From assembly GCA_027941995.1 (NCBI GenBank), contig CP115966.1, positions 1,178,001-1,242,000 of the forward strand: a stretch of DNA of 64,000 nucleotides, written 5' to 3'. Position 1 is the stretch's first letter, and each line of letters begins with the position of its first letter. The notes under the pieces were generated by a model. It saw only the letters and a program-made list of their open reading frames with translations, made no database searches and was not told the origin of the DNA. Positions 1 through 64,000 of the stretch are shown one piece after another. The DNA is from Erythrobacteraceae bacterium WH01K. GTDB taxonomy: Bacteria; Pseudomonadota; Alphaproteobacteria; Sphingomonadales; Sphingomonadaceae. The translations under genes were made by a program, and so were the position numbers.

Positions 1-902
1 TCGATCCTGCCAGCCTGCGCACGCTGGCGCTGCGGTCGGACATCACGCCGCAGATCGGGCGTATTGCATCGACCGGCCTTGCCTCTGCCCCGCGGCCCCT
101 GCGTCTGTGCTATGGCGGCGATGTCGCGACGATGGTGGCGGACCAGCTCGCCCCGGCTCGCCAGCGCACCCAGATGGGGGCAGAACTGATCGGCGCGGAC
201 ACGATTGCTGCCGCCAGCGAGATTGTCTTGCTGGCGCTGGACGCTGTCGAGGCGACCGGGGCCACCGGCCTGTCGGTCGATTTCACGCTGCCCGACCTGG
301 TGGATACGCTGAGCAAGGATGTCTTTCCGCTGGAGGCAGGCCGCGTCGATGCCGTCCGGCGGGAGCTCGATACGAAGGACGCAGGCGGCCTCGTCAGCGC
401 AGGCGGCGGGGCCTACCTGCCGCTGATCCACGCGGCGGGCCCCTTCGCGGACGCCATCGACAAACTGAAGAACACCGATGCCGGCGGCGCGCTCGCCACT
501 CGTATCGAAGGGCTGGAAGCCATTGCCGCTTCTGTCGGAGACCGGGCCCGGATCACGCTGGACCCGACCGAGCGCCACGGCTTCGAATACCAGAGCTGGT
601 TCGGCTTCACGCTCTATACCGAGGGATCGCGCAAGGCGCTGGGCCGCGGCGGGACGTATCGCATTGGCGGAACGGGCGAGGCGGCCACCGGCTTCTCGCT
701 CTATCTCGACGCGCTGCTGTCCGCGCTGCCCGCTGCCGAGACGCGGCCGCTCGTCTTCCTTCCCGTGGACCACGACCGCGACACGGCGCGCAAGGTCCGC
801 AGCGAGGGTTGGCGAACCGTCGCGGCCCTGTCGGACGGCGACGACCCGCAAAAGCTCGGCTGCACCCACCGCCTGTCGGGCGATGAAGTGCAGCCGCTTT
901 GA
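1..902 (+). CDS. hisZ: ATP phosphoribosyltransferase regulatory subunit HisZ (5' end outside window)
   Basis: The reading frame is open from the window edge (first full codon at base 3), so the N-terminus lies outside and about 299 residues are visible. HisZ is a catalytically dead paralogue of histidyl-tRNA synthetase that pairs with short-form HisG and confers histidine feedback control on the first step of histidine synthesis. The visible start contains LRSDITPQIGRIA, the class II synthetase-type core strand and arginine region seen in HisZ/HisS, and the C-terminal half continues as a class II fold with no HisS anticodon-binding tail. HisZ next to purA is an arrangement I recall from sphingomonads (recollection). 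A HisS identity is unlikely given the short length and the poor match to HisS motifs in the second half. Confidence 0.85.
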   Translation, partial: DPASLRTLALRSDITPQIGRIASTGLASAPRPLRLCYGGDVATMVADQLAPARQRTQMGAELIGADTIAAASEIVLLALDAVEATGATGLSVDFTLPDLVDTLSKDVFPLEAGRVDAVRRELDTKDAGGLVSAGGGAYLPLIHAAGPFADAIDKLKNTDAGGALATRIEGLEAIAASVGDRARITLDPTERHGFEYQSWFGFTLYTEGSRKALGRGGTYRIGGTGEAATGFSLYLDALLSALPAAETRPLVFLPVDHDRDTARKVRSEGWRTVAALSDGDDPQKLGCTHRLSGDEVQPL

Positions 903-920
903 GCCAGGGCTTCCCGGGCC

Positions 921-1736
921 TTAGCTGAACTCGGCCGGGTCGGGACCCATCCGGCCATCGGCATCGTCGAGATCGTCGATCGCCTTCATCTGCGCATCGG
1001 TCAGTTCGAAATCGAGCGCCTTGAAATTGGCCTTGATGTGATCGGGCTGCGTCGATTTCGGGATCGGCACATTGCCGCATTGCAGGTGCCAGGCGATGAC
1101 CACCGCGCTGACCGGCTGGCCGATTTCGTCCGCGATGTCCTTGATCGGGCCACGCTCCAGCGCTTCGCCCTGGCCGAGCGGCGACCAGCACTGGGTGATG
1201 ATGCCCATGTCGTTATGAAGCTGGCGCAGTTCGCGCTGCTGGAAATTGGGGTGGGCCTCGATCTGGTTGAGTGCCGGCGTGACGCCTGTTTTATCGACGA
1301 TGCGCTTCAGGTCTTCTTCCCGGAAATTGGAAACGCCGATCGATTTCGCGCGCCCTTCGTCGCGCAGTTCGATGAACGCTTTCCAAGTTTCCACGAACAG
1401 GTCCTTGTCCGGGCAGGGCCAGTGGATCAGCAGCATGTCGACGTGATCGCGGTCCAGGCGCTGCAGGCATTTGTCGAATGCCTTTTTCGTCCGGTCGTAA
1501 CCCTGGCTGTCGTTCCAGATCTTGGTCTGCAGGAAGATGTCGGACCAGTCGCCGATGCCCTTGCCGACGCCTTTCTCGTTTCCGTAGACGGCGGCGGTGT
1601 CGATCAACCAGTACCCGGTCTCGATCGCGGTCTTCACCGCGTCCGGCGCATCCTCGTCCTCGATCTTGTAGGTGCCGAAGCCGAGCTGCGGGATTTGCCG
1701 GTCGTCGTTCAGGGTCAGGGTGGGATAGTCTGTCAT
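921..1736 (-). CDS. Aldo/keto reductase (AKR5-like)
   Basis: A 271-residue NADPH-dependent aldo/keto reductase, likely cytosolic, acting on small aldehydes, ketones or keto-sugars. The TIM-barrel signature GFGTYKI lies near residue 20. The catalytic tetrad is readable: Asp in DTAAVYGNE with Tyr four residues on, Lys in QTKIW and His in LLIHWP. The C-terminal cofactor signature is IPKSTQPDHIKAN. The ATG at 1736 is chosen because GGAGAC precedes it by a few bases and it matches the family N-terminus; a second ATG five codons upstream is possible. It runs towards hisZ and is divergent from purA. The substrate cannot be read from sequence. Confidence 0.9.
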   Translation of the reverse strand: MTDYPTLTLNDDRQIPQLGFGTYKIEDEDAPDAVKTAIETGYWLIDTAAVYGNEKGVGKGIGDWSDIFLQTKIWNDSQGYDRTKKAFDKCLQRLDRDHVDMLLIHWPCPDKDLFVETWKAFIELRDEGRAKSIGVSNFREEDLKRIVDKTGVTPALNQIEAHPNFQQRELRQLHNDMGIITQCWSPLGQGEALERGPIKDIADEIGQPVSAVVIAWHLQCGNVPIPKSTQPDHIKANFKALDFELTDAQMKAIDDLDDADGRMGPDPAEFS

Positions 1737-1759
1737 GGGTGTCTCCTTCATATGCCCTA

Positions 1760-1819
1760 CCAACAGACGGGCCGTGCAAAATGTCCTGACGTTTGCGCGA
1801 AACGTCCGTTTCCTGTTGG
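1760..1819. promoter_or_regulatory. Nested inverted repeats between the AKR gene and purA
   Basis: The 154-bp divergent intergenic region holds GACGTTT (1788-1794) and AAACGTC (1800-1806), perfect 7-bp arms around GCGCG. Around it lie CCAACAG (1760-1766) and CTGTTGG (1813-1819), also perfect complements. The two dyads are nested but not concentric. Position between two divergent start codons suggests an operator or a stem in a transcript leader. No regulator family is recognised from the arms. Confidence 0.4.
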
Positions 1820-1890
1820 CCTTCGCCGTGCCATAGGGCGCGGCATATCCGGGCAGACCTGCTGCCAGCACATTCGAAGGGTGATACGAC

Positions 1891-3179
<1,289 letters not shown>

Positions 3180-3180
<1 letters not shown>

Positions 3181-3704
3181 TGCGCCGGCCGGGCGCCTTC
3201 AGCCTGCTGCTCGCAGCGCTGCTGCCGGTCGGCGCCTGTGCGCCTGCACCGCCACCGGCACCGCCTCTTGTGCCGGCGGCCGCACCGATGGTGGAATACC
3301 TCCTCGTCGACAAGTCGGAGCGCACGCTATGGGCCTATTCGCGCGGGAAAATCGTGCGGACCTATACGGGTCTGCAATTCGGCGACGCGATGTTCGGGCA
3401 CAAGCAGTTCGAGGGCGACGAGCGCACGCCAGAGGGGCGCTATGTCATCGATACGCGCAATCCGGACAGCCGCTATCACCTGTCGCTGCGCATCAGCTAT
3501 CCGAACCCGCAGGACCGCGCCTACGCGGCATCGCGCGGGCGGGACCCGGGCGGTGACATATTCCTGCATGGCCAGCCCAACGGAATAGCTTCGGGTCGGA
3601 TGCAGGGCGACTGGACCGATGGCTGCATCGCGCTGGCCAATCCTGAGATTGCCGAACTTTACGAACTGGTCGAAGACGGGACCGTGATCGACATCCGTCC
3701 CTGA
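3180..3704 (+). CDS. L,D-transpeptidase (YkuD domain) lipoprotein
   Basis: A 174-residue exported enzyme expected to form 3-3 cross-links in peptidoglycan or attach proteins to it. The N-terminus is a hydrophobic signal ending in LLPVGAC, a good lipobox with Cys near residue 19, then an Ala/Pro-rich spacer. The catalytic YkuD motif is visible as HGQPNG, then SGRMQGDWTDGCIAL, giving the His, Ser, Gly and Cys of the HG-(n)-S-x-GC signature. The ATG overlaps the purA stop codon, so translation is probably coupled. It resembles the YafK/ErfK branch. Confidence 0.85.
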
Positions 3705-3708
3705 ATTC

Positions 3709-3741
3709 TTGACATGAACTCTTTTTGTTCCTTAGGTGTTC
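3709..3741 (+). promoter_or_regulatory. Promoter -35 with SOS (LexA) box GTTC-N7-GTTC
   Basis: TTGACA at 3709-3714 is a perfect -35. GTTC at 3727-3730, seven bases, then GTTC at 3738-3741 is the direct-repeat SOS box of alphaproteobacteria (established consensus GTTC-N7-GTTC). The box occupies the spacer/-10 side of the promoter and ends 26 bases before the ATG at 3768, a position where LexA would block RNA polymerase. By base composition one or two matches are expected by chance in a window this size, so its placement in a short A+T-rich promoter is the main support. Confidence 0.6.
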
Positions 3742-3767
3742 CTTCTATTCCGTAGGAGCCCTTATTC

Positions 3768-4742
3768 ATGGCGCAAGCCGATTTTTCCTATGAGCCGGCG
3801 GGTGATGTCTCCCGCCTGCCGCTTGCCACGACGATCCTGTGCGACCGCGACAGCGGGCGCGAGGCATGGTGCGATGATGCGGAGGCGGCGGGCCTTTCCG
3901 TCATGCGGCAGGGCGCCATCGCGGATTTTGCGGAAGGGGATATGCGGCCGCTTGGGCGTGTGGTGCTGGCCGGCTGCCCTCAGGCGAATGCACGAACCCT
4001 CGCGGCGCTGGCCCGGATCGACGAACGGGTTGCTGAAAGCGGTGCGGCCTTGCTGGTTTGCGTATCGCAGGGCTCGCTGGAGCCTGTCTTTGCGTGCCTG
4101 GCATCTTCACGCCCGCAGATCCTTGTCGATCCCTCGCATGGCGACCGGCTGCTGGCACTGGGGCGTGTGAAGATGGGCGGGCCGGACAGCAGGGTGCGCG
4201 ATCTGTCGGATGACGACCGCATCAACCTGCTGCGCCTGACCGAGCAGGTCAGCGAGATCGCGGAAAAGCTGGAACGGCTGGGCCAGCCGGGCCTGTCCGG
4301 TTCGGGCGGCGCATTCCGGTTCGAATCGCCTGCCGACGGCTATCGCGGCGAAGGCGATGCGGAGGCGTCGCTGGTCCGCAAAGGGCGGCCGGCGCTCCCC
4401 GATCCGCGGCTGGTGCGCCAGATCATCCGCCAGCGGCAGGCGCGCGCCAAATTCTTCGACGGGGACCTGTTCGCCGACCCTGCATGGGACATGCTGCTGG
4501 ACCTGACCGCCGCCCGGGCAGAGCACACGCGCGTCGCCGTCACCTCGCTCTGCATCGCCAGCGGCGTGCCTGCGACCACGGCGCTGCGCTGGATCAGCCA
4601 GATGGTGGAGGCCGGCCTGCTTGAACGGGTGCAGGACGATGCCGACAGGCGCCGGGCTTTCATCGCGCTGACCGACACGGCAGCAGAAGCGATGGCGCGC
4701 TATTTCGCGCATATCCGTGCGGAGGCTGGCGAGCCTGTTTGA
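3768..4742 (+). CDS. MarR-like winged-helix protein with unrecognised N-terminal domain
   Basis: 324 residues. The C-terminal third (about 225-315) reads as a winged helix: TRVAVTSLCIASGVPATTALRW as helix-turn-helix and ERVQDDADRRRAFIALTD as the wing, the MarR/HTH_27 pattern. Residues about 140-165 form a short leucine-rich heptad stretch that could dimerise. Residues 1-125 look like an alpha/beta receiver-like fold (LATTILCD, GRVVLAGCP, ALLVCVSQGS) but lack a clear phosphorylatable Asp pocket; I do not recognise this domain. The gene stands alone behind a candidate SOS box, which would make it damage-inducible (inference). Confidence 0.7.
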   Translation: MAQADFSYEPAGDVSRLPLATTILCDRDSGREAWCDDAEAAGLSVMRQGAIADFAEGDMRPLGRVVLAGCPQANARTLAALARIDERVAESGAALLVCVSQGSLEPVFACLASSRPQILVDPSHGDRLLALGRVKMGGPDSRVRDLSDDDRINLLRLTEQVSEIAEKLERLGQPGLSGSGGAFRFESPADGYRGEGDAEASLVRKGRPALPDPRLVRQIIRQRQARAKFFDGDLFADPAWDMLLDLTAARAEHTRVAVTSLCIASGVPATTALRWISQMVEAGLLERVQDDADRRRAFIALTDTAAEAMARYFAHIRAEAGEPV

Positions 4743-4758
4743 GGGTTAGTGTCGCCGG

Positions 4759-5538
4759 TCAGGCGCGGGTCAGGATAACCGTCAGGCCCTCTGCCGGGGG
4801 ATTGGCAGGCAAGGGCATACGCTGCGCATCGGCGCGGGACCGGTCGAGGATCGCTGCGGGGATCGACGGGTCGTAAATCAGCGTGTCGCATGTGCCCAGC
4901 AGGCGGGCCTGTTTCAGGGTCAGATCTTCCGGATCGTCGCTCGCAATCGCGATTTCCACGACCGACGCATCCTCTATCGCCCCGGCACCGCCCTCCAGCC
5001 ACCGTGCCACGTCCTCCGCATCGGCGCCTGCAAGCGGGTCTAGCACGCCGCCTTCGCCCAGCGCGCGGTCCACGGCCGTGCGGCGCGCATCGCCGTCGGC
5101 CCATGTGGCACGCATCGCATCGCGGGCATCGCGCAGGGCAGCGGCCAGCGGGCCGAGCGACTGGGGCAGCAATCGTTCCAGCCGCAGGCGCAGATGCTTG
5201 GCAAGGCCCGCCGATGCGCCCGACGTACTGACCGCAACCAGCACGGGTTCGCGGTCCAGGATGCTGGGCGTGGTGAAATCGCACAGTTCGGGACGGTCGG
5301 CGACATTCACCAGCAGCCCCTTGCGCTTCAGCCGCAATGCGGCGGCTTCCGCCTCGCGTTCGTCGTCCAGCGCAACGAAGGCGAGATGCGCGTGATGCGC
5401 CTCTGCCTCGCTGCAGGGTATGCCTCCGGCACGTTCGACCAGCCGGGTCTTCGCCTCTCCCATCACGCCCTCGCTCACCACCACGACACGCCTTCCGCGC
5501 ACCCGGTGGAAGAGGGGGAGGGAGCCTATTCCAGCCAT
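4759..5538 (-). CDS. cysG: Siroheme synthase, precorrin-2 dehydrogenase part with truncated SUMT remnant
   Basis: 259 residues. Residues 1-150 match the precorrin-2 dehydrogenase/ferrochelatase half of CysG: SLPLFHRVRGRRVVVV, ERAGG, then VNVADRPELCDFTTPSI and VAVSTSGASAGLAKHLR. The nucleotide loop is degenerate (SEGVMGEAK rather than GxGxxA). Residues about 193-241 resemble the first 50 residues of the uroporphyrinogen III methyltransferase domain (IASDDPEDLTLKQARLL against the usual GxGPGDxxLLTLKAxR), but the protein stops there, so the methyltransferase is absent and its SAM-binding start is altered. The start at 5538 overlaps the lysA stop. Role: NAD-dependent oxidation of precorrin-2 towards siroheme for sulfite reductase. 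Confidence 0.8.
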   Translation of the reverse strand: MAGIGSLPLFHRVRGRRVVVVSEGVMGEAKTRLVERAGGIPCSEAEAHHAHLAFVALDDEREAEAAALRLKRKGLLVNVADRPELCDFTTPSILDREPVLVAVSTSGASAGLAKHLRLRLERLLPQSLGPLAAALRDARDAMRATWADGDARRTAVDRALGEGGVLDPLAGADAEDVARWLEGGAGAIEDASVVEIAIASDDPEDLTLKQARLLGTCDTLIYDPSIPAAILDRSRADAQRMPLPANPPAEGLTVILTRA

Positions 5539-6791
5539 TCGGGAACCCGCTCCGCATCCATGATGGCGCCTGCGTCGATACGGTCGGCGACCACCGCATG
5601 ACGATCGCCGTCGACCAGCACTTCGGCCACGAACCCGCGCGAGTTGTAGCTGCTGGCCATGGTCGCGCCATAAGCTCCGGCGGTGCGGAACACGGCAAGG
5701 TCGCCTGCCGACAGCGCGTCGCAATCGCGGCCCATGGCGAAGGTGTCGCCCGTCTCGCAGATCGGGCCGACGATGTTGGCCGTCATCTGCGAACCATCGG
5801 GCGTGACGGATGAAAATCCGTGATAGGCGCCATAGAGTGCGGGGCGGGCAAGGTCGTTCATCGCCGCATCCACGATGACGAACGGGTCGCGCACCCCGCG
5901 TTTCACTCGCACCACGCGGGTCAGCAGGACGCCGGCGTTCCCGGCAATGACGCGGCCGGGTTCGAAGGTCAGGTTGACGTCCCAGTCCGCGGTCACCCTC
6001 TTCACCATTTCGCCATAGGCGGCGGGGGAAGGCGGGCTTTCGCCCTCGCGGTAGGGGACGCCCAGGCCGCCGCCCAGGTCCACATGGGTAATCGTGTGCC
6101 CGGCCCCGCGCAGGTCCGCGACCAGTTGGCCGACCTTGCCGAAAGCGGTTTCCAGCGGGGTCAGGTCCAGAAGCTGGCTGCCGATATGCAGGGCGACGCC
6201 CCGCAGGTTCAGGCCCTCCAGCGCCGACAGTTCGTCGAAAGCCTCGTGTGCGCGGACCAAGGGAATGCCGAACTTGTTGTCTGCCTTGCCGGTCGAGATC
6301 TTGTCGTGGGTCCCGGCATCGACGTCGGGATTGATCCGCAGCGCGGCCTGCGCGGTCAGGCCCATCTCGCGTGCCATCTCTGCAAGCTCGCGGCCTTCTT
6401 CGAGCGATTCGATGTTGAACTGGCCGATCCGGCTGGTGAGGCCAAGCTGCAGTTCCGTGCGGGTCTTGCCCACGCCGGAGAACACGATCTTTTCCGGAGC
6501 CATCCCTGCCGCCAGCGCGCGGCGCAGTTCTCCGCCCGATACGACGTCCGCCCCGAAACCCTGCTGCTGCAGGACCTTCAGCACGGCAAGATTGGGGTTC
6601 GACTTGACGGCAAAGGCAATCAGCGGTTCGCCATTGCCCGCGCCCGCCACGCTTTCCGAAAAGACGCGGGCATGGCGTTCCAGCGTGGCGCGCGAATAGA
6701 CGTAAACGGGCGTCCCGACATCCTCCGCAATGCGCGGCAAGGGTACGTTTTCGGCGTGCAGGACGCCGTCCTTCAGGGCAAAATGATCCAC
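5526..6791 (-). CDS. lysA: Diaminopimelate decarboxylase
   Basis: Converts meso-diaminopimelate to lysine with PLP, the last step of lysine synthesis. 421 residues, normal length. The PLP lysine is Lys63 in FAVKSNPN. The fold III barrel motifs ALHIGSQ and the glycine-rich phosphate loop DLGGGLGVPY follow, and the C-terminal domain carries GPICETGDTFAMGRD with the substrate-contact Cys/Glu. It sits between a small lipoprotein gene and the siroheme synthase gene, both co-directional and overlapping or close, so the block argH-lipoprotein-lysA-cysG is probably one transcript. Confidence 0.95.
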   Translation of the reverse strand: MDHFALKDGVLHAENVPLPRIAEDVGTPVYVYSRATLERHARVFSESVAGAGNGEPLIAFAVKSNPNLAVLKVLQQQGFGADVVSGGELRRALAAGMAPEKIVFSGVGKTRTELQLGLTSRIGQFNIESLEEGRELAEMAREMGLTAQAALRINPDVDAGTHDKISTGKADNKFGIPLVRAHEAFDELSALEGLNLRGVALHIGSQLLDLTPLETAFGKVGQLVADLRGAGHTITHVDLGGGLGVPYREGESPPSPAAYGEMVKRVTADWDVNLTFEPGRVIAGNAGVLLTRVVRVKRGVRDPFVIVDAAMNDLARPALYGAYHGFSSVTPDGSQMTANIVGPICETGDTFAMGRDCDALSAGDLAVFRTAGAYGATMASSYNSRGFVAEVLVDGDRHAVVADRIDAGAIMDAERVPEWLE

Positions 6792-6802
6792 GGGGGCTGG
6801 TC

Positions 6803-7051
6803 CTATTCGGGAGGCAGGTCGAAAGGGTCGTCTTCGCGTTCCTCCGACCGGCGTCTGAGTTCGATGCTGCGTTCGGGTGCCGCAAGCGTGTCGAGTTCGA
6901 GAAGGTCGTCCGCTTCGGGCTGCGCGCTGGCGCCATAGGGCGCTGGCGGCAGGTCCGCAGGCGGCACCGGCTCGAGCGCGGTTTTCTGTCCGCAGCCGGC
7001 CAGCAGCAGGGCGGCCAGGGCGACGGGGTAAAGGCTGCGCAGACGCATCAT
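6803..7051 (-). CDS. Small LptM/YifL-like lipoprotein
   Basis: 82 residues starting [20 protein letters not shown], a textbook lipoprotein signal with lipobox LAGC, followed by [18 protein letters not shown]. The Cys-Gly-x-Lys start plus Pro-rich body resembles LptM (YifL), a small outer-membrane lipoprotein that helps LptD assembly in enterobacteria and likewise lies next to lysine-pathway genes. The remainder is acidic and low-complexity. Two adjacent ATGs (7051 and 7048) overlap the argH TGA and follow GGAGG inside the argH 3' end, indicating translational coupling. Functional identity with LptM is inference. Confidence 0.7.
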
Positions 7052-8457
7052 TCCTCCATTCCCAGCGCCTGCCTAGCGCGGGCTACCTGGAGACGTACCT
7101 GTTCCGGCGCGGTTCCGCCATAGGATGCGCGCGCCGCGACCGAGGCATCGACCGACAGCGCATCGAACACCCGCTCGTCGATCCGCGCATCGATAGCCTT
7201 GAGCTGTTCCAGCGACAGCGCGTCCAGCGCCACGCCTTCCGATTCCGCCAGTTTCACCGCCGCGCCGGTGATGTGATGTGCCTCGCGGAACGGGATGTCG
7301 GCCTGCGTCACCAGCCAGTCGGCAAGGTCGGTCGCGGTGGCATAGCCCAGCTCTGCTGCGGCGCGCATCCGCTCGGCGGAGAAGGCCGCGTCCGCCACCA
7401 TTCCGGTCATCGCGGCAATCGACAGGTCGAGCAGGCCCGCCGCCTCGAACACCGGCGGTTTGTCGTCCTGCATGTCCTTGGAATAGGCGAGCGGCAGGCC
7501 TTTCATCGTGACCATCAGCGTGGTCGCGCAGCCGACGATGCGCCCGGCATGGCCGCGCACAAGTTCGGCGGCGTCGGGGTTCTTCTTCTGCGGCATGATG
7601 CTGCTGCCGGTGGAAAGCGCATCGGGCAGGCGGACGAAGCCGAAGGGCTGACTGGCCCAGATGACGAATTCCTCTGCCAGCCGCGAGAGATGGAGCGAGC
7701 ACTGTGCCGCCGCCATCAGGTAATCCATCGCGAAATCGCGGTCGGACACGGCATCGAGGCTGTTGGCCGTCGGATGGTCGAAGCCCAGCGCCGCCGCCGT
7801 CGCGTCGCGGTCGATGGGGAAACCCGTACCCGCCAGCGCGGCGCTGCCCAGCGGGCTTTCGTTCATCCGCGCCCGCGCGTCGGCCAGCCGCGAACGGTCG
7901 CGCCGGACCATCTCGTAATAGGCCATCAGGTGATGGCCCAGGGTCACTGGCTGCGCGGTCTGCAAATGGGTGAAGCCGGGCATGATGCTGTCCGCATGTT
8001 CGCCCGCCCGGGTGACGAGTGCGCGTTGCAAGGCCTCGAGCCCTGCATCCGCACGCTCCAGCGCCTCGCGGGTCCAGAGGCGGAAGTCGGTCGCGACCTG
8101 GTCGTTGCGGCTGCGCGCGGTGTGGAGGCGCCCGGCGGCCGGTCCGACCAGTTCGGTCAGACGGGCCTCCACCGTCATGTGGATGTCTTCCAGATCCCAG
8201 TCTTCGGGCACGCCGTCGCGCTCGTACTCGCCTGCGACGTCGTCCAGCCCGCCGGAGATCGTGCGCGCATCGGCCTCGGTAACGATACCCTGCGCCGCCA
8301 GCATGGCGACATGCGCCTTGGACGCGGCGATATCCTGCCGCCACAGGGCCTTGTCGAACGGAATCGAGGCATTGATTTCGCGCATGACCGCACTAGGTCC
8401 GCCAGCGAACCTGCCGCCCCACATCTGGTTGGAGCCTTCCGTGTCCCGGTTACCCAT
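7048..8457 (-). CDS. argH: Argininosuccinate lyase
   Basis: Cleaves argininosuccinate to arginine and fumarate; a homotetramer of the fumarase/aspartase superfamily. 469 residues from the chosen ATG at 8457. The N-terminal [14 protein letters not shown] is typical; [13 protein letters not shown], TVALx-type loop [16 protein letters not shown] and the superfamily signature [12 protein letters not shown] are intact. An ATG at 8424 would begin directly at MWGGRF. With the start at 8457 the gene overlaps the divergent thioredoxin-like gene by 17 bp at the 5' ends, so promoters must lie inside each other's coding region. Confidence 0.95.
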
Positions 8458-9022
8458 TACGCTAGTCGCCTGTGCCATTCTGCTGAGCGGGTGCGATAGG
8501 TCGCCCGCCACGCCGGTGCAAGGCGATGACGCGTTGGCCGCTGGCAAGGAGAGCTTGGATGGTGCGACATCCTCCGCTGCGGGAGAGATCGACCGGTCCC
8601 GCGCGGGCGAGCCGGTGCCGGACATCACCCTGTCGGACCCCGCCGGCGAATCCCTCACGCTGGGCGGCGGCACGGGCACGCCGATGCTGGTCAATCTGTG
8701 GGCGACCTGGTGCGCTCCGTGCATCAAGGAAATGCCGCTGCTGGACGAGCTTGCCGCCGAGCTGGACGGCGAGGTCCAGGTCCTGACCATCAGCCAGGAC
8801 CTGAACGGGGCGGATGCGGTGGAGCCGTTCTTCGCAAGGAACGACCTGCCCAACCTGCCGAAATGGCTCGACCCCGAAACCGGGTTCGCCTTCGCCATCG
8901 GTGCGGGCGGCCTGCCTGTCACGGTGCTGTACGATGCGGGCGGGCGCGAGGTGTGGCGGATCGCGGGCGATTACGACTGGTCTTCGGCACAGGCACGCGG
9001 CGCCATCGACGAAGCGCTCTGA
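8441..9022 (+). CDS. TlpA/ResA-type thioredoxin-like lipoprotein
   Basis: 193 residues from a GTG at 8441 preceded by GGAG. The signal ends in LLSGC (lipid Cys18), so the protein should be membrane-anchored in the periplasm. The thioredoxin fold follows [12 protein letters not shown], with [12 protein letters not shown] giving the CxxC redox centre and a cis-proline loop [10 protein letters not shown]. Such proteins reduce apocytochrome c cysteines or resolve periplasmic disulfides. It is divergent from argH with overlapping 5' ends. A specific role (ccm-type DsbE versus a general reductase) cannot be decided because no cytochrome maturation genes are nearby. Confidence 0.88.
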
Positions 9023-9082
9023 GCGGCGGACGCGTAGCGCATCCTCAACACCATATTAACCTGTCGCGGCTAGTGCTAACCC

Positions 9083-9493
9083 ATGGAAATACTGCACGGA
9101 AAAGCCATCGAAGGCGGTCGCCCCCTCACCGAAGCCGAACTGGAAACGCTGGCGCGCGACCAGCTCGAGATCCTGCGCCAGAGCTTCTCTGCAAAACCGG
9201 CGCTGGCCAGGACGGACGACGTCCTGAGCCTGCGGCTGGCGGAGGAATTGCGGCTGGTCTCCCGCATGCTGGACATGCTGGAAAGCCGCGTCTCGCCCGA
9301 AGCGGCGAAGCAGATCGACACGGCCGAGGATGCGATCGACGACATCGCCGACATCGTCGAGGCGGACGACCCGTGCGATGCGATGGCCACCGTGGACAGC
9401 GACCTTGCGCGCCGGATCACGCGCCGCTCGCTCGACGGTAGCGGTGGCCCGTGCGACAATCGCCGCCCGTCGATCCTGAGAAAGCCGGACTGA
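9083..9493 (+). CDS. Conserved hypothetical protein, helical
   Basis: 136 residues, no recognised domain. The sequence is acidic and rich in Leu, Glu and Ala with long amphipathic helices (ELETLARDQLEILRQSF, LRLAEELRLVSRMLDMLE), no signal peptide and no membrane segment. Two cysteines occur as DDPCDAM and GGPCDNR. Codon use and GC match the neighbours, so it is likely a real gene. The upstream region carries TTAAC (9056-9060), TGTCGCG (9062-9068) and CTAAC (9076-9080). It precedes the convergent tRNA-Val gene. Confidence 0.6.
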   Translation: MEILHGKAIEGGRPLTEAELETLARDQLEILRQSFSAKPALARTDDVLSLRLAEELRLVSRMLDMLESRVSPEAAKQIDTAEDAIDDIADIVEADDPCDAMATVDSDLARRITRRSLDGSGGPCDNRRPSILRKPD

Positions 9494-9537
9494 CTCCGGA
9501 CTACCCCCGGATGCACCATCGAAGAAAAGGGGGGAAA

Positions 9538-9613
9538 TGGTGGGCGATGACAGGCTCGAACTGCCGACCCTCTCGGTGTAAACGAGATGCTCTACCAACT
9601 GAGCTAATCGCCC
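9538..9613 (-). tRNA. tRNA-Val (anticodon UAC), CCA encoded
   Basis: On the minus strand the 7-bp acceptor GGGCGAT pairs with ATCGCCC. The D arm TAGCTCAGTTGGTAGA, the anticodon stem TCTCG/CGAGA around loop TTTACAC, and the T arm with GTTCGA are all regular. The loop gives anticodon TAC (UAC), reading valine codons. The discriminator is A at 9541 and the CCA end is encoded at 9538-9540. It stands alone between the convergent hypothetical gene and the divergent asparaginase gene. Confidence 0.97.
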
Positions 9614-9656
9614 GCTCCGTTTCAGAAGCGCTGGCCCGTTGCCGGGGCAGACGCGC

Positions 9657-9684
9657 TATCTAGCGCCTTGGCGGACAGATTCAA
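9657..9684 (-). promoter_or_regulatory. Probable tRNA-Val promoter
   Basis: On the minus strand TTGAAT (9679-9684) and TAGATA (9657-9662) are separated by 16 bp and lie about 44 bp upstream of the mature tRNA 5' end. The match to consensus is only moderate. The same region carries whatever promoter drives asparaginase on the plus strand. Confidence 0.4.
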
Positions 9685-9722
9685 TTGCGAAGTTGGGCCT
9701 TTCGTCGCTAGGCGCGATTTTC

Positions 9723-10703
9723 ATGGCCCATGCACGTCTCACAGTTCTCGCCACGGGGGGCACGATTGCCGGCATTGCCGGGTCCGCCCTGGCCCATGAT
9801 TATCGCCCCGGGCAGATCGACATCGCCGAATATCTCTCGCGCGTGAAGGGGCTGGGTCTGGAGGCGGAGTTTTCCGGCCGGCAGATCGCCAATATCGGGT
9901 CGGAGAATATCGGGCCGGCCGTCTGGACCCCGCTGCATTCCGCGATCCGTGACGCGCTGGCCGATCCCGGCTGCACCGGCGTCATCGTGACGCACGGGAC
10001 CGATACGCTGGAAGAGACCGCGTTCCTTCTCGACCTGACGCTGCCCTGCGCCAAGCCGGTCGTGCTGGTGGGCGCGATGCGTCCAGCCGATGCGGTGGGG
10101 TATGACGGCCTCAGGAATTTCGCCAATGCGGCGCGTGTGGCCAGCGATCCGGATGCGTCGGGGCGCGGCGTTCTGGTGGTGATGGGCGACCGCGTCTTTG
10201 CCGCGCGCGACGTGCGCAAGGTCCGAACGCGCAGCACCGATGCCTTTCGCGGCTATCCGCGCGGATCGATCGGGCTGGTCACGCCAAGCGCGCTGGACTG
10301 GTTCGGTGCACCGTGGAGAGCGAACGATGCGGCCCGTTTCGACTATGCAAGCGACCTGCCGCCAGTGGTGATCCTCTACGCCCATGCGGACATGGACCCG
10401 GACCTTGCCCGCCGTATCGTGGGGGTGGACCAGCGCGGCATCGTCGTGGCGGGCGTGGGCGAGGGGAACCTGCCGGATGCCGTGCGCAGCGTGCTGGTCG
10501 AACGGCGCCGACGGGGCGTGGCAGTTGTGCGGGCAAGCCGGGTGGACGAGGGCCTGGTGGACCGGGAGCCGGAGGACGATCCCAACGGCTTCGTCGCGTC
10601 CCGAGCGCTAAATCCGCAAAAGGCGCGAATCCTGCTGCAATTGCTGCTCGCCAGCGGGGTAAGCGATCCTGCTGAAATGCAGGCTGCCTTCGACGAAAGA
10701 TGA
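9723..10703 (+). CDS. L-asparaginase
   Basis: 326 residues. Hydrolyses asparagine to aspartate and ammonia. The two threonine motifs of the AnsA/AnsB family are present: ATGGTIAG (nucleophile Thr14) and VTHGTDTLEETAF (Thr93-Asp94), followed by GAMRPADAVGYDGLRN with conserved Ala-Met-Arg-Pro. No signal peptide is visible at the ATG chosen (9723), so the enzyme is probably cytosolic although its sequence is of the type II-like bacterial family. It is a single gene, divergent from the tRNA. Glutaminase side activity cannot be judged. Confidence 0.93.
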   Translation: MAHARLTVLATGGTIAGIAGSALAHDYRPGQIDIAEYLSRVKGLGLEAEFSGRQIANIGSENIGPAVWTPLHSAIRDALADPGCTGVIVTHGTDTLEETAFLLDLTLPCAKPVVLVGAMRPADAVGYDGLRNFANAARVASDPDASGRGVLVVMGDRVFAARDVRKVRTRSTDAFRGYPRGSIGLVTPSALDWFGAPWRANDAARFDYASDLPPVVILYAHADMDPDLARRIVGVDQRGIVVAGVGEGNLPDAVRSVLVERRRRGVAVVRASRVDEGLVDREPEDDPNGFVASRALNPQKARILLQLLLASGVSDPAEMQAAFDER

Positions 10704-10742
10704 GGCGGTTGGCGCGCCCGCCGATGCGAGCGCGCCCCAAAA

Positions 10743-11855
10743 TCAGGAATTCGGCGTGACGAGGTATTTCTCGCCCGTCTTCATCTGCTTGTAATCGAGG
10801 ATGGCGTCCTTCGTCAGCATGCCTTCCAGGTCCACCTTCTCCTTGTAGCTGCTGGCAAAGGTGGTCGTCAGGTTGTCGAGCACGCGTTTGCGCATCCGGC
10901 CCACCGTTTCCATGCCGGCCGACTGGAGGAACGGCGTCAGCAGCCAGCCCGACAGCGTCCAGCCGAAGCCGTAGGAAGGCGTCAGCGTCGTCGGGCCGAA
11001 ATCGAGACGGCCATAAATGAACATCCGCTTCTGCTGGTTGGAACCGTAGCGCGAATATTCGGTCATCTTGCCGACGGCGACCTGCTCCATCGCCTTGAAG
11101 CAGTGATCGACCATCTTGCCGCCGCCGATGGGATCGAAGCCGTAGAAGGCATCCGTATCGTCGATGGCGGATTTTAGCTGGTTCATGAAATCGTCGTCGG
11201 ACGAGTTTACCACATGGGTCGCGCCCTGCGATTTCAGCAGCTCTGCCTGGTCGGCCTTGCGCACGATGTTGACGAGGCCCACGCCGTCTTCGAGGCAGAT
11301 GCGGTTCAGCATCTGGCCCAGGTTCGATGCGCCGACCGTGTGCAGGATCGCCTTTGCGCCGTCCATCTTCGCATTTTCGACGAAGCCCAGCGCGGTCATC
11401 GGGTTCACGAAGCTGGAGGCGCCGGCCTCTGCACTGTGATCGCCCAGCGGCAGGCACATATTGGCATCGGCGATGGCGTACTGGCTGAACGCGGTGCCCG
11501 GGACGCAGGCGACCCGCTGGCCCATCAGCGCCTTCGCCGCGTCGCTGTCGCCGGTGGCGACAACGGTGCCTGCGCCTTCGTTACCCGCGGGCAGACGCTG
11601 GCCGTGGCGCGATTTCTGGCCCGAATTGAACGGTTCCGGCATCGTCGCGACAACCTTGCCGGGCGAATATTCGGCGTTCTCGAAATCGGCCGCGCCGGTC
11701 AGGATGGCAAGGTCGCTGGGATTGATCGGCGCCGCTTCCATTTTCACCAGGACCTGGTTGCCGGTAGGATCGGCGAATTCGCTCTGCGCGATTTCGAGCG
11801 TCAGCTTGCCGTCTTCGGTCAGCGTCGTGAAAAGCTGTTTGCCAGTGGTCGTCAT
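10743..11855 (-). CDS. Medium-chain (zinc-type) dehydrogenase/reductase family protein
   Basis: 370 residues. N-terminal GroES-like domain (NQVLVKMEAAPINPSDLAIL) followed by a Rossmann domain starting around KAILHTVGASNLGQML, with quinone-reductase-like order. The Rossmann loop AVGASNLG-type sequence here is TVGASNLG. No catalytic zinc Cys/His set is visible, so this is a zinc-independent NAD(P)H:quinone or enoyl reductase-like member. It is a single leftward gene; the next leftward gene is truA upstream at 11873. The substrate is unknown. Confidence 0.82.
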   Translation of the reverse strand: MTTTGKQLFTTLTEDGKLTLEIAQSEFADPTGNQVLVKMEAAPINPSDLAILTGAADFENAEYSPGKVVATMPEPFNSGQKSRHGQRLPAGNEGAGTVVATGDSDAAKALMGQRVACVPGTAFSQYAIADANMCLPLGDHSAEAGASSFVNPMTALGFVENAKMDGAKAILHTVGASNLGQMLNRICLEDGVGLVNIVRKADQAELLKSQGATHVVNSSDDDFMNQLKSAIDDTDAFYGFDPIGGGKMVDHCFKAMEQVAVGKMTEYSRYGSNQQKRMFIYGRLDFGPTTLTPSYGFGWTLSGWLLTPFLQSAGMETVGRMRKRVLDNLTTTFASSYKEKVDLEGMLTKDAILDYKQMKTGEKYLVTPNS

Positions 11856-11872
11856 TCAGGGGGCTCCTCTCT

Positions 11873-12613
11873 TCATGGATATGTTGCGCGCACGAAATAC
11901 AGCCCGTGCGCCGGGGCATTCAGGCCAAGCTCCTGACGGTCGCGCGCCTCCAGTGCAAGGGCGACCTGCTCTTCCCGCCAACGTCCCATGCCGACCAGTG
12001 CCAGGCATCCGACGATCGAGCGGACCTGGTGGTGGAGGAAGCTGCGCGCCTCGACCTCGGTTATGACGTGGGCCCCTTCGCGCCGGACGGATATCCGGTC
12101 GATCGAGCGCACGGGGCTGTCGGCCTGGCAATGGGCGGAGCGGAAAGTGGTGAAATCGTGCACGCCGACGAGTGCCTGCGCGCTGCGATGCATCGCCTCG
12201 GCATCGAGCTGCGGCGCGACCTGCCATGCCCGGTCCTTCTCCAGCGTCAGCGGCGCGCGGCGATTGGCGATGCGGTATTCATAGGCGCGGCCCGTGCAGG
12301 AAAAGCGCGCGTGCCAGTCTTCCGGCACGATTTCGCAGGCGGTGACGGCCACGGGATCGGGGCGCAGATGCGCGTTCAGCGCTTCCATCAGGCGGAACGG
12401 CGTCATGTCCTTGTCGATGTCGGCATGGCTGCGCATGGCGAGCGCATGGACGCCTGCATCGGTGCGGCCTGCGCTGAACAGCAGCGCCGTTTCTCCGGTG
12501 ATGCGAAAGAGCGCGTCCTCGATCGCCTGCTGGACCGTGGGCGCGTCCTTCTGCCGCTGCAGCCCGGCAAAGGGCGTGCCGTCGAATTCGATGGTGAAGG
12601 CGAACCGGGTCAA
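11873..12613 (-). CDS. truA: tRNA pseudouridine(38-40) synthase
   Basis: Isomerises uridines 38-40 in the anticodon stem-loop of many tRNAs. 246 residues. The catalytic Asp52 sits in [14 protein letters not shown]. Other family motifs are [13 protein letters not shown] near the N-terminus and [18 protein letters not shown] near the C-terminus. The start is a TTG at 12613 whose bases overlap the fmt TGA stop (TTGA), and no ATG or GTG in frame lies nearby, so truA is translationally coupled to fmt. Confidence 0.95.
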
Positions 12614-13527
12614 GTGAGCACTTCGCCTGCGGCCACTGCGTTTCCGCGCAGGAATTCGTCCAGCGGCATGGCCGGTTTGCCGGCCCGTTGCAGGCGGATG
12701 GGGCGTAGCGCTTGCCCCTCCGCCCCGGCGCCGCAGGCGATGGCGAGCCGGTCGTCCAGCACTTTGCCAGCCTGTCCGCTGCCCTCGGCCAGCTCGGCGC
12801 GCAGGACCTTGATTCGCTCGCCGTCCAGTTCGAACCACGCGCCGGGGAAGGGGGAGAGGCCGTGTACGTGCCGCACCAGTTCCTCAGCGGGCCGCGACCA
12901 GTCGATCCGCGCTTCCGCCTTGTCGATCTTGGGCGCGTAGGTCGCCTCGTCCTCGTCCTGCACCAGCGGGCGGTGATTGGCGAGTTCGCGCAAGGTTCCG
13001 ACCATCAGCTGCCCGCCCAGCTCCGCCAGTTCCTGGGTCAGTTCGCCGTTCGTCTTGTCCTCTATCGGCGTGCGGACCGTCGCCAGCATCGGCCCTGTAT
13101 CCAGCCCCGCTTCCATCTGCATGATCGTGATGCCGGTCACCGGGTCGCCCGCCATGATGGCGCGGTGGATCGGCGCCGCCCCGCGCCAGCGCGGCAGGAT
13201 AGAGGCATGGACGTTCAGGCAACCATGCGTGGGCGCATCCAGGATCGGCTGCGGCAGGATGAGGCCGTAGGCCGCGACCACCGCGACATCGGCCTCCAGC
13301 GCTGCAAAGCGTTCCTTTTCCTCCGCCGATTTGAGTGAAACGGGCGAGCGCACCTCGATGCCCAGCACCTCCGCTTCCTTCTGCACGGGCGAGGGCTGCA
13401 GCTTCTTGCCCCTGCCGGCAGGGCGCGGCGGCTGGGTGTAGACGCACGCGATCTCGTGCGCGGCATGGTGCAGGGCGCGCAGTGTCGGCACCGCGAAATC
13501 GGGCGTTCCCATGAAGACGATTTTCAT
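12610..13527 (-). CDS. fmt: Methionyl-tRNA formyltransferase
   Basis: Formylates initiator Met-tRNA from 10-formyl-tetrahydrofolate. 305 residues from the ATG at 13527 ([14 protein letters not shown], the family N-terminus). Catalytic motif [20 protein letters not shown] contains Asn, His and the SLLP-like loop; the folate-side Asp is in [16 protein letters not shown]. The C-terminal OB-like domain starts near [11 protein letters not shown]. It is divergent from recR, while the functional partner def lies just beyond recR on the other strand. Confidence 0.97.
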
Positions 13528-13590
13528 ATGCGGCGCATAATCCCGGACCAGACCTTCCTGTTGCGAAGCCATGCCCCTATCTGTCACCCC

Positions 13591-14184
13591 ATGGCATCGC
13601 AAGAGATCGAAACCCTCAGCAGCGCGCTGGCCCGTCTGCCCGGCCTCGGCCCGCGCAGTGCGCGCCGCGCCGTCCTGTGGCTGGTGAAGAACCGGGATAA
13701 GGCTCTGCCGCAATTGCAGGACGCGCTGGCCGCCGTGCGCGAAACGCTGGTCGAATGCCCGGTCTGCGGCAATGTCGACACGCAGGCGCCATGCGGCATC
13801 TGCGCCGATCCGCGCCGCGATGCGAAGGCAATCTGCGTGGTGGAGGACGTGTCCGACCTCTGGGCGCTGGACCGCGCGCGGCTATTCACCGGGACCTATC
13901 ACGTGCTGGGCGGCAAGCTGTCGGCGCTAGACGGGGTGCGGCCCGAAGATCTCGCCATCGACACGCTGATGGCCCGGGTCGAGGCGGGCGGGGTGGACGA
14001 GATCGTGCTCGCCATGAACGCCACGCTGGAAGGGCAGACGACGGCGCATTACCTGGCCGAGCGGCTGGAGGATTTCCCCGTCCGCGTGACGCAGCTTGCC
14101 CACGGCCTGCCGGTCGGCGGGGAACTCGATTATCTCGACGAAGGCACGCTGGCCCAGGCCTTGCGGGCAAGGCGACCGGTGTAA
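13591..14184 (+). CDS. recR: Recombination mediator protein RecR
   Basis: Acts with RecF/RecO to load RecA on gapped DNA. 198 residues, the usual length, from the ATG at 13591. The N-terminal helix-hairpin-helix is [17 protein letters not shown]. The zinc finger is [19 protein letters not shown] (four cysteines). The Toprim domain begins [13 protein letters not shown] and ends with the Walker-like [19 protein letters not shown] longer version from an ATG at 13528 is possible in frame but would add unconserved residues and abut the fmt start. Confidence 0.96.
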
Positions 14185-14262
14185 GGTTGGTGCTCGATTG
14201 CCGATCAGCGCAATCGGAAACACGCGCTTGTTTGCAAGGCTTCAAGCCCCTAAATAAGGCCT

Positions 14263-14841
14263 ATGGCTATCCGCGAAATCCTCGAAGTGCCGGACCCCCG
14301 GCTGAAAACCGTCTCGACCCCCGTCACCGAGTTCAACGACGAGCTGAAAACGCTGGTCGATGACATGTTCGAGACGATGTACGATGCGCCCGGCATCGGC
14401 CTCGCCGCCATCCAGGTCGGCGTGCCCAAACGCGTGCTGGTGATCGACCTGCAGGAACCCGACATGGATGCAGAGCCGGAGGAATGCGGCCACGACCATG
14501 GCGACGGGCAGGGCGCGCACAAGCATTACCCGGTCAAGAAGGATCCGCGCGTATTCGTGAACCCGGTCATCCTCCATCCCGACGAGGAACTGGGCACCTA
14601 TCAGGAAGGCTGCCTCTCGGTCCCCGAAATCTACGCCGATGTCGACCGGCCCAAGACCTGCACCGTCCGGTACCAGGACCTAGAGGGCAAGGAGCATACC
14701 GAGAAACTCGACGGCCTGCTCGCCACGTGCATCCAGCACGAGATGGATCACCTCGAGGGTATCCTGTTCATCGACCACCTCAGCCGCCTCAAACGGCAGA
14801 TGGCGCTCAAGAAACTGGACAAGCTGCGCAAGGCGGCGTGA
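14263..14841 (+). CDS. def: Peptide deformylase
   Basis: Removes the N-formyl group from nascent proteins; Fe/Zn metalloenzyme. 192 residues. The three motifs are intact: [18 protein letters not shown] (metal Cys117) and QHEMDHLEG (metal His159 and His163, catalytic Glu160). Between strands, residues about 65-95 form a longer loop than in the standard enzyme, with Cys75, His77, His79, His86 and His88 in [15 protein letters not shown], a possible extra metal site. A 78-bp gap separates it from recR; a strong terminator follows. Confidence 0.96.
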
Positions 14842-14859
14842 TTTGTAGCCCATTAAACG

Positions 14860-14889
14860 AAAAAGCCCCGCTCACCGGCGGGGCTTTTT
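14860..14889. terminator. Bidirectional rho-independent terminator
   Basis: A 12-bp perfect stem, AAAAAGCCCCGC (14860-14871) with GCGGGGCTTTTT (14878-14889), around a 6-base loop. It has T runs on both strands and lies between the convergent def and copper-protein genes, so it can stop both. Confidence 0.93.
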
Positions 14890-14910
14890 GTTTGTAGCCT
14901 GAGAACAGCC

Positions 14911-15318
14911 TCAGCTGTCGGAGCTATCCATTTCCTTGAGAGCCTTCTGCACGTCGGCGATCACTTCCTCGCACATGGTCGTGCAGCGCTTGCAGTGCGC
15001 GTCGTCATGCATCTTGCAGAGCTCGTGGCACTGTTCGACCGCAACGATGGTGGCTGCGCCCTGCGCCTTGATCGCCTTCACGTTCCCGCCGGTGCGGCGG
15101 CTGCCCATGCGGTAGAACGCGGTGCACGCATCCGACGCGTCGAGGCACCGGCGGATGCATTCCGCGCGTTCGGACGCGTTCTCTTCTGCGAGGCAGGCGT
15201 CGGCGCAGGAATTCATGATGGCCGCGCCATACATGGCGTGCTTCACCGCTTCGCCCAGCGCCTCTGTGTAGTCGCCGCCGACTGCGGGGTGGTCCTGGAT
15301 CATTTCCTTGATCGACAT
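14911..15318 (-). CDS. Four-helix-bundle copper-binding protein, Csp-like (DUF326)
   Basis: 135 residues with ten cysteines in the spacing of copper storage proteins: CADAC, CIRRCLDASDAC, then CHELCKMHDDAHCKRCTTMC. In Csp proteins these line the inside of a four-helix bundle and hold many Cu(I) ions. There is no signal peptide, so it is of the cytosolic (Csp3-like) kind. AGGAGATAAACG precedes the ATG at 15318. It faces def across a terminator and is divergent from rmuC. No copper exporter or CueR-type regulator is adjacent. Confidence 0.88.
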   Translation of the reverse strand: MSIKEMIQDHPAVGGDYTEALGEAVKHAMYGAAIMNSCADACLAEENASERAECIRRCLDASDACTAFYRMGSRRTGGNVKAIKAQGAATIVAVEQCHELCKMHDDAHCKRCTTMCEEVIADVQKALKEMDSSDS

Positions 15319-15392
15319 TCGTTTATCTCCTTTGCAAGCTTGAGCGAACGGGGCCGGGGAATGTTCCGCGAATGCGCTTGGCGGACGGTTTC

Positions 15393-15407
15393 GTTCCAGC
15401 TATGTTC
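15393..15407 (+). promoter_or_regulatory. SOS (LexA) box GTTC-N7-GTTC before rmuC
   Basis: GTTC at 15393-15396, seven bases, GTTC at 15404-15407, an exact match to the alphaproteobacterial LexA site, ending six bases before the rmuC ATG at 15413. The neighbouring ATGTTCC (15361-15367) does not form a second box. Location in front of a DNA-recombination gene makes a regulatory role likely. Confidence 0.65.
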
Positions 15408-15412
15408 TGGAC

Positions 15413-17005
15413 ATGGATATGACTACAATCATTTTCGTCTTCATTGCCCTGCTTGCCGGGGGCGCTTTTGGCTGGTTCGCGGGATCGCGCCCCGTCGCGG
15501 ACTGGCGTGCGCGCCATGCGGAGCGGGATGCGGAAGCAAAGGACCTGGCGGAAAAAGTGTCCCGCATGACGCCCGAGCTTGCGACGATGAGCGACCGGGC
15601 CGCCCGCGCCGACGCCCTCGCAGAGCAGCTGGATATGGCGCGTGGCGACCGGGAAACGCTTCGCTCGGAACTCGAAGGCGTCCGCCAGCAGGCCGCGCGG
15701 GTCGAACCGCTGGAGCGCGAGATGCGCGAGCTGCGTACGGTGAATGAGGAGGCGGCGGACCGGCTGCGGCGGGAGAAGGCCGCACTCGCCTCGGAACTCG
15801 ATACGCTCAAGAGCGGGGCCGCGGCGCGCGAGAAGGCGCTGGAGGACCGCTATGCCGAGCGCGAGAAGCATTTCGAACGCGAACTCGGCCGCCTGGTCGA
15901 AGCGGAGGAAAAGCTGCAGGCAAAGTTCAACGAGATCGGCGAGAAGATGCTGGAAGGCGCACGGTCCAAGTTCATGGAAGGTGCACAGTCGCATCTCGCC
16001 AATCTCAACAAGGAAAGCCTTGCCGAACTGGAAAAGAAGGTCGGTCCGGTGGGCGAGACGCTGGACCGTTATCGCAAGCGGATCGACGAGATCGAGAAGA
16101 ACCGCGCCGAGGCCTATCACCAGTTGCAGGGCGTGATCGGCGAAGTCCGCGCCGGGCAGGAACGCGTGGTCGAGGGCGCGCACAAGATTACCACAACGCT
16201 GAAGGGCGCGACCAAGGCGCGGGGCGACTGGGGTGAATTGCAGCTGGAAAACCTGCTGGAGAGCTGCGGCCTGAGCGCGCGCACCGATTTCAAGCGCGAG
16301 GTCGGTATCAAGGACGACGAGGGCCGGGACCTGCGGCCCGATGCTGTCATCAATATTCCCGGCGGGCGAAAGCTGATCGTCGACGTGAAGAACGTCTTCA
16401 ACACGTACAAGGAAGCGAACGAGGCGGAGACCGAGGAACAGCGACACGAATTGCTGCGCAAGCACGCGCGCGAACTGCGCGGCCATATTCAGGCGCTATC
16501 GGCCAAGCGGTATCAGGACCATCTGGAGGGCTCTGCCGATTTCGTCGTCATGTTCGTACCGGGCGAGCACGTGTTGTATGCCGCGATGACGCAGGATGAC
16601 GGACTGCTCGACTATGCGCTGCGCCAGAACGTGGTCCTTTCCTCGCCGCTCAATTTCATGTCGATCGCCATGACCGTGGCGACCGTCTGGCGGCAGGCAG
16701 GCGTTCAGGCGGACGCGCAGGAAATCGCGAAGCTGGGGAAGGAACTCTATGACAGGCTGGGTGTTGTGGCGCGTCATCTGTCCAATCTGCGACGCGATCT
16801 TGGCAAGGCGAACAGCAGTTTCGACTCTTTGGTCGGATCGTTCGATACTAATCTGCGCCGGACGGGCGAACGGTTCGAGGAACTGAGCATCGACACGTCG
16901 GCAAAGGATTTGCCCGAGGCACTGCCCATCGGCCGTCAACCCCGCCGCCTTGCCAATTTCAGCGAGGACGATGGCGACGGTCTTGCGCAGGATGCCGCCG
17001 AATAA
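15413..17005 (+). CDS. rmuC: DNA recombination protein RmuC
   Basis: 530 residues. An N-terminal membrane segment (IIFVFIALLAGGAFGWFAG) is followed by a long coiled coil (about 30-250) and the RmuC nuclease-like domain, recognised by GATKARGDWGELQLENLLE, RPDAVINIPGGRKLIVDVKN and MFVPGEHVLYAAM. RmuC limits recombination at inverted repeats and was recently linked to membrane-anchored nuclease activity; the biochemical detail is family knowledge. The ATG at 15413 (second ATG at 15419) lies directly behind an SOS box, consistent with damage induction. Confidence 0.95.
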   Translation: MDMTTIIFVFIALLAGGAFGWFAGSRPVADWRARHAERDAEAKDLAEKVSRMTPELATMSDRAARADALAEQLDMARGDRETLRSELEGVRQQAARVEPLEREMRELRTVNEEAADRLRREKAALASELDTLKSGAAAREKALEDRYAEREKHFERELGRLVEAEEKLQAKFNEIGEKMLEGARSKFMEGAQSHLANLNKESLAELEKKVGPVGETLDRYRKRIDEIEKNRAEAYHQLQGVIGEVRAGQERVVEGAHKITTTLKGATKARGDWGELQLENLLESCGLSARTDFKREVGIKDDEGRDLRPDAVINIPGGRKLIVDVKNVFNTYKEANEAETEEQRHELLRKHARELRGHIQALSAKRYQDHLEGSADFVVMFVPGEHVLYAAMTQDDGLLDYALRQNVVLSSPLNFMSIAMTVATVWRQAGVQADAQEIAKLGKELYDRLGVVARHLSNLRRDLGKANSSFDSLVGSFDTNLRRTGERFEELSIDTSAKDLPEALPIGRQPRRLANFSEDDGDGLAQDAAE

Positions 17006-17130
17006 GTCGTTCGTGGTTCAAGGGCGGATTTCGGTGTCCTACAGGCCGCGCGATCGATAGGGCGGATGGCCTGCTCTTTCTCATCGCCAGCCTGTAGCTC
17101 CGCGACTTTTCTTTTTTCCGCGCAGGAAGT

Positions 17131-17219
17131 GTCAACTTCGCAAACCGGACTAACCGTCCAAGATATAATGATTTTTCGAGAATACCGTCGACGCGGCCCT
17201 GTCAACTTCGTCAACTTCA
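17131..17219 (+). repeat. Three copies of GTCAACTTC in the rmuC/trmH intergenic region
   Basis: GTCAACTTC occurs at 17131-17139, 17201-17209 and 17210-17218; the last two are adjacent and the final one runs into the stop codon of the leftward methyltransferase gene. The 211-bp region between the convergent genes has no gene that I can support and no clear hairpin terminator. It also contains an isolated TATAAT at 17164-17169. Function unknown. Confidence 0.4.
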
Positions 17220-18035
17220 TCCGCGTTCCAGCGCGTCCAGCACCTCATATCCCAGCACGGCCGCCGCGACCGCTGCATTCAGGCTGTCTGCGCGGCCTTT
17301 CATCGGCATCGTCACCCGCAGGTCGCATTCCGCCTCGTAAGACTCCGGCAAGCCCTGCGATTCGTTGCCGACCATGACGAAGCACGGCGACGCATAGGGG
17401 GCGCCGCGATAGGGCACGGCATCGCGCAGGGATGCCGCGACCAGCTGGCCTTCGCCTGCACGCAGCCAGGGAAGGAAATCCTCCCACCGCGCCTGCACCA
17501 GTCCCTGGGTGAAAACCGCGCCCATGCTGGCGCGCACGGCCTCCACGCTGAAAGGATCGGCGCAGTCGTCGATCAGGATCAGTCCGCCTGCGCCGATGGC
17601 ATCGCCCGTCCGCAGCATGGTGCCGAGATTGCCCGGGTCGCGCAGCGCCTGCGCCACCAGCCAGATATCGGCGGAGGTGCGGTCAATCGCGTCCAGCGAC
17701 GTGTCCCACTCTGCCAGCACGCCCGCGACGCCTTGGGGATTGGACTTGCCGGTGATCTTGGACAGGATGTCGGGCGTGGTCTCGATTACCTCGCCGCCTG
17801 CCGCCGCGACAGACGCTTCGAGGTCCGCCAGCAGGGGGTGCGGATCGCGCTGGGTGGAAAGGACCAGTATTTCCGGAACGTGACCCGCCTCGCGCGCATC
17901 GGTCAGCAGCCGCAGCCCCTCGGCCAGCAGCTTGCCCTCGCGCCTGCGATGCTTCTTCTCGCGCAGCGACCGGATGAATTTTACGGTAGGGTTCGAGAAG
18001 CCGGTTATCTGGCGGCGCTCGGCAGGGGCGGGCAC
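17217..18035 (-). CDS. SpoU/TrmH-family RNA methyltransferase
   Basis: 272 residues. An N-terminal RNA-binding (L30e-like) part, NPTVKFIRSLREKKHRRREG, leads to the SPOUT methyltransferase core with all three motifs: ALRDPGNLGTMLRTGDAIG, FVMVGNESQGLP and MPMKGRADSLNAAVAAAV. These SAM enzymes make 2'-O-methyl ribose in tRNA or 23S rRNA; the exact target cannot be told. Start is a GTG three bases after the ptsH stop, so it appears to be the last gene of the chvI-to-ptsH run. Confidence 0.92.
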   Translation of the reverse strand: MPAPAERRQITGFSNPTVKFIRSLREKKHRRREGKLLAEGLRLLTDAREAGHVPEILVLSTQRDPHPLLADLEASVAAAGGEVIETTPDILSKITGKSNPQGVAGVLAEWDTSLDAIDRTSADIWLVAQALRDPGNLGTMLRTGDAIGAGGLILIDDCADPFSVEAVRASMGAVFTQGLVQARWEDFLPWLRAGEGQLVAASLRDAVPYRGAPYASPCFVMVGNESQGLPESYEAECDLRVTMPMKGRADSLNAAVAAAVLGYEVLDALERG

Positions 18036-18038
18036 GGA

Positions 18039-18329
18039 CTACTCCTCGCCGAAGCCGTCTTCGACCAGCAGGCACACCTGCTCCAGCACGGTCTCGGCAT
18101 TATCGCCCGCGACGATGACCTCGATCGTGTCGCCCTTCGCCGCGCCCAGCATCATCAGGCCGAGTATCGAGCCGCCCGATGCCTCGTTCCCGTCCTTGGC
18201 CACGCGGACATCGACGCCGTCCGGCAGCTCTGCCACCACGCCGACCAGCTTCGCACTTGCGCGGGCATGGAGGCCGCGCTGGTTGACGATGACGACCTGC
18301 CGCCGGAGGGGAGCGTTCGCTTCGCTCAT
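18039..18329 (-). CDS. ptsH: HPr-family phosphocarrier protein
   Basis: 96 residues. The phospho-accepting His21 is in NQRGLHARAS and the regulatory Ser54 in EASGGSILGLMML, both fully conserved. In alphaproteobacteria without sugar permeases HPr works in a regulatory PTS: phosphorylation at His by EI-Ntr and at Ser by the short HprK. ATGA overlap with the EIIA gene upstream, and both hprK and EIIA lie in the same run, supporting this role. Confidence 0.96.
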   Translation of the reverse strand: MSEANAPLRRQVVIVNQRGLHARASAKLVGVVAELPDGVDVRVAKDGNEASGGSILGLMMLGAAKGDTIEVIVAGDNAETVLEQVCLLVEDGFGEE

Positions 18330-18754
18330 GACGCTTTCTTGGAAGGCGGAGTCTCGTCGTGGCCGAGAAATTCGCTCGCCACCGTGATGTAATTGCGACC
18401 AGCCTCCTGCGCCGCGACGCAGGCCTCCTTCACGGTCATTGTTTTGCGAGCACCGGCAAGGCGGATCAGCATGGGCAGGTTGATGCCCGCAATCACTTCC
18501 ACGCGGCCCGTGTCGAGCAGCGAAATCGCAAGGTTCGATGGTGTGCCGCCGAACAGGTCGGTCAGCACGATCGTGCCGCTGCCGGTATCGACGCGGCCGA
18601 TGGCGTCGGCGATTTCCTGCCGCCGCTGCTCCACATCGTCGTCGGGACCGATGCAGATCGTCTCCACCGCGTCCTGCGGGCCGACGACGTGTTCCATCGC
18701 TTCCACGAACTGCTCGGCTAGGTGGCCATGGGTTACCAGGATAAGTCCGATCAT
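18326..18754 (-). CDS. PTS system mannose-family EIIA component (regulatory)
   Basis: 142 residues beginning MIGLILVTHGH, with phospho-accepting His9. The mannose-type EIIA body follows (VLTDLFGGTPSNLAISLL, EVIAGINLPMLIRLA). No EIIB, EIIC or EIID partner is nearby, so this is the orphan regulatory EIIA of the alphaproteobacterial PTS (often called ManX or EIIA-Man). No clear ribosome-binding site precedes the ATG at 18754. A longer frame exists upstream but has no conserved sequence. Confidence 0.93.
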   Translation of the reverse strand: MIGLILVTHGHLAEQFVEAMEHVVGPQDAVETICIGPDDDVEQRRQEIADAIGRVDTGSGTIVLTDLFGGTPSNLAISLLDTGRVEVIAGINLPMLIRLAGARKTMTVKEACVAAQEAGRNYITVASEFLGHDETPPSKKAS

Positions 18755-18810
18755 GGGGAGGTGCGATTCACTCGTATTGCGGCCGGTCTGCAACGGAAGA
18801 TGCGATGCTG

Positions 18811-19737
18811 TCAGCCCGGCGCCTGTTCCACCTGATCCGCGGCGCGCGACTGCATGTTCCGGTGGATGACCGTGGGCGAAAAACCCGCCCCGCGCAAGAC
18901 CTGCGCCATCGTCTGGGCGGTATAGACACTGCGATGTCGCCCGCCGGTGCAGCCGAAGGCAATGTGCAGATAGGCGCGCCCTTGCGCCTCGTATCGCGGC
19001 AACAGGTCCAGCACGAGGTCGCTTATGCGGACGAAACTTTCCGCGAAGGCAGGCTGCGCGGCGATGTAATCCGCCACCGGCCGGTCGAGGCCCGTCTGTT
19101 CGCGCAGGTCCGCCTCCCAATGCGGATTGTCGAGGAACCGCATGTCGAAGACCAGGTCGGCAAGGGGCGGCATCCCCTTGGAGTATCCGAAGCTGCTGAC
19201 CGTCACATGGAGGGATTGCGGCGTCGAACCTTCGAACCGTTCGCGCACGGTCTGCTGCAGTTCGTTGGTCGCAAGGTCCGTCGTGTCGATCAGGACGTCG
19301 GCCCAGCGCCTGAGCGGGGCGAGCAGTTCGCGTTCCGACAGGATGCCGTCGCGCGCGGAACGCCCCTGCGCCATGGGATGCCGCCGACGCGTCTCGTTAT
19401 AACGGCGCTCCAGCTCGCCGCTTGCGCAGTCGATGAACAGGGTCGCGATATCGAGATCGCTGCGTTCGGCGAGGCGTTTGACCTGCGCGATGATGTCGGA
19501 AGGCACGAAGCCGCGCGTTCGCGAGTCGAATCCGATGGCGAGCGGGGGATGGTCGGCCCCGTCGTCCGCCTCGCTCACCAAGCGGTCAAGCAGGCGGACG
19601 GGAAAGTTGTCGATCGCCTCCCAGCCGAGATCTTCCAGCACGTTGAGTGCCGTGGTCTTCCCGGCTCCGGACATGCCGGTGACCAGCAGGACGCGCTGCG
19701 GTCCTTGCGCGGGAGAAGAGGGCGACTCGGCTGCCAT
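18811..19737 (-). CDS. rapZ: RNase adapter protein RapZ
   Basis: 308 residues. Walker A GMSGAGKTT at 21-29, then the RapZ-specific block FDSRTRGF and a C-terminal domain with LHIAFGCTGGRHRSVY, the small-metabolite/RNA-binding region. In enterobacteria RapZ presents GlmZ sRNA to RNase E and controls cell-wall amino-sugar supply; in this group the link is with the PTS cluster in which it lies. Overall length and motifs are standard. Confidence 0.95.
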   Translation of the reverse strand: MAAESPSSPAQGPQRVLLVTGMSGAGKTTALNVLEDLGWEAIDNFPVRLLDRLVSEADDGADHPPLAIGFDSRTRGFVPSDIIAQVKRLAERSDLDIATLFIDCASGELERRYNETRRRHPMAQGRSARDGILSERELLAPLRRWADVLIDTTDLATNELQQTVRERFEGSTPQSLHVTVSSFGYSKGMPPLADLVFDMRFLDNPHWEADLREQTGLDRPVADYIAAQPAFAESFVRISDLVLDLLPRYEAQGRAYLHIAFGCTGGRHRSVYTAQTMAQVLRGAGFSPTVIHRNMQSRAADQVEQAPG

Positions 19738-19824
19738 CAGGTCTGGGGCGTTCGCGTATTTGCGGTTCGAGGGGAAGGGGCAATCGACCAGCGCGCTCGT
19801 TCGACCACCGGCATACGGGACCGC

Positions 19825-20244
19825 TTATGCAAGTCCGTGCATCGCGAGCGCCTGCTCGATCCGCAAGGCCGACGTCCAGTCGGTGCGCCCAAGCTGCATG
19901 ACCGGGATGGCTATGCCCAGCATTTCCCGCCGGGGCAGTGTCTCGGGGAACCGCTCGCCTTCCGTGCCCAGTTCCACCAGCAGGGAGACCGGGGCCTGTG
20001 TGACGGGAAAGGTAAGCAGGCCCACCCCGCGCAATTCCAGCAAGCCCTCGATATTGGGTGGGGGAGAAGCAAGCAGCGCATCCGCATCGAGGCGCAGCGC
20101 TACACCATCGTCGCCGATCAATTTTGCGCCGCGGTCGATGAGGGCAAAAGCGAGCGAGGATTTTCCGCTGCCCGGTTTCCCCGTGATCACGACCGCACGC
20201 TGCCTTATGGCCACGGCGCTTGCCTGCATCAGCAAGGGACGCAC
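19825..20244 (-). CDS. hprK: HPr kinase/phosphorylase, short alphaproteobacterial form
   Basis: 139 residues from a GTG at 20244 (ATG at 20229 is an alternative, giving MQASAVAI). Only the catalytic C-terminal domain of HprK is present: Walker A ITGKPGSGKSS, then DRGAKLIGDDGVAL and the HprK loop. The N-terminal domain of the Firmicute enzyme is missing, which is normal for alphaproteobacteria. It phosphorylates HPr on serine in response to metabolic state. It lies 7 bp behind chvG, linking the two-component system with the PTS. Confidence 0.9.
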   Translation of the reverse strand: MRPLLMQASAVAIRQRAVVITGKPGSGKSSLAFALIDRGAKLIGDDGVALRLDADALLASPPPNIEGLLELRGVGLLTFPVTQAPVSLLVELGTEGERFPETLPRREMLGIAIPVMQLGRTDWTSALRIEQALAMHGLA

Positions 20245-20251
20245 CCGTGCA

Positions 20252-21865
20252 TCATCGTCTCGCGTCGCCGGTTGGCGCTTCGGGCAGGAAGATGGTCAGG
20301 CATGCGCCCTGCTGACCGTCTTCCCGGTCGCTCACCTCGAGCGAACCGCCATGGGCCTCTGTAATGGTGCGTCCGATCGCCAGGCCAAGACCGCTGTGGT
20401 TCCCGAAATCCTCTTCGTCCGGCCGCACGGAGTGGAAGCGCCGGAACACCTTCTCGCGCTCGGTGGCAGGGATACCGGGTCCCTGGTCGGCCACGGTCAG
20501 GGCGATGCAATCGTCCACGTGTGACAAAGTGACTTCGATCACCCCGCCGGGAGGGGAGAAGGATACTGCGTTGTCGAGCAGGTTTTCCACCACGCGTTCC
20601 ATCCGGATCGGAACCCCGCGAACGAAGCTGGGGCTGGCCGGCTTTGTCAGGATGATCTCGTGACCACGATTGAGCTCGCGGTCTTCGCGGGTGACGATGA
20701 TGTTCTCTGCCAATTCGGCCAAATCGAAGGTTTCGAACACGGCGCGCGAGATCTCGGCATCGACGCGGCTGGCGTCGGAAATTTCCGTCACCAGGCGATC
20801 GATGCGGCGAACATCGTGGCTCGCAATGTCGAGAAGCTGGCCCCGCAATTCCGCATCCTGCACCGTGGTCAGCGAATCGACCGCGCTGCGCAGGGAAGCG
20901 AGCGGGTTCTTGATCTCGTGCGCCACATCGGCGGCGAAATGCTCGGTCGCGTCGATACGCTGGCGAAGCGCCTCGGTCATGTCGGAAACGGAGCGGGCGA
21001 GCAGGCCGATCTCGTCCCGCCGTTCGGGCAGCCGAGGCACTTCCACGTCGCGCTCGCGCCCGAGGCGGACCCTGCTGGCTGCGCGCGACAGGGTCTGGAG
21101 GGGCTTCACGATGGTCCGGGCGAGGAACAGCGACAACAGGATCGAGGCGAGCAGGGTGAGGGCAACCCCGATGCCGAGCGTGGAGCGGGCGGCGCGAACC
21201 GATTCGGTGATGTCTATGGCATTGCGGGTCGTCAGCAGTGTCGCCCCGTTCAGGCCGACAGGAGCCGCGGCGGTGATGACCGGCGTTCCGTCCGGCGCGT
21301 CGCGCAGTACGATCTGGCTGACGCCCTGTTCCCGGGCGCGAACGAGCTCGGGCCAGGGTTCCGCAGTGGTGGCTTCGGGCTCGATATAGTCGGGAACTGG
21401 CTCCGCGCTGACCACGGTGTCTACCATCCGGTCAAGCCAGCGGGCGAAGCGCAGTCCGAATTCATCGTCTGCCGGATCGTCCAGCGTGAAGCGCGGTTCG
21501 TCCAGCTCGAAACTGTCGGCCCACAGCAAGCCTTCCGAATCGAACATTCGCAAGCGCATGTCCTGTTCCTTGCCGATCTGGATCAGCAGCGCTTCCTGCC
21601 TCTCCCGCGTGGCGCCCGCCAGGGCCTCCGCGGTGATCTGCGCCTCTATTCGCGCCAGCTTGTACCGTTCGTCCAACAGCTGGGCGCGATACGAATCGAG
21701 ATAGAAGATACCCCCGCCCAGCAGGGCAAGCGGCAGGATGTTGACCGCCAGGATTCGCGCAGTCAGCGACACGCGGTCGAACAGGCTCATCCGGTCGAGG
21801 GCGCGGGACGGATCGACCGGGAGCCGCGATTTCAGGGAAGACTGCACGGGCGCCGTCTCAGCCAT
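20252..21865 (-). CDS. chvG: Sensor histidine kinase ChvG (ExoS-type)
   Basis: 537 residues. A first membrane helix at about 36-55 and a second (TLGIGVALTLLASILLSLFLA) flank a periplasmic sensor of about 200 residues. HAMP follows, then the H-box HFAADVAHEIKNPLASL, N-box VVENLLDNAVSFSPPGG and G boxes DQGPGIP and GLGLAIG. ChvG senses acid or envelope stress in rhizobia and agrobacteria and phosphorylates ChvI. The gene starts eight bases after chvI and precedes hprK, the conserved order. Confidence 0.95.
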   Translation of the reverse strand: MAETAPVQSSLKSRLPVDPSRALDRMSLFDRVSLTARILAVNILPLALLGGGIFYLDSYRAQLLDERYKLARIEAQITAEALAGATRERQEALLIQIGKEQDMRLRMFDSEGLLWADSFELDEPRFTLDDPADDEFGLRFARWLDRMVDTVVSAEPVPDYIEPEATTAEPWPELVRAREQGVSQIVLRDAPDGTPVITAAAPVGLNGATLLTTRNAIDITESVRAARSTLGIGVALTLLASILLSLFLARTIVKPLQTLSRAASRVRLGRERDVEVPRLPERRDEIGLLARSVSDMTEALRQRIDATEHFAADVAHEIKNPLASLRSAVDSLTTVQDAELRGQLLDIASHDVRRIDRLVTEISDASRVDAEISRAVFETFDLAELAENIIVTREDRELNRGHEIILTKPASPSFVRGVPIRMERVVENLLDNAVSFSPPGGVIEVTLSHVDDCIALTVADQGPGIPATEREKVFRRFHSVRPDEEDFGNHSGLGLAIGRTITEAHGGSLEVSDREDGQQGACLTIFLPEAPTGDARR

Positions 21866-21873
21866 GGACAAGG

Positions 21874-22686
21874 CTACCCATCGGCGAAGCTGTAGCCTGC
21901 GCCGTAGAGTGTTTCGATCGCGGAAAATTCCGCATCGACCTTGCGGAATTTGCGTCGCATCCGCTTGATGTGGCTGTCCACGGTCCGGTCGTCGACGAAG
22001 ATGTCGTCCGGGTAGGCGGCATCCATCAACTGGTTGCGGCTCTTGATGACGCCGGGCCGCACGGCCAGCGCCATCAGGATCAGGAACTCGGTTACGGTCA
22101 GGGAAACGGGCTGGCCGTCCCATGTCACGTGATGGCGCGCCGGATCCATTGTCAGGCGCCCGCGCTGTATCGTCTCGCGCGTCTGCGGGGTTTCTTCCGG
22201 CGTGTCGGCCAGCGGACCGTCGGTCGCCCCGCTCCGACGCAGGATGACGCGGATACGGGCAAGCAGGAGGCGCAGACTGAACGGCTTTGCGATGTAATCG
22301 TCCGCGCCCATTTGCAGGCCCGCTTCCTCGTCCCGCTCGTCGTCCTTGCTGGTCAGGAAGATGACCGGCAGGCGCGAATGTTCGCGCAGCCGGCGCAGCA
22401 ATTCCATCCCGTCCATGCGCGGCATCTTGATATCGAATACGGCAAGGTCTGGCGGGTTCTCGAGCAGGGCCTTGAGCGCGTTTTCTCCGTCGGAATAGAC
22501 GCGGGTCGCGTAGCCTTCCGACTGAAGAGCGATAGATACGGTGGTCAGGATATTGCGATCATCGTCGACCAGAGCGATGACGCGGCCGCCGGCCGGCCCC
22601 CTCGTTTCCGGACCCGCCGGTTCCGCGCCGGTCACGCCGTTCGAATGTCCGCCGATGCTTTCGGGGAGGTCCTGCTCGCTTGCCAT
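21874..22686 (-). CDS. chvI: Response regulator ChvI (OmpR family)
   Basis: 270 residues. An extra N-terminal stretch of about 35 residues precedes the receiver domain ([12 protein letters not shown]; phospho-Asp in [12 protein letters not shown]; switch Lys in DDYIAKPF). The C-terminal winged helix shows [16 protein letters not shown] and [18 protein letters not shown], as in ChvI/ExoI. The start at 22686 is the first ATG; a start closer to the receiver is possible. It is divergent from pckA, a gene tied to ChvGI control in agrobacteria (family knowledge). Confidence 0.95.
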
Positions 22687-22764
22687 GACCAAGGAAGTAG
22701 CGACTGGCCGCCGCCAAGACAACGCATCACCGCATCTTCCCGGCGTGAAGTTTGCGCGCCGCGT

Positions 22765-22806
22765 TTGACCTTGCAGCTTCCTGTCCCTATGCGCTTTCCA
22801 AAGCGC
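22765..22806 (+). promoter_or_regulatory. pckA promoter with palindromic operator at the start site
   Basis: TTGACC (22765-22770), 17 bp, TATGCG (22788-22793) form a plausible sigma-70 promoter. GCGCTTT-CC-AAAGCGC (22791-22806) is a perfect 7-bp-arm palindrome overlapping the expected transcription start, the usual place for a repressor or activator site. The leader to the GTG is about 85 bases. Confidence 0.5.
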
Positions 22807-22889
22807 CCGCGCATACCTATGCACACCGGCAGGCGCAGCCATGGTCCGGGCGTCAATCCGGCCACATTCAGGTTCAGGAGACTTCGAGC

Positions 22890-24479
22890 GTGAGCGTGCC
22901 GCTTTCCCATTCACTCGCCGACCAGGGCATCGCGACCGATGCCACCATTCATGTCAACCTGACGTCGGAAGAACTGACGCAGGCAGCACTCGACAATGGC
23001 GAGGGCAAGCGTGCGAAAAACGGTCCGCTGGTCGTGGAAACGGGCAAGCACACCGGCCGCAGCGCGAAGGACAAGTTCATCGTCCGCAACGGCGAGACGG
23101 AAGACACGGTGTGGTGGGACAACAACGCCTCCATGCAGCCCGAGCATTTTGCCGCGCTGAAGGCCGATTTCATGGACGCCGTGGCGAAGCGCGACACGCT
23201 CTATGTCGCCGACCTGTTCGGCGGTTCGCAGCCGGAACACCGGGTGAAGGTGCGGGTGATCAACCAGTTCGCCTGGCACAACCAGTTCATCCGCACGCTG
23301 CTGTGCCGACCGACCGAGGCGGAGCTGGGCGGTTTCGTGCCGGAATACACGATCATCGACCTGCCCGACTTCAAGGCCGATCCTGAGCGGCACGGGACGC
23401 GCAGCGAGACGGTGATCGCGGTCAACCTCGAAGAGAAGCTCGTCCTGATCGGCGGCACGCAATATGCCGGCGAGATGAAGAAGAGCGTCTTCGGCATCCT
23501 CAACTACCTGCTGCCGCCCAAGGGCGTGATGCCGATGCATTGTTCGGCCAATATCGGGCCCGACGGCAAGACGGCCGTGTTCTTCGGCCTTTCCGGTACC
23601 GGCAAGACGACCCTGTCGGCGGATGCCAGCCGCACGCTGATCGGCGATGACGAGCATGGCTGGTCCGACACCGCTGTCTTCAATTTCGAAGGCGGTTGCT
23701 ACGCCAAGATGATCCGTCTCGATCCCGAGGCCGAGCCGGAAATCTACGCCACCACGCAGATGGAGGGCACAGTCCTCGAAAACGTAGTGATGGACGAAAA
23801 CGGTGAGATCGACCTCGACGACAACTCGTTGGCCGAAAACACGCGCGGCGCCTATCCGCTGAGCAGCATCCCCAATACCAGCGAAGACAATATGGGCCCG
23901 CCGCCCAGCAACGTCATCATGCTGACGGCCGATGCGTTCGGCGTGCTGCCCCCGATCGCGCGGCTGACGCCCGACCAGGCAATGTACCACTTCCTGTCGG
24001 GCTACACCGCGAAGGTCGCCGGGACCGAAATCGGCGTGACCGAGCCGGAGGCAACGTTCAGCACCTGCTTCGGCGCACCCTTCATGCCGCGTCACCCGAG
24101 CGTCTACGGCAACCTCCTGAAGAAGCGCATCGCCGATGGCGGCGCGCAGTGCTGGCTGGTCAATACCGGCTGGACGGGCGGCAAGTACGGTACCGGCAAC
24201 CGCATGCCGATCAAGGCGACCCGCGCGCTGCTGAACGCCGCGCTCGACGGCAGCCTGAACGATGCCGAGTTCCGCAAGGACCCCAATTTCGGCTTCGACG
24301 TGCCGGTCAGCGTGGAAGGTGTCGATGACGGCATCCTCGATCCGCGTTCGACCTGGTCCGATCCGGAAGAATACGACCGCACCGCGCAGAAGCTGGTTCA
24401 TCTGTTCGTGGACAATTTCGAACCCTTCGCCGCGCATGTCGACGAAGGCGTTCGCAAGGCTGCGCCTGCCGCCGCCTGA
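22890..24479 (+). CDS. pckA: Phosphoenolpyruvate carboxykinase (ATP)
   Basis: Converts oxaloacetate and ATP to PEP and CO2 for gluconeogenesis. 529 residues from a GTG at 22890, with AGGAG nine bases upstream. The kinase-1a P-loop is [13 protein letters not shown], kinase-2 IGDDEHGW, and the PCK-specific loop [13 protein letters not shown]. Mn-ligand and substrate residues in the HxANIGPDG region are present. Divergent from chvI with 203 bp between. A strong terminator follows. Confidence 0.97.
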
Positions 24480-24503
24480 CACCGGTTTTACAGTTGGAGA
24501 GGG

Positions 24504-24542
24504 AAGGCCTCGCCGGTGTTCGAGCACCGGCGGGGCCTTTTT
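24504..24542 (+). terminator. Rho-independent terminator after pckA
   Basis: A 15-bp stem with one G-T pair, AAGGCCTCGCCGGTG (24504-24518) with CACCGGCGGGGCCTT (24525-24539), a six-base loop and a run of five T. Confidence 0.93.
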
Positions 24543-24605
24543 CTTGCGCAATCGGCCGGTCGCTCTAGATTGCGGAACGGGTCGCTTGAACCGAAGGAGG
24601 AAAAG

Positions 24606-24965
24606 GTGGGAATTTTCGATACGATCATGGGTCAGATGGGCCAGCATGCCGACGTCGCCAACATGGCGGAAAAACTGGGCCTCGATCCCGCCATGGCGGA
24701 AAAGGCCATCGCCGCGCTTGGGCAGGCGCACGGCGAGGAAGGCGACACGGTCGAAGGCGCCGCGGCCAAGACCGGCCTCGACCAGGACACGCTCAGCAAT
24801 ATCGTGGAGCAGATCGGCGGCGAGGGTTCGCTCGGCCAGTATGCCGACACTTTGAAAGACAACCCCGCTGCCAGCGGCATCCTCGGGATGCTGGACCGGG
24901 ATGGCGACGGAAATCCGCTCAACGACATCGCAGGGATGGCCGGCAAATTCTTCGGAAAGAAATAG
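24606..24965 (+). CDS. DUF937-like small protein
   Basis: 119 residues from a GTG at 24606 preceded by AAGGAGG. Helical sequence of the DUF937 kind (GIFDTIMGQMGQHADVANMA) with a calcium-loop-like DRDGDGNPLND near the C-terminus, followed by a hydrophobic GMAGKFFGKK tail. No signal peptide. The next gene encodes a related but more glycine-rich DUF937 protein. Function is unknown for the family. Confidence 0.7.
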   Translation: MGIFDTIMGQMGQHADVANMAEKLGLDPAMAEKAIAALGQAHGEEGDTVEGAAAKTGLDQDTLSNIVEQIGGEGSLGQYADTLKDNPAASGILGMLDRDGDGNPLNDIAGMAGKFFGKK

Positions 24966-25014
24966 GCGTCCGCCCGTTTCCAACCCCGACATTCACTTTT
25001 CGGGGAGAGAAGAC

Positions 25015-25524
25015 ATGAGCCTTGCACAGATCCTTCAGCAATCGGGCGTCATCGACAGCATGGCGGGCGAACTGGGTATCGATGAACAGACCGCGCGAGT
25101 CGGCGCAGGTGCGCTTCTGCCGGCCATTGTGGCCGGTATGGGGCGAACCTCCGCCGGTTCGTCCGGTCTTGGCGGGTTGGCAGGAGCTATCCTCGGCGGC
25201 GGCGGCGGCGGTATGCTGGACGCTGTCCTCGGCAAGGAGCCGACGCCGACGCGGAACGGCAACGACATCCTCGGCACGATCTTCGGCAACAAGGATGTGA
25301 GCCGTTCGGTCGCCGGCGAAGTCGCCAGCATGACCGGGATCGACGAAGGGGTCCTGAAAAAGATGCTGCCGATACTCGCAATGGCCGTGGCGGGTTACAT
25401 GGCGAAGCAGGCCACCGGAGCAACCGGCACCGGGGGTATCGGCGGTAGCGTCGGCGGCGGAGCCGGTGGCGGGGCGCTCGGCGGAATACTCGGTTCGATT
25501 ATCGGGAATCTTGCACGCCGCTAG
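25015..25524 (+). CDS. DUF937-family glycine-rich protein
   Basis: 169 residues. N-terminal DUF937-like helices (SLAQILQQSGVIDSMAGELG, LLPAIVAGMG) then a segment with repeated GG (LGGLAGAILGGGGGG) and a C-terminal glycine-rich tail after TGIDEGVLKKMLPILAM. GGGGAGAGA precedes the ATG. It ends in a CTAG that is also the stop codon of the convergent flavoprotein gene, so the two genes share four bases. Confidence 0.7.
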   Translation: MSLAQILQQSGVIDSMAGELGIDEQTARVGAGALLPAIVAGMGRTSAGSSGLGGLAGAILGGGGGGMLDAVLGKEPTPTRNGNDILGTIFGNKDVSRSVAGEVASMTGIDEGVLKKMLPILAMAVAGYMAKQATGATGTGGIGGSVGGGAGGGALGGILGSIIGNLARR

Positions 25525-27182
25525 GCAGCGCTTTTTTCCGGCGGGGGCGGGTTCGCCTCCGCCTCTTCCTGCTCGCGCCGCGCGAGATAGTTCCAGATTT
25601 CCGAAATCACGACCGAGCCTTCTCCGACGGCACTGGCGACCCGCTTGACGGACCCCGCGCGCACGTCGCCAACGGCATAGATACCGTCGCAGGACGTTTC
25701 ATATTGCGAGGAACGTCCGGCATTCTCGCCGGTCTGGACGAATCCGCGCTCGTCTACCTCGGCCAGATCGCTCAGCCACTGTGTGTTGGGCGCCGCCCCG
25801 ATCATGATGAACAGGGCGGACGTCTCCATGTCCCGGTCTCCATCGGGTCCGCTGAGGGTGACGCCTTCCAGCCAGTCGTCGCCGCGCAAGGCCGTGACTT
25901 CGGTATTGTAATGGATCGTGATCCTGGGGTCCGCCTCCAGCCGCTGGCTGAGATAGCTCGACATCGATGCGGCAAGGGAATCGCCGCGCACGACGATGTG
26001 CAGGTGCTTGGCCGTACGGCTGAGATGCATCGCGGCCTGTCCCGCAGAATTGCCGCCTCCGACCACCACGGCCTCCGTATTGCGGCAGAACCGGGCCTCC
26101 ATCTCGGTCGCCGCGTAGAAGACGCCGCCACCTTCCAGTTCCTCGAGCCTGTCCAGGGTCAGCCGGCGGTATTGGACGCCGGTGCTGACCAGCACGGCCT
26201 TCGCGCAGACGATGTCCCCGTCGTCGAGGGCCGCGCAGAACGTGCCGTCCGCCCGGCGCTTGAGCCCCTCGACCCGCCGCGGCATGGCAAAGCGCGTGCC
26301 GAATTTCAGCGCCTGTATCTGTCCGCGATAGACGAGGTCCGTGCCGCTGATCCCGGTGGGGAAGCCCATGAAGTTCTCGATCCGGCTCGACGTGCCCGCC
26401 TGCCCGCCGATGGCAGTGTCTTCGATGACGAGCGCGCAAAGCCCTTCGCTTCCGGCATAGACGGCAGCCGCAACGCCGGCAGGCCCGCCGCCCACGATCA
26501 GGATGTCGTAAAGCGTCTCCCGGCACACATCGAGATCGAGATTGAGGCGCTGCGCGATCTTGCGCGGCGTCGGATCGTCCAGGATTTCGTCCTTGGCGAA
26601 TATGACCGACGGTTCGTGTCCGGCCAGATTGCAAACGCCCACGGTTTCCTCGTCCGACCCGTCCAGATCGAAGCTCTGGAAGGGGATGCGGTTGCGTGAC
26701 AGGAATTGCTCGACATTGCGCACGGCACTGTCGCGGTCGGCCCCGATGATCTTGATTGAACTGTTGCGCGCCTCGAACTGGCGGCGCCTGCGCGCGGCGA
26801 ACACCGTGATGACGTGATCCGACAATTCGGGCACGCGGCCCATCAACTCCAGCATTTCGAGGCGAGGCACCTCGATCGTGCGCGTCTCCTTTGCAGCGCG
26901 CATCGGCAGGAAGATGGCACCCGCATTGAGGAAGGAAAGTTCGCCCATGAACTGCGTCGGGCCGAGCGAGGCATTGATCATGCGTTCGCCCGAATAGGGA
27001 TCGACGACCTCGATCTCACCTTCGACGACATAGACGAAGCGGTCCAGCACATCGCCGACCTTTGCCACCATGTCCCCGCGTGCATAGGTCACTTCCGTGC
27101 CGATATCGCAGATCATCGCGACATGCGCATCGGACAATGGGACGCGCTTCAGCGTCTCCAGGTCTTCACCGAAATTTTCCAT
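25521..27182 (-). CDS. Cyclic-nucleotide-binding domain plus thioredoxin reductase-like flavoprotein, no CxxC
   Basis: 553 residues in three parts. Residues about 10-135: cNMP-binding beta-roll (YVVEGEIEVVDPYSGE, GELSFLNAGAIF). Residues about 140-215: thioredoxin/glutaredoxin-like spacer domain. Residues 225-545: FAD/NAD(P) two-dinucleotide fold with GGGPAG (231-236), GGGNSA (375-380) and a TrxR-style C-terminal YAVGDVRAG. Where thioredoxin reductase has the redox CATC, this protein has AATE (357-360), so it cannot be a dithiol reductase. It probably couples a ligand signal to NAD(P)H oxidation (inference). Confidence 0.85.
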   Translation of the reverse strand: MENFGEDLETLKRVPLSDAHVAMICDIGTEVTYARGDMVAKVGDVLDRFVYVVEGEIEVVDPYSGERMINASLGPTQFMGELSFLNAGAIFLPMRAAKETRTIEVPRLEMLELMGRVPELSDHVITVFAARRRRQFEARNSSIKIIGADRDSAVRNVEQFLSRNRIPFQSFDLDGSDEETVGVCNLAGHEPSVIFAKDEILDDPTPRKIAQRLNLDLDVCRETLYDILIVGGGPAGVAAAVYAGSEGLCALVIEDTAIGGQAGTSSRIENFMGFPTGISGTDLVYRGQIQALKFGTRFAMPRRVEGLKRRADGTFCAALDDGDIVCAKAVLVSTGVQYRRLTLDRLEELEGGGVFYAATEMEARFCRNTEAVVVGGGNSAGQAAMHLSRTAKHLHIVVRGDSLAASMSSYLSQRLEADPRITIHYNTEVTALRGDDWLEGVTLSGPDGDRDMETSALFIMIGAAPNTQWLSDLAEVDERGFVQTGENAGRSSQYETSCDGIYAVGDVRAGSVKRVASAVGEGSVVISEIWNYLARREQEEAEANPPPPEKSAA

Positions 27183-27254
27183 GGGCGAAACGATACATCC
27201 GCCGCTGCAAAATAGCTACGGTCTGACGCCGCGTTGCTGCCGGGCCGCGGGTTG

Positions 27255-28811
27255 TCAGTCGTCGCTGGCGACCTGCGCCGAAACGCTTCCGCCCATGATG
27301 TCGTAAGCCGCGTCGATCATTTCCGGAATATCGACAGGCTCGCCTTCGGTCCGGTTTTCGAGTTCGGCGATCACCATGGACACGGCTTTTGCGCGCTTGC
27401 CGCCATGGGGGTCCGTCGCGATGGGCGCGAGGCTGAGCCCGGCCAGCTCGACCTTGCCTTCGCGGCCCTGCATGATGGCAGTCTGCAACCACAATCCCTG
27501 GTCGAAGGGGGCGAGTGCGGCGGCTTGTTCCAGAGCCGTGCGTGCCAGTTCGCTGGGGCTCTCGCCCCGGTCGGTATAGCTGCGGTAGTAGAAGATCAGC
27601 GGCAGGGGATGGTCGTTTTCCAGCGCATTGAGCGCCGAGAACGGCTGCATCGCATCGGCGTAGGCGGCGTCCATTGCATCGGCCTCGGCATCGCTTGCCA
27701 GCGCGAACATCGAATATCCCTTCTGGACATAGGCATTCCTGATCGCTGGATTGTTTGCGATCGCCTTGTCCGCTGCCGCGATGGAGGCATCGTAATTGCC
27801 GGCATCATGCTCTGCTTCCGCCAGCGCAGACAGCACCCAGGGGTCGCCGGGATAGGCTGCGGCGACCGCCTGTATCTCTGGCAGCAGTTCCAGTGCTTCC
27901 TCCCTGTCGACCCCGCGCTGGGACTGGATGACCAGCGGCAGCACTTCTGCGTGACCTTCGCTGACACGGCGGATCGTGACCGGCCCGATCGGCAGGGAAC
28001 CGGGCTTGAGATTGTAGAACGAGGCCATTCGCTTCTTGCGCGACGCATTCAGTTCGCTCTGCAGTACGTCGAGATCGCCGAACGCTTCCTCGGCGGCGCG
28101 GTAAGGGTTCGCGCCGCCTGCAAGCGCGCGCCAATAGGCCGACAATTGTCCCGCTCGTCCATCGGCAAAATTCAGATGGTGATAGAGCGCCCACGACCAC
28201 GCGTAGAAACCGCCATTATTGGGATTGGTGCGCGGGTCCAGCAATTCGCGGACGCTGTAATCGACGGAATAGGCGAAATCGCCTGCGCGGTGATAGGCGG
28301 GTCGCCCGATATGGACGGAACCATCCTTCGGAAATCGGGCCGAGGCGAAGAATTCCGCCGACCCTTCGCGAAGCCAGGCGGGCATCGAAAAACGCGACGC
28401 CCCGATCAGGAAATGATGGGCGTATTCGTGCAGCAGAACCGTCATCGAGAAGCGCGTCTCGCGGTGGCTGATGCGAATATCCTGCACGAAGGCACGGCTG
28501 GCCCCTGCGCGGGGGATGTAGAACCCGGCGATATTCGCGCTGCTCTTGCCCGTCGCAAGCTTGGCGATTTTTCGCTGGTTACCGACAGCGAAGATGGTAA
28601 CCCGGTTCGAAGGGCTGGGCGTCGCAATGTCGCGCCCGGTCAGGAATTCGAGCGCCGCGTGATAGCGTTCGAGCATGACCGTGAACTCTTCGACATCCTC
28701 TGCCTTGTCATCGGCATAGACGACGAAATGTTCGCTCGACGCTTCGTACCATTCGGCCCGTGCAGGCACGGCCAGAGTGAATGCAGCGATGACCGCGGCC
28801 AGAATACGCAA
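27255..28811 (-). CDS. Exported gluzincin-type peptidase-like protein with TPR repeats
   Basis: 518 residues with a signal peptide (MRILAAVIAAFTLAVPARA). The zinc motif HEYAH is at 128-132 in VLLHEYAHHFLIG, followed by PAWLREGSAEFFAS, whose Glu149 or Glu153 could be the third ligand, as in M1/M61-like gluzincins. The C-terminal half (about 300-440) reads as tetratricopeptide repeats (PWVLSALAEAEHDAGNYDASIAAADKAIANNP-like pattern). It is probably a periplasmic protein; substrate unknown. A 72-bp gap separates it from the flavoprotein gene. Confidence 0.8.
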   Translation of the reverse strand: MRILAAVIAAFTLAVPARAEWYEASSEHFVVYADDKAEDVEEFTVMLERYHAALEFLTGRDIATPSPSNRVTIFAVGNQRKIAKLATGKSSANIAGFYIPRAGASRAFVQDIRISHRETRFSMTVLLHEYAHHFLIGASRFSMPAWLREGSAEFFASARFPKDGSVHIGRPAYHRAGDFAYSVDYSVRELLDPRTNPNNGGFYAWSWALYHHLNFADGRAGQLSAYWRALAGGANPYRAAEEAFGDLDVLQSELNASRKKRMASFYNLKPGSLPIGPVTIRRVSEGHAEVLPLVIQSQRGVDREEALELLPEIQAVAAAYPGDPWVLSALAEAEHDAGNYDASIAAADKAIANNPAIRNAYVQKGYSMFALASDAEADAMDAAYADAMQPFSALNALENDHPLPLIFYYRSYTDRGESPSELARTALEQAAALAPFDQGLWLQTAIMQGREGKVELAGLSLAPIATDPHGGKRAKAVSMVIAELENRTEGEPVDIPEMIDAAYDIMGGSVSAQVASDD

Positions 28812-28885
28812 GATTGCCCCCGATATTTAGCCGTTTGATGACAGGATACTGGAGGAAGAACGGTTTTTCCAGTGCAGAGGCTGGA

Positions 28886-30754
28886 TCAGTTGCTGCGAGT
28901 ATTATCGATATAGCGCTCGACATTCTTTGCCATCACGTCGAGCGGTGCATTTCCGCCCAGGATGACGGCGTCGTTGAACGCCTTCACGTCGTAGGCATCG
29001 CCGAGTTCCGCCTCCGCCCGTGCGCGCTGCGCCACGATCTGGCTGTGGCCCAGCTTGTACCCCGTGGCCTGTCCGGGCCAGCTGCAATAGCGGTCGACTT
29101 CGCTGGCGACTTCCTCTGCCTTCGAACCGTTCCGCTGGACGAAGAAATCCACCGCGCGCTGCCGGCTCCAGCCCTTGGAATGCAGACCGGTATCGACGAC
29201 CATGCGGCACGCCCGGAAGGCGAGCGATTGCAGATAGCCGAGGCGCCCGACCTTGAAATCGTCGTAAGCGCCCAGCTCGTCTGCCAGTTGCTCGCCGTAA
29301 AGGGCCCAGCCTTCGCTGAAGGGATTGAAGGCGAGGATGGACCGGATCAGTGGCAGGCGGTTGGAATATTCGCCCTCCCACACATGGCCGGGGATCGTCT
29401 CGTGATAGGTCAGGTCGGCAAGGTCGTATTTGCGATGCAGGTCGGTGGTTCGCAAATTGATCCACATGCGACCCGGTATGGTCCCGTCCTTGCTGCCCGC
29501 CCCGCCATAGGCACCGGGTGCCCCCGGTTCTTCTGCCAGCGGCAGGCGCTTCACTTCCAGATTGGGATCGACCAGTATGTTGAAGGCGCGCGGCATCTGG
29601 CCGCGGATCCAGTCGATCCGCTCCTCGATGAACGCCATGATCTCGGCCCTACCGGGATCGCCTGGCGCAAACTGGTAGCGCGGGTCGCGGGAAAGGCCCT
29701 GCATCCGCTCTCCCACGGTGCCGGTGGTGTATCCGATTTCGCGCAGGATGGGATCCATGAGGGCATGGAGTTCTTCCAGTTCGGCCAGTCCCTGGCGGTG
29801 AATATCATCTGCCGACAGGCGCGTCGTGGTGCTGGAGCGCAGGGCCCACGCGTACCATTCCTCGCCATGGGGGCGTTCGCGCATCCCGGGATCGCCGGTT
29901 GCCTCCCGCGCTTCGATCCGCAGTTCGGCAAGCTGGCGTTCCAGCGCCTCTGACACCGGTCCGCGGATCAAAGTTTCTGTATCGTCGGCGTAGCGTTCCG
30001 GCAGCCCGTTCTCGCGAAGGGTCATCCGCATCTGCGATGCGAACAATTCCCCCGAAACGGCATCGCCCAAGGTCCGGCTCAATTGCGAATCCGCTTTCGC
30101 CAGCAGGAAATCGGGCGGCACGACACCGAGGCCCCGAGCGGACTCCATGCGCTGCCGCTCTCCGTCCAGTACGGACGGTAGCTGCTCCAGCCGTGCCAGA
30201 TAGGCATCGGCGTCCTGCGCCGTCTTCAGCGGGTGAGTCGAATCCATGAAGCGCGGCATGTCGAGATAGGTCCCGACATTCTGGATCACGACGTATGGGG
30301 CGGTGCGCCAGCTGCCGACGGGCGTATCGCCATAGGGAAGGGCAAACCCGTCGAGCGCCAGCTCGTATCCGCTTTCCACGACTTCCAGATTCGTGCGCTC
30401 CTCCGCGCCCAGGCTTTCCTTCGGGAACGCGTGGATGGTCGCAAGGTCGGATCGCAGCGTATCGGCAAAGGCCTGCTGCCCGGCCGGCGACTGGTCCTCC
30501 AACCGGCTCCTGAGCCCGGCATACTGGCCGGTATCGAGGCCGAGCACGGTCGCGCGCTCCGGCTCGTGCTTCAGCAAATTATAGCCCACCTGTTCGAGCA
30601 ACGCCTTGGCCATCGCATCGCCGCTGCCTGCGAGCGGCACGGTATCGGCCGCGACCATGCTCCGCGAGCAGGCGGGAATTGCGGCAAGCGTGACAGCGGC
30701 GCCAAGGCCGGAAAGGGCCTGGCGCCGCGTAATGTCGTATGTTTTCCGGTTCAT
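28886..30754 (-). CDS. DUF885 family protein, Tat-exported lipoprotein
   Basis: 622 residues. The N-terminus has a twin-arginine motif (TRRQAL, Arg10-Arg11) and a lipobox AIPAC with Cys29, so it should be exported folded and lipidated. The DUF885 signature HETIPGHVWEGEY gives a HExxxGH metal-like motif, with a second acidic motif SEGWALYGEQL. DUF885 proteins are predicted metallopeptidases of the M32/M2-like clan. The gene is followed at 28811 by the TPR peptidase gene, co-directional across 74 bp. Confidence 0.85.
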   Translation of the reverse strand: MNRKTYDITRRQALSGLGAAVTLAAIPACSRSMVAADTVPLAGSGDAMAKALLEQVGYNLLKHEPERATVLGLDTGQYAGLRSRLEDQSPAGQQAFADTLRSDLATIHAFPKESLGAEERTNLEVVESGYELALDGFALPYGDTPVGSWRTAPYVVIQNVGTYLDMPRFMDSTHPLKTAQDADAYLARLEQLPSVLDGERQRMESARGLGVVPPDFLLAKADSQLSRTLGDAVSGELFASQMRMTLRENGLPERYADDTETLIRGPVSEALERQLAELRIEAREATGDPGMRERPHGEEWYAWALRSSTTTRLSADDIHRQGLAELEELHALMDPILREIGYTTGTVGERMQGLSRDPRYQFAPGDPGRAEIMAFIEERIDWIRGQMPRAFNILVDPNLEVKRLPLAEEPGAPGAYGGAGSKDGTIPGRMWINLRTTDLHRKYDLADLTYHETIPGHVWEGEYSNRLPLIRSILAFNPFSEGWALYGEQLADELGAYDDFKVGRLGYLQSLAFRACRMVVDTGLHSKGWSRQRAVDFFVQRNGSKAEEVASEVDRYCSWPGQATGYKLGHSQIVAQRARAEAELGDAYDVKAFNDAVILGGNAPLDVMAKNVERYIDNTRSN

Positions 30755-30803
30755 GCTGCGCAGGGTGGCCCCGCAGCAGGTCCCGTGTCAATCGACTGAA
30801 GGA

Positions 30804-31196
30804 TCAGTCGAGAAACTCTGCCGGAACCTTGCCGCCATTGCGCGACAGTTCCTGCATCGTCTTGCGGTGCAGCCAGACATTGTCTTCCGCGCTGCCCGAA
30901 TAATCCTCGCGCCCTAGCTCCGTGGCGAGCGCCTTGCGGTTTTCGTAGCTCGGGTCGACGCCGATCAGCTTCAGCAAGTCGACGATGGAAGTGCGCCAGT
31001 TCAGCCGGTCGGCACCTGGCATGGAATCGAAACGGTTTTCCACATTCACCACATCGACGCGGGCCGATGTCTGGGCAGGGGTGCTGGGCGTGGCAGCGGG
31101 ACGCGGTGGCGCCGTGGTGGGCGTAGTGGGCGCAGTCTCCGCCTTCTTGTCGTCATCGCCGAAGATCGCGTTCTTGATCGAACTGAAAATACCCAT
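30804..31196 (-). CDS. DUF3597 domain-containing protein
   Basis: 130 residues. MGIFSSIKNAIFG start, a Pro/Thr/Ala-rich linker (about 20-45), then the conserved block VVNVENRFDSMPGADRLNW, DLLKLIGVDPSYENRKALA and a C-terminal NGGKVPAEFLD. This matches DUF3597, often found next to LysM domains in other proteins. No signal peptide. Function unknown. It is leftward, 50 bp upstream of the DUF885 gene. Confidence 0.82.
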   Translation of the reverse strand: MGIFSSIKNAIFGDDDKKAETAPTTPTTAPPRPAATPSTPAQTSARVDVVNVENRFDSMPGADRLNWRTSIVDLLKLIGVDPSYENRKALATELGREDYSGSAEDNVWLHRKTMQELSRNGGKVPAEFLD

Positions 31197-31320
31197 AAAT
31201 ATTCTCCCTGAAAGAGCCTTGCGGCGGATTGCCGCGCGTTCCTCTAATCAGCGTTTCGAAAGCCGGTTCGTTCCGCGACAGGCGGCCGGGAAATGCATAT
31301 TCGATCTCAGGAGATGCCCC

Positions 31321-31554
31321 GTGGCCAGCGTATTCTTGTCGATTGCCATGCTGGGTGTCTTTGCGCTTGCCGTCGGTGCGGTTCTTCTCTGGCGTCGCGG
31401 GGTCCGGAAGCAGGCGGGGCTGATGATCGTGGCGGCGCTCGTGCTCCTTGCAAACGTCCTGATCTGGACCGTCCCCGCAGGCGATGGCATTTCGCCGGCG
31501 GACCGCGCAGCGGGCGAGGGCGCTTTGCAGGATGATGCGGCGCCGGACGCCTGA
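31321..31554 (+). CDS. Small membrane protein, two helices
   Basis: 77 residues from a GTG at 31321, with AGGAG seven bases upstream (31309-31313). Two hydrophobic segments (VFLSIAMLGVFALAVGAVLLW and LMIVAALVLLANVLIWTVP) are joined by a short basic loop RRGVRKQ, then an acidic tail. No family is recognised. It lies between the divergent DUF3597 gene and the convergent tonB gene. Confidence 0.65.
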   Translation: MASVFLSIAMLGVFALAVGAVLLWRRGVRKQAGLMIVAALVLLANVLIWTVPAGDGISPADRAAGEGALQDDAAPDA

Positions 31555-31594
31555 ACGCCGGGCCGCACCTTCCGTCACGATATTCCAGTCCGGC

Positions 31595-32287
31595 TCAGTC
31601 CGGGATTTGCCAGCGAACGGCGCTGGTAAACGAACCCGCAGTCTTCTGCCCGGACGTATCGCGAGCGGCCTCGAAGCGGGCCCTGCGGGTGGCGAGATCG
31701 CAGGTCGCCTCGTCGAGCGCAGCGTGACCGGTCGACCTGGTAATCGTGCATCCGGTCACACGGCCGTTGGCCGCAACGTCGAGGCGGAAGCCGGCGGTGC
31801 CTTCGTAACCGCGCCTGATCCAGCTGCTGCGGTAATCCTGCGTCGTGATCCATTGCGACTGGTCGTTGGTCGGCCGCGTGGCGACTGCGTCGAATGTTGG
31901 CGAAGGCGTCGGTGCAGGGGCGAATGAAGGCGCTGGCTGCGGAACGGGTGCCGGTGCGGGGGCCGGGATGGGCGCGGGCCGGGGCAGGGGCACGATATTG
32001 GTGGAACTGACATCGGGCCGCGGTGCGGGGATATTGATGGGCGCCTCCGGCACGTAGCGTTCCGACTCGGGCAGTGCCGGGGTCTCGTCGCGCGGCTGCG
32101 GTTTTTCACGCGGCGGCGGCGGCGGCAGCGGAAGGTCGTCGACAATCAGCGGCTCGTCGTCAGCCTGCGGCACGAAATTCGTGGCCAGCCCGGTGACCAG
32201 CGCCAGTCCGATGGCTGCATGGACGATGACCACACCGCTGATGGCCGTGGTTTGCCGGGCCGAAGTGGGTTGGTTCACGTAGGACAT
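31595..32287 (-). CDS. tonB: Energy transducer TonB
   Basis: 230 residues from ATG at 32287 (GAGGAGAGA upstream). One N-terminal membrane helix (ISGVVIVHAAIGLALVTG), a long proline-rich periplasmic stalk (about 45-135, with PPPPPREKPQP and PAPIPAPAPAPVPQPAP) and a C-terminal TonB fold (WIRRGYEGTAGFRLDV, GRVTGCTITRSTGH). It transmits the proton-motive force from ExbB/ExbD to outer-membrane receptors. ExbBD are not adjacent. A palindromic Zur/Fur-like site lies 65 bp upstream. Confidence 0.9.
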   Translation of the reverse strand: MSYVNQPTSARQTTAISGVVIVHAAIGLALVTGLATNFVPQADDEPLIVDDLPLPPPPPREKPQPRDETPALPESERYVPEAPINIPAPRPDVSSTNIVPLPRPAPIPAPAPAPVPQPAPSFAPAPTPSPTFDAVATRPTNDQSQWITTQDYRSSWIRRGYEGTAGFRLDVAANGRVTGCTITRSTGHAALDEATCDLATRRARFEAARDTSGQKTAGSFTSAVRWQIPD

Positions 32288-32351
32288 TGCTCTCTCCTCT
32301 CGCTTGCTGACGGCTGGTGGGTTCTTCCCGCTTCTGACACCCAAGAAACTG

Positions 32352-32365
32352 AATGTTACAACATT
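32352..32365 (-). promoter_or_regulatory. Zur/Fur-family-like palindrome upstream of tonB
   Basis: AATGTT-AC-AACATT is a perfect 6-bp-arm palindrome; with flanks it reads GTAATGTTGTAACATTCA on the tonB strand. It closely resembles the alphaproteobacterial Zur site family (core AATGTTATAACATT). It lies in the 221-bp tonB upstream region, 65 bp before the ATG. Zinc control of tonB would be consistent with TonB-dependent zinc uptake, but this is inference. Confidence 0.5.
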
Positions 32366-32442
32366 ACGATTTCGAGGCAACAGGAATTGCGTTTCATAAG
32401 AAGACCTTGGCAATGAACGTCAGTGAACCTTGCAGCTCGCAA

Positions 32443-32476
32443 TGAAAAAGGCGGCCCCGTGGAGGGCCGCCTTTCA
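32443..32476 (-). terminator. Rho-independent terminator after the alpha/beta hydrolase gene
   Basis: An 11-bp perfect stem, AAAGGCGGCCC (32447-32457) with GGGCCGCCTTT (32464-32474), and flanking complementary ATGA/TCAT bases. On the minus strand the stem is followed by T residues, so it serves the leftward hydrolase gene. Confidence 0.88.
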
Positions 32477-32508
32477 TGCCTTCGCGGCAATGACTGCGCT
32501 TCAGCGCG

Positions 32509-33165
32509 TCACTTGATCGGGCAGGACGGATCCAGCCGGAAATCGAGATAGTTGTCGACCGACGCCATCAGTTCGGCCTGTTCGTTCTCGAAGAAGTGGT
32601 TTGCGCGCGGGATTTCCTCGTGATGAATCGTGATGTGCTTCTGGGTGCGCAGCTTCTCGACCAGCTTGCCGACCGCAGGTGGCGGAACGACGGTGTCCTG
32701 CGCGCCATGCACGAAGATGCCGCTGGCGGGGCAGGGCGCAAGGAACGAGAAATCGTACATGCTTGCCGGTGCGGCAATCGACAGGAAGCCGCGAATCTCC
32801 GGGCGGCGCATCAGCAATTGCATTCCGATGAGCGCTCCGAAGCTGACACCGGCGACCCATGTCACCTGCGCTTCTTCATGGATCGACTGCACCCAGTCGA
32901 GAGCGGCAGCAGCGTCGGACAATTCGCCGATACCGTTGTCGAAACTGCCCTGGCTGCGACCGACCCCGCGGAAATTGAAACGCAAGGTCGCAAAGCCGCG
33001 ATCGACGAACGTCTTGTACAGGCGCTGCGTGATCTGTTCGTTCATGGTGCCGCCACCCTCGGGGTGCGGATGCAGGATCATGGCAACAGGCGCGCGCGGA
33101 CGCGGCGGGGGGGAGAAACGGCCTTCGAGACGGCCTTCGGGGCCGGGAAAGATCACTGACGGCAT
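32509..33165 (-). CDS. Alpha/beta hydrolase (serine, dienelactone-like)
   Basis: 218 residues, cytosolic. The early strands give MILHPHPEGGGTM and RFNFRGVGRSQGSF (the oxyanion region), the nucleophile elbow is GVSFGA, the acid is in HGAQDTVVP and the catalytic His in RANHFFEN. This is the compact KANL3/YhfK-like or dienelactone-type hydrolase seen next to the nifS-like genes in this group. It is divergent from the cysteine desulfurase gene. Substrate unknown. Confidence 0.82.
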   Translation of the reverse strand: MPSVIFPGPEGRLEGRFSPPPRPRAPVAMILHPHPEGGGTMNEQITQRLYKTFVDRGFATLRFNFRGVGRSQGSFDNGIGELSDAAAALDWVQSIHEEAQVTWVAGVSFGALIGMQLLMRRPEIRGFLSIAAPASMYDFSFLAPCPASGIFVHGAQDTVVPPPAVGKLVEKLRTQKHITIHHEEIPRANHFFENEQAELMASVDNYLDFRLDPSCPIK

Positions 33166-33212
33166 GGATGCAAATACCTAGTCTGGAATTAAGCCCGCAA
33201 GTAACGCACGCT

Positions 33213-33240
33213 GGTGACGCAAGGGGGACGGGCGCTATAT
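33213..33240 (+). promoter_or_regulatory. Promoter for the cysteine desulfurase/ferredoxin genes
   Basis: GTGAC (33214-33218) and CTATAT (33235-33240), spacing 16, fit the alphaproteobacterial TTGAC-N17-CTATAT pattern. It lies about 50 bp upstream of the first desulfurase codon, in the 125-bp region divergent from the hydrolase gene. Confidence 0.45.
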
Positions 33241-33290
33241 AGGGACAAAACGCCATTTCGCAATTGCGCTAACCATAGGCAGCCGTCGTC

Positions 33291-34349
33291 ATTTCCGATC
33301 GTATCTATCTCGACCATGCCGCAACCAGTCCCCTGCGTCCCGAAGCGCGAATGGCGGTCGAGGACGGTCTGGGGCAATGGGCCAATCCTTCCAGTCCCCA
33401 TGCGGAAGGGCGCAGCGCGCGGCGCCTGCTGGAAGATGCGCGGGACCGGACGAAGGCAGCGCTCGGCTGGCAGGGCGAGTGCATCTTTACCAGCGGCGCA
33501 AGTGAGGCGGCCGCTCTTGCGCTGGGCCGTGCCAAGGCAGGTGCGCGCCTCGTCAGCGTGGTGGAACACGATTGCATCCTGCAGGCTGCCCCTGACGCAG
33601 AACAGCTTCCGGTAAGCGGCGATGGCGCCGTCGACATCGATAATCTTGCCGAGGCCGTCCAGCGGGAGACGCCGCTGGTTGCGGTCCAGCAGGTCAATTC
33701 CGAGACCGGCAACGCACAGGACCTGCGCGAAATCTCACGCATCGTGGGGGAAGCGGGCGGCCTGCTGCTGACCGATTGCGCGCAGGGCGCAGGCAAATTC
33801 GCACTGCCGCCATGCGACATGGCGATCGTGTCCGCGCACAAGTTCGGCGGTCCCGTCGGTATCGGAGCCTTGCTGGTGAAGGACTACGCCATGCTCGAGC
33901 CGAGCGGCGGTCACGAGCGCGGCTATCGCCGAGGAACGGAGAACCTGCCCGGTGCGCTCGGGATGGCTGCCGCGCTGGAGGCTGCTGGCGAGCCTTACGT
34001 GGCGGCAGACGTGCTGGAACCCCTGGAACGGTTCGCCGGGGACTGCGCGGCGGCGGGCGGGACCATGCTTTCGCAGGCACTGTCCGATCCCACGCCCTAT
34101 ATTCGGGCCATTGCGATGCCGGGGATGAGCGCTTCGGCGCAGGTCATGCGGTTCGACATGGCGGGTATCGCCGTGTCGCAGGGCAGTGCCTGCTCTTCCG
34201 GCACGATGAAGACGAGCCGCGTGCTGGAGGCGATGCAGGTCGACCCAGGGGTCGCTGCCAACACCATCCGCGTCAGTTTCGGCTCGAACACCACGCGCGC
34301 CGACTTGGAACGCTTCTGCGAGGTATGGCTTGATTTGGCAAAGGGCTGA
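33291..34349 (+). CDS. Class V cysteine desulfurase family protein, non-canonical start
   Basis: About 352 residues. PLP-dependent removal of sulfur from cysteine. The conserved N-terminus IYLDHAATSPLRPEA is followed by FTSGASEAAAL, the PLP lysine in SAHKFGGPVGIGALL and the persulfide-loop SQGSACSSGTMKTSRVL. The frame is closed by a TAG at 33276-33278 and has no ATG, GTG or TTG before the conserved motif; the first ATG (33351) would delete the LDHAAT strand. ATT at 33291 is proposed as start. It is followed by a second desulfurase and a ferredoxin, suggesting an Fe-S assembly unit. Confidence 0.8.
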   Translation: MSDRIYLDHAATSPLRPEARMAVEDGLGQWANPSSPHAEGRSARRLLEDARDRTKAALGWQGECIFTSGASEAAALALGRAKAGARLVSVVEHDCILQAAPDAEQLPVSGDGAVDIDNLAEAVQRETPLVAVQQVNSETGNAQDLREISRIVGEAGGLLLTDCAQGAGKFALPPCDMAIVSAHKFGGPVGIGALLVKDYAMLEPSGGHERGYRRGTENLPGALGMAAALEAAGEPYVAADVLEPLERFAGDCAAAGGTMLSQALSDPTPYIRAIAMPGMSASAQVMRFDMAGIAVSQGSACSSGTMKTSRVLEAMQVDPGVAANTIRVSFGSNTTRADLERFCEVWLDLAKG

Positions 34350-34410
34350 AAGACCCGGCCCCTTCGTGACCACGCCCCCTACGACAATGCCCTGAACGAC
34401 CGGACACCGC

Positions 34411-35517
34411 ATGATATATCTCGATTACCAGGCAACGACGCCGCTCGCACCCGAAGCGCGGGATGCCATGCTGCGCTGGCTGGACGGGCCGGACGGCGCA
34501 GGCTTCGGCAATCCCCACAGTCCGCACCGGATGGGACGGCAGGCGGCAGCCGCCATCGAACTCGCTCGAGACCGTGTCGCGGCGCTGTTCCCGGCGGGCG
34601 GCAAGGTGATTTTCACCAGCGGCGCGACCGAGGCGGTCAACCTTGCGATGAGAGGCACACGGTCGCACCGGGGCGGCGGTGATGGTGGCGAGTGCGCGAT
34701 ATCCGTCTCCGCAATCGAGCACGCGGCCGTACTCGACACTGCGAGGTCGCTCGGCAAGTGTCACGAGCTCAATGTCGCGAAGAACGGGCAGTGCAATACG
34801 AAGCAGGACCTGCCGGCCGACACGCGGCTGGTCGCGGTGATGCAGGTGAATAACGAGATCGGGACGATCCAGCCCACGGTCGACTGGCACCGCAAGGCGA
34901 AGGAGAGCAACGCCCTCTATCTGTGCGATGCGGTGCAGGCCTTCGGGAAGATGGAAGTAACAGGCGCCGACATGATCGCGGTCAGCGCACACAAGCTGCA
35001 CGGGCCCAAGGGGATCGGTGCGCTCTGGATACGAAACGGGCTGGACCTGGACGAGGTACAGACCGGTGGCGGGCAGGAAAGCGGCCTGCGTTCCGGTACG
35101 CTCAGCCCTGCACTGTGCGCCGGTTTCGGCGCGGCAGCGCACGAGGCGAAGGAGCGCATGTCCGCCGACATGGACCACGTGAAGAAGCTGTGGAACCGGG
35201 CGCGCGACCTGTTCGATGGCTGGGACATCAATGGCAGCGAGGAAGCACGGTACCACGGCAACCTCAATATCCGGCGCAAGGGGCTGGACGTGAACCGCCT
35301 GATGTCGGAATGCCGCACGGTCATGTTCTCGGCAGGCTCCGCCTGTGCCAGCGGATCGGGCCGGCCGAGCCATGTGCTCAAGGCTATCGGCCTGTCGGAC
35401 AAGCAGGCGAAAAATTCGATACGCCTCGGTTTCGGCCGATATACGACGATGGACGATCTCGAAACCGCGGCGAAGCAGATCAACGATGCGGCACGCTCGC
35501 AAGGGGTATTGCAATGA
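34411..35517 (+). CDS. Cysteine desulfurase (IscS/NifS-like)
   Basis: 368 residues starting MIYLDYQATTPLAPEA at an ATG. PLP Lys195 in SAHKLHGPKGIGALW, and the sulfur-carrying Cys312 in FSAGSACASGSGRPSHVL. IEHAAV and MQVNNEIGT are conserved PLP-site motifs. It delivers persulfide sulfur for Fe-S clusters or tRNA thiolation. It overlaps the ferredoxin start by four bases (ATGA) and follows a second, more divergent desulfurase, an arrangement I recall from related genomes. Confidence 0.93.
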   Translation: MIYLDYQATTPLAPEARDAMLRWLDGPDGAGFGNPHSPHRMGRQAAAAIELARDRVAALFPAGGKVIFTSGATEAVNLAMRGTRSHRGGGDGGECAISVSAIEHAAVLDTARSLGKCHELNVAKNGQCNTKQDLPADTRLVAVMQVNNEIGTIQPTVDWHRKAKESNALYLCDAVQAFGKMEVTGADMIAVSAHKLHGPKGIGALWIRNGLDLDEVQTGGGQESGLRSGTLSPALCAGFGAAAHEAKERMSADMDHVKKLWNRARDLFDGWDINGSEEARYHGNLNIRRKGLDVNRLMSECRTVMFSAGSACASGSGRPSHVLKAIGLSDKQAKNSIRLGFGRYTTMDDLETAAKQINDAARSQGVLQ

Positions 35518-35843
35518 AAGTGACGTTCGAAACCCCGCAGGGCGAGCTGGTCGAGGCCGAAGCGGCCGAAGGCGATGTGCTCCTTACAGTGGCGCAGGAT
35601 GCAGGAATGCCGCTGGAGGGAACCTGCGAAGGCCAGATGGCCTGTTCGACCTGCCATGTCATCGTGGAGAGGGACTGGTTCGCGGCCCTGCCAGATGCCA
35701 GCGAGGAAGAGGAGGACATGCTGGACCTGGCCTATGGCGTGCGCCCGACCAGCCGCTTGGCCTGCCAGATCGTGCTGGAAGAGGAACTGGACGGGCTGAC
35801 CGTCGCAATCCCGGCAGAAGCGCGGGACATTAGCGAAGGCTGA
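35514..35843 (+). CDS. fdx: 2Fe-2S ferredoxin (adrenodoxin type)
   Basis: 109 residues. Cluster ligands Cys38, Cys44, Cys47 and Cys84 occur as TCEGQMACSTCHVIV and SRLACQIV, the Cx5Cx2C...C spacing of ISC-type/adrenodoxin ferredoxins. Start ATG overlaps the desulfurase stop. Such ferredoxins supply electrons for Fe-S cluster assembly on the scaffold, which fits the position directly behind two desulfurases. No IscU, HscA/B or Suf genes are in the window. Confidence 0.93.
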   Translation: MKVTFETPQGELVEAEAAEGDVLLTVAQDAGMPLEGTCEGQMACSTCHVIVERDWFAALPDASEEEEDMLDLAYGVRPTSRLACQIVLEEELDGLTVAIPAEARDISEG

Positions 35844-35912
35844 GCAGCGCGGCAGGAACGGGGACCAGGCAGGTTTTCCGCCCGATCCCCGGGCTCGATC
35901 CAGCCGAGCGTC

Positions 35913-36854
35913 CTAGCCGGCGCTGTCTGCCGGGCGCGATGCAAAGCGGCGATTGACCTTCCTGCCGGCCCACACGAACCCCGCTACGGGCGCGATGATG
36001 GCGCCCAGCACGATCATGATTGCCAGCACCCAGCCCATGATACTGCCGAGCGAGCCGAGGGCCGCCTGGACCGGTTTAAGGAAATCACTGGTGACGGGCG
36101 CGCCGGTTTCGTAGCGGACCGTTACCTTGCTGTAGGCGACGCGGCTTTCCATCTGCTTCAGCCAGCTGCGGGCCTGATCGATCTCCTGATTCACCTGTGC
36201 CACGCTGCGCTCTGCCTGGACCACTTCCTCGATCGATCCGCGCCGGGTTTGCAGCACTTCGCTCAAACGGTCGCGAAGAGCCTCGCGGGTCCGGAGCCGG
36301 GCCTCGGTATCCACGATCTGCTTGCTCAGCTCTTCAGCTGCAATTTCCGCCGAGACGAGTTCGGCGCCTGCGTCTTCCGCCTCGTCTTCCAGCAGGGCGC
36401 CGAAGGCTCGGGCTTGCCGCGCTGCGACCCGCATTTCCAGGATGCCGCGAACGTCTTCGGTTTCCTCGCCCGTCTTGCTCATCCCGGTAATCTGGCAGCT
36501 TGTCGGGCCTTGTTGTTCGCAGAGATTGGCGTGGGTCCGCTGGAGCGGACCGATGTCTTCGGCCGGCAGTATCCAACTATAGTCGTAATCGTAGGCTAGC
36601 TGGGGGAGATTTTCCGGGACGGGTTCCAGTTCGGGCAGGGACGTATCGGTCATGTCCGCCCCGGTCATCTCAGGCCCGGTCTCGGCAGCAATGTCGGCCG
36701 CGCTATCCGCCTCTGCCTGCATCGTCACACTTTCGGACCGATCGGTTGTCGCTGCCACATCACGCCCCGGGCCCTGGTCACACCCCGAAAGCATCACGGC
36801 CATCACCGCTGAGCCTGCCAGGAAGATTTTCTGCCCGTTATGCATTTGCCTCAT
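35913..36854 (-). CDS. DUF4349 domain lipoprotein
   Basis: 313 residues from ATG at 36854 (GGAGGCTAAA upstream). Lipobox VMLSGC near residue 25. The DUF4349 body has a central coiled coil (about 165-230, LRTREALRDRLSEVLQTR) and a C-terminal hydrophobic helix (GSIMGWVLAIMIVLGAIIAPVAGFVW) then a basic end. It is probably anchored in the cytoplasmic membrane with the coiled coil in the periplasm. Function of DUF4349 unknown. A hairpin terminator lies upstream of its start (36924-36966). Confidence 0.8.
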   Translation of the reverse strand: MRQMHNGQKIFLAGSAVMAVMLSGCDQGPGRDVAATTDRSESVTMQAEADSAADIAAETGPEMTGADMTDTSLPELEPVPENLPQLAYDYDYSWILPAEDIGPLQRTHANLCEQQGPTSCQITGMSKTGEETEDVRGILEMRVAARQARAFGALLEDEAEDAGAELVSAEIAAEELSKQIVDTEARLRTREALRDRLSEVLQTRRGSIEEVVQAERSVAQVNQEIDQARSWLKQMESRVAYSKVTVRYETGAPVTSDFLKPVQAALGSLGSIMGWVLAIMIVLGAIIAPVAGFVWAGRKVNRRFASRPADSAG

Positions 36855-36923
36855 TTTAGCCTCCTTCTCGCCATTATTGCGCCATAATTTGGACACATTT
36901 GCGAGAGGAAGGCAAGCCAAAAT

Positions 36924-36966
36924 GAAAACGGGCCCCTCCGCATTTCGCGGAGAAGCCCGTTTCTTT
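36924..36966 (-). terminator. Rho-independent terminator after the DJ-1/PfpI gene
   Basis: AAACGGGC (36926-36933) pairs with GCCCGTTT (36955-36962), with an inner CTCCGC/GCGGAG stem and loop ATTTC. T-rich on the minus-strand side. It lies between the leftward DJ-1/PfpI gene and the leftward DUF4349 gene, so it isolates them. Confidence 0.85.
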
Positions 36967-36982
36967 GAATCCTTTGAGTAGG

Positions 36983-37528
36983 TTAGGCGTTTTCTTCGAC
37001 GCGTTCCTGAACCCTTGCAATCAGGGCATCGGAGAAAGCCGGAATATCGTCCGGATTGCGACTGGTGATGAGATTGCCATCCTGTGCGACTTCCGAGTCG
37101 ACCACATTCGCGCCGGCATTTTTGAGGTCGGTACGAACCGACGGCCAGCTGGTCACGGTCTTACCCTTCACGATGTCTGCCTCGACCAATAGCCAGGGTG
37201 CGTGGCAGATTGCGGCGATCGGCTTGCCCGCCATGTCGAAATCCTTGACCAGCGCGACCGCGCGCTCGTTGATGCGCAGGACGTCCGGGTTGATCTGGCC
37301 ACCGGGCAGCAGCAGGGCATCGAACCCTTCGCAGTTGCTGATCTCGTCCAGCGTCTTGTCGACCTTGACGCTGTCACCCCAGTCATCCTTGTCCCAACCC
37401 TTGATTTCACCGGATTCGAGGCTGACGACGGTTGTTTCGATCCCGGCGTTTTCGAGATTGGCCTTCGGCTTCATCAGTTCGGACTGTTCGAAACCGTCCG
37501 TGGCGAGAATGAGAACACGTTTTGTCAT
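36983..37528 (-). CDS. DJ-1/PfpI family protein (type 1 glutamine amidotransferase-like)
   Basis: 181 residues. The nucleophile elbow is AICHAPWLLVEA with Cys followed by His, as in PfpI/YhbO; the N-terminus MTKRVLILATDGFEQSEL carries the Glu near the elbow. YhbO-type members act in stress protection and are reported (with debate) as deglycases. It is a single leftward gene between parC, to which it is divergent, and the DUF4349 lipoprotein. The catalytic pattern is complete. Confidence 0.9.
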   Translation of the reverse strand: MTKRVLILATDGFEQSELMKPKANLENAGIETTVVSLESGEIKGWDKDDWGDSVKVDKTLDEISNCEGFDALLLPGGQINPDVLRINERAVALVKDFDMAGKPIAAICHAPWLLVEADIVKGKTVTSWPSVRTDLKNAGANVVDSEVAQDGNLITSRNPDDIPAFSDALIARVQERVEENA

Positions 37529-37625
37529 GGGGTACTCCTTGATTTGCGGTTACCCGATCAATCGACGGGGACAGTGCGCGGTTCCCTGCTGACAGGCGAA
37601 GCGTGGCGGTGATAGGGCAGGGCGT

Positions 37626-39923
37626 ATGGCAGCTTCAGACCTTACCGATAAAGAGCCCGATCCGTTCGACGCGATCGTCGATGCGCCGTTCGATTCCGCA
37701 CTGGAAGAACGCTATCTCGTCTATGCGCTCAGCACGATTACCGCGCGGTCCCTGCCCGATCTGCGCGACGGCCTGAAGCCGGTTCATCGCAGGCTGCTAT
37801 GGGCGATGCGCCAATTGAAGCTGAACCCGACCGATGCATTCAAGAAGAGCGCCCGCGTGGTCGGCGATGTCATCGGCAAGTATCACCCGCACGGCGATGC
37901 GTCGGTCTATGATGCCATGGTGCGCCTCGCGCAGGATTTCGCCCTGCGGTACCCGCTGGTGGAGGGGCAGGGCAATTTCGGGAATATCGACGGCGATAAT
38001 GCCGCCGCCTACCGCTATACCGAAGCGCGACTGACGCGGACGGCCCTGCGTCTGATGGAAGGGCTGGACGAAGGCACGGTCGATTTCATTCCGACCTACA
38101 ATAACGAGGATGAAGAGCCGGAAATCTTCCCCGGCCTGTTCCCGAACCTGCTGGCGAATGGCGCGAGCGGTATCGCGGTCGGCATGGCAACGAATATCCC
38201 CAGCCACAATGTCGCCGAAGTGGTCGATGCGACGCTGGAGCTGATCGACAATCCGCATGTCGAGCATGCGCGCCTAATGGAACTGTTCCAGGGCCCGGAC
38301 TTCGCCACCGGGGGCATCGTGCCCGAAAGCGCGGAAACGATCAGTGCGGCCTATGAAACGGGCCGGGGGTCGTTCCGGGTTCGCGGGCGTTTCCACGCGG
38401 CAGAGGCGGAAAAGGCAGACGATGCCGAGGCCGGTATCGAACGGCTGGGCGGCGGCCAGTGGCAGCTCGTTATCAGCGAAATTCCCTACCAGGTGGCCAA
38501 GGGCAAGCTGATCGAGCAGATCGCGCAGGCGATTGCCGACCGCAAGCTGCCGATCCTCGACGATGTCCGCGACGAAAGCGACGAACAGATCCGCATCGTG
38601 CTTGTCCCGCGCAGCCGGAATGTCGACCCCGAACTGCTGAAGGAAAGCCTGTACAAGCTGACCGACCTCGAAGTGCGCTTCGGCCTCAACCTCAACGTGC
38701 TCGATGCGACGCGCACGCCGATGGTGATGGGCCTGAAGGAATTGCTGGGCAATTGGGTCGCCAGCCAGATCGATATCCTGCAGCGCCGCAGCCAGCATCG
38801 CCTCGACCAGATCGCGCGGCGGCTGGAACTGGTCGAAGGCTACATCATCACCTTCCTCAATCTGGACCGGGTGATCGAGATCATCCGGACCGAGGACGAG
38901 CCAAAGGCCGTTATGATGAAGGAATTCAGCCTGACCGATCGGCAGGCCGAAGCGATCCTGAACATGCGGCTGCGGTCCCTTCGCAAGCTGGAAGAGATGC
39001 AGCTGCGGCAGGAAAAGGACGACCTTCTTGCCGAGAAAGACGAGCTGGATAAGCTGCTCGGCAGTCCGGCCCGCCAGCGCACGCGGCTCAAGAAAGACCT
39101 GAAGGCGCTGCGCAAGGAATATGGCGAGGACACCGCTCTGGGTGCGCGCCGGACCACTATCGCCGAGGCTGCCCCGGCGGTCGAGTTCAGCATGGACGCC
39201 ATGATCGAGAAGGAGCCGATCACGGTCATCCTGTCGAAACGCGGCTGGATCCGCGCGGCGAAGGGCCATGTCGACCTGGCCCAGGAATTCAAGTTCAAGG
39301 AAGGCGACGAACTGGCCTTCATCGCCCACGCCCAGACAACGGACAAGCTGTTGCTGGCGACCGACAATGGACGTTTCTTCACCCTCGGCGCGGACAAGCT
39401 TCCGGGCGCCCGCGGTTTCGGCGAACCGGTCCAGTCGACACTCGATATCGATGCAGAAGCGAAGATCGCCGCGCTGATTGTTCACGCGAAGGACAAGCGC
39501 GTCCTCCTCGCCGCCGACACGGGCAAGGGCTTCGCTGCCGAGACTTCCGAACTGCTCGCGGAAACGCGAAAAGGCAGGCAGGTCGTCAATCTGAAAGGCG
39601 ATGCGAAGCTGGTCGTGGTGCGTCCGATCGATCCCGCTCACGATCATGTCGCTGCCGTGGGCGAGAACCGCAAGCTGGTCGTCTTCAACCTTGAGGAACT
39701 GCCGGTCATGGCGCGCGGGCAGGGCGTCAAATTGCAGAACTACCGCGATGGCGGACTGTCCGATGCGACAACCTTCGTGCTGGAGGACGGGCTTAGCTGG
39801 CAGATGGGCGGCAAGGGCGATCGGACGCGGACCGAAACCGACATTTGGCAATGGAAGGTTGCGCGCGGCGGGGCCGGGCGGATGCCGCCGCAGGGCTTCC
39901 CGAAGGACAATAAATTTACCTGA
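37626..39923 (+). CDS. parC: DNA topoisomerase IV subunit A
   Basis: 765 residues. Cleavage-religation subunit for decatenating daughter chromosomes, paired with ParE (not in window). Active Tyr131 in [11 protein letters not shown]. The quinolone-determining loop reads [14 protein letters not shown]: the residue equivalent to E. coli Ser80 is Ala92 and that for Glu84 is Asp96. The C-terminal beta-pinwheel domain (about 500-760) has its repeated blades. ATG at 37626; leaderless ribosome-binding site is unclear. Stops four bases before the convergent cca gene, with no terminator between. Confidence 0.95.
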
Positions 39924-39926
39924 TCG

Positions 39927-41102
39927 CTATTCCGCTGTCAGGGCGGCAAGGATGTCCTCGACCCGTGCGCGGCCGGGAAAATCCTCTTCGATCCACTGCG
40001 CCTCTACGGCCTGCAGCAATCGCGCGACACCCGGCCCCGTGGCGAGGCCGCGTTCCACGATCTCTCCGCCTTTCAGGGGCAATTGCGGCGGCTCCCATCC
40101 GCTCAGGGGATCGAGGGATGCCCCGGCCAGCAGGACGCGGTCCCGCGCGCATTCCATGCTGTTTTCATAGGCCAGCGCACGCGCGCGGAGCGGATCGCTG
40201 GTCTTGCGCCGTGCCACGCAGCACAGATGGGCCCGCTGCTTCCTTGACAGCCGCAAACGCGCGGCAACGCTTTCCGCGACGGTCTCTATCGCGGGAAGGA
40301 GCGCGGACAGGCGGCGCTGGCCGGATTGCTCGACAGCGAGTGCCTGTTCGTGGGCGACGAGATCACCGAGCACTGCCACCGTGCCCGCCGTGCTTTCCGG
40401 CAGTACGACCTGCAACACACCGCGCTCGTGCATGCGGCGGATGGTGGCGGACGGGTCCGGCAGGGCGAGGATGGAGAGCAGTTCACCCGCAACGCGCTCC
40501 CGGCTGAGGCCCTTCATCGTGTCCGCCAGTTCGGCGCAGGCGTCCTCTGCCTCTTCATCCAGTTCCGATCCGAAGCGGGCCTGGAAGCGGTAATATCGCA
40601 GGATGCGCAGGTGATCCTCGCGTATGCGTTCGCGCGCATCGCCGATGAACCGGACCCGGCGATCGGCAAGATCACCCAGCCCGCCGAAATAATCCGAAAT
40701 TTCCAGGGTTTCCGGATTGGCGAACAGGGCGTTGATCGTGAAATCGCGGCGGGCTGCATCCTCGCGCCATTCCCTTGCGAACGCGACGGTCGCGCGCCTG
40801 CCATCGGTGGCAACATCGCGGCGCAGCGTCGTCACTTCCACCGGGCCGCCGGGAAGGACGGCGGTGACCGTGCCGTGGTCGATCCCGGTCGGCACGGTCC
40901 GGATACCGGCATCGGCCAGCAGCCGCATGACCTGGTCGGGATGGAAGGTCGTTGCCGCGTCGACATCGTTGACCTCGGTGCCCAGCAGGGTGTCGCGCAC
41001 TGCGCCGCCGACCCAGCGAATATTGTCGTTTCCCAACGCGCGCACCAGCGCAGCGAGATCGCTGCGCCGTGTCCATTCGGCTTCGGGCAGGAAGTCAGCC
41101 AT
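39927..41102 (-). CDS. cca: CCA tRNA nucleotidyltransferase
   Basis: 391 residues. Adds or repairs the CCA end of tRNAs. The class II nucleotidyltransferase signature is RWVGGAVRDTLLGTEVNDVDAAT (GG and DxD metal site), then RRDFTINALF and the neck motif EDHLRILRYYRFQARFG. The C-terminal RNA-binding half is alphaproteobacterial. Convergent with parC. Overlaps the Nudix gene by 8 bp at its start, so the cca-nudix-DUF1285 genes form one leftward unit. Confidence 0.93.
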   Translation of the reverse strand: MADFLPEAEWTRRSDLAALVRALGNDNIRWVGGAVRDTLLGTEVNDVDAATTFHPDQVMRLLADAGIRTVPTGIDHGTVTAVLPGGPVEVTTLRRDVATDGRRATVAFAREWREDAARRDFTINALFANPETLEISDYFGGLGDLADRRVRFIGDARERIREDHLRILRYYRFQARFGSELDEEAEDACAELADTMKGLSRERVAGELLSILALPDPSATIRRMHERGVLQVVLPESTAGTVAVLGDLVAHEQALAVEQSGQRRLSALLPAIETVAESVAARLRLSRKQRAHLCCVARRKTSDPLRARALAYENSMECARDRVLLAGASLDPLSGWEPPQLPLKGGEIVERGLATGPGVARLLQAVEAQWIEEDFPGRARVEDILAALTAE

Positions 41103-41697
41103 CGAACAGCTCCGTCAGACACATCCGGCGCGAAAGGTTCGAAATGATGGCTGCCGTGACGCCCCAGATCCGGTAACCTTCATATTCCATCTCGTAATAT
41201 GTGCGTTCCGCGCCCTTCCACATCACGGTGTTGGAGGCGTAATTGGATCGGTCGAACAGCGTGTCGAGGGGTATTTCGAACCAGCTTTCGACCTCGCCCG
41301 GATTGGGCACGAGCGGCAGGTCTGGCGGTACGACGCCCAGCACCGGCGTCACTTCGAAGCCGGTTCCCGTGACGTAGACATCGCTCGATCCGATGATGCG
41401 GACACGGGCAGGCGGCAGGGAGAGTTCCTCGTCCGCTTCGCGCAAGGCGGCCTCTACCGGCGTCTCGCCGGCGTCGATCTTTCCGCCGGGGAAGGCGACC
41501 TGTCCGGGGTGGCTGCGCAAGTCGCGCGGGCGGCGGGTCAGGATGACGCCGGGCCGCGGACGCTCGGTCACAGGCACGAGCACGGCGGCGGGACGCGTGT
41601 CGTCGGCGGCGAAATCCTCGTCGGTCAGCAGGCCGTCCAGTTCCTCGCCATGGCCATCGTCGAAAATGCGCTTCAGGCGGTCGAACAGGTCACTCAT
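41095..41697 (-). CDS. NUDIX hydrolase, CoA pyrophosphatase-like
   Basis: 200 residues. The Nudix box GGKIDAGETPVEAALREADEELSL is complete, preceded by SHPGQVAFPGGK, the CoA-pyrophosphatase (NudL/Nudt7) signature (LLTxRxxxxxxHxGQVxFPGG-like here LTRRPRDLRSHPGQVAFPGG). Hydrolyses CoA and derivatives with Mg or Mn (family prediction). It overlaps the DUF1285 stop upstream (4 bp) and the cca start downstream. Confidence 0.92.
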   Translation of the reverse strand: MSDLFDRLKRIFDDGHGEELDGLLTDEDFAADDTRPAAVLVPVTERPRPGVILTRRPRDLRSHPGQVAFPGGKIDAGETPVEAALREADEELSLPPARVRIIGSSDVYVTGTGFEVTPVLGVVPPDLPLVPNPGEVESWFEIPLDTLFDRSNYASNTVMWKGAERTYYEMEYEGYRIWGVTAAIISNLSRRMCLTELFDG

Positions 41698-42254
41698 GCA
41701 CCCGCTTTATCCGGAAGGAGTGAAAACGTCTCCCCCCCGCTGGACACTTTCCAGTCGTCACCTTCTGCAAGGGCGATTTCCGCCAATTGCTCGTAAGTCG
41801 AGCGGTTGAGGCGCGCCTCGGTGCCTCGGCGCACACCGATGTAGAGGGCAGGGGCGTCAGTCTCTCCGCGCGCGACGATGGGATGGTCCGGCCCGGCGAT
41901 CACCAGTTCGTCCGTGTTCAGCCGAAAGGCGAGGGCGCCGTCCCTGTTCGCGACGTCGGTCGCGACGAAGGCCGCGTCCTCTACCTCTATGCTCAGCTTC
42001 TCGAACGGAGAGACCAGATAATGCGCCCCGTCTCCGTCGCTTATCAGCAGCCCGGAGAAGGCACGGACCATGGCCTGTCGCCGGATCTCGCCGCCATCGT
42101 GATACCATTTCCCGTCCGCGGCTATCCGCATCAGGCTGTCGCCTTCCTTCTGCGGAGCCCACCCTTCCACGGGCGGCAATTTACGCGCAGCGACCTGCTC
42201 CGCGATTTCCGAAAGGGTCAGGCTGGCGAGTTCGGGAGGGGGTTCGTAAGGCAT
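41694..42254 (-). CDS. DUF1285 domain-containing protein
   Basis: 186 residues from ATG at 42254 (a GTG 18 bases upstream at 42272 is possible). Contains the DUF1285 pattern: GDSLMRIAADGKWYHDGGEI, LVSPFEKLSIEVEDAAFVA and the C-terminal YIGVRRGTEARLNRSTYEQL. Probably cytosolic. Its place just upstream of the Nudix and cca genes is one I recall from other alphaproteobacteria. Function unknown. Confidence 0.85.
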   Translation of the reverse strand: MPYEPPPELASLTLSEIAEQVAARKLPPVEGWAPQKEGDSLMRIAADGKWYHDGGEIRRQAMVRAFSGLLISDGDGAHYLVSPFEKLSIEVEDAAFVATDVANRDGALAFRLNTDELVIAGPDHPIVARGETDAPALYIGVRRGTEARLNRSTYEQLAEIALAEGDDWKVSSGGETFSLLPDKAGA

Positions 42255-42311
42255 GGTAAGGGGCGAACGCACCAGATAGCGGAATTTTCCCGGCCAGCGT
42301 GCGGGCCGGCT

Positions 42312-42839
42312 CTATTCAGCGGCAGGCTTCCACGCCTCCAGCATGCCTTCCGCCGGCAGGATCGCGGGGTTGGGCGTGCGGACCAGCAACCGGGCGGGAT
42401 CGAACGGGCCGGGACAATGCCAGCCCGCCGTATGCGCCGCCGTGAAATCCCAGCGCCCGTAATAGTCGGGATCGCCGATCATGACCTGCGGCAGGACAGG
42501 GCTCGAGCCGGCACTTGCATCGAGCGCGCCCAGTGCTGCGCCCATCAACGCCTTGCCGAACCCCTCACCCTGCAAGGCAGGCATGACGGCGACGGGGCCG
42601 ACCATGATAAGCGGATGCCGCCGCCCCTCGGGATCGATCAGGGCAACGGGCCAGAGCTGGATCGAACCGGCGAGATAGTCATCGTTGTCCAGCGCGGCGA
42701 AGCTCAGCCCTTCCAGCCACTGCGTCCCTTCGCGAATACGATAGGCCGTTCGCGCATAGCGACCTTCCCCGAAGCTTTCATCGAGCAGGGTTTCGACCAG
42801 CAACGGGTCGACGGAGGAAAGGGGAACGAGCGTTGCCAT
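42312..42839 (-). CDS. GNAT family N-acetyltransferase
   Basis: 175 residues. The acetyl-CoA loop is VGPVAVMPALQGEGFGKALM (V/I..GP-V-P-Q-G-G-GxxL pattern), preceded by the beta strands SIQLWPV. The C-terminus (YGRWDFTAAHTAGWHCPGPF) matches the YhbS-like small-molecule or protein acetyltransferases. It is a single leftward gene, 57 bp upstream of the DUF1285 gene and 89 bp from the sugar dehydrogenase gene. Confidence 0.88.
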   Translation of the reverse strand: MATLVPLSSVDPLLVETLLDESFGEGRYARTAYRIREGTQWLEGLSFAALDNDDYLAGSIQLWPVALIDPEGRRHPLIMVGPVAVMPALQGEGFGKALMGAALGALDASAGSSPVLPQVMIGDPDYYGRWDFTAAHTAGWHCPGPFDPARLLVRTPNPAILPAEGMLEAWKPAAE

Positions 42840-42928
42840 AGCCGGCGTGCGCTAGGGCCCGGCGTCCTCCGCGTCGAGCGCAATCCGCCTATTCCGCCGC
42901 CAAGCGCAAATGCGCCTGTCGGCTACTA

Positions 42929-44155
42929 TCAACCGGCCGGAGTCAGCTTGCGCAGCCGTGCGTCCTCACCGTCTTCGAGGACGTAGAGAGCCCCGTCCGG
43001 ACCCTGGACGATTTCGCGCAGCCTTTCGCCCAGATCCCAGCGATTGGCTTCGCGCCCTGTCCTGCTGTCGATTCCGCCCATGGCGACCCGCACGATCGAC
43101 ATGGTCTTGAGATTGGCGATCAGTGCGTCGCCTTTCCATGCGGGGAACATGTCACCGGTGTAGAACAGGAAATCGCCCGGCGCGATGACCGGGGTCCAGT
43201 TAACCACCGGACCGGCGAGGTCGGGGCGGGCATCGTTGTCGGGTATCGGCGTCCCGTCGTAATTGTCGCCATCCGACACCAGCGGCCATCCGTAATTCCT
43301 GCCCGGCTCGATCAGGTTCAATTCGTCCCCGCCTGCCGGGCCATGCTCCAGATTCCAGAGCTGCCCGTTCGGGTCGAAATCGATGCCCAGGGTGTTCCGG
43401 TGGCCGTAACTCCAGATCTCGTCCGATGGGCTGCCCTGATCGGCGAAGGGATTGCCCGCGGCAGGCGTTCCATCGAGATTGAGCCGAAGAATGGCGCCCA
43501 AATTGTTCGACAATTCCTGCGCGGGGGTTTTCTTCTGACGGTCGCCGCTGGCGAGGACGAGATACTTCCCATCCGGACTGAAGGTGATGCGGTGCGAGTA
43601 ATGGCCGCGACCTGTGACCTTGGGCGTCTGGCGCCAGATGACGTTCAGCCCTTCGACCGAGCACGCGTCGGCTTCCTCGCACACCAGCACGCCGCGACCG
43701 AGCGCAGCGCCGCGTGTGTCGCCGTCCCCGGCTTCGGCCCATGTCAGGTAGATCGTGCGGCGATCCATGTCTGGCGCACTTTCCGACGCCAGGAAGGCAA
43801 CGTCGCCAAGGCCGCCCTGGCCGCCCTGGCCGCCATAGTCTACTTCAGGCAGGCCATCGACCGTGACCATCTCGCGCGTGGCGGTGTCGACGATCTTCGC
43901 CGAGCCTCCCTTTTCGGTAATGAACAGCATCGAGGTGCCGGGAATGAAGTCCGCCGCCCATGGCTCGTCGAAGCGGCCCATGTCCGTGATCGCGAACGGG
44001 CCGACCGTTTCGTCTATCGCTGCGGCTACGCCCTGCGCCGAAGATGTCGATTGCGGCGCGACGGAGCTATCCCCGCCTGCCGATGCCTCGCAGCTTGCGA
44101 GCGTGAAGGCGAAGGGAGATAGGGCGACGGCGAGAAGGGTTTTGTTCGTGGTCAT
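42929..44155 (-). CDS. PQQ-type sugar dehydrogenase (GDH/Asd-like), exported
   Basis: 408 residues. N-terminal signal with lipobox LASC near residue 22, suggesting a periplasmic lipoprotein. The soluble glucose/sorbosone dehydrogenase beta-propeller shows PWAADFIPGTSMLFITEKGG, GRGHYSHRITFSPDGKYLVLASGD, SYGHRNTLGIDFDPNGQLWNLEHGP and GRNYGWPLVSDG, typical PQQ/Ca-binding blades. Electron acceptor and sugar unknown. Its ATG (44153-44155) shares two bases with the divergent rnhB ATG. Confidence 0.88.
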   Translation of the reverse strand: MTTNKTLLAVALSPFAFTLASCEASAGGDSSVAPQSTSSAQGVAAAIDETVGPFAITDMGRFDEPWAADFIPGTSMLFITEKGGSAKIVDTATREMVTVDGLPEVDYGGQGGQGGLGDVAFLASESAPDMDRRTIYLTWAEAGDGDTRGAALGRGVLVCEEADACSVEGLNVIWRQTPKVTGRGHYSHRITFSPDGKYLVLASGDRQKKTPAQELSNNLGAILRLNLDGTPAAGNPFADQGSPSDEIWSYGHRNTLGIDFDPNGQLWNLEHGPAGGDELNLIEPGRNYGWPLVSDGDNYDGTPIPDNDARPDLAGPVVNWTPVIAPGDFLFYTGDMFPAWKGDALIANLKTMSIVRVAMGGIDSRTGREANRWDLGERLREIVQGPDGALYVLEDGEDARLRKLTPAG

Positions 44156-44804
44156 GATATCTGCAACGCCTCACGATTATGCCGGGTCCCGCCCGGCGGA
44201 TTTCAGCGCCTACGTTCCGCTGGTCGCCGGTGTCGACGAGGCTGGCCGCGGGCCGCTGGCCGGACCGGTTGTGGCGGGGGCGGTGATGCTGTGCAAGTCC
44301 CCCCCTGAAGGACTGGACGACTCCAAGAAGCTGACGGCGCGCCGCCGCGCTGCCCTGGACGAGGAAATACGGGCGAATTGCGCCTGGTCGGTTGCAGTAA
44401 TCTCTCCCGCCGCGATCGACAGGCTGAACATCTTCGCGGCCACCATGCTCGCCATGTCCCTCGCGGTCGAGCGGCTGGAGAAGGTGCTGGGCAAACCCGT
44501 CGGGCAGGCGCTGATCGACGGCAACATGACCCCGCAGGGCCGGGCGGCGGAGTGGCGCTGGCCAGCACGCGCAATCGTCGGCGGTGACGGGCTGGAGCCT
44601 TCGATCGGTGCAGCCAGCATCGTTGCCAAGGAATGGCGCGACCGCCTGATGATCGAGGCCGCGGCCGCATTTCCGCATTATGGGTGGGAAAGAAACAAGG
44701 GATACGGAACCGCAGAGCACCTTCATGCGCTGCGCACACACGGGGCCACACCGCTGCATCGCCGCAGCTTCGCACCCGTAGCACAGCAGGAATTGCCCGT
44801 ATGA
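44154..44804 (+). CDS. rnhB: Ribonuclease HII
   Basis: 216 residues. Removes RNA from RNA-DNA hybrids and single ribonucleotides. Catalytic motif VDEAGRGPLAGPVVAGAV (Asp-Glu), then LDDSKKLTARRR, LIDGNMTPQG and GDGLEPSIGAASIVAKEWRD, giving the four acidic residues. The ATG at 44154 sits head-to-head with that of the sugar dehydrogenase (CATG), so its promoter must lie inside that gene. ATGA overlap with the downstream SDR suggests an operon. Confidence 0.94.
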   Translation: MISATPHDYAGSRPADFSAYVPLVAGVDEAGRGPLAGPVVAGAVMLCKSPPEGLDDSKKLTARRRAALDEEIRANCAWSVAVISPAAIDRLNIFAATMLAMSLAVERLEKVLGKPVGQALIDGNMTPQGRAAEWRWPARAIVGGDGLEPSIGAASIVAKEWRDRLMIEAAAAFPHYGWERNKGYGTAEHLHALRTHGATPLHRRSFAPVAQQELPV

Positions 44805-45724
44805 CCGGTTTCACATTCGACGATATTCCCGACCAGTCGGGCAAGACAGCGCTCGTGACCGGCGCGAATACGGGGCTGGGTTACGCCATCGCCGAAGCGC
44901 TGGCACGCAAGGGAGCGGAGGTGATCCTCGCCTGCCGCGACAGCGGGAAAGCGGACGACGCCATGGAGCGGATCGCCGGAAAGGCGCTGGACGCGAAAAC
45001 CCGTTTCCTGGAACTCGACCTGTCCGATCTCGGCTCCGTGCGCAATGCGGCCGACACTGCGAAGAAGGAGGAGCGGATCGACCTGCTGATCAACAATGCA
45101 GGGATCATGATGCCCCCGCTCAGCCTTGCGATGGGGGTAGAATCGCAATTCGCGGTCAATCACCTCGGGCATTTCGCACTGACCGGCCTGCTGCTGGACA
45201 AGCTGGCAGAAGACGGCGGTGCGCGCATCGTCAACCAGTCCAGCATTGCGCACAAGGGCGCGAAAATAGACTTCGAAAACCTGGACGGTAGCAAAGGATA
45301 CCAGCGCCAGGCGTTCTACGGGCAGAGCAAGCTGGCGAACCTGCTGTTTACCTTCGAACTCGACCGCCGGTTGAGAGCGGCCAAGTCCAAGGTGAAGGCT
45401 TATGCAAGCCATCCCGGCATCGCGGGCACGGACCTGATGCGGAACATGGGGCCGCTGTCGATCCTGAGCAAGGTAATCGGCACCGTGCTGAACGACCTGC
45501 ACGATGGCGCACTGCCTGCATTGCAGGCGGCCACGTCACCGGATGTGGAGCGTGGTGGCTATTACGGACCCTACGGCCTTGCAGAGATGAGCGGCAGGTC
45601 TTCCGGCCGGGCGATTGCGACACGCACGGCGCGCGATCCGTTGCTGGCGACGCGATTGTGGGAAAAATCCATCGAACTGACCGATGTCGATCCGGGCCTC
45701 GACCCCGACATGGTCGAGAACTGA
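44801..45724 (+). CDS. Short-chain dehydrogenase/reductase
   Basis: 307 residues. Rossmann start TALVTGANTGLGYAIAEAL (TGxxxGxG), NNAG (LLINNAGIM), catalytic Ser in VNQSSIAHKG, and YxxxK as FYGQSKLANLL. The long C-terminus (about 200-307) is of the WW-oxidoreductase/retinol-dehydrogenase-like kind (SHPGIAGTDLMRNMG). NAD(P) preference and substrate unknown. Directly follows rnhB with overlapping start/stop. Confidence 0.88.
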   Translation: MTGFTFDDIPDQSGKTALVTGANTGLGYAIAEALARKGAEVILACRDSGKADDAMERIAGKALDAKTRFLELDLSDLGSVRNAADTAKKEERIDLLINNAGIMMPPLSLAMGVESQFAVNHLGHFALTGLLLDKLAEDGGARIVNQSSIAHKGAKIDFENLDGSKGYQRQAFYGQSKLANLLFTFELDRRLRAAKSKVKAYASHPGIAGTDLMRNMGPLSILSKVIGTVLNDLHDGALPALQAATSPDVERGGYYGPYGLAEMSGRSSGRAIATRTARDPLLATRLWEKSIELTDVDPGLDPDMVEN

Positions 45725-45734
45725 GAGACCTTAC

Positions 45735-46652
45735 TTGGCCACATCCATATTGCTGATCGTTGCCGGCCTCATCGGTCTGGCCCTGGGGGGTGAATTGCTG
45801 GTGCGCGGTGCCGTCGGTATTGCCAAGGCAATGGGCCTGTCCAACCTGCTGACCGGCGTCATCATCGTTGGCATGGCGACTTCGATGCCCGAACTGGTCA
45901 CCAGCGTCGAAGCGGCGCGAGCCGGCTCGCCCGAGATCGCCTGGGGCAATATCGTCGGGTCGAACATTTCGAACACGCTGCTGATCCTTGGGGCGACCGC
46001 ATTGGTTGCGCCGATCGTCCTGACCGGCCTGGGGCGGCGCGACGCCGCCGTGGCGCTGGGGGCGACCGCCATCCTGGTGGGACTGGCGTTCTGGCAGACG
46101 GGCGCGCTCTGGATCGGTGCGGCGCTGCTTGCCTTACTGGTGATCTATATTGTCTGGCGGTTGAATCATCCCCGCATCGCGGACGAGGAGGAGGATGTCA
46201 CCATCCCCAAACTGCCGATTGCCATCGTCCTGTTCGTGGCGGGCCTTGCCGCACTGGTCTTCGGCGGTGGCTGGCTGGTCGACGGGGCGATAGCAGTCGC
46301 CACGGTCGCAGGCGTGAGCGAGACGGTGATCGGGCTGACGGTCGTGGCCATCGGCACTTCGCTGCCGGAACTCGCCGCATCGGTCGCGGCAGCTTTCCGC
46401 GGGAAACCCGGCCTCGCGATCGGGAATGTCGTGGGCAGCAACATCTACAACATCTTGCTGATCGGCGGGGCTACGATGCTGATGGCCCCGGTGGCTCTGC
46501 CGCGCGAAATCCTTGGAACACAGAGCGCGATCCTGTTCGCGTCTGCCGTGGCGCTGTGGGCATTGCTGTGGGCCGGCAAGACGATCGGACGCGTGATGGG
46601 CGGCGTGCTACTGGCCGCGTTCACAGCCTACGTCATCGCCACACTGCTTTGA
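45735..46652 (+). CDS. Calcium/sodium antiporter (CaCA family)
   Basis: 305 residues, about ten membrane helices. The two inverted alpha repeats carry the ion-binding motifs ATSMPELVTSVEAA with GNIVGSNISNTLLILG, and GTSLPELAASVAAA with GNVVGSNIYNILLIGG. It moves Ca2+ (or other cation) out in exchange for Na+ or H+. Start is a TTG at 45735 (alternative TTG at 45750); the ribosome-binding site is weak (GAGAGA). Ends about 230 bp before ccrM. Confidence 0.9.
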   Translation: MATSILLIVAGLIGLALGGELLVRGAVGIAKAMGLSNLLTGVIIVGMATSMPELVTSVEAARAGSPEIAWGNIVGSNISNTLLILGATALVAPIVLTGLGRRDAAVALGATAILVGLAFWQTGALWIGAALLALLVIYIVWRLNHPRIADEEEDVTIPKLPIAIVLFVAGLAALVFGGGWLVDGAIAVATVAGVSETVIGLTVVAIGTSLPELAASVAAAFRGKPGLAIGNVVGSNIYNILLIGGATMLMAPVALPREILGTQSAILFASAVALWALLWAGKTIGRVMGGVLLAAFTAYVIATLL

Positions 46653-46813
46653 ACGTCCTGTCGAAGAGGCAGGCGCAACAGCGTTAACGCGCTGGCGCGA
46701 GTCTTTTGCGCCACACCCCATCATGGTGAGTCCGGCGAAAGTGCGCGGACTCAATATCTTGTGCCGGACACCATCTGTTCCCCCGAGCTTACGCCGAAGT
46801 AACCATCTCCGTT

Positions 46814-46819
46814 TATAAT
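46814..46819 (+). promoter_or_regulatory. Perfect -10 hexamer of the ccrM promoter
   Basis: TATAAT at 46814-46819, with a poor -35 at 46789-46794 (spacing 19), so the promoter probably needs an activator. Expected start site near 46826, giving a leader of about 60 bases that contains two GANTC sites and the DnaA box. Confidence 0.6.
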
Positions 46820-46854
46820 TGCTCCCTTGACGCGGAGTCCACTTGGACTCACCC

Positions 46855-46863
46855 TGTGGATAA
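46855..46863 (-). promoter_or_regulatory. DnaA box in the ccrM leader
   Basis: TGTGGATAA (minus strand TTATCCACA) exactly matches the TTATNCACA consensus. Given the base composition an exact match is unlikely by chance in so short an interval. It ends 21 bases before the ccrM ATG. Confidence 0.6.
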
Positions 46864-48039
<1,176 letters not shown>

Positions 48040-48054
48040 CGCAGGTAGAGTTCT

Positions 48055-48726
48055 CTACCACTCCTCGCGCACCAGGCTGTCGCCGGAGACGCCGCGCGCT
48101 TTCAGCAGCGTGCTGACGTCGTCCTCCATCGGCGACGGGCCGCACAGGTAGAAAAGTCCGTCCAGGTCGAGCCCGGCCTGCTCGAGATACTCGGCATCGA
48201 CCCTGCCGTGACAGGTGCCTTCCGTATTCTCGTCGCTCAGCTGCAGGTCGAGCCTCAGGCCCGGCATCCGCTCCAGTTCCTCGCGCAGGATGATGTCTTT
48301 CTCGCACGAGTTGGAGAAGATCAGGCGATAGCCATCGAGCGTCCCGTCCTTCGCCTGCCGCGCGCGCAGGATGGAAAGGAACGGCGTCAGCCCGGCGCCG
48401 CCCGCGATGATGGTGCCCGGCCCCTTGTCCTCGATCGCGCCCCACGGGTCCTCGAGAATGACCTTCTCACCGCCTTCCATCTGGCCGACCTGTTCGGTCA
48501 CCCCGTCATGCGAGGGGTAGGACTTGATGGTGAACTGCAGGTGCTCGGCTTGCGGCAGCGAGGTGAAGGTGAAGGGGCGTTTCTCATCGCGCCAGCCGTC
48601 GCGGTCGAGCGCGAAATCGGTCGCCTGTCCGGGCTTGAAATCGTATCCGTCCGGCCGGTCGAAGGTCAGCTCGTTCACATTATGCGTGATGGCGCGCATG
48701 CTTTTCAACGTGAGATGGTGGGACAT
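48055..48726 (-). CDS. Ferredoxin--NAD(P)+ reductase-like flavoprotein
   Basis: 223 residues. FAD-binding domain with RPFTFTS (RxYSxxS-type) and GxxT, then NAD domain GGAGLTPFLSILRAR and FSNSCEKDI and YLCGPSPMEDDV. No 2Fe-2S domain is attached, so it is a stand-alone reductase. Electron partner unknown, although ferredoxin fdx is far away at 35.5 kb. Start ATG at 48726; convergent with ccrM with only 15 bp between and no clear terminator. Confidence 0.87.
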   Translation of the reverse strand: MSHHLTLKSMRAITHNVNELTFDRPDGYDFKPGQATDFALDRDGWRDEKRPFTFTSLPQAEHLQFTIKSYPSHDGVTEQVGQMEGGEKVILEDPWGAIEDKGPGTIIAGGAGLTPFLSILRARQAKDGTLDGYRLIFSNSCEKDIILREELERMPGLRLDLQLSDENTEGTCHGRVDAEYLEQAGLDLDGLFYLCGPSPMEDDVSTLLKARGVSGDSLVREEW

Positions 48727-48843
48727 GGCGTTTCCTCGGGGCTTTCGTGCACGCCGGGCGCGCATGGGACTTGTCATGGGGAATGAGCAGCCGGTCGCGG
48801 CGGTTCCCCGTCGCGGCGAACTTCCGGAAAGTGGCTCGCCGCC

Positions 48844-50001
48844 ATGTTGCGCGCGGCGGGCTTTGCCGTAAGACCGTTCGCCATGCCGCAGCACGCCTCC
48901 CGCTCCGTCTATATCCGTCCGATCGGATTTGCGCCCGGTCCCCAGAGCGAGGAGGGCGATACGGTCCGGCTCGCAGGCGGGATGATCTATGCGCATCGCT
49001 TCGCGGTGATCGTCCGGGAGAACGGATCGGTCACCGAGCGCCGAACCTGCTCGCCCGCCATGATGCCGGACACACTGGAACGCCTGCCGGAAGACCTCGC
49101 GGCCGAGGGCGCGCTGCAGTGGTCCAACCTGACGCTTGCGCATCCGCCGCTGGAACTGGGGGAGCGCACGATCCGGCTCGACCAGCCGCAGGTCATGGGC
49201 ATCCTCAATGTCACACCCGACAGCTTCAGCGATGGCGGCGCCTTCCTGGACGATCCGAATGTGGGAAGGGCCCATGCGGCGCAAATGCTGGAGGCCGGGG
49301 CGGCACTGATCGACATCGGCGGGGAAAGCACGCGGCCGGGCGCACAGGCCGTGCTGGAGCAGGACGAGATCGCGCGCATCCTTCCCGCCGTCGAATACAC
49401 GGCCGCGATGGGCGGCGCGGTCAGCATCGATACGAGACGTGCCGAGGTAATGCAGGCGGCGCTCGATGCGGGAGCGTCGCTGGTCAACGATGTATCGGGC
49501 CTGCGCTACGATCCGCGCGCGCCGGAACTGGTCGCGGCCCGCGGCTGTCCGGTCGTGCTGATGCATGCAGGGGACGGCACGGACTTGCACCAGAAAGCAG
49601 GGGAGAGTGCGGTATTCGATGTGTTCGACGCCCTTCGCACCATTCGGGACGACGCGGTGGCGGCAGGCATCGCGCCCGAGCGGATCGTGCTCGACCCCGG
49701 TATCGGTTTCGGCAAGCAGGTGGCGGACAATCTGGCTTTGATAAACGCGCTGCCGCTGTTCCATGCGCTCGGCCATCCCCTGTTGCTGGGGGCCAGTCGC
49801 AAGCGGATGATCGGCGCGCTCAGCCACGAAGCCCCGGTCGAAAAACGCCTCGGCGGCAGCATCGCGCTGGCGCTGGCAGGAATGAATGCCGGCGTCCAGA
49901 TGCTGCGCGTTCACGATGTCGCGGAGACGGTGCAGGCACGCAATGTTTGGCGCGGCCTGCGCGATGCCGCCCTGACCGATTTCGCCGATCTGCCCGCCTG
50001 A
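48844..50001 (+). CDS. folP: Dihydropteroate synthase
   Basis: 385 residues, about 100 longer than the usual enzyme owing to an N-terminal extension (about 1-115) whose role I do not recognise. The catalytic barrel starts at VMGILNVTPDSFSDGG, then LIDIGGESTRPGAQ, ND-S (VNDVSGLRYD) and VLDPGIGFGK. Condenses hydroxymethyl-dihydropterin pyrophosphate with p-aminobenzoate. Start MLRAAGF at 48844 or MPQHASRS at 48883. It is divergent from the reductase gene across 117 bp. Confidence 0.93.
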   Translation: MLRAAGFAVRPFAMPQHASRSVYIRPIGFAPGPQSEEGDTVRLAGGMIYAHRFAVIVRENGSVTERRTCSPAMMPDTLERLPEDLAAEGALQWSNLTLAHPPLELGERTIRLDQPQVMGILNVTPDSFSDGGAFLDDPNVGRAHAAQMLEAGAALIDIGGESTRPGAQAVLEQDEIARILPAVEYTAAMGGAVSIDTRRAEVMQAALDAGASLVNDVSGLRYDPRAPELVAARGCPVVLMHAGDGTDLHQKAGESAVFDVFDALRTIRDDAVAAGIAPERIVLDPGIGFGKQVADNLALINALPLFHALGHPLLLGASRKRMIGALSHEAPVEKRLGGSIALALAGMNAGVQMLRVHDVAETVQARNVWRGLRDAALTDFADLPA

Positions 50002-50101
50002 TTTCCGTGCGGATGACAGGGGGTCGCAATCCCGTCATAGAAGACCGCCAAGGGCCACTGCCTGCACCACGATGACAAAACGACTGCACGAGGATTAACC
50101 G

Positions 50102-51343
50102 ATGAACGCCCGCAAGACCCTGCTCGCCGCCGCCCTTCCGTTGATGGCAGGCGCGCTCGCGCATGCCCCGCTTGCCGCGCAGGACGGCGATGTCACGGTC
50201 GGGCCCGGCTCCTTCCTCGAAGGGTATTACGCGGCGCTGAAATCGCGCGTGGAAATGCCCGTGGCCCCTCCGGGCGCGCCCCTGCCGTCGACCGCCGCCA
50301 TGATAGAACGGATCGCCTTCGGCAGCTGCAACCACCAGTCGCGCAGCCAGCATATGTGGGCGCAGATCGAGGCGACGAACCCCGACTTGTTCCTGCTGAT
50401 CGGCGACAATGTCTATGGCGACACCAACTGGTCGGGCGATGCCGCGCTGAAGACGCTTCGCGATGCCTATGCCGCGCAGTCCGACCATCCCGAATTCCAG
50501 CAGTTCCGGGCACGGGTCCCGATGATGACGTCGTGGGACGACCATGATTTCGGCTTCAACGATGGCGGCGCGGCCTTCGCCTTTCGCGGCTTTGCGGAGG
50601 ATATCTACGAAACCTATTGGGGCAGTTCGGCAGAAGTGCGCGCGCGCCCCGGCGTCTATGAGAGCCGGATGTTCGGGCAGGGCGATCGCCGGGTCCAGCT
50701 GATCATGCTGGATACGCGCTATTTCCGGTCCGAGTTCGAGCGGATGCCCTACACGGAAGAACGCCCGCCGCTTGGCCCCTACCAGCCCAGCAATGACGAG
50801 AGCCTGACCATGCTGGGCGACGCGCAGTGGGCCTGGCTCCAGCAGGAACTGGCACGGCCGGCGGACCTGCGGATCGTCGTGTCGTCGATCCAGGTCCTGA
50901 CCGATGCGCACGATTACGAAAGCTGGGAGCAATTGCCGCTCGAGCGCGCTCGTCTTTACGAGATGCTGGGCGCGCGGGCTGACAGCGAATTGCTGCTGCT
51001 GTCGGGCGACCGGCACGCAGGCGGCATCTATCGTTCCGGGCTTGGCGAAGGCGGCGATCCGCTGTGGGAACTGACCAGCTCTTCCCTTAACCTCGCATTC
51101 GGCACGACGCCGCAGAACACGGCACGCGAGCCCGATCCGCTGCGGGTGACGGACTTCATCGCGGAGGAGAATTTCGGCCTCGTCGAAATCGACTGGGCGG
51201 CGGAGAAGGTAACGCTGTCGCTGCGCGGGGCCGAGGGCGAGATCCGGGCGCAGCAGGACGTGTTCTGGAATGCGCAGACAGCCCCGGCCATGCGCTCGCC
51301 GGACATGATCCCGGGCGCTCAGGACGCGCCGCAGGGCGAGTGA
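50102..51343 (+). CDS. PhoD-like alkaline phosphatase/phosphodiesterase, exported
   Basis: 413 residues. Signal peptide MNARKTLLAAALPLMAGALA. PhoD-type metallophosphatase motifs in order: FGSCNHQS, LIGDNVYGD, SWDDHDFGFND, LDTRYFR, and the C-terminal SGDRHAGGIY. PhoD enzymes are Ca/Fe-dependent and act on phosphate esters in the periplasm. It is a single gene after folP (about 100 bp), convergent with the SDR gene. No pho box is visible by eye. Confidence 0.9.
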   Translation: MNARKTLLAAALPLMAGALAHAPLAAQDGDVTVGPGSFLEGYYAALKSRVEMPVAPPGAPLPSTAAMIERIAFGSCNHQSRSQHMWAQIEATNPDLFLLIGDNVYGDTNWSGDAALKTLRDAYAAQSDHPEFQQFRARVPMMTSWDDHDFGFNDGGAAFAFRGFAEDIYETYWGSSAEVRARPGVYESRMFGQGDRRVQLIMLDTRYFRSEFERMPYTEERPPLGPYQPSNDESLTMLGDAQWAWLQQELARPADLRIVVSSIQVLTDAHDYESWEQLPLERARLYEMLGARADSELLLLSGDRHAGGIYRSGLGEGGDPLWELTSSSLNLAFGTTPQNTAREPDPLRVTDFIAEENFGLVEIDWAAEKVTLSLRGAEGEIRAQQDVFWNAQTAPAMRSPDMIPGAQDAPQGE

Positions 51344-51359
51344 TTTTCCGTCTGATTGC

Positions 51360-52121
51360 CTAGAGGGAGTAGCCGCCGTCGGTCACCATCACCTCGCCGG
51401 TGATGTTGGCGGCGGCGCCCGACAGCAGGAAGCCGATCTGCGCTGCCAGCTCGTCCGGCGTGGCGAAACGGCCGCGAGGCGTGCCGATGGCCATCGCCTT
51501 CAGCGTGGCGTCGCGTCCGTTTTTCTTCACCGCGGCCTGGAACTGCGGAGAGCCGTTCCAGATCGCCGTGTCGCCCCCGCCCGGGGCAACGGCATTCACG
51601 CGGATACCGTCTGCGGCCCCTTCCAGTGCCGCAATGCGGGCCATGTGGGCAACGCCCGCTTTCGCAACGCCATAGGCGCCGATGCCGGCCACGGCCTTCA
51701 GGCCGGTGACGGACGCAACGACCACGGCCGATCCGCCGCCACGCCGCTTCATCGCGTGCATGGCATAGCTCAGGGTCAGGAATGCACCGTCGAGATTGAC
51801 GGTCATGACGCGGCGCCATTCCTCCAGCGTCTGATCGGCGACCGTGCCGGCCCCGCCGACACCGGCATTGACGATGGCAACGTCGATTTCCGGATGACTT
51901 TCGTCCAACCGCTGCCAGAGCGCCTCGTCGGCGACGCTGCCGACAATACGGTCGGTTTCGCAGGACAGGTCGAGCGCATTCAGCGCATCGCCATCCGTGT
52001 CGATCAGGACGAGGCGCCCGGCGCCCCCCGCATCGAGCCAGCGCGCGCATGCCGCACCGATACCCGAGGCGGCTCCGGTGACGAGCGCGGTCTGTCCAGT
52101 GAAATCGTGTCCGTTTGTCAT
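51360..52121 (-). CDS. SDR family oxidoreductase (3-oxoacyl-ACP reductase-like)
   Basis: 253 residues. Classical SDR: TGAASGIGAACARWL, NAGVGGAG, catalytic Ser in VVASVTGLKAV, YGVAK with Tyr and Lys, and C-terminal GEVMVTDGGYSL. Cofactor acid after the second strand (LIDTDGD) suggests NAD preference. Unlike the SDR at 44.8 kb this is the compact form. The partner gene at 52202 is leftward. Substrate unknown. Confidence 0.9.
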   Translation of the reverse strand: MTNGHDFTGQTALVTGAASGIGAACARWLDAGGAGRLVLIDTDGDALNALDLSCETDRIVGSVADEALWQRLDESHPEIDVAIVNAGVGGAGTVADQTLEEWRRVMTVNLDGAFLTLSYAMHAMKRRGGGSAVVVASVTGLKAVAGIGAYGVAKAGVAHMARIAALEGAADGIRVNAVAPGGGDTAIWNGSPQFQAAVKKNGRDATLKAMAIGTPRGRFATPDELAAQIGFLLSGAAANITGEVMVTDGGYSL

Positions 52122-52201
52122 GCGGGCGGCGCTAGAGCCGCGCCGCAGGCGTGTCGAGAGAGGCTACACGGAAAAAGGCCGGGCGGGGCCGGTCAATCCG
52201 T

Positions 52202-52651
52202 TCAGCCGGGTGTCCGGGCGGTGTCGCTGCCTTCGCTGCCCGGTGCGCGCCCGATACGCTGCATCAGGGCGGCGAGCGTATTGCCGATCCACTGCTCGTC
52301 GACTTCGGAGAAGGGCGCGTGGATGGGCCGCTCCTGCGCGACCGGATAGGGGCTGCGCTCGATCGCCCCGATCGAGATGACGGCATGGGCGCGGTCGAGG
52401 GCGACGCCCAGACCGGCCACCCGCTTGCCATGCACCTTGATCACGAAGCGCTTGGCCTCTGCCGTGCCGCCTTCCTCGTTGATCTCGATATCGGTCCGGT
52501 CCTCGACCGAGCCGCGCACCAGTTCCACCAGGCGCGCCAGCTTGGGCGCCTCGTCGCGGGTCCAGCGGAACCGCTCGAACTGCTCGGCATCGATCTTGCC
52601 GGACAGTGCGTCGCAGGCTTCCTTGAAGCTGGAATGGGTCATGTCGCTCAT
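52202..52651 (-). CDS. Conserved hypothetical protein
   Basis: 149 residues, no recognised domain, no signal peptide or membrane segment. The sequence has an alpha/beta character (FVIKVHGKRVAGLGVALDRAHAVISI) and an acidic tail (GSEGSDTARTPG). Codon use and GC match neighbours. It lies 43 bp from the stop of the NtrC-type regulator gene, co-directional, so the two may be co-transcribed and the protein could be linked with it, but there is no direct evidence. Confidence 0.6.
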   Translation of the reverse strand: MSDMTHSSFKEACDALSGKIDAEQFERFRWTRDEAPKLARLVELVRGSVEDRTDIEINEEGGTAEAKRFVIKVHGKRVAGLGVALDRAHAVISIGAIERSPYPVAQERPIHAPFSEVDEQWIGNTLAALMQRIGRAPGSEGSDTARTPG

Positions 52652-52693
52652 CGGGCTTCTCCGCAGGTTCGTGTGGCAGGCAAAACCCGAAAC

Positions 52694-54112
52694 CTAGGCG
52701 GCATTGTCGATGCCGAGGTCGGACAGCTTGCGATAAAGGGTGGAGCGCCCGATGCCGAGCCGGCGGGCGACTTCGGTCATCCGTCCGCGATAATGACCGA
52801 TGGCGAGACGGATGACATCGGCCTCGATTTCCTCGAGCGGGCGCAGATTGCCGTCTTCGGTATAGAGCATCACGCCGATGGCTTCGTGCAGGGGCGCGGC
52901 GTTTTCGTCGATCTCGCCGACCAGTTCGGACAGTTGCGGGAAATCGCCGGCGGTCAGCGATTCGCCCTCGCAGAACACGGCAGCGCGGAACAGGACGGTC
53001 TGCAACTGCCGGACATTGCCCGGCCAGTCATAGGCGCACAGCAGCGACAGGGCGCTGTCGGCGAGCGAGAGATGCCTCAGTCCCGGCTGTTCCCCGATGC
53101 GGATCAGGAAATGGCGGGCCAGTGCGCCGATATCGCCGGGTCTCTCGCGCAGCGGCGGCAGGACGATGCGCGTGCCCGTGATCGCCTGTAGAAGGGCCGC
53201 GTCGAAATTGCCGGTCGTGACCAGGTCGTCGAGCGGAAGGTCGCTGGCGGAGAGGATGCGCACGTCCACCTTGAACCCGTGGGTGGCGCCGACGGGTCGC
53301 ACTATGCCCTCGGTAATGACCGAGGCGAGCCGGCCCTGCAGGTCTTTCCCGAGCCGGTCGATCTCGTCGAGGATCAGCGTTCCGCCATCGCAGAACTGGA
53401 TGGCCCCGATCTGCCGGTCGAACGCGCCGGGAAAGGCGCCCGGTTCGTGGCCGAACAATGCGGATTCTATCGAATTGGCCCGAACGCCGCCGACATTCAG
53501 CAGGCGATGCGGCGCCTTGGCACGCGGGCTGGCAGCCAGCATGGCGCGCAGCAGCATTTCCTTGCCCGTTCCGCGCTCGCCTTCAATCAGGACATGGCCG
53601 TGGCCGCGTGCCGTCTTTGCCGCGCGGGCGAGGGAGGTGCGGAATTCGGGCGCGGTTCCGATCATCGAATCGAAGTCGAGCTCGGCGTCGATTTTCTCCG
53701 TCAGGGGCTGCAATTCGTCGCGCGGCGCTTCCTTGCGGGTGGAACTGCGAAGCGCCGTCATCAGGCGATCGGGCGCGACCGGCTTGATCAGGTAGTCGGT
53801 GGCGCCCGCGCGCATCGCTTCCACGGCCAGCAGGGGGCTGGCGCTGGTGGTCAGCATCAGGATCGGCAGCGCAGGACGCCGGGCCTTCAGTTCCTCTATC
53901 AGCGAACAGGCATCGTCGCCCGGCACCCATTGGTCGAGGATGATGGCGGACAATTGCATGCCCTCGCGCGTGCCGAGCGTGGCAATCGCGGTCTCGCTGT
54001 CCTTCACCACGAGCGTACGCCAGCCCTCGCGCGCGGCGAGTGCCGTCACGAGGCGGCTTTGCGCCGGCTCGTCGTCGATCAGCATCAGCAGGCGGGTGTC
54101 GTCCTCGGCCAT
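52694..54112 (-). CDS. NtrC-family response regulator with altered GAFTGA loop
   Basis: 472 residues. Receiver with phospho-Asp60 (AIILDQWVPGDD), AAA+ domain with Walker A GERGTGKE (178-185) and Walker B-like TLILDEIDRL, and a Fis-type HTH (VARRLGIGRSTLYRKLSDLG). The sigma-54 contact loop, normally GAFTGA, reads GAFPGA (225-230, Pro228), so productive sigma-54 activation is doubtful; it may regulate sigma-70 promoters like TyrR-type members. No cognate kinase is adjacent. It is divergent from the cytochrome oxidase subunit gene. Confidence 0.9.
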   Translation of the reverse strand: MAEDDTRLLMLIDDEPAQSRLVTALAAREGWRTLVVKDSETAIATLGTREGMQLSAIILDQWVPGDDACSLIEELKARRPALPILMLTTSASPLLAVEAMRAGATDYLIKPVAPDRLMTALRSSTRKEAPRDELQPLTEKIDAELDFDSMIGTAPEFRTSLARAAKTARGHGHVLIEGERGTGKEMLLRAMLAASPRAKAPHRLLNVGGVRANSIESALFGHEPGAFPGAFDRQIGAIQFCDGGTLILDEIDRLGKDLQGRLASVITEGIVRPVGATHGFKVDVRILSASDLPLDDLVTTGNFDAALLQAITGTRIVLPPLRERPGDIGALARHFLIRIGEQPGLRHLSLADSALSLLCAYDWPGNVRQLQTVLFRAAVFCEGESLTAGDFPQLSELVGEIDENAAPLHEAIGVMLYTEDGNLRPLEEIEADVIRLAIGHYRGRMTEVARRLGIGRSTLYRKLSDLGIDNAA

Positions 54113-54240
54113 CGTTCCCCAAAACCGTCCCAGTGCGGTACAGAAAGGGCGTGATAGGTCGGCGGGGTAAAGTTCGTGTTAAGGCTGAAAAGAAGGTGTG
54201 CCGATCTCGCCGTTCGCAGGGGAAGGGCAGCGGCCGGGAC

Positions 54241-54267
54241 TTGCAGCGCGCGGGGGGTGGATATAGG
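54241..54267 (+). promoter_or_regulatory. Weak promoter candidate for the ctaP/pnt unit
   Basis: TTGCAG (54241-54246) and TATAGG (54262-54267), spacing 15, lie about 60 bp upstream of the small subunit gene in the 212-bp region divergent from the regulator. The match is imperfect; the rest of the region shows no other obvious feature. Confidence 0.3.
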
Positions 54268-54324
54268 ACTTCGCGCAACAGAGTTTTTCGCCGCACAGGC
54301 AATTTATCATTGGAGATCATTCCC

Positions 54325-54447
54325 ATGGCATCGAACGACATGAATGCTGCCAACAGCACCTATTCCAGCTTCATCGCATCGCTGAAGTGGATCCTGCCGC
54401 TGATCGCGGTGATCACGTTTCTCGTCGTTGTCATGATCGCAAGCTGA
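54325..54447 (+). CDS. aa3-type cytochrome c oxidase subunit IV (40 residues)
   Basis: 40 residues. One membrane helix (WILPLIAVITFLVVVMIAS) preceded by NSTYSSFIASLKW, the TYxxF...KW pattern of the tiny bacterial subunit IV of aa3 oxidase, which packs against the catalytic subunits and is not needed for catalysis. It sits directly in front of pntAA with a 4-bp gap. The other oxidase genes are elsewhere. Confidence 0.82.
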   Translation: MASNDMNAANSTYSSFIASLKWILPLIAVITFLVVVMIAS

Positions 54448-54451
54448 TCCG

Positions 54452-55570
54452 TTGCGGATCGCTGTCCTGAAAGAGCGCGAGGCGGGGGAAACCCGCGTTG
54501 CGCTGACGCCCGAAACCGCGAAGAAATTCATCGCGCTCGGGGCTGAAGTCGCGGTCGAGCGTGGGGCGGGAGAGACTGCCTCCATTCCGGACAGTGAGTA
54601 TGAAAACGCCGGGGCGTCGATCACGGACGCCGCGCAGGCGGTGACCGGGGCGGGCATCGTGCTGGGCATCCGCGCGCCCGATCCGCTTGCGCTTGCGGGC
54701 GCGAAGGACGGCGCGCTGGTCGCCGCCATCTTCGACCCCTTCCAGCAGCGTGATCGCGTGGAGGCTTACGCAAAGGCTGGCTTCGAGGCGCTGTCGATGG
54801 AATTCATGCCGCGCATTACCCGCGCGCAGAGCATGGATGTCCTGTCCAGCCAGTCCAACCTCTCTGGCTACAAGGCGGTCATCGCGGCGGCGAACCAGTT
54901 TGGCCGCGCCTTCCCCATGATGATGACCGCTGCCGGCACGGTGCAGGCGGCGAAGGTCTTCGTGATGGGCGTGGGCGTTGCCGGACTGCAGGCGATCGCC
55001 ACGGCGAAGCGTCTGGGCGCGCAGGTCAGCGCGACCGATGTCCGCTCCGCAACGAAAGAGCAGATCCAGTCGCTCGGCGCAAAACCCGTCTTCGTCGAGG
55101 ACGTCGCCGGTATCGAGGGCGAGGGTTCGGGCGGCTATGCCACCGAGATGAGCGAGGAATACCAGCAGGCGCAGGCGAAACTGGTGTCCGAGCATATCGC
55201 GAAGCAGGACATCGTCATCACCACCGCACTGATCCCCGGGCGCGAGGCGCCAAGGCTGATCTCCGACGCGCAGATTGCGACGATGAAGCCCGGCAGCGTG
55301 ATCTACGACCTTGCCGTGGCGCAAGGCGGCAATGTCGAGGGCAGCACGGCCGATGAACTGGTGACGCGTCACGGGGTCACCCTGATGGGTTATTCCAACA
55401 CGCCCGCGCATCTCGCCCCCGACGCGTCCGCATTGTTCGCGCGCAACCTGTTCAATTTCCTCTCTGCCTTCTGGGACAAGGACGCCGGGATTGTCGAACT
55501 GGACGAGGAAATCGGAGACGCCGTGCGCCTGACGAAGCACGGCAGGATCGTTCACGAGAGGTTGGTATGA
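54452..55570 (+). CDS. pntAA: NAD(P) transhydrogenase subunit alpha part 1
   Basis: 372 residues from a TTG at 54452 (no ATG before RIAVLKEREAGETRV). Soluble NAD(H)-binding domain I of proton-translocating transhydrogenase, which makes NADPH from NADH using the proton-motive force. Rossmann VMGVGVAGLQAIATAKRLGA and TTALIPGREAPRLI loops are present. The last 27 codons are repeated about 999 bp downstream inside another reading frame at 89% identity over 73 bp. The stop overlaps the next gene's ATG (ATGA). Confidence 0.94.
   Translation: MRIAVLKEREAGETRVALTPETAKKFIALGAEVAVERGAGETASIPDSEYENAGASITDAAQAVTGAGIVLGIRAPDPLALAGAKDGALVAAIFDPFQQRDRVEAYAKAGFEALSMEFMPRITRAQSMDVLSSQSNLSGYKAVIAAANQFGRAFPMMMTAAGTVQAAKVFVMGVGVAGLQAIATAKRLGAQVSATDVRSATKEQIQSLGAKPVFVEDVAGIEGEGSGGYATEMSEEYQQAQAKLVSEHIAKQDIVITTALIPGREAPRLISDAQIATMKPGSVIYDLAVAQGGNVEGSTADELVTRHGVTLMGYSNTPAHLAPDASALFARNLFNFLSAFWDKDAGIVELDEEIGDAVRLTKHGRIVHERLV
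55492..55564 (+). repeat. Duplicated pntAA 3' end, copy 1
   Basis: 73-bp segment encoding VELDEEIGDAVRLTKH and following residues of pntAA. It matches 56491-56563 at 65 of 73 bases. Offset exactly 999 bp. Confidence 0.9.
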
Positions 55571-56355
55571 AAACTTCGGTTTTTCTCTTAGCCGCTGTGA
55601 CATCGCTTTCGTGCGCGTTCGCGACGCCAGCCAGCGCGCGTTCGTCGATCGTCCCGTTGTTCCTCACCGCGCCCGAAGGTGACCAGGCAGCCGAGGGTTT
55701 TGTCGACGAGAACGAAGCTTTCTATAGCGTGCCAGTCGTTTCCGGTGTCACGGTTACACTAGCGCAAAGGATTGCAGTTCCCGGAAGCGCGATGACGCGC
55801 TACGTCGCTGCCGACACAGTGCTGTTTCAGGCGACCAGCACCGAAGGCATCGCCTATTGCGCATCCTCCAATAAGGATCTTGACGATCCTCCTCAATATG
55901 ATCGGATGGTGCGTGTCTTCGTCTGCTTGCGAGACGATGATCGCGATGGTGCCTTCGACCGTGCGCTGACGACCGGCGGTGAATCCGCTGCTTTTCCGGT
56001 GATGCAGGACGGGGACAATGACTGGATCGCACTGGGCGAACCCGTTCCCTACACGCTTTCGGCCGAGCAACCCTATCCCGTGGCTTATTCGATGCAATTT
56101 GTCCTGCGTCGTGCAATTCCGAAAAAGAACGTCGTGTTCATTGCCGCCAGGATTGGGAATGGGGACGAGGCTGAGACGATCTCCTATGATCGCTACGAAC
56201 TTGGGCCGCGGGGTGAACTGGAACTATTCGGGGGTCAGTTCCAGGTTTCGGCGATGACGAAGGATGGGGCTCAGTTCGAACTGGTTCGGTCCATGCCGAT
56301 ACGTCCGGTCATACTCGGCAAAACGCCGGCAAGATCGTTTTACGTTCCTGGGTAG
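55567..56355 (+). CDS. Secreted protein of unknown function inserted in the pnt operon
   Basis: 262 residues with signal peptide (MKTSVFLLAAVTSLSCAFATPASARS). No family recognised. A DDDRDGAFD stretch looks like a calcium-binding loop, and there are two cysteine-bearing strands (IAYCASSN, VFVCLRDD) and beta-rich repeats. Two sample lines of its coding sequence are 48% and 55% GC, visibly lower than the roughly two-thirds GC of the neighbours, which suggests transfer. It lies between pntAA and a chimeric remnant, bracketed by a repeat of the pntAA end. Confidence 0.6.
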   Translation: MKTSVFLLAAVTSLSCAFATPASARSSIVPLFLTAPEGDQAAEGFVDENEAFYSVPVVSGVTVTLAQRIAVPGSAMTRYVAADTVLFQATSTEGIAYCASSNKDLDDPPQYDRMVRVFVCLRDDDRDGAFDRALTTGGESAAFPVMQDGDNDWIALGEPVPYTLSAEQPYPVAYSMQFVLRRAIPKKNVVFIAARIGNGDEAETISYDRYELGPRGELELFGGQFQVSAMTKDGAQFELVRSMPIRPVILGKTPARSFYVPG

Positions 56356-56368
56356 GCGCACTTAACCA

Positions 56369-56572
56369 ATGGACTTCATCTTCATCCTGTTGCTTTCTGG
56401 CTCGGCATGTCTCGCTAGCACTTATGCGATCCGGTCGGTCACGTCCTCGCTGCGCACGCTGCTCCACAATGTCGGGCAAAAGTGTCGTACGGTCGAACTG
56501 GACGCAGAATTCGGAGAAGCCGTGCGCCTGACGAAGCACAGCAAGATCGTTCACGAAAGGTTGCAATCATGA
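56369..56572 (+). pseudogene. Chimeric remnant: pntAB-like start fused to a second pntAA end
   Basis: 67 residues, open from ATG 56369 to TGA. Residues 1-35 (MDFIFILL, ACLASTY, RSVTSSLRTLL) align without gaps to the start of PntAB (57568), with 17 of 35 identical. Residues about 41-67 (RTVELDAEFGEAVRLTKH and on) match the PntAA C-terminus; the DNA is 89% identical. No transhydrogenase activity could come from such a piece. The stop overlaps the next gene's ATG, just as in the intact pntAA. Best explained by duplication/recombination within the operon. It may still be translated as a small membrane peptide. Confidence 0.8.
56491..56563 (+). repeat. Duplicated pntAA 3' end, copy 2
   Basis: Second copy of the 73-bp segment described at 55492-55564, eight mismatches, several of them changing G to A. 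Confidence 0.9.
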
Positions 56573-56700
56573 ACCGTGCGGCATGGCTCATTCTGCTGGG
56601 CATCGGTCTGGTCCTGTTGTTCGTCCTCGGCTTGAATGCCGGTTACTTCGCAGGCACCCAGCTTTCGAATGGCGAAAACATTGAGGCGAGCGAGGGGTGA
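56569..56700 (+). CDS. Small single-helix membrane protein in the pnt operon
   Basis: 43 residues, MNRAAWLILLGIGLVLLFVL then GLNAGYFAGTQLSNGENIEASEG. One membrane helix with an acidic exported or cytosolic tail. ATGA overlap with the chimeric remnant and 2-bp gap to the next lipoprotein gene. Unknown family. It probably followed pntAA before the insertion (inference from the repeated junction). Confidence 0.6.
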   Translation: MNRAAWLILLGIGLVLLFVLGLNAGYFAGTQLSNGENIEASEG

Positions 56701-56702
56701 CC

Positions 56703-57125
56703 ATGCGCCTTGGAATTGCCGCAGCCATCATTGCATCGCTGGCGCTGGCCGGGTGCGACGGTATGCAGCCGGGGGCAAGCAGCTACGATACCCGCGCGGC
56801 TTCGGCCGGCTCGGATTTCCGATATGGCGCGCGCGAAGTGGTTGCCGGGCTGCAGCCAGTCTGTCCCTACACGGTAGAGGACGAACGGCTGGCGCAATAC
56901 GACCCGGTCCGCGCGCGGATGGAAGCGCTGGAAGAGCGGATTGCGGGCACGGCGCTGGAAGTCGACCTGGCGGTCGTTCGTTCGGACTACGCCCATTTCT
57001 GGCAGGTCAATACGGCCGAATGCGGCGAACCGGACGGCGAGACCGTAGAAGAACAGATCGCCGCCGAGATTGCGAAAATCGTCGCCGGGCTCGACCGCAT
57101 GGAAGCCGCGGCGGGCGTCACTTGA
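56703..57125 (+). CDS. Small lipoprotein in the pnt operon
   Basis: About 140 residues from ATG 56703 (a GTG at 56697 overlaps the preceding stop). Lipobox LALAGC near residue 17. The mature part is helical (YGAREVVAGLQPV, MEALEERIAGTALEVDLAVV) with Cys in LQPVCPYTV and AECGEPDG, which could form a disulfide. No family recognised. Lies within the run of pnt genes. Confidence 0.65.
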   Translation: MRLGIAAAIIASLALAGCDGMQPGASSYDTRAASAGSDFRYGAREVVAGLQPVCPYTVEDERLAQYDPVRARMEALEERIAGTALEVDLAVVRSDYAHFWQVNTAECGEPDGETVEEQIAAEIAKIVAGLDRMEAAAGVT

Positions 57126-57130
57126 CCTGC

Positions 57131-57565
57131 ATGGCGCCGAGAGATGCACGGATTGCCGCCGGGGTGCTGGCGGCGGCCATGATCGTGCTGGCATCGCAGC
57201 CTGTTGCTGCCCGCTCGACGCACGGTGCAGTCGATGCGAGTGAAGAGCAATCCGCAGCCTGGGCGGGCGAGTGGAGCGTGGATTTGCGGTTATCGCTCGA
57301 CGACCCGCATTACACGCAGCCGATGACCCTTGTCTCGACTGGCGAAGGGGACGTGGCAGGCTCGTTCTACGGCTCTCCGATAGAGGCCGGACGCGCTGGC
57401 GAGGCGAAAGGCCGCACCTGCCTGTCCTTCCGCACCAGCGACGACAGCGGCCCCTATTTCCACGCCGCTTGTCTGGAAGGCGAAAAGATGACCGGGCAAA
57501 GCTGGAGCACGGGGCGCGGCTTCGTCCTCCCCTGGACCGCGACGCGCTTAGCAGAGAAGGACTGA
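57131..57565 (+). CDS. Exported protein of unknown function in the pnt operon
   Basis: 144 residues from ATG 57131 with signal MAPRDARIAAGVLAAAMIVL. Mature part has WAGEWSVDLRLSLDDPHYTQPM and GRTCLSFRTSDDSGPYFHAACLE, two cysteines and a beta-sandwich-like pattern. No family recognised. Co-directional and tightly packed before pntAB (TTG start two bases after its stop). Confidence 0.65.
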   Translation: MAPRDARIAAGVLAAAMIVLASQPVAARSTHGAVDASEEQSAAWAGEWSVDLRLSLDDPHYTQPMTLVSTGEGDVAGSFYGSPIEAGRAGEAKGRTCLSFRTSDDSGPYFHAACLEGEKMTGQSWSTGRGFVLPWTATRLAEKD

Positions 57566-57567
57566 CC

Positions 57568-57852
57568 TTGGACTTCATTTCGATCCTGTCGATTTTCGTG
57601 CTGGCGTGTTTCGTCGGCTATTACGTGGTCTGGTCGGTCACGCCCGCGCTGCACACGCCGCTGATGGCGGTGACCAATGCGATTTCGTCGGTCATCATCG
57701 TCGGCGCGCTGATCGCGGCGGCAGCGGCGGATGTGCCGGGGGCGAAATGGCTGGGGCTGCTCGGCATCGTGCTCGCCAGCGTGAACATCTTCGGCGGGTT
57801 CGCGGTGACGGCGCGAATGCTCGCCATGTACAAGAAGAAGGAGAAGAAGTGA
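57568..57852 (+). CDS. pntAB: NAD(P) transhydrogenase subunit alpha part 2 (membrane)
   Basis: 94 residues from a TTG at 57568 (LDFISILSIFVLACFVGYYV). The membrane part of the alpha subunit (domain II), with about three helices ending in GGFAVTARMLAMYKKKEKK. Works with PntAA and PntB in proton pumping. Ends with TGATG overlap into pntB. A degenerate copy of its first 35 codons lies at 56369. Confidence 0.92.
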   Translation: MDFISILSIFVLACFVGYYVVWSVTPALHTPLMAVTNAISSVIIVGALIAAAAADVPGAKWLGLLGIVLASVNIFGGFAVTARMLAMYKKKEKK

Positions 57853-59348
57853 TGTTCTCCTACTTCGTTGCCGCTTGGCGAACCGACGTCGAGCCAGAGT
57901 TTGCCCTCGACACAGCTTCCGATCTTGGAATGGCGCATGGCGGAGTAAACCCGTGGGTCGCACTCGCCTATCTCGTGTCGGGCGTGTTCTTCATCCTTGC
58001 GCTGCGCGGACTGTCCTCGCCCGCGACGAGCCGGACGGGCAACCGCTTCGGCATGATCGGCATGCTGATCGCGGTGGTGACGACGATGGTGACGCGCGAC
58101 ATTGCCAATATTGTCGAAATCCTCATCGCGATCGCGGTCGGTGGCGTGATCGGCCTTGTCATCGCCCGCCGCATCGCCATGACCTCAATGCCCGAGCTGG
58201 TCGCGGCCTTCCATTCGTTGGTCGGCCTTGCCGCGGTGCTGGTCGGCTGGGCGGCTTATCTCAATCCGGGTGCTTTCGGCTTGCTGATCGGCGACAGCAT
58301 CGGCGCGGTTTCCAAAGTCGAGATGGGTCTCGGCATCGCCATCGGAGCCATCACCTTCTCCGGCTCGGTCATCGCCTTTGCCAAGTTATCGGGCCGAATG
58401 AGCGGTTCGCCGATTTTGCTGCCCGCGAGGCACGTCATCAACCTCGGCACGCTGGCGGCGATCATCGTGCTGACCGCGCTCTTCGCCATGGCCGGGCCGG
58501 CCGAGACCAGGCCGCTGATTATTGCGCTGACGGTGCTCGCTTTCCTCATCGGCTTCCTGCTGATCATCCCCATCGGCGGGGCGGACATGCCGGTCGTGGT
58601 GTCGATGCTGAACAGTTATTCGGGCTGGGCCGCGGCTGCGATGGGCTTCACGCTCGGCAATACGGCGATGATCATCACCGGCGCACTGGTCGGCTCCTCG
58701 GGCGCGATCCTCAGCTACATCATGTGCCGGGCGATGAACCGCAGCTTCATCAGCGTAATCGCGGGCGGCTTCGGCGCGGATGACAGCGCGGCTGGCAGCG
58801 GCGAGGCGAAGGAGCAGCGCCCCTACAAACAGGGCAGCGCGGCCGATGCGGCCTTCATGCTGGAACAGGCGGAAAAGGTCATCATCATCCCGGGCTACGG
58901 CATGGCGGTGGCGCAGGCACAGCACGCACTGCGCGAAATGGCCGACATGCTGGAAGAAAAGGGCGTGGAGGTAAAATACGCCATCCACCCCGTCGCCGGG
59001 CGCATGCCGGGGCATATGAACGTTCTCCTCGCCGAAGCGCAGGTGCCGTACGAGAACGTGTTCGAGCTGGAAGACATCAACTCCGAATTCGCGCAGGCGG
59101 ACGTCGCCTTCATTATCGGCGCGAACGATGTGGTTAATCCGGCGGCCAAGACCGACAAGTCCAGCCCCATCTACGGCATGCCCGTGTTCGACGTGGACAA
59201 GGCCAAGCAGGTATTCTTCATCAAGCGCAGCATGGGCGGCGTGGGCTATGCCGGCGTCGACAATGACGTGTTCTACATGGACCAGACCATGATGCTGCTG
59301 TCCGATGCCAAGAAGATGGTCGAGGAAATCGTGAAGGCGATGGATTGA
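57852..59348 (+). CDS. pntB: NAD(P) transhydrogenase subunit beta
   Basis: 498 residues if started at the coupled ATG (57852); the family's usual start (MAHGGVNPWVALAYLVSG) is at 57930, which would give 472 and make the first 26 residues, of a non-membrane type, an extension. Nine or so membrane helices followed by the soluble NADP(H)-binding domain III with VIIIPGYGMAVAQAQHAL and GANDVVNPAAK and DVDKAKQVFFIKRSM. Transports one proton per hydride transferred. Followed immediately by a lipoprotein gene (TTGA overlap). Confidence 0.93.
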   Translation: MFSYFVAAWRTDVEPEFALDTASDLGMAHGGVNPWVALAYLVSGVFFILALRGLSSPATSRTGNRFGMIGMLIAVVTTMVTRDIANIVEILIAIAVGGVIGLVIARRIAMTSMPELVAAFHSLVGLAAVLVGWAAYLNPGAFGLLIGDSIGAVSKVEMGLGIAIGAITFSGSVIAFAKLSGRMSGSPILLPARHVINLGTLAAIIVLTALFAMAGPAETRPLIIALTVLAFLIGFLLIIPIGGADMPVVVSMLNSYSGWAAAAMGFTLGNTAMIITGALVGSSGAILSYIMCRAMNRSFISVIAGGFGADDSAAGSGEAKEQRPYKQGSAADAAFMLEQAEKVIIIPGYGMAVAQAQHALREMADMLEEKGVEVKYAIHPVAGRMPGHMNVLLAEAQVPYENVFELEDINSEFAQADVAFIIGANDVVNPAAKTDKSSPIYGMPVFDVDKAKQVFFIKRSMGGVGYAGVDNDVFYMDQTMMLLSDAKKMVEEIVKAMD

Positions 59349-59686
59349 CCCGCGCCCTGCTGGCGGCCGGTGCTGCGCTGCTTTTGAACGGCTGCATCGA
59401 CCGGATCGCCGAGAGCCGGGTCGAAAGCGCGCTGGTAAAAAATGGCGTGGGCGATGGCACGGCGTCCTGCATGGCCGCGCGCATGGTAGACCGGCTGACC
59501 ATCGACCAGCTTCGCAAGCTGGAAGGCCTCGCCCCGCAGGATGGGGAGGCCCGGCGACCCACCGGCGTGCGCGATTTCCTGGCCCGGGTGCGGCGCGTGG
59601 GCGATGCGGAAGTGATTGCCGTAACCGGCTCCTCTGCTGCCCTGTGTGCCAGCGGCATTGCCCGCGAGGCAGGTGGAGGGGCCTAG
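59345..59686 (+). CDS. Small lipoprotein
   Basis: 113 residues from a TTG overlapping the pntB stop (TTGA). Lipobox LLLNGC near residue 17. The mature part (IDRIAESRVESALVKNGVGDGTASCMAARMVDRLT) is helical with Cys in ASC and ALC. It resembles small alphaproteobacterial lipoproteins of unknown role. Third or fourth envelope protein associated with the pnt operon. The next gene's GTG follows directly (TAG-GTG). Confidence 0.65.
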   Translation: MTRALLAAGAALLLNGCIDRIAESRVESALVKNGVGDGTASCMAARMVDRLTIDQLRKLEGLAPQDGEARRPTGVRDFLARVRRVGDAEVIAVTGSSAALCASGIAREAGGGA

Positions 59687-60682
59687 GTGAAGAAGCTGGC
59701 TCTCACCCTGCTGGGCCTCGTCGCGATTGCCGCGCTCGCTTTCCTGCTGCTGCGCGTGCCCGACACCGATCCGGCGGAGATGCGCGCGAAATATGGCGGA
59801 GAGCCTTCGCGTTTCGTGGAAATGCCGGATGGCAATATCTTCCATGTCCGGGACGAGGGGCCGCGCGGCGGATTGCCCATCGTCCTGCTCCATGGCTCGA
59901 ATGCCGACCTCCATACGTGGGAGCCTTGGGCGCGGGCGTTGTCAGGCGATTACCGCGTCATCCGGTTCGACCAGATCGGCCACGGCCTGACCGGCGCGAG
60001 CGTCGACGGTGAATATGCGCCCGATGCCTTTGCCGCCGATGTCGAGATGATCGCCGATGCGCTCGGCCTCGAGCGGTTCGTGCTGGCCGGCAATTCCATG
60101 GGCGGCGGGGTCGCGATGACCTATGCGTTGAAGCATCCCGAACGCCTTGCCGGACTGGTCCTGGTCGATGCCAGCGGCGCACCCGTAGAGCGTGAGAGTG
60201 GCGGCAACCTCGCCTTCACGCTGGCGCGTATCCCCGGCGTCGGCGCAGTACTCAGCCAGTTCCTGCCGCGTTCGCTGGTCGAGCGAAGCCTGTCGCAAAG
60301 CGTATCCAACCAGGACGTCGTCACGCCCGGGGCCGTCGATCGCTATTGGGAAATGGCGCGCTATCCCGGCACGCGGGCGGCGACCCGCGCCCGCTTCGCG
60401 TCACGGCGCGAACCCTTTGCCGCCGCCGATGTCGCTGCGTTGCAACTGCCTGTGCTGGTGATGTGGGGGAAGGAGGATGCGCTCATCCCCTATGACGCGG
60501 CCGGATGGTTCATGCGGCACCTGCCCAACGCCTCGCTGGCGGCCTACGACGATATCGGTCACCTCCCGATGGAGGAAGGGCCGGACCGAACGGCGAGCGA
60601 TCTGCGTGCATGGCTCGCCTCGTCGATTTCTTCGCCGCAACCCCCTGCCGATCCCACCCCGACGGTTGACAGCGCGAACTGA
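59687..60682 (+). CDS. Alpha/beta fold hydrolase, membrane-anchored
   Basis: 331 residues from a GTG at 59687 with GGAGGGG upstream. N-terminal hydrophobic anchor (MKKLALTLLGLVAIAALAFL), then VLLHGSNADLHTW (oxyanion), DQIGHG, nucleophile elbow AGNSMGGGVAM, acid in MWGKEDALIP and His in DDIGHLPMEEGP. A secreted or membrane-facing esterase or haloperoxidase-like enzyme; substrate unknown. Coupled to the lipoprotein gene. Confidence 0.85.
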   Translation: MKKLALTLLGLVAIAALAFLLLRVPDTDPAEMRAKYGGEPSRFVEMPDGNIFHVRDEGPRGGLPIVLLHGSNADLHTWEPWARALSGDYRVIRFDQIGHGLTGASVDGEYAPDAFAADVEMIADALGLERFVLAGNSMGGGVAMTYALKHPERLAGLVLVDASGAPVERESGGNLAFTLARIPGVGAVLSQFLPRSLVERSLSQSVSNQDVVTPGAVDRYWEMARYPGTRAATRARFASRREPFAAADVAALQLPVLVMWGKEDALIPYDAAGWFMRHLPNASLAAYDDIGHLPMEEGPDRTASDLRAWLASSISSPQPPADPTPTVDSAN

Positions 60683-60755
60683 TCCGGCAAGCGAGAGGCG
60701 ATATTGCGTCCGGCCCCGACCGGCGCTTGTCGTCCTTTGTCTGGAGTGATTTTGC

Positions 60756-61457
60756 GTGCGTAAACTGGGCCTGATCGGCGGAATGAGCTGGGTCTCGACC
60801 GGTCTCTATTACAAGTGGATAAACAAGGGCATCCAGCGACGGGCCGCGCCGATGGCCAGCGCGCCCCTGCTGATCGAAAGTCTCGATTTCAGCCAGCTGC
60901 ACGGGCTCAAGGAAGAATCGGACTGGGACCGCGCGGGCGAGGTTCTGGTGGACAGCGCGAAACGGCTGGAAGATGCAGGCGCAGGTGCGCTGATCATCGG
61001 CGCCAATTCGATGCACCGGCTGTATGACCGGGTGGCCGAGGCGGTCGACATCACCATCCTGCACATCGCCGATTGCGTCGGGGACAAGATGGTGGAGCAG
61101 GGGGCGACCAATGCCGCCTCCCTGATCGGGACCCGCAACGTCATGACCGAAAGCTTCTATCGCCAGCGGCTGGTGGCAAAGGGCATCGACCTGTTGCCGC
61201 CGGACATGGCCCATGTCGACGAGGTGAACCGCATCATCTACGAAGAACTGATGGCGGGAGAGGCGAAACGCTCTTCCGAACGGTTCTTCCGCACGCTGAT
61301 CACGCGATTGCAGCAGGACGGGGCGAAAGCGGTCGTGTCGGCCTGCACCGAACTCGACATGGTGATCGACGTGGATGCCAATGTGCTGCCGATCTACGAT
61401 TCCGCGAGGATCCACTGCGAGGCGGCGGTCGACTGGATCATGGCGGACGAGGCATAG
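60756..61457 (+). CDS. Aspartate/glutamate racemase family protein
   Basis: 233 residues from a GTG at 60756. MRKLGLIGGMSWVSTGLYYK is the family N-terminus (YgeA/RacX type). Of the two racemase catalytic positions the second is Cys197 in SACTELDMV; the first is Ser85 in IGANSMHRL, where the classical enzyme has Cys and the YgeA branch Thr. This suggests an asymmetric (YgeA-like) mechanism or changed specificity. Not linked to a D-amino acid pathway here. Confidence 0.82.
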   Translation: MRKLGLIGGMSWVSTGLYYKWINKGIQRRAAPMASAPLLIESLDFSQLHGLKEESDWDRAGEVLVDSAKRLEDAGAGALIIGANSMHRLYDRVAEAVDITILHIADCVGDKMVEQGATNAASLIGTRNVMTESFYRQRLVAKGIDLLPPDMAHVDEVNRIIYEELMAGEAKRSSERFFRTLITRLQQDGAKAVVSACTELDMVIDVDANVLPIYDSARIHCEAAVDWIMADEA

Positions 61458-61571
61458 AGGACGAACGGGGCCCGACAGCGGGCCGCCTGCCGCTGCAATC
61501 CGGCGGCTGGACGGATGTTGCCCGATTGTTCCCGTTGTCGCCATTGCCGCGCCCTCGTATCGGCTTGAGCG

Positions 61572-62732
61572 ATGTCGCGTTCTCCCCTTGCCGCCGATCC
61601 CGAAACCTCGCGCGGGCGCGAGTTCGCCGCCAGCGGTGACGAGACCCGCGGCCCGCGCAGCGCGTTCCAGCGCGACCGCGACCGCATCATCCATTCGATC
61701 GCGTTCCGCCGCCTGCGCGGCAAGACGCAGGTTTTCGTCGCTCCCGATGGCGATCACTATCGCACCCGCCTGACCCACAGCCTTGAAGTCGCGCAGATCG
61801 GCCGGACCATCGCCCGCGCACTGGGCCTGGACGAGGACCTGACCGAGGCGCTGTGCCTGGCGCACGATATCGGTCATCCGCCCTTCGGCCATGCAGGGGA
61901 AAAGGCGTTGAACGCCTCTGTCGAACGGCATGGCGGGTTCGATCACAACGCGCAGACGCTGCGCACCCTGATGCGGCTCGAAAGCCCCTATTGCACCCAT
62001 GTCGGGCTGAACCTGTCGTGGGAGACGCTGGAAGGCCTTTCAAAGCACAACGGGCCGGTGTCCGATCCCCATTGGGCGCTGGCTGCGCTCGACCGGGACT
62101 ATTCTCTGGAACTCGGCGGCTGGCCCTCGCTCGAAGCGCAGGTCGCGGCGGTGGCGGACGATATCGCCTACGACAATCACGATATCGACGACGGGCTGCG
62201 GGCGGGCTTCCTGAAGCTGGAGGACCTGCTTGAACTCGATTTCGTGGCCGAACTGTGGGACGCGGTCGTTCGCCGCCATCCCGATGCGCGGCAGGAAACA
62301 CGGTTGCGGGAACTGGTACGCGACCAGATCGGGGTGATGGTCAACGACGTGATTGCCACGGCCACGGCCCGGATGGCCGGACTGACCTCGCGCGGGGACA
62401 TTGCCACGCATGACGGGCCGGTTGCCGGGTTCTCGGACGCCATGTTCGAGCGCGAGCGGCGGCTCAAGGCCATCATGTACGAACGGTTCTATCTCCACCG
62501 CGACCAGGTCGAGACGGCGGAGAAGGCGCGCAGCGTCATCCTGAAACTGTATGCCGCCTACGATCAGGACCCTGCCCTGATGGGCGGGCGCTGGACCGCA
62601 ACGATGCCGTCGGCGGAGCCCGATCGCAGTCGCCATATCGTCGATTACATTGCCGGAATGACGGACAGCTACGCCATCGCTCGCCATGCCGCGATCTACG
62701 GGACCACGCCGGAAGGTCTCAGCAATGTCTGA
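61572..62732 (+). CDS. dgt: Deoxyguanosinetriphosphate triphosphohydrolase-like protein
   Basis: 386 residues. HD-domain metal motif: [12 protein letters not shown] and [19 protein letters not shown], later [16 protein letters not shown]. Splits dNTPs to nucleoside and tripolyphosphate, controlling pool balance (family knowledge). N-terminal [15 protein letters not shown] and [22 protein letters not shown] identify the Dgt branch. Separate from the racemase by 114 bp; overlaps the next gene's ATG by 8 bp. Confidence 0.93.
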
Positions 62733-63438
62733 TCACGATCCTGCCGCGCCCACTCGCATCGTACTCGTCGGGGCGACGGGCCTGGTGGGCCGGGCCGTCA
62801 TGGAAGCGTGCGTCGGCCGCGAGGATGTGCGTCTCGTCGCTATCTCCCGCCGCGAGGCCCCCATGCCCGATGGCGCGCGGATGGAGATGTTCGTGGCCGA
62901 TCCCGCCGAATGGGGCCATGTCTTGAAGAAAGTCCGGGCGGAGGTCCTGGTGAGCGCGCTGGGCACCACGATCCGCAAGGTCGGCGGCGACAAGGACGCG
63001 TTTTATGCCGTCGATCACGACCTGGTGCTGCAAACGGCGCGAGCCGCGCATGATGCGGGACTGGAACGGATGGTCAGCGTCAGTTCGGTCGGGGCGAATG
63101 CGTTCTCCGACAATTTCTACCTCAAGACGAAGGGCGAGACGGAAAAGGCACTGGCCAAGGTCGGCTTTCGCCGGCTGGACATCCTGCGCCCGGGGCTTCT
63201 TCGCGGAACGCGCAAGGCGGACCTGCGCCCGCTGGAAGGGCTGGGGCGTATCGCCAGCCCGGTGGCCGACCTGGTCCTGCGCGGCAAATACGAGAAATAC
63301 CGCTCGATCCACGCCTCGACCATGGCGCACGCCGTGCTTGCGCTGGCCAAGCGGCGGACGCAGGGCAAGTTCGTGCATGAACACGAAGGCCTGCAGCGCG
63401 CGGCAAAGATGCTGCCCGAATTGGGCGGGGACGAGTAG
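62725..63438 (+). CDS. NAD(P)-binding oxidoreductase (HTATIP2/TIP30-like)
   Basis: 237 residues. Rossmann start [58 protein letters not shown] and [11 protein letters not shown] are the atypical SDR pattern shared with human HTATIP2/TIP30. Probably cytosolic with unknown substrate. Overlaps the dgt stop, so it is likely an operon with dgt. A terminator follows. Confidence 0.85.
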
Positions 63439-63467
63439 CGCTCCCCAAGGCCCGACGAGGCGGATAC

Positions 63468-63500
63468 GAAAACGCCCGCCGGATCAGGGGCGGGCGTTTC
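63468..63500. terminator. Bidirectional rho-independent terminator
   Basis: AAACGCCCGCC with GGCGGGCGTTT around GGATCAGG, flanked by A and T runs on both sides, between the convergent TIP30-like gene and the entericidin-type gene. Confidence 0.93.
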
Positions 63501-63521
63501 GTTGCGTTCCGGTGGGCCGGA

Positions 63522-63650
63522 TCAGATGGCGCGGTCGCCTGCTTCACCGACGGATTCGATGTCGCGGCCCGCGCCCTTGACCGTGTTACAGGCCGTTGCG
63601 GTAAGAGCGATCGAAGCGATGCCAGCGGCGAGAAGTACCTTGCGAACCAT
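63522..63650 (-). CDS. Entericidin A/B family lipoprotein (42 residues)
   Basis: A 42-residue protein too short for routine ORF lists: MVRKVLLAAGIASIALTATAC gives a signal and lipobox TATAC (Cys21), then NTVKGAGRDIESVGEAGDRAI. The Cys-Asn-Thr-Val-x-Gly-Ala-Gly-x-Asp-Ile block is the entericidin (EcnA/EcnB) signature. These toxin/antidote-like lipoproteins are stress-linked in enterobacteria; in alphaproteobacteria the role is unclear. Faces the bidirectional terminator. Confidence 0.85.
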   Translation of the reverse strand: MVRKVLLAAGIASIALTATACNTVKGAGRDIESVGEAGDRAI

Positions 63651-63748
63651 TGAATATTCCTTTCATCAAACAAACGTCGATGCATCCGAACGGACTGCTG
63701 CGCAAAGCACGGCTTCTCGTACGCCCACCTGATAGATGCCCAGATAGA

Positions 63749-63994
63749 ATGCCGATGATCCCCGATTGGTTCCACAAGCTGATATTCGTGAGCGATGCCG
63801 CGCGCGTCGCGCTGGCAGGCGGCGCTTTCCTGCTGCTGGCGCTATTCGCCATGCTGGCGGAGAGATGGCGCAATGCCCGCACCCGAATAGACCGGATCGG
63901 CTGGGTGCCGTGGACGGGCATCTTCCTGTTTTCCGCCGTCATCGGCGGCGGCCTTCTGGCGCTGGCTATCCCTGCCCTGATGCAAGGCGGCTGA
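63749..63994 (+). CDS. Small membrane protein, two helices
   Basis: 81 residues from ATG 63749 (ATG 63755 is an alternative). Two hydrophobic segments (VALAGGAFLLLALFAMLAE and WTGIFLFSAVIGGGLLALAIPAL) around a basic loop. No family recognised. A longer open frame begins upstream at 63650 but its first 33 codons run antisense to the entericidin start region and look non-coding. Divergent from the entericidin gene. Confidence 0.55.
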   Translation: MPMIPDWFHKLIFVSDAARVALAGGAFLLLALFAMLAERWRNARTRIDRIGWVPWTGIFLFSAVIGGGLLALAIPALMQGG

Positions 63995-64000
63995 ACCGCG

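Follow-up and report, generated by a model that had tools for sequence, protein, structure and literature searches.

How does the start of one operon gene come to be joined to the end of another, within the operon to which both belong? The question arises at the transhydrogenase locus of Erythrobacteraceae bacterium WH01K, where a short open reading frame lying between pntAA and pntAB couples a decayed pntAB start to a copy of the pntAA end. The window analysed here is the 64,000-nucleotide stretch containing this locus (contig CP115966.1, positions 1,178,001 to 1,242,000); the genes and repeat copies given by coordinates below are on its plus strand.

The operon and its cargo

The gene order is pntAA, a gene for a 262-aa predicted exported protein, a 67-codon chimera, a 43-aa peptide, a lipoprotein, a 144-aa predicted exported protein, pntAB and pntB. 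AlaDh_PNT domains in PntAA and PNTB_4TM in PntAB place the locus in the proton-translocating transhydrogenase operon. An intact pntAA (54452–55570) matches Pfam AlaDh_PNT_N and AlaDh_PNT_C; pntAB (57568–57852, TTG start) matches PNTB_4TM at E = 5.7e-36; pntB (57852–59348) was named from its place and length. The four genes enclosed, referred to here as cargo, encode the 262-aa protein (55567–56355, with an ATGA overlap with pntAA), a 43-aa predicted membrane peptide (56569–56700, with an ATGA overlap with the chimera), a putative lipoprotein (56703–57125, or from an alternative GTG start at 56697) and the 144-aa protein (57131–57565). All four proteins are without matches in Pfam (E≤1) and in NCBIfam (E≤0.1); whether they carry export signals was decided by visual inspection together with a crude rule. 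A first-pass annotation had described a lower-GC gene for a secreted protein, bracketed by repeats, and this stands: the 262-codon frame occupies a stretch of 55–59% GC, most neighbouring 300-bp windows having 60–70% (other low-GC spots, near 57%, are 54100–54549 and 59050–59349), and export is predicted.

A single-sequence fold model of the 262-aa protein (mean pLDDT 37.9) was set aside, and the single match to solved structures, an antibody chain (E = 0.024), was taken as chance. Scans of the locus found no promoters (1.3 expected by shuffling) and four terminators (3.6 expected). A 40-codon predicted membrane-protein frame is located just upstream of pntAA (54325–54447), and a similar frame seems to occupy the same place in one relative (L008). 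A plasmid origin was also considered and rejected: 284 plasmid records match at 60–80% identity, and none covers 80% of the query in one place.

A direct repeat and a chimeric open reading frame

The 3' end of pntAA occurs twice, at 55493–55564 and 56492–56563, with 65 of 72 nucleotides identical and a spacing of 999 bp; the repeat and spacing reported at first pass are thus real, its length being 72 nt rather than 73. The second copy forms the right half of the chimeric frame (56369–56572, 67 codons); the left half (56369–56463), in the same frame, is a degraded version of the pntAB start, ~31 codons long. This left half differs from the window's own pntAB head at 26 of 94 bases (56370–56463 compared to 57569–57662: 72% identical ungapped, 74.7% by blastn with one compensating gap pair). 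The in-frame fusion had been recognised correctly, although homology to pntAB is clear for ~31–32 codons and not for the 35 first proposed. Between the halves is a junction zone (56464–56491) without clear homology to pntAA or pntAB. The ATGA stop/start overlap that had been described for both copies was read directly at 55567–55570 and 56569–56572; in the second copy a purine-rich GAAAGG precedes the next ATG by 8 nt.

The interval between pntAA and pntAB (hereafter the slot) was searched with the locus's own gene ends, giving E = 4e-25 for the tail and E = 1.5e-12 for the head. In 94 distinct slots tested, the strongest matches for both ends were those of the window; reverse-complement controls of the same slots gave zero matches and shuffled controls one weak match (E = 0.004). 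One other clear head match was found (L133, E = 9e-7), plus weak matches for the tail in L078 (E = 0.001) and for the head in L095 (E = 0.002). With clear fossils in two of 94 slots and weak candidates in two more, the route by which such scars form is rare. The L133 fossil (genome G082), a second pntAB head, lies ~380–430 bp past the pntAA stop and starts at the stop codon of a cargo gene; the L078 match (81% over 32 bp, ~680–710 bp into the slot) is a possible further fossil.

Two explanations bear directly on the repeat. Repeats can confuse assemblies, yet an assembly error is exceedingly improbable: the copies differ by 10% and 25–28%, and the genome, in 2 contigs, is scored 100% complete. 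Alternatively, a small mobile element may have integrated at the pntAA 3' end and regenerated the gene end, as islands do at tRNA genes; a repeat consisting of the 3' end of a gene is the classic picture of such sites. We regard this as very unlikely, given that no integrase is present among 17 proteins scanned against Pfam (seven from the window and ten cargo proteins of relatives), that the pntAB head at the end of the unit is nothing an element would have reason to carry, and that the 93 other slots contain a single weak tail-like match (in L078).

A variable slot between two subunit genes

pntAA was detected at E≤1e-60 in 141 of the 149 genomes searched. Slot size was measured in a sample of 100 stretches from relatives and 80 named loci: 176 of these 180 gave a measurable interval (4 gave none), and with the window the set comprises 177 loci. 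Because some genomes occur in both sets, counts of slots were made on distinct slots. The interval is at least 300 bp in 89 of the 177 loci and ranges from 0 to 2.8 kb; at the next joint (pntAB to the pntB open frame, a looser measure) at least 300 bp is found in 1 of 174. Here the first-pass annotation needs amending: it is only the scar that is rare, and cargo between pntAA and pntAB is nothing odd in itself.

Nine cargo clusters (formed by single linkage, with Pfam names resting on one representative each) recur in 2 to 24 of the 85 distinct slots of at least 300 bp. The commonest is a DUF559 cluster (named by its scanned member; 24 slots), followed by a cluster of fasciclin-domain lipoproteins (16), the family of the window's lipoprotein (11), the 262-aa family, the 144-aa family and a bPH_1 cluster (9 each), glyoxalase-like lipoproteins (7), a PDZ protein cluster (4) and an unnamed family (2). 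About half of the cargo is predicted to be exported (52 of 96 clustered slot ORFs pass the crude export rule). That all cargo was counted on the plus strand is not evidence, since the choice of ORFs was weighted to this strand and to overlap with pntAA.

Two side observations concern the slot. Its commonest occupant, the cluster with an endonuclease-like DUF559 protein as its scanned member (24 distinct loci, for example L081), could promote exchange. In Aurantiacibacter rhizosphaerae two different pntAA genes (L167 and L204) are present in one genome, each near a contig end, a hint of two versions of the pnt operon.

Cargo families in relatives

Members of the 262-aa family are found directly after pntAA, overlapping it, as the sole or first cargo in five loci (L066, L076, L144, L155 and L008), and also in the slots of L065 and L068. 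Compared pairwise with family members, the window's protein shows ~26–36% identity in the longer alignments (E = 9e-9 to 0.037; ~28% to L066); the L144 member, with a pairwise E of 0.93, is linked via other members. All eight rows of the family alignment share two invariant cysteines and an invariant D-x-D-x-D motif. When 148 genomes were searched with the window's protein as a single sequence, only its own genome and the genome of L065 (G004) were recovered, the latter match being in the slot. Judged by sequence, the window's protein is only a distant relative of slot members elsewhere, which counts against the merger proposed below and against naming the donor allele. A family search gave 18 matches, nine in the slot and nine elsewhere: the family is therefore not bound to the slot. 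One congener carries a member outside the pnt locus (L250, G001:C1:66546-67301).

The remaining cargo also has relatives at this joint in other genomes. In both congeners (L063 and L064) the slot opens with a relative of the putative lipoprotein (66–67% identity), which in L063 is the sole cargo. The 43-aa peptide matches the sole slot cargo of Qipengyuania flava (58–61% over 36 aa). In the comparison of pnt loci suggested at first pass, pntAA-[43 aa]-pntAB was seen in Q. flava, and the exact order 43-lipoprotein-144 in none of the genomes examined. L008 has the arrangement pntAA-[262 family]-[lipoprotein]-pntAB, the first three genes having overlapping ends, without a scar.

The 144-aa family has 10 matches in 149 genomes, all downstream of pntAA: nine lie between pntAA and pntAB by coordinates, and the tenth (G056) is 0.75 kb downstream of pntAA on the same strand, pntAB not being seen. 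For the lipoprotein family 10 of 12 matches follow pntAA, including all eight above 140 bits; the other two, elsewhere, are weak (32–34 bits). Because slot members served to build the profiles, the strong matches are biased towards the slot, but a strong match outside it would not have been hidden. Two cargo families (the 144-aa family and the lipoprotein) are thus found almost only at the pntAA–pntAB joint.

Two histories in one operon

Trees were built from 49 of the 163 usable distinct loci, namely those most similar to the window. In the PntAA tree the window groups with its two congeners (support 100/98). In the PntAB+PntB tree its partner is Erythrobacter vulgaris (L164; support 99/85), and the two belong to a larger group of 11 rows that has weak support (83/96) and includes many rows labelled Qipengyuania. 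In AU tests, for which the groupings were named after the trees had been seen, forcing the window together with its congeners was rejected for PntAB+PntB (p-AU = 0.00107) and forcing it together with L164 was rejected for PntAA (p-AU = 0.00113). A scan in 90-bp windows compared the best of six Qipengyuania-type loci to the better of two congeners, a choice that favours the former: Qipengyuania-type loci are closer in 28 of the 29 listed windows starting between the pntAB start and 59248, and beyond the pntB stop the congeners are closer. The gene after pntB matches the congeners at 76% and 73%, as against 43–48% for five Qipengyuania-type loci (64% for L193, also labelled Qipengyuania).

Together the scan, the trees and the next gene delimit a foreign tract that covers pntAB and pntB, with its right edge near the 3' end of pntB and its left edge in the slot. 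By sequence comparison the operon is recombinant: pntAA, the vertically inherited half, belongs with the congeners, and pntAB-pntB belongs with Qipengyuania-type genomes. In other loci, eight PntAA pairs with good support were tested on PntAB+PntB, which rejected two of them (p<0.05) and not the other six (of 13 clade tests in all, 8 gave a result and 2 needed no test); in split-gene controls covering 71 loci, disagreement within genes was about as large as that between pntAA and pntB, which counts against reading extra recombination into this joint. The first 95 bp of the window's pntAB (57568–57662) are identical at 93–94 of 95 positions to the closest loci of other genera; the median over all loci is 83.

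Decay and ancestry of the scar

In the pntAB half of the chimeric frame, the 26 differences from the window's pntAB head are spread over codon positions as 9/10/7; 20 of them lead to bases found in less than 5% of family heads, and at the protein level 17 of 31 positions depart from the family consensus. This pattern looks like unconstrained decay, without visible protein-level constraint in the pntAB half. An old, conserved gene of 67 residues, a possibility raised at first pass, was sought in 149 genomes and is absent from the matches listed: the own match has E = 1.2e-39 and the best other, among the matches listed, E = 5.9e-6. The non-self matches listed come from genuine ends of pntAA, genuine starts of pntAB, and weak similarities due to chance (such as residues 3–65 in G192, 29%, E = 0.18). 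Since changes in the pntAB part are roughly even over codon positions, and only its own genome matches well over the whole length (among the matches listed, 149 genomes), the 67-codon product looks like a scar and not a gene.

The peptide might nevertheless work as a small membrane protein, or be translated as a leader retained because its sequence matters, and the intact frame lends this notion something: it is kept across the fusion, both homologous parts are without net indel, and the N-terminal half is still hydrophobic by eye. We consider it improbable in view of the roughly evenly spread changes in the head, the alteration of the tail at two bases invariant in 144 other pntAA tails, and the want of any good full-length relative among the matches listed; Pfam and NCBIfam gave no match to the peptide. 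An open frame may have a different cause. The pntAA half of the scar would supply the 43-codon gene with its purine-rich stretch and ATGA overlap, and the frame may have stayed open and unshifted because that half serves this gene. The purine-rich motif precedes the pntAA stop in only 89 of 177 loci, so the idea of ribosome binding is weak as a rule for the family.

The head copy is roughly equidistant from all heads (best 73 of 95, the window's own 68, median 65). Five sites tell the heads of the congeners apart from Qipengyuania-type ones. The head copy agrees with the Qipengyuania type at four of them and with neither group at the fifth; since the family majority has these four bases too, they do not name a donor. 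The tail copy is closest to the window's own pntAA among 181 tails (68 of 78, the next being 60). It shares with that gene a C found at the same site in none of 144 other aligned tails, and an A found at another site in two of 144. Given these rare shared bases, the duplication arose in this lineage.

The resemblance of the tail copy to the window's own pntAA is also what would be expected from an in-place tandem duplication running from late pntAA to early pntAB, which on its own yields the order of pntAB head and pntAA tail; the copied cargo would then have been replaced by the 262-aa gene. The repeat search detected no homology between the two inter-repeat cargos (the 262-aa gene and 43-lipoprotein-144), so a second event, the replacement, is needed. 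This, and the existence of separate alleles with each kind of cargo, make in-place duplication an unlikely origin.

A probable merger of two operon alleles

It is likely, in our judgement, that two operon alleles merged in one cell and left the join of pntAB head to pntAA tail. The pattern of variation suggests that small genes are swapped among sphingomonads in the slot at the pntAA–pntAB joint, through recombination in the conserved genes that flank it. On this model an allele pntAA-[262 aa]-pntAB and an allele pntAA-[43 aa]-[lipoprotein]-[144 aa]-pntAB would have come to lie in tandem, through a merodiploid followed by deletion or through one illegitimate crossover. The stretch from the early pntAB of the first allele to the late pntAA of the second would have been lost, leaving 56369–56572 as the join, which would since have decayed.

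Separate alleles in relatives support the merger: the 262-aa family, the lipoprotein and the 43-aa peptide are each found as a slot version of their own. We also count for it the scar-free arrangement of L008, the closeness of the tail copy to the window's own pntAA, the Qipengyuania-type bases of the head copy, the mosaic operon, and the second pntAB-head fossil, which in L133 immediately follows the stop codon of a cargo gene. The first-pass proposal that two versions of the operon recombined is borne out by the separate existence of these versions and by the different histories of the operon halves. The exact tandem intermediate was present in none of the genomes examined. Unequal decay counts against the merger: the head differs at 26 of 94 positions and the tail at 7 of 72 (Fisher P = 0.0055), a contrast not expected had both arisen at once in a single event. 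The tail may have decayed less because the signals that start the 43-codon gene lie in it, because the intact pntAA close by has converted it, or because the head is older.

Significance and relation to known systems

The operon of an enzyme complex is generally pictured as a tight unit; in the sphingomonads compared here the boundary between two such subunit genes varies in the manner of a swap site. A readable merger scar suggests how two operon alleles can combine without a mobile element, and the locus-bound cargo families are candidate partners of a central NADPH enzyme. A stronger proposal, which we put forward only as a long shot, is that the slot is not neutral: the 144-aa and lipoprotein families would act on the transhydrogenase as interchangeable partners or tuners, being translated together with PntAA, and the joint would be a cassette site, perhaps aided by DUF559 proteins.

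In domains and order the locus resembles the three-gene proton-translocating transhydrogenase operon pntAA-pntAB-pntB, but its pntAA and pntAB are separated by a scar and four cargo genes. Mosaic operons, in which genes are displaced in place, are known; as in these, one half of the operon is foreign, the other vertical and the order kept, with the difference that here a merger scar still has the ends of both genes readable. Gene ends are also duplicated at island attachment sites, where, as in the window, a copy of the 3' end of a gene borders inserted DNA; here, however, no integrase turned up among the proteins scanned, and the copy has been fused with the beginning of the gene that comes next in the operon.

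The nearest comparison is with hotspots that lack mobile elements and are turned over by recombination at flanking core genes, as described in a 2017 study (PMC5635113). The slot has flanking genes present in nearly all genomes, strongly varying content and flanks with conflicting histories. Like the hotspots of that study it has variable genes between conserved ones, no integrase in the cargo scanned, and conflicting flank trees. It differs from them in that its flanking genes belong to a single operon and encode two subunits of the same enzyme, and in that the slot spans 0–2.8 kb and is almost the only address of two cargo families. No title describing a pntAA–pntAB slot appeared among the literature matches listed. 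Core-flanked hotspots themselves are known: what is new is the place of this one between the subunits of a single enzyme and the preserved join, and the families bound to that address are unusual too.
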